Assembly (NCBI GenBank): GCA_002686195.1
Contig: NZAS01000215.1
Span: 1 to 12,595, forward strand
Source: Candidatus Pacearchaeota archaeon
GTDB taxonomy: Archaea; Nanoarchaeota; Nanoarchaeia; Pacearchaeales; GW2011-AR1
Reading direction: 5' to 3'
Length of the DNA stretch: 12,595 nt
Below the pieces are notes generated by a model, which saw only the letters and a program-made list of their open reading frames with translations, did no database searches and was not told where the DNA came from. Below are positions 1 through 12,595 of the stretch, piece by piece (position 1 is the first letter of the stretch; every line of letters starts with the position of its first letter). A program made the position numbers and the translations under genes.

Positions 1-363
1 CTTGTTGTAACATTGATTGTTACAGAACGCGTGTTGATATTTTAATTCGTGGGCACGGCGTACTTCTGATTTTAACCTATAAATGGTGGATTGGCAATAG
101 TCACAGGATATTTTTATACGTCTATTCTTCTCTGAACACTCTTTAGAGCAGATGGGTCGCTTTTTAATCTTGTCTAAGATAGCTGTATTACACACTATAC
201 AATAGATGACGGGGCGCAACCTAGGGGGATTGGTATCCAACCCTCTACGGTTTAGTATAGCCCATACTCTCTGCTTGGTGGCTCCTAACTCAGCAGCTAT
301 TTCTGAGACTCGCATGAAGGGATACTTCTTACGGAGCCTTACTACTCTATTTTTAAATTTCAC
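1..363 (-). CDS. Partial helix-turn-helix protein with two cysteine (zinc-ribbon-like) modules; C-terminus beyond the left edge
   Basis: The frame is open from a GTG at 363 to the left edge, giving 121 residues without a stop. The GTG overlaps the preceding stop codon by one base (TAGTG), which suggests translational coupling; no strong Shine-Dalgarno is seen. The frame contains an ATG at 315, but the segment before it (about residues 9-16, RLRKKYPF) reads as part of the usual lead-in to this helix-turn-helix, so I prefer the GTG. Residues 17-44 (core VSEIAAELGATKQRVWAILN) look like a small sequence-specific DNA-binding helix-turn-helix. Then come two Cys-pair modules: C55-x2-C58 with C72-x3-C76, and C87-x2-C90 with C114-x3-C118, each suited to bind one zinc ion. 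The protein is basic. It could be a viral transcription regulator or the front part of a nuclease; the missing C-terminus would decide. It is not a structural tail protein. Confidence 0.75.
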   Translation of the reverse strand, partial: MKFKNRVVRLRKKYPFMRVSEIAAELGATKQRVWAILNRRGLDTNPPRLRPVIYCIVCNTAILDKIKKRPICSKECSEKNRRIKISCDYCQSTIYRLKSEVRRAHELKYQHAFCNNQCYNK

Positions 364-548
364 TAGAATTCGTCTGTGGAGAGTAGACTTTCTTCGTAAG
401 ATTTTACGTGGTCAGTTACTTGGGCTTTCCATTTGGCAGAAAGTTTAGTTGCATCGACTGTTCCTTCATCCGGTCGAAGGATGTAAGAAGATGCTGCTAC
501 TATTCTTGTCCATTGTGCGTCCGTAAACGATACTGTTACATCTGGCAT
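363..548 (-). CDS. Small protein of unknown function following the tail fibre (61 aa)
   Basis: The ATG at 548 overlaps the fibre stop codon by one base (TAATG), with AGGAG about eight bases upstream, so translation is probably coupled to the fibre gene. The 61-residue product has no signal peptide or membrane segment. It starts with a short beta-like stretch (VTVSF) and then a likely helix with DAQWTRIVAAS. A second amphipathic part (KLSAKWKAQVTDHVKSYEESL) ends in an acidic tail. I have a general impression that small proteins of this type (a 'V-x-[FY]-T-D-A-Q-W' opening) sit beside tail fibre genes in environmental phages, but I know no function for them. A fibre assembly helper or small virion component is possible from position alone. 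The gene is very likely real because of the start-stop overlap, the ribosome binding site and the tight packing. Confidence 0.8.
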   Translation of the reverse strand: MPDVTVSFTDAQWTRIVAASSYILRPDEGTVDATKLSAKWKAQVTDHVKSYEESLLSTDEF

Positions 549-2542
549 TATAATTTCTCCTTTAGGTCTTTAACCTCTTCTCTAAGTTTTTTAAGTTCTT
601 CTAACATAAGAATAGAAAGCTGTTTATACTTTACTGCTTCGGGTGTGTTGTCCTCATTATACACTACTAATTCGGGCAATATGTCCTGAACTTCTTCTGC
701 TATAAATCCGAAATCTGATATCCCATTACTTTTCCAGTTAAACGAGACCGGACGTAAATCATACACCTTCTCTGTATTTATATCTAAATCTTCTATATTA
801 TCTTTATATCGTTTAGAAGAACTTACTTTAGTGAGTAGTCCACTAGCACCGTTTATGTTAACTTCTACCGCACTAGCCACAGACACTGTGTACAAATATG
901 TCCCAGCAGTACCAATGCTAGTTCGTAAACCATCACCGGCAGAAAATCCTATACTATTTGTCCCTGTCCTATACATACCCGTATCAGTATCCTCCTGCCA
1001 AGAAAAAGTGGGGGATGTGTAAGTACCACTGTACCCCGCATAGTTAAAATAAGAACTAATAGCATTAATTGGACGATGATTATATCCACTAGATGCTGTA
1101 CCGTAATACCCAAGTTGAATCCATGGAGCAGCTTCACGAGTTCCCAAAGTTGAATCTGAACCATTCATTACGGAAATTGGGAACGCACAATAATACGACC
1201 TACTATTTGTAGTATCATTTACTTGTTGGAATCTAAGTCCTGAGCTAGTCTCATCACCAGCTATGTCTACACCCTTATCAAGAGCACTCTTCAAGACTAT
1301 ATATCTATTGGAATGTAGAGTTATATCACTCGTATTGGCAAACAGATAAGTAGAATAATAGTGAACTCCCGAACTAATACCGTCCGTTATTTTATAAAGG
1401 AACATGTTTGAATAGGGGGTGACCCCACTTTCCGCAAACTGTATACCTGTAGCAGTGGTAGCAGAGGGACTAGATGTTGCACCCCATAGGGTTAGTCCGT
1501 TATCAGAGCCAGAATTAGCACGAACGCTTACGACTCGATTAGCATCAGCTTTACCACTACTATGATAGAAATTAAGTGCCGTAGAAGTTAGTTCCGCTAT
1601 GGTCTCTCCGTCACCGGGATCAGCAGCAGTTCCATCATAAAACGTTAGACCGGTGGCACTTACCTTCATAAGTACATTGGCATTAGGATTGTAGAATCGA
1701 ATATTATTAGTTTGTAACTCCATAAGGACATTTGTAAGTACGCCGCTGCTGCTCATTCCGCTACTGTTATAGAATCGTGCCCCACCAGCATGGAAATGAG
1801 CTATACATGTGGCATCGGATGCGGCTGTTGCAGTACCTTTAAAGAGCCTTAATCCCGCTCCCCCAGTTAATCCAGACCCACTACCTAACAATAGTGTTAG
1901 ATAATCGTTTGAACTTCCGTCATAGGCAGCAAAACCAGAAGCACTCATTTTTGTCAATAAATTATCTGATAGTACACCGTCATAAATAGAAATAGATTTA
2001 TCATACCCATCTATATCTAGCCACCTACCATTATTATCGGCTTGGCTAGCTGCGGTAAATCCTCTAATCCAATGTCTATTAGCATCAGTGCTACCTCCAG
2101 CATCTGCCGGTGCCGTTGCTCCGGGGGTATTTATTTTAAGTCGATGACCAGTAGTAGCGGTACTCCCCATATTAGATACTGTTGCTGAGGTAATCGAATC
2201 TTGGTTTCCTACTGTAGTTATATTTACCTTTGTAGCCGTTGGGACATCAGTTTTATATTCGAGATTAGCATTAACCGTACCATGATGGGCTGTAGATGAC
2301 TGTCCCGTAACTTCAGAAATTATATGCTTCCCTGCCGGGGTTTTAGTAGACCAACCAGACGCTATAATAGTATTGTATTTATGGGGAGTTTTTTGATCCC
2401 AATAAATATAATATAAGGTGCCATCTACCATACGACTAGGTATATCATCTGTTGTCGTACCAGCTACTATATTATAATCTTTACCGTCACTGGCAGTTAA
2501 TACGTGTCCCGTCCATGTTACAGTATTATGTTCATTTGCCAT
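548..2542 (-). CDS. Tail fibre / receptor-binding protein with C-terminal peptidase S74 intramolecular chaperone
   Basis: This 664-residue protein probably forms a trimeric fibre at the tail tip that contacts the host. The strongest evidence is at the C-terminus. Residues 510-537 (DTDTGMYRTGTNSIGF) are the typical stretch before an S74 chaperone domain. The domain starts near residue 574 with SSSKRYKDNI and continues with FGFIAEEVQDILPELV at 611-626. It ends in a charged leucine-rich helix at about 640-664, likely a coiled coil. In this family (phage endosialidases, eukaryotic MYRF) a Ser-Lys pair spaced five residues apart cuts the chaperone off after trimer folding; here Ser575 and Lys580 fit, giving a mature fibre of about 574 residues. 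The middle is Ser/Thr/Gly-rich and beta-like, with four 16-residue repeats. The N-terminus (1-80) should attach to the tail. AGGAG overlaps the hub stop codon five bases before the ATG. Confidence 0.92.
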   Translation of the reverse strand: MANEHNTVTWTGHVLTASDGKDYNIVAGTTTDDIPSRMVDGTLYYIYWDQKTPHKYNTIIASGWSTKTPAGKHIISEVTGQSSTAHHGTVNANLEYKTDVPTATKVNITTVGNQDSITSATVSNMGSTATTGHRLKINTPGATAPADAGGSTDANRHWIRGFTAASQADNNGRWLDIDGYDKSISIYDGVLSDNLLTKMSASGFAAYDGSSNDYLTLLLGSGSGLTGGAGLRLFKGTATAASDATCIAHFHAGGARFYNSSGMSSSGVLTNVLMELQTNNIRFYNPNANVLMKVSATGLTFYDGTAADPGDGETIAELTSTALNFYHSSGKADANRVVSVRANSGSDNGLTLWGATSSPSATTATGIQFAESGVTPYSNMFLYKITDGISSGVHYYSTYLFANTSDITLHSNRYIVLKSALDKGVDIAGDETSSGLRFQQVNDTTNSRSYYCAFPISVMNGSDSTLGTREAAPWIQLGYYGTASSGYNHRPINAISSYFNYAGYSGTYTSPTFSWQEDTDTGMYRTGTNSIGFSAGDGLRTSIGTAGTYLYTVSVASAVEVNINGASGLLTKVSSSKRYKDNIEDLDINTEKVYDLRPVSFNWKSNGISDFGFIAEEVQDILPELVVYNEDNTPEAVKYKQLSILMLEELKKLREEVKDLKEKL
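1559..1963 (-). repeat. Four degenerate 16-residue repeats inside the tail fibre
   Basis: Residues 194-209, 271-286, 289-304 and 313-328 of the fibre share one pattern: N or E, then hydrophobic residues, K or E, a hydrophobic residue, Ser/Thr/Ala-rich positions, a hydrophobic residue, any residue, F or A, then Y followed by D, N or H. Examples are NLLTKMSASGFAAYDG and NVLMKVSATGLTFYDG. Weaker Y-D-G or F-Y-N endings occur at 186-189 and 257-259. The repeat is at the protein level, with no obvious long identical DNA repeat. Such units often form stacked beta turns in trimeric fibre shafts, which is an inference here. Confidence 0.6.
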
Positions 2543-2550
2543 GTGTACTC

Positions 2551-5500
2551 CTAACCACCCATAACAAACGGGTTTTTACTAAGTTTCTTAGGTGTAACAA
2601 ATTTTGGCTCTCCCCACCTATCACCACTTCTTTTTATTGTAGCCACTAGCTCACTTAGTGGGCCAAATTTTGAAAGCAGAGCCTCATCATAACCCGTGGT
2701 TTCAATAGTTGTTTCCGTAGTTCCTAATCTTTCATAATAAGTAAGTTTAGTTATAATATGATTCCCTTTTACCCCTGCCGCAGTATGCTCAACTCGCACA
2801 GAGTTACCAGCCCTTAGATATATAAACATGCGATAGAAATTTCCTACCCCCCAACTCCCGGAGAATAAATCCCCCCCAACCGCAGCAGATGTAACGCTCT
2901 CAGCAAACGTAAGATCAATTGGTGCCCCATCTAAGGTAAGAGTTTTCTCCACCATCATCCCCGCTCTACCACCATAAGCAACTGGATTATCTACAGGTTC
3001 TAAACTAGTAGACGTTGTACCATCTTGTGCTGGCCCAGTTAATTTTATTACAGGATACCCAACTATTTTACACGTTGTACGTTTAGCAGGAATGATCGCT
3101 CGTTTTAGTATCTGGGCTACTGTATCCCTCACCGAGTCTCTACTAGCCGCACTGTCATTATACTGTAAGGTATAAGTTTTAGAAATATTCTTTTCGTTCA
3201 CCATTCGACTTAAAATTTTAGCTTTGGTGGATTTAAATAAATCATTACTAGTCCCCTCACCTGCCGCAGCAGAGTCGTGCTGCTCTCGCCCTATCACACC
3301 TACAAGATTATCATCGGAGTATAAGAACCGGGTTTCAGAAATATAATCCCCATACGCAAATTTTACTTTCGTCTTACTATCGGAAGTAAAGTCAGCACTT
3401 GCATTATCCGGATTTGGAGTCAGTGATGTACTTTCATTAAATCTAGGCATAGCAGAGAACGGAGATGCTTCTTTTGAGGTATGTGGCACCGTAGTCCATC
3501 CAAATACTCCGCTGGTCGGATGCGTCACACCAGTGTCGTCTCCACCTAGTCCGGGGAGGTCTGCGGGGTCATTATTCTCTGTAGAATTCTGTATTAAAGC
3601 ATTAACCTGTATACCCTTATAGGGTTTATCTGCTTTCCTTACATCAGATATAAGCATGTAATCTGCACCCTTACCTGTCTCTTCGGTTCTAAGTACGGTA
3701 TCTTCAGTTTTAGTTGACCAAGTGTGCCCACTAGCCCATTGCACTCTACATGCATGTTTAAAAACATTATAGGCAACTCGATACTTGAAAGTTCCTGAAA
3801 CACCACTAGAGAAACCTTTTCTAGCTGTATTAAGTCTGTGCTTTTGACAGTCAGTAATATAAAAGCTGTCGGCAGTAACTCTTTCTACTCTATAATAACT
3901 ACCAGTATTCGTAGTATCTGAATCTGGATTAACTCTAGTAGGTGCGGTATTTACAGTTAAGCCACCTACATCACTCGTAGCACTGTTTATCTCGACAATT
4001 TTTATTATATTTCCCGATTCCAACTGATGAGCAGTTTTATCAATAAGTACAGCAGAGGTAGAGACAGAATGTGCATCCGCAGCCACTATAGGCCCTAATA
4101 AACCTTCATATTCTACATTATATACATCTTTAATTAGGTCTGCGGGTACTATAGCAGTGGCCCCATAATCAGCAGCCCCATGATCCATCTCTGACCCTGT
4201 TGAGGGCGGGTCTATAAACGGTCTACCTACCCCCATCCCGCTATTAGGAGAATCTGGTACTCTTGATAACCCAGCTAACCCGTTATTGGTCTGGGGAGTA
4301 ATGTTACCCGCTCCCCCTAAAGCGGTGGCTGTGCCTTCGTTGTTCCTAGTCAAATGTTGTAAGGCTCCGGTAGTCCCATCAGCTTTATATTGATGCTGTG
4401 CGTAACCGGTTGCTCCAGCAGGTAAGTTACCGAAAAAATGTATATTATCACTTTCGGGTGATCCTGTAGTAAGCCATTCTAAACCGGAAGCACTATCATC
4501 CCGTTCCCAATGAAAACGTCCCCTAGATTCGTCTGATCCACTATACGTTAGATGCCCAGTCGTAAGTTGGGCTACCCAATCCTCATTAGCGATACTGTTA
4601 ATTTTCAGCATTTCCATCTTATGCCCTAAGTCTCCAATATCTCCCGGTCTATCGTCCGTATCCACATTACGTAATCCTACATGAGAATATAAATCATCGG
4701 TATACATTCCGTGATCAAAGGTAGGCATAAGATGTACTTTAGTCAGATTGATTCGTCCAGTATCTGTTGCCACTCCCCAACCAAACTCATCTTCAGTTTC
4801 ATCATAATCTTGTGGGTATATCAAGGACAACCCTGTAGCTTCTGGGTCTATTGGTCGAGTTCCTCGCATGAAATAATTTAAATGCGGTTTATGGGCATCC
4901 AAAGAATTTTCATTAGCATTATCTCTATACATACCGGTATCTAGATAGAAATCATACCCAAACGAACCAGATAGACCGGGGGCTATAGTACATGCTTGAG
5001 GAGTCGCAGGATTAGGTACCGTTTGCTGAACTACAGCCCCTTGTAAAGTTTTAATTTTAAAATAATCATCAGTTTTTGCACTAACTATATAAGATGCGTG
5101 TGATATAGCACCGCTATTATCCTTAAATTCAACTAAATTACCATCTACATACCCGTGATCTTCCTCATAGATTACAACATCTTTACCTGTCTCATCCGCT
5201 GATGCCCAAGTACCGTAATTAGTACTATCTTCATCTATCCAATTGTACACCGCTGCTTCTGGAGTACCTGCCCCTCCTTCAGCCCCGGCTGCGGCAGCGT
5301 GGCGTTCCGTCATAGCTATGTTTTTCATAGCATCTAAAACTTTTGTATCCCTACCTGCAAATCTTCTAATTGCGGCTTCATCCTGAGCAGCAAATTCGAA
5401 CGAAGAACCTTCAAACTTAGCCTCACCCAGACTATTTGTTCCATCATAAGTATTATCTGTAAAAATATCTCGTCCATACGACCAGTCAGTTACAACCTCT

Positions 5501-6312
5501 TTTATCGTATCAGAAAGTTTCTGGTTATCGTAGGTAACCTCTTGATATTTCCCAACCTCTGTTCCTGCTTCCATACTAGTTTGTGAGAAATCCTCAGGAT
5601 TTAGCGGGGGAGTTACAAATGATCTAGTAATTAGCTCTCCTTGTAAATTAGCTAGGTAATCTGAAGCTGTAATATTAATAGTTTTACCAATCTGATCACT
5701 GTAATTAACATCCACGGAATCTATACGACCAAAAAATATGGGATAGGTTGAATACTCACTTTTAACTACCATAACCACGGTACCTGAATCGCCTGTTCCC
5801 GCTACAGTATATGAATATAATCGAGAAGTGGCGGAAGTGCCAACACCCTTTTTAAATAGGGTAAACGTGTTGGTAGTTACGGCTCTAACCTTATACGTGC
5901 CGTCAGCCATAGCCCCCGTACTTTCGTTCATCACATTTATAAACTGACCAACTAGCAAACCATGCGAGCTAAGAGTAAAAGTGATCCCAGAACCATCCCC
6001 ATCATGAGCAATTACATCCGTATAAAGTGCTCTGGGATTATGGAATATTCTAATTGGTTGAAACCGATGAAAGGTAGGATTATCCACTTCTCCTTCAACA
6101 GTGTAGATACCGGACGCTATGTTGGAGTCGTCCGACAGTTTATGGTTCATGTCAGCATTACTGATAACCAAATGTGCTTTCATTGGTCGATATACAGCAT
6201 CTACTAATTCTAATCTTTGTAAATCGCCCTGTTCACATCGAACCCACGAATACCCCCCAGTTGGTGGACGGGTATCCCAAAATTCTATAATACTTCTGCC
6301 ATGTACGGTCAT
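2551..6312 (-). CDS. Large tail hub / baseplate-like protein (1253 aa)
   Basis: Its position after the tape measure and distal-tail-like genes and before the fibre is that of the tail hub (T4 gp27 / siphophage Tal type). Residues 190-224, with FFGRIDSVDVNYSDQIGK followed by ITASDYLANLQ, look like the hub-fold strand pattern (F-x-G-R-I, later A-x-D-x-L). Near the C-terminus, residues 1030-1075 are helical and charged, and 1165-1194 (RAGNSVRVEH, then GNHIITKLTYYE) resemble the closing hub domain. Three segments at about 97-155, 375-423 and 744-826 look like degenerate copies of the small beta domain annotated in phage proteins as FCCH-like, with an H-G-L-x-x-G core and a Y-x-V-x-x-V-T-x-x-x-F ending. 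Residues 430-740 are rich in Gly, Asp and His and match nothing I recognise. No lysozyme, amidase or peptidase motif is evident. An AAGGAG lies nine bases before the ATG. The hub role is inferred mainly from context. Confidence 0.72.
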   Translation of the reverse strand: MTVHGRSIIEFWDTRPPTGGYSWVRCEQGDLQRLELVDAVYRPMKAHLVISNADMNHKLSDDSNIASGIYTVEGEVDNPTFHRFQPIRIFHNPRALYTDVIAHDGDGSGITFTLSSHGLLVGQFINVMNESTGAMADGTYKVRAVTTNTFTLFKKGVGTSATSRLYSYTVAGTGDSGTVVMVVKSEYSTYPIFFGRIDSVDVNYSDQIGKTINITASDYLANLQGELITRSFVTPPLNPEDFSQTSMEAGTEVGKYQEVTYDNQKLSDTIKEVVTDWSYGRDIFTDNTYDGTNSLGEAKFEGSSFEFAAQDEAAIRRFAGRDTKVLDAMKNIAMTERHAAAAGAEGGAGTPEAAVYNWIDEDSTNYGTWASADETGKDVVIYEEDHGYVDGNLVEFKDNSGAISHASYIVSAKTDDYFKIKTLQGAVVQQTVPNPATPQACTIAPGLSGSFGYDFYLDTGMYRDNANENSLDAHKPHLNYFMRGTRPIDPEATGLSLIYPQDYDETEDEFGWGVATDTGRINLTKVHLMPTFDHGMYTDDLYSHVGLRNVDTDDRPGDIGDLGHKMEMLKINSIANEDWVAQLTTGHLTYSGSDESRGRFHWERDDSASGLEWLTTGSPESDNIHFFGNLPAGATGYAQHQYKADGTTGALQHLTRNNEGTATALGGAGNITPQTNNGLAGLSRVPDSPNSGMGVGRPFIDPPSTGSEMDHGAADYGATAIVPADLIKDVYNVEYEGLLGPIVAADAHSVSTSAVLIDKTAHQLESGNIIKIVEINSATSDVGGLTVNTAPTRVNPDSDTTNTGSYYRVERVTADSFYITDCQKHRLNTARKGFSSGVSGTFKYRVAYNVFKHACRVQWASGHTWSTKTEDTVLRTEETGKGADYMLISDVRKADKPYKGIQVNALIQNSTENNDPADLPGLGGDDTGVTHPTSGVFGWTTVPHTSKEASPFSAMPRFNESTSLTPNPDNASADFTSDSKTKVKFAYGDYISETRFLYSDDNLVGVIGREQHDSAAAGEGTSNDLFKSTKAKILSRMVNEKNISKTYTLQYNDSAASRDSVRDTVAQILKRAIIPAKRTTCKIVGYPVIKLTGPAQDGTTSTSLEPVDNPVAYGGRAGMMVEKTLTLDGAPIDLTFAESVTSAAVGGDLFSGSWGVGNFYRMFIYLRAGNSVRVEHTAAGVKGNHIITKLTYYERLGTTETTIETTGYDEALLSKFGPLSELVATIKRSGDRWGEPKFVTPKKLSKNPFVMGG

Positions 6313-6328
6313 TAACTTCTACTCCTTC

Positions 6329-6889
6329 TTAAACATTCTGGCTTGGGCGAACCCCTACCGGACGGGTACAAACAAAAGCCATGTCGAACGACCATCTTCT
6401 TTGATCCAAAGACGACATATTAAAATTGCAAGTCTGTATTGCTACATTATACTTGTCGTAAGTTGCGGATTGTACATTTGTATGAATTATAGTTACTGTC
6501 ATTTCCTGACCTTTTAGGTAATTCCATTGGGTTACAGCATGTTGTAATTGAAACATCGTAGGATAATAATAAGTAGTTCCATCTTCCGGATGCGTCATGA
6601 AGTCGCCACTAGATTCCACCTCCACAAAACCACTTATAGATAATGTAGGTCTATAACTACCTATATCGAATAATATAGGGCTATTTGAAGGAATACCTAC
6701 TTGTAAAGGTGTACGAAATGTTTTTAGAGCCACCCCATTCGCTCGTAGGGCGTATCTGGCTCTAGTGGAATTGTCCCCTCCACCAGAAGCTATACCGGGA
6801 TCAGCCGAGCTAGGATCAACCACATCTATGTAGGTTAAAGCACCTTCGTTTTCTGGAGTCCGTTCTAATAATACTAACGATCTAGCCAT
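6329..6889 (-). CDS. Distal-tail / baseplate-ring-like protein, paralogue B (186 aa)
   Basis: This is a close structural relative of the preceding gene at 6895-7386. Shared landmarks in B are YAL at 46, SPILFDIGSYRP at 70-81, TYYYPT at 106-111, W122, and FDMAFVCTR at 168-176. B is longer by 23 residues, mostly an N-terminal Gly/Ser/Asp-rich part (about 18-45). The proteins look all-beta with no membrane segments. Lying between the tape measure and the hub, they hold the slot of the distal tail protein (Dit), so a ring at the end of the tail tube or a tube-initiator role is likely but inferred. The gene begins five bases after the stop of paralogue A; the ribosome binding site (AAGG, then TAGG) overlaps that stop codon. 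It ends 16 bases before the hub. Confidence 0.7.
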   Translation of the reverse strand: MARSLVLLERTPENEGALTYIDVVDPSSADPGIASGGGDNSTRARYALRANGVALKTFRTPLQVGIPSNSPILFDIGSYRPTLSISGFVEVESSGDFMTHPEDGTTYYYPTMFQLQHAVTQWNYLKGQEMTVTIIHTNVQSATYDKYNVAIQTCNFNMSSLDQRRWSFDMAFVCTRPVGVRPSQNV

Positions 6890-6894
6890 TTTAC

Positions 6895-7386
6895 CTAACC
6901 TTCATTGAAATGGGGATAATACGATTTAGCCCTACTACATGCAAGTGTCATAGAGAACGTCGGGCGTTCCTCTGACGCAGCCATATAATCCAAAGCTAAA
7001 TTTTGTAGGGCTGATGTATATCTAAAAAAGCTGACATTAACTCCATTGTCTGGATTTAAAATATATAAATATATAGACTGTCCTGAATCATACCACCAGT
7101 CTGTAGACATACGGGACATCTGGTAAGCAGTTGGAATTCTATATGTTTCTGAACCTGAGTCTAGGGTTACTCCTACAGTCCCCCCACCACTTTGGTCATC
7201 GACTACTCCGACTAAGGTTATAATAGGTTTATAAATTCCTAGGTCGAACAAATATGGACTCATCTTCGGGGCAGCTATTTGAACCGGATTTTTTTGAATA
7301 GCAAGTGTTATCTTCTCTACCTGCAAGGCATACTTTTCGGTAGTGGAGGTGTTTTTAATAAATACATTTAAGTCTTCTGTAGCCAT
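6895..7386 (-). CDS. Distal-tail / baseplate-ring-like protein, paralogue A (163 aa)
   Basis: This 163-residue, mostly beta protein is paralogous to the next gene: YAL at 19, SPYLFDLGIYKP at 43-54, TYRIPT at 81-86, W97, and FSMTLACSR at 144-152 all have counterparts in the same order. The pattern S-P-x-L-F-D-[LI]-G-x-Y-x-P followed by alternating hydrophobic residues suggests a tail-tube or distal-tail type beta sandwich. Its place directly after the tape measure supports a role at the tail tip. The start ATG has AGGA about nine bases upstream, 15 bases after the tape measure stop. I cannot name a specific family with certainty. Confidence 0.7.
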   Translation of the reverse strand: MATEDLNVFIKNTSTTEKYALQVEKITLAIQKNPVQIAAPKMSPYLFDLGIYKPIITLVGVVDDQSGGGTVGVTLDSGSETYRIPTAYQMSRMSTDWWYDSGQSIYLYILNPDNGVNVSFFRYTSALQNLALDYMAASEERPTFSMTLACSRAKSYYPHFNEG

Positions 7387-7401
7387 ATTAATCTATCCTA
7401 C

Positions 7402-8964
7402 TTACGGAAAAGTGGAGTAATCTTCTTCGAACTTTACATCAACTCGTTTACCATTCTGCTCATACTGAACAATTTGTTGCGTCCCATCGTGCCCACCAAA
7501 GGTAATCTTCAAATCCATTTGTTTACCTCCAAAACCCCCCTCCTGCTCAGAACCTGCTTGACTTATCGTCATTGTATCCCCTGAACCCGAAACTGTGTAG
7601 TCTGTACCTTCGAACCCTAAACTCGACGCTAGTGAATATTTCGATCTCTTACCTTTTACTATTTCATCCATAAGTTGGTTTCGTTGAACATCCATAGCTT
7701 TTTTATTAGTTCTTACGTCTGCTCCACCAGCACCTCTAACAAAAGCTAGCATGGGGTCTTTCTCTATTGCTGATGTAATTTGGCTTTGCCTTATATAATT
7801 TCTAACTTTTTCGGACATTTGCGCCCCAACAACAGTAGTCTCTACTATCTGACGTTGGAAGGCTTTTAGAGGTTCTACAGACTCATCAGTAGTATCAGCA
7901 GTTTTCTGTATCGCAGCAGATAAGATTACCCCACTCTCAGTTACCTTATCTGAAAATTTTCTAGTTGATGACGCTATAAAAAGAGGGACAGAATATCCCG
8001 CTAATCCTTGTTGCCCTGCTACGTCCATCCCACCTCTTCCGCCTTTTTCGCTATCTTTGTCAAACATCTTATCAAACAGCCAGTTTCCTGCTGTAGCCCC
8101 CAACGCACCTCCAGCCATAGTTCCTAGAGGGCCTAGAGCACTCCCTAAGATTGCGCCTCCAGTAGCCATAGCACCCGATGTTACACCTCTACCTATAGAC
8201 ATTCCTTTTGACATACCTTTATTTCGTCCACCAGCATAACCTGTAATACCACCTATTATACCACCTGCGGCACCTCCCGCAACTCTTCCAACGGTTCCAA
8301 GTGCATTACCCCGTGACAAAGCAAGCCTTGAAAGCGTTCCACCGCCGCTCGTCGCCGCTCCCCTAGCTACGGTGGTAGTTCCTTGTGTTGCTACTGCTGC
8401 TGCGCCACGACCCGGAAGGAGACTGGATGCTTTTGATATAATACCTCTTGTTGCACCCCCCGATCTAAGCCCTAGCACACTACCACCCAACCTACCCATT
8501 TTTAACGTTAGGTTTATGGCAACTAGTCCTGCTAAGAATAGCCCTGCCCATTTTGCCCAGTCCCTACTGAAAAATTTACCTACTTTATCTACGCCTCTAA
8601 ATATAGACCCTATGAAATTAACTACCTTAGGCATCATTTTTTCAGCCGCCGCAGCAATCATAGGTATCTTTTTACCTAAATCTGCTAGGGCTTTAAATGC
8701 AATGGGGGCTAAGGGAGCCAGTATGGTATCAATAAGTGCTCCAACTATAGCGAAGATGTTTCCTAGATAACCTGTGAAAATCTGGGATTGTTTAAGGAGT
8801 GCGCCTAAACCTAGGTCTATACCAACTAATTTCTTCAGGCTTTGCCCTAGAGTTTTGCCTGTTTTGTCTCCTCCTATACCGCCACTACCATTACCGGTTT
8901 TGGAACTACTGGGATCGCCATATTCAACCACCATTCTTTCAACGTCTTTTGCCCCGCTAACCAA
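7402..8964 (-). CDS. Tape measure protein (520 aa), TTG start
   Basis: Tape measure proteins fill the tail tube, set its length and help pass DNA through the host membrane. This one lies just after the frameshifted chaperone pair, its usual place. Residues 51-97 are hydrophobic and helical (core FTGYLGNIFAIVGALIDTIL), followed by a second hydrophobic stretch at 139-152. A long glycine-rich zone at about 222-296 holds many small-x-x-x-small spacings and could insert into membranes. The C-terminal part, about 330-520, is hydrophilic, with a beta-rich end. The TTG start is supported by AAGGAG seven bases upstream and by its 8-base overlap with the end of the T frame; the next ATG (residue 11) has no such site. 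At 520 residues it is short for the family. The common rule of about 1.5 angstrom per residue would give a tail of roughly 80 nm. Confidence 0.85.
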   Translation of the reverse strand: MVSGAKDVERMVVEYGDPSSSKTGNGSGGIGGDKTGKTLGQSLKKLVGIDLGLGALLKQSQIFTGYLGNIFAIVGALIDTILAPLAPIAFKALADLGKKIPMIAAAAEKMMPKVVNFIGSIFRGVDKVGKFFSRDWAKWAGLFLAGLVAINLTLKMGRLGGSVLGLRSGGATRGIISKASSLLPGRGAAAVATQGTTTVARGAATSGGGTLSRLALSRGNALGTVGRVAGGAAGGIIGGITGYAGGRNKGMSKGMSIGRGVTSGAMATGGAILGSALGPLGTMAGGALGATAGNWLFDKMFDKDSEKGGRGGMDVAGQQGLAGYSVPLFIASSTRKFSDKVTESGVILSAAIQKTADTTDESVEPLKAFQRQIVETTVVGAQMSEKVRNYIRQSQITSAIEKDPMLAFVRGAGGADVRTNKKAMDVQRNQLMDEIVKGKRSKYSLASSLGFEGTDYTVSGSGDTMTISQAGSEQEGGFGGKQMDLKITFGGHDGTQQIVQYEQNGKRVDVKFEEDYSTFP

Positions 8965-9534
8965 ATCCTCGCTCCTTCGTAGCTATAGCTCCGTATAATT
9001 CCATCATCATATCAATCTCCTTAGGATGTAATTCATCTATTTCTGACCAGCTAAAACCTAATTTCATTAGATTATACTTTACCATATAGTGAGCAAACAC
9101 CAAATTTTCTGTAGGGGTCACCATATCGCCCCCTCTCAGATAGAGGGCTATTCTTTTTTTAGTTCATCATCCTCTTCATTTGCATCTTCAAAAGCTTTTG
9201 GAACTAGCGTTTCTAAGGCTCTACCAAGCTTCTCATTAATACTTATAAGGAATGTATCGGTTGTTTTACCCCATGGCGCATCAACAAGAATAGCTTTTAA
9301 ACATTCTTTCACATAACTATCGGCATCGAATGACATACCCGCTGAATCCGATCCAAATTTCATTGCTTGGGCTACAAGCTGATTCTTTCTACTCCAAGAT
9401 AAGGGTTTGATTTTAACTTCGAATGTGGTGTCATCTACAGCTATCTTCTTTGTTTCAACTGCATTTGTCACCATATACTGATTTACATCAAACTCTTTTT
9501 TCACTTGGCTAGTCTTTGCTTTCGCTGTTGTCAT
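8957..9534 (-). CDS. Tail assembly chaperone G-T fusion made by -1 frameshift (192 aa)
   Basis: If ribosomes slip back one base at the A run (9154-9160), the first 127 residues of the chaperone join 65 more residues read in the -1 frame to a TAG at 8957-8959. I read this extension codon by codon: it starts RIALYLRGGDMV, includes KLGFSWSEIDELHPKEID, and ends ATKERGFG. The -1 frame is closed by a TGA at 9164-9166, so the two frames overlap only across about 16 bases containing the slip site. This is the arrangement of lambda gpG/gpGT and equivalents in most long-tailed phages. The T-like part contacts tube subunits while the G-like part coats the tape measure. T-like domains are often small and helical with a short LG-x-[ST]-x-x-E-[IV] segment, as seen here. 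It could instead start separately at the ATG at 9124, which has AGAGGGGG just upstream. Confidence 0.85.
8972..8977 (-). promoter_or_regulatory. Ribosome binding site fixing the TTG start of the tape measure gene
   Basis: AAGGAG lies inside the end of the T reading frame, seven bases before the TTG at 8964. It decides the start, since no in-frame ATG or GTG lies at a suitable distance. The TTG overlaps the T stop region by eight bases, so ribosomes finishing the G-T fusion could reinitiate here. Confidence 0.7.
9131..9160 (-). promoter_or_regulatory. Programmed -1 ribosomal frameshift signal (A7 slippery run plus hairpin)
   Basis: On the minus strand, the zero-frame codons CTA-AAA-AAA-GAA contain the heptamer A AAA AAA (9160 to 9154), a canonical X XXY YYZ slip site. 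A six-base spacer (GAATAG, containing the zero-frame stop) follows. Then comes a perfect six-base-pair hairpin, CCCTCT at 9147-9142 and AGAGGG at 9136-9131, with the five-base loop ATCTG. Spacing and order match known frameshift signals in phage tail chaperone genes. All parts are read directly from the sequence; efficiency is unknown. Confidence 0.88.
9148..9534 (-). CDS. Tail assembly chaperone, G-like unshifted product (128 aa)
   Basis: This 128-residue protein lies between the tail tube and tape measure genes. It has a lysine-rich start, a short beta part at about 30-44 (the segment around TTFEVKIKPLSW), then mostly helices and a very acidic end at 113-125 before KKE. The layout, a beta hairpin ending in a P-L-S-W-x-x-x-x-x-L segment followed by helices, is typical of phage tail assembly chaperones. 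These are needed to fold and gather the tape measure and tube but are absent from the finished virion. The start has a full AGGAGG that overlaps the tube stop codon. The zero-frame stop TAG at 9148-9150 follows the slippery run by only three bases; most ribosomes are expected to stop here, giving an excess over the G-T fusion. Confidence 0.87.
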   Translation of the reverse strand: MTTAKAKTSQVKKEFDVNQYMVTNAVETKKIAVDDTTFEVKIKPLSWSRKNQLVAQAMKFGSDSAGMSFDADSYVKECLKAILVDAPWGKTTDTFLISINEKLGRALETLVPKAFEDANEEDDELKKE

Positions 9535-9543
9535 TATTTCCTC

Positions 9544-11295
9544 CTATGGATACAATGGTTGGTTATCTACAATGGTTATCCCCATATTCCTAAATATAAA
9601 GGCTGCTGCTACTTCAAATGGGTTTGATCCGTCTATCGGATGCGGAGCCTCTGTTAGATAAGCTCCTTGATTATTTATTCCGGTGGCTGCGGCTACATCC
9701 ATACCAGCAACAACATCATCCGTTGGGATATCTATCGTGATTTTATGGTCTACACCTGAAATTGCAGTTCCGTCAACACCCGTCATTACAGCACCCTTGT
9801 TAAATGTTAGTTGTATAGCAAAACCTTTCATACCTGAACCAGTACCATCGGCTAGTCCATAATCTCCTTCTAGTAATAACTCTTTGAATAAACTAGCAGT
9901 AGAGCCAGTTAGAGATGCTTCTGAGTCTGGTAAAGCAATAGTAGCAGACATAGTATATTCCCTACGCATTTCTACCAAATCATTAGGGCCTCTTTGCCTA
10001 CTGTCTCCTCGACGTTCAATGTAATACCTAGGTTCAACATTGTTATTGATAGTAATGGAGAAATTCCTTACACGAGCAAAAGTTTGCCCAAAAACTGAAA
10101 CAGTACCTTGCGAGAAGTAATAAGGGTCTTGCGTTGGATATGCTAACGCAGAAGCAGCCCCTGTTCTAGAACCTATATTATCAGATTCAACCTTCAGAAA
10201 ATGGGAAAAGAATGGTAACGCCTCACTGCCTGAGAAGTTAGAATCTAATTTCTGGTTATGAATTCCCCCCATAAACGGGATGGTATCCCATCCCATTACC
10301 AATAGTCCGCCTTCTTCTGCTGAAAGGGTAGCAGCCCCTATCTTACCACCATAAAATCTCCGGTCAAAGTCATTATCTGAGGTTTCCCCACTATCCCTCA
10401 TATGCACATTCATAGAAATACTATCTAACACATTCTCTTCATGGATGGTATGCCTGAAGTAGTTAACCGCTCCAGTAGAACCATTCATAGGAGTTACAGC
10501 AGCAGCGGTAGCGTGATCAAATCGTAAAGGATCACTTATACGTACTTTATGCGATCCAACGGCACTTATAATCCGAACAACTTCCGCAGTAGACGTTGCC
10601 CCCACCTGTACATAATCATGCTGCTCTACATTACTTGATGATCCTGAGTTAAGTTGTAGGAAATAATCTCCTTTTTTATGTGCTCCATCTAGAGCCGTAG
10701 CGGTATCTGTGGTACCAGTCATAATAGTATTTATCCTACCTATGGGAAAACGTAGAGGCCAACCATTCAGCAAGATGAAACTAGGCACAGACCCACTAAA
10801 GGCTTGAGTGCCTTTGTATGCGGCTGTAAAATTCCGTTTCGACGCTGTTCCTAGATAGTATCTAGGCTCAATAGTAGGTGTAAAATCTGGAACTGTTACT
10901 GTGTCATACACTCCGGGTATGTAAGTGATATGCTTGTCATTATCGTTGTCAGTAGCTTCTGTAGCAACTTTTACTGTTTGCCCAGATGCGTGGTAAGCAG
11001 CAAGGGGAGCATCTACGTAATATACATCATTCGATCCTGCTTCTAATACTCCAACCACCCGCCTAATTTCTACTTCCTGTTGTGTAGCCCCGGCACCAAC
11101 AGTTCCTATAGCTACATATTGCCCCGCTGTAAAAGCCGTACTGCTAGTAAAACTTGTAGCCCCGGCATTAACCGCCGCTGCTAGGGTGCCAGAACCGGAA
11201 GATGTCCCGTTGTTGACTCCACTTTCTCGATATCCTCCAAGTGCAGCTTCGGACGCGAAGGTTACTACAGCTTGATCCGAACGATAAATTGCCAT
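9544..11295 (-). CDS. Major tail tube protein (583 aa), probably with duplicated tube domain and inserts
   Basis: It lies between the tail terminator and the assembly chaperone, the place of the tube subunit. The N-terminus (YRSDQAVVTFASEAALGGY) and the stretch around residue 410 (VRNFSITINNNVEPRYY) are typical of tail tube proteins. EPRYY occurs twice, at 143-147 and 421-425, each followed by basic residues and then alternating strands (about 165-175 with FSGSVPSFIL; 447-455 with YTMSATIAL). This suggests two tube folds in one chain, as in phage T5 pb6, where such a subunit forms trimeric rings. Two further segments at about 38-112 and 198-268 resemble each other: a strand, a G-x-[YD]-[VF] type turn, V-x-[IV]-G, then E-V-x-[IR]-I and a His near the end. 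They look like surface-exposed beta inserts. AAGGAG lies seven bases before the ATG. At 583 residues it is much longer than common single-domain tube proteins (about 150-250). Confidence 0.82.
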   Translation of the reverse strand: MAIYRSDQAVVTFASEAALGGYRESGVNNGTSSGSGTLAAAVNAGATSFTSSTAFTAGQYVAIGTVGAGATQQEVEIRRVVGVLEAGSNDVYYVDAPLAAYHASGQTVKVATEATDNDNDKHITYIPGVYDTVTVPDFTPTIEPRYYLGTASKRNFTAAYKGTQAFSGSVPSFILLNGWPLRFPIGRINTIMTGTTDTATALDGAHKKGDYFLQLNSGSSSNVEQHDYVQVGATSTAEVVRIISAVGSHKVRISDPLRFDHATAAAVTPMNGSTGAVNYFRHTIHEENVLDSISMNVHMRDSGETSDNDFDRRFYGGKIGAATLSAEEGGLLVMGWDTIPFMGGIHNQKLDSNFSGSEALPFFSHFLKVESDNIGSRTGAASALAYPTQDPYYFSQGTVSVFGQTFARVRNFSITINNNVEPRYYIERRGDSRQRGPNDLVEMRREYTMSATIALPDSEASLTGSTASLFKELLLEGDYGLADGTGSGMKGFAIQLTFNKGAVMTGVDGTAISGVDHKITIDIPTDDVVAGMDVAAATGINNQGAYLTEAPHPIDGSNPFEVAAAFIFRNMGITIVDNQPLYP

Positions 11296-11324
11296 TTACT
11301 CACTCCTTAAAAATTCCCATGGTT

Positions 11325-11335
11325 ATTATATTATA
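11325..11335 (-). promoter_or_regulatory. Possible promoter in the 57-base gap before the tail tube gene
   Basis: The gap 11296-11352 is the only non-coding stretch of any size among the tail genes. On the minus strand it holds two overlapping TATAAT motifs (11335-11330 and 11330-11325), about 30-40 bases before the ATG. No TTGACA-like -35 lies at 16-18 bases, so this may be an AT-rich late-type or archaeal TATA element instead, or chance. A separate promoter would suit a highly expressed virion protein. Confidence 0.35.
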
Positions 11336-11352
11336 CTCAATTTATCCTAAAT

Positions 11353-11796
11353 CTAAGATGTACTTGCCTGTACTGCGTTGTTTACTAGTTGGATAGAAAC
11401 TGTCCCAACCCAAATATTTGCTTGTTCTTGAGTTAGCTCATTAAATCCTTCGAATTGTATCCTTTGAAAATTCGTCATACTATGCCGTCTAGCATAACAA
11501 ATCCTACGCACCTCTTGTACCATATTATACAACCTTTGACGACTAACCTGAGTACTCAACTCTAACTCTACATTATAAATTCTATTCACGAACTCCCACC
11601 TATTGCCTATCGGCTCTTCTGTGATACTTGGAGTTCCTGCTCTAAATAAAAGAGCATCTTTTACATTCAAATCATAACGTAATGATTGAGCACTTACGTT
11701 TACTTCAATAAAGGTAGGTGCCACAACATTGCCAGTTTCCCATTGTGCGCTTACTTCAGTTTTTAGGAGGGAAACGGGTACTGGTAAATCAGCCAT
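11353..11796 (-). CDS. Tail terminator / tail completion-like protein (147 aa)
   Basis: The gene lies between the head-tail adaptor and the tail tube, where the terminator that caps the tail and joins it to the head is normally coded. The 147-residue product is alpha-beta. It has a beta strand at 27-35 (TFIEVNVSA), strands around 66-82 (WEFVNRIYNVELELST), a basic helix at about 84-105 (SRQRLYNMVQEVRRICYARR), and closing strands at 109-138 ending WVGTVSIQLVNN. This helix-then-strand plan with a final G-x-[VI]-x-[IVL]-x-[LV] strand agrees with terminator proteins of other phages, though identity cannot be settled by eye. AGGAG lies six bases before the ATG and overlaps the stop codon of the adaptor gene. 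The gene ends in TAG just before the gap in front of the tail tube. Confidence 0.68.
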   Translation of the reverse strand: MADLPVPVSLLKTEVSAQWETGNVVAPTFIEVNVSAQSLRYDLNVKDALLFRAGTPSITEEPIGNRWEFVNRIYNVELELSTQVSRQRLYNMVQEVRRICYARRHSMTNFQRIQFEGFNELTQEQANIWVGTVSIQLVNNAVQASTS

Positions 11797-11805
11797 ATAC
11801 TACTC

Positions 11806-12595
11806 CTAAAATAATTCGAAGCCTCTAAGCTCGTCTAGTGCGTTATCTACTTCTACTTGCCACATCTGTAATTTCTGACCCATAGGAACTCTATCACTAC
11901 CACTTACCGTAGTAAAACCAAAGTCGGAGTTACGCAATACATCTGCTGCCGCCATTTTCTTGGTTATTTCATGCACAAAAGCTCCTTCTCTAGAATCTCC
12001 GTGTATAGACCTACCTGATAGATAACTAATTTTTACAGGCATTATAAATTCTCCTGCACCCCATCTCCAAAGAGGGGCAGTATAAGTTTGGAATCTAGCT
12101 GGTAAAATAAAGAATCTGGCGAAGTGAACCATCCCAGTATCCGGAACTAAGAAATAGTCATTACCTCGTCCGGGGTTTTTTGTCTCCCAACTGTTCCCTG
12201 TCCAAATAGCTAAATTCATAATTTTATATGGATCAGCCCGATCTAATTTAAACCCGTTCAGATTAAATTCTTGGAATTCATCTATTACATAATTAATTCT
12301 CCATGATTTCCTACTTCGGTAATCTATGGTAGCTTCTGCCGCTTGGATATAACGCTCAACAACAGCTTTACTAGGAACCGTTGCTGTAGTAAAATCTGTA
12401 CCGTCTAAAACATTTTTCAATTGTAATAAATCATACACATCTGCGGTAGTGCAATAAGTATTAATAGGTCTAATACGAATACTCTTAATTGAAGGGGCTT
12501 GAGTGACTGAGGATGTCGAAGTTACCCTTATCCAATATTTTGTTTCACTGTTTACTGCTATCGTAGCCCAATTAAACAGAGCATCTTCTGTTATA
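11806..12595 (-). CDS. Head-tail adaptor (connector) protein, N-terminus beyond the right edge
   Basis: At least 262 residues are visible. The frame is open all the way to the right edge. The GTG at 12438 has no ribosome binding site, and 52 in-frame codons without a stop precede it, so it is probably internal. The part after that point has the classic adaptor opening: TTADVYDLLQL, then PSKAVVERYIQAAEATIDYRS. This is the helical segment (V-x-x-[YW]-I-x-x-A-E-x-x-I-D) of gp6/gp15-type connectors that bind the portal ring. A beta-rich middle with W residues and a helical end (HEITKKMAAADVLRNSDFG) follow, also usual for the family. The extra N-terminal 52 residues (including TKYWIRVTSTSSVTQ and IKSIRIRPIN) look like the end of a beta-sandwich domain, which suggests a fused or unusually extended adaptor. 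The gene ends ten bases before the terminator gene. Confidence 0.75.
   Translation of the reverse strand, partial: ITEDALFNWATIAVNSETKYWIRVTSTSSVTQAPSIKSIRIRPINTYCTTADVYDLLQLKNVLDGTDFTTATVPSKAVVERYIQAAEATIDYRSRKSWRINYVIDEFQEFNLNGFKLDRADPYKIMNLAIWTGNSWETKNPGRGNDYFLVPDTGMVHFARFFILPARFQTYTAPLWRWGAGEFIMPVKISYLSGRSIHGDSREGAFVHEITKKMAAADVLRNSDFGFTTVSGSDRVPMGQKLQMWQVEVDNALDELRGFELF

Follow-up and report, generated by a model that had tools for sequence, protein, structure and literature searches.

Between the genes for a tail tube protein and a probable tape measure protein, the stretch of DNA analysed here (the window, 12,595 nucleotides) carries two overlapping reading frames, which raises the question of whether they are translated separately or joined into a longer tail assembly chaperone by a -1 ribosomal frameshift. 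The features concerned, all on the minus strand, are listed in the order of translation.

9544..11295, minus strand: tail tube protein, the upstream gene (Pfam Phage_tube_2, E 2.8e-10)
9534-9148, minus strand: chaperone ORF (G-like, 0 frame), 128 aa, from the ORF and PHROG, profile and fold matches
9170..9174, minus strand: GAGGA, SD-like, 9 nt 5' of the heptamer, read directly
9160-9154, minus strand: slippery heptamer A AAA AAA in the 0-frame phase X XXY YYZ, read directly
8957..9163, minus strand: -1 frame (T-like), from after TGA 9166-9164 to TAG 8959-8957
9150-9148, minus strand: 0-frame stop TAG, one codon past the heptamer
9128..9148, minus strand: hairpin with a 6-bp or an alternative 7-bp stem, from RNA folding
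9122..9135, minus strand: possible free T start, GAGGGGG 9135-9129 in the 3' arm of the hairpin and ATG 9124-9122, 55 aa
7402..8964, minus strand: probable tape measure protein, the next gene, whose TTG start at 8964 overlaps the T stop by 8 nt

Read directly, the 128-aa ORF ends in GAA CTA AAA AAA GAA TAG. A -1 slip after K127 adds 65 residues and yields a fusion of 192 aa (127+65). The first-pass annotation had described A AAA AAA, a six-base spacer and a 6-bp hairpin at this place, as well as a -1 frame that opens after TGA 9166-9164, ends with TAG at 8957 and adds 65 residues. Direct reading confirmed the coordinates of these elements and the extent of the frame; the spacer is GAATAG (9153-9148), with the 0-frame TAG included. 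Runs of seven A are not rare as such in the window (2 seen versus 3.9 expected). The second run, at 7289-7295 (minus strand), lies inside the ORF 6895-7386 and is, as counted here, out of slip phase.

The identity of the 0-frame product is supported by several types of comparison. In PHROG, the 128-aa protein hits tail assembly chaperones with E 1.1e-5 to 3.7e-5, and the profile of its family matches HVTV1_129 (95.5%) and HHTV2_47 (97.2%), with no match to gene 122 of HCTV-1. The model of the chaperone (mean pLDDT 75) gave five Foldseek matches in BFVD with E up to 0.001, three of them named tail assembly chaperones (from HHTV-2, E 7.2e-5 for gene 47, and from two Bacillus phages) and two without a telling name. 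The fold match to Mu FS-gp41 was weak (E 0.012), no solved structure in the PDB matched with any weight, and tblastn of the chaperone, at E up to 1, found no match in 50,697 phage records. For the upstream gene, tblastn gave partial matches to the tail tubes of HHTV-2 and HCTV-5 (25-34% identity). The tape measure assignment is based on a weak PHROG match (E 0.89) and on the position of the gene, which is as in HVTV-1. Further along the window, the minus strand encodes a tail-fibre-like protein (548-2542) that ends in Peptidase_S74, an endosialidase chaperone (E 2.2e-13), and a 1253-aa tail-region ORF (2551-6312) with a weak PHROG match (E 1.1e-4) and no tblastn match among the 50,697 phage records.

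A protein search with the chaperone identified 77 homologues; the search admitted lengths of up to 1.75x the 128 aa of the query. A profile made from 65 of the 77 was then used against viral contigs, and the best 80 of 95, plus one genome contig, were kept. The resulting 82 loci (the window and 81 related ones) were reduced to 62 non-redundant loci by merging at 90% nucleotide identity. An in-frame X XXY YYZ heptamer was found 1-5 codons before the 0-frame stop in 82/82 loci, and in all 82 the -1 frame that it leads into is conserved and 67-92 codons long. The heptamer is A AAA AAA in 80 loci, A AAA AAC in one (L077) and U UUA AAA in one (L017), or 60, 1 and 1 among the non-redundant loci; in 44/62 of the latter, a single codon separates it from the stop. 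AAG was never used at the slip site (0/62), although it accounts for 156 of the 597 Lys codons in the rest of the gene (relatedness uncorrected). Approximately the last 8 codons of 356 other stop-to-stop frames (at least 100 codons, same strand, 62 loci) were scanned as a control: A AAA AAA was present near the end of 0/356, and any X XXY YYZ heptamer in 9/356. Chance heptamers do occur, as an extra one was found further upstream in L009, L012 and L045; where there were several, the one nearest the stop was counted. The longest ORF following T starts with an ATG 2-25 nt past the T stop in 54/62 loci, with starts chosen mechanically.

The carboxy-terminal ends of the 77 homologues offer a further view of the slip site. 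KK is found within the last 16 residues in 47 proteins, FF at the same place in 6, and one has neither; the remaining end, ENL followed by K, N, E or S, characterizes 23/77 homologues (among P0019-P0044), which represent a sister clade. If these residues are kept for the slip, the distant FF clade should have poly-U, and U UUU UUU was predicted before the DNA was fetched. Both loci that were fetched (L091, 3001-3336, and L092, 3001-3330) carry U UUU UUC in phase at the homologous site, at a distance of 7 codons from the 0-frame stop, and their -1 frames are 76 and 77 codons long; three other loci from the FF-clade search were on contigs already counted. Based on the invariant E-N-L, we predict A AAU UUA for the sister clade. 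A DNA scan with P0021 for this clade matched a single contig, that of L004.

The first-pass annotation had singled out relatives that lost the A7 run or the hairpin and keep T as a separate gene as the case that would speak against it. When such relatives were looked for, the slip heptamer was found to be kept in 82/82 loci and in both poly-U loci, and the 4/84 loci without A7 each have another X XXY YYZ in place.

The -1 frame is also conserved as a protein. The 62 extensions align, opening with KKRxxxFLRG and having LLKxGIxWE mid-way, and the extension of the window is 85% identical to that of L001 and 60% to that of L004. Conservation of the 65-residue frame, which the first-pass annotation had left to be checked, holds across 62 non-redundant rows, including the stretch from the slip site to the internal ATG. 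The AlphaFold model of T consists of four helices (mean pLDDT 88.8). No family in Pfam or NCBIfam fits T, its only PHROG matches (E 0.04 and 0.1) are to families of unknown function, all 62 T members together hit three PHROG families with one member each, and no PDB fold of weight was found. Of the two parts for which a search against tail chaperone profiles had been suggested, the 128-aa part matches PHROG chaperones, and the 65-residue part matches no family scanned.

Downstream of the heptamer, the hairpin of the window can be drawn in two registers. The 6-bp stem pairs CCCTCT (9147-9142) with AGAGGG (9136-9131) around the loop ATCTG, and the 7-bp register pairs GCCCTCT (9148-9142) with AGGGGGC (9134-9128), which shortens the spacer to 5 nt and has the higher predicted stability (-11.6 versus -9.4 kcal/mol). 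The local fold of 38 nt has a z of -2.45, with 5/200 shuffles equally stable, and the 6-bp hairpin is present in a 75-nt fold from the TAG onward. The stem begins 5 or 6 nt past the heptamer, where stimulatory stems for programmed -1 frameshifting are sought at about 5-9 nt, yet a different structure beats it when 60-65 nt from the heptamer end are folded (65-nt piece: z -0.23, 79/200 shuffles equally stable), so that the strength of the hairpin in the real mRNA is uncertain.

Across the relatives, RNA structure was compared with synonymous recodings of the -1 frame, a null that removes the protein signal. The window hairpin exceeds this null (p=0.037). Folding was better than 95% of recodings in 29/62 loci, versus 2/62 in each of two downstream controls; the other 33/62 loci had no structure excess over recoding. 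With a stem placed to start 4-10 nt past the heptamer, 22/62 loci went beyond the recodings (controls 4/62 and 2/62) and 40/62 showed no excess under this stricter placement. Three of the 22 placed stems are compact hairpins of 7-9 bp with loops of 4-7 nt (window, L001 and L004), and the remaining 19, which are longer, have 9-13 bp and close 16-31 nt. Dinucleotide-shuffle z scores did not discriminate (mean -0.93 for the downstream region versus -0.49, -1.09 and -0.18 for controls). Pairing in a fixed register exceeded that of mismatched partners for all 62 loci (z 5.0) and for a clade of 10 (z 3.8), with no excess in the other 52 loci (z 1.0). One fixed stem register for all loci was considered and rejected, since a partner shifted by one base scores nearly as high (mean 5.4 versus 5.58 of 9 pairs), and the RNAalifold consensus across all 62 loci was empty. 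The proposed alignment across relatives bears out the slip site; the sequence of the hairpin is conserved within the near clade only. Between the window and L001, which share 86% nucleotide identity overall, the longest identical run is a 55-nt stretch across slip site and hairpin. On the 5' side, SD-like motifs precede the heptamer in 16/62 loci versus 11.5% of control positions; GAGGA at 9170..9174 may be a 5' stimulator, or could simply mirror acidic codons.

Could T be made as a separate protein, started at ATG 9124 or by stop-start coupling, without any fusion? Internal starts are present in the window and many relatives, and in the window and its near relatives the ATG is well spaced from an SD-like motif (GAGG, 7 nt 5' of ATG 9124 in the window). 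TAATG is found at the 0-frame stop in 13/62 loci, and public protein predictions hold the -1 frame as a free protein (36 matches, five of them 55 aa long and 82-98% identical to that of the window). However, the first 22 codons of the -1 frame lack ATG in 33/62 loci and lack ATG, GTG and TTG in 17/62, and L004, the second nearest relative, has no ATG at this place. The conserved FLRG stretch sits between the slip site and the internal ATG, so that a start there would not produce it, and the invariant heptamer would be left unexplained. We consider exclusively separate translation quite improbable, although free T may also be made alongside the fusion. The earlier expectation that a standard gene caller would miss the product holds for the fusion, as 0/77 chaperone homologues are longer than 152 aa, but not for the 55-aa piece from the internal ATG, which is predicted in related contigs.

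Two other explanations place the frame change outside the ribosome. Transcriptional slippage on the A7 run would shift the frame in the mRNA, and a 7-A homopolymer is indeed present in 80/82 loci. L077 (AAAAAAC) and L017 (UUUAAAA) break this run and nevertheless keep the tandem tRNA slip, the heptamer stands in a fixed phase relative to the 0 frame, and part of the loci have placed RNA stems downstream, all of which make this explanation very improbable. Homopolymers are also prone to sequencing error, and an error in the A run could have split a single gene. The same -1 split would then have to be an artefact in 84/84 loci (62 of the first 82 being non-redundant), none of the 77 homologues is fused (>152 aa), and heptamers other than A7 exist; the chance that an error accounts for the split is practically negligible.

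Together, the above observations argue for programmed -1 ribosomal frameshifting by a cassette of the lambda G/GT kind, an explanation to which we assign, from sequence data, a probability of about 0.93. Direct support comes from the heptamer, its phase, the open and conserved -1 frame, the RNA structure excess in part of the family, and the gene order. The G/GT tail chaperone reading that the first-pass annotation had put forward is well supported by the heptamer, the conservation of the -1 frame, the chaperone homology and the gene order. In the frameshift mechanism, most ribosomes would terminate at TAG 9150-9148 and release the 128-aa chaperone. A minority would pause at the hairpin or the stop, and the lysyl-tRNAs occupying the P and A sites would both move back by one base and pair again with A AAA AAA, after which translation would proceed in the -1 frame to TAG 8957 and give the 192-aa fusion. 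By analogy with lambda, the short form would coat the tape measure and the T domain would bring tail tube subunits.

It is also conceivable, if rather doubtful, that the hairpin has a dual role, in that its stability drives the -1 frameshift and the SD-like GAGGGGG in its 3' arm serves ATG 9124, so that G, GT and free T would all be made, three products in total. A ribosome opening the hairpin would then also let the free 55-aa T start, and the relatives with a TAATG stop-start overlap (13/62) would reach the same end by that route.

The frameshift cassette can be compared with several known systems. Lambda slips on G GGA AAG and thus differs in its heptamer, and its likeness to the window is one of described architecture, not of direct sequence comparison with lambda G or T. 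According to excerpts of PMC5009743, the lambda chaperone gene gives, as is proposed for the window, a short product and a -1 extended one that function together with the tape measure and the tail tube: the tape measure becomes coated with the short form, the extra domain of the long form recruits tail tube subunits, and the ratio of long to short is set by slip efficiency. In the same excerpts and those of PMC8211752, G/GT is described as spread in long-tailed phages and in the archaeal viruses HVTV-1 and HCTV-1, -2 and -5. Excerpts of other papers mention, for the archaeal siphovirus Hardycor1, a predicted -1 slip of its chaperone on G GGA AAT (HrrHc1_110/115, likened here by description alone; PMC7911831), a possible +1 shift in HF1-like viruses (PMC7230728), and a PRFect count for SEA-PHAGES genomes of 2397 joined chaperone genes (PMC10885494).

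The gene order of the window (tail tube, chaperone, probable tape measure) is shared with HVTV-1, a Haloarcula virus of the Druskaviridae in which a joined chaperone is annotated between chaperone and tape measure. The annotated fusion of HVTV-1 genes 129/130 is at the same place, and a -1 slip on G GGA AAG reproduces its exact end; likewise, a -1 slip on G GGA AAC reproduces the annotated fusion end of HCTV-1 genes 122/123. The window differs from both in its heptamer, A AAA AAA, and no sequence kinship was found between T of the window family and T of HVTV-1. The window ORF 11806-12438 matches HVTV-1 gene 125, which is separated from the tail tube by two genes in HVTV-1 and by one ORF in the window. 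In the HHTV-2 record, genes 47 and 48 are separate, unlike the joined HVTV-1 gene. Among the literature matches listed, no paper dealt with a frameshift in this virus group, subscription papers being mostly outside the coverage. Given the lambda, haloarchaeal and SEA-PHAGES cases, such a frameshift is nothing unusual among tailed viruses; what is new is the addition of this virus group and its T domain to a known kind.

For the host of this virus group, replication genes were analyzed in the records of 18 of the 81 relatives (G001-G018) and in 14 control genomes. A family A DNA polymerase was found in 18/18 records, and matches to PolB, PCNA, MCM and Cpn60 in 0/18. In the controls, PolA was restricted to the bacteria (10) and PCNA to the 4 archaea, and PolB was found in E. 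coli as well as the 4 archaea; MCM and Cpn60 gave matches in every one of the 14 controls and are not discriminating. An archaeal host was considered on account of the weak likeness of tail genes to haloarchaeal viruses, and is countered by PolA in 18/18 records and PCNA or PolB in none. Judged from these genes, a bacterial host appears more likely. Terminase_6N was found in 0/12 records, and no tRNAs in the 26 loci scanned. The one genome contig among the relatives is labelled as a Maricaulis MAG and may be misbinned. In the 18 records, all with a family A DNA polymerase, the tail module is nearest, among named records, to haloarchaeal viruses. The virus group is possibly a mosaic, with an archaeal-like tail and replication genes of bacterial-phage type.

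The extension supplies the missing half of the tail chaperone for a large group of mostly uncultured viruses, with a T domain that is absent from the family libraries scanned (Pfam, PHROGs and NCBIfam). The group also provides a natural series of heptamers at one homologous site (A AAA AAA, A AAA AAC, U UUA AAA and U UUU UUC), which would be useful for testing what a frameshift site requires. The principle itself is well known.
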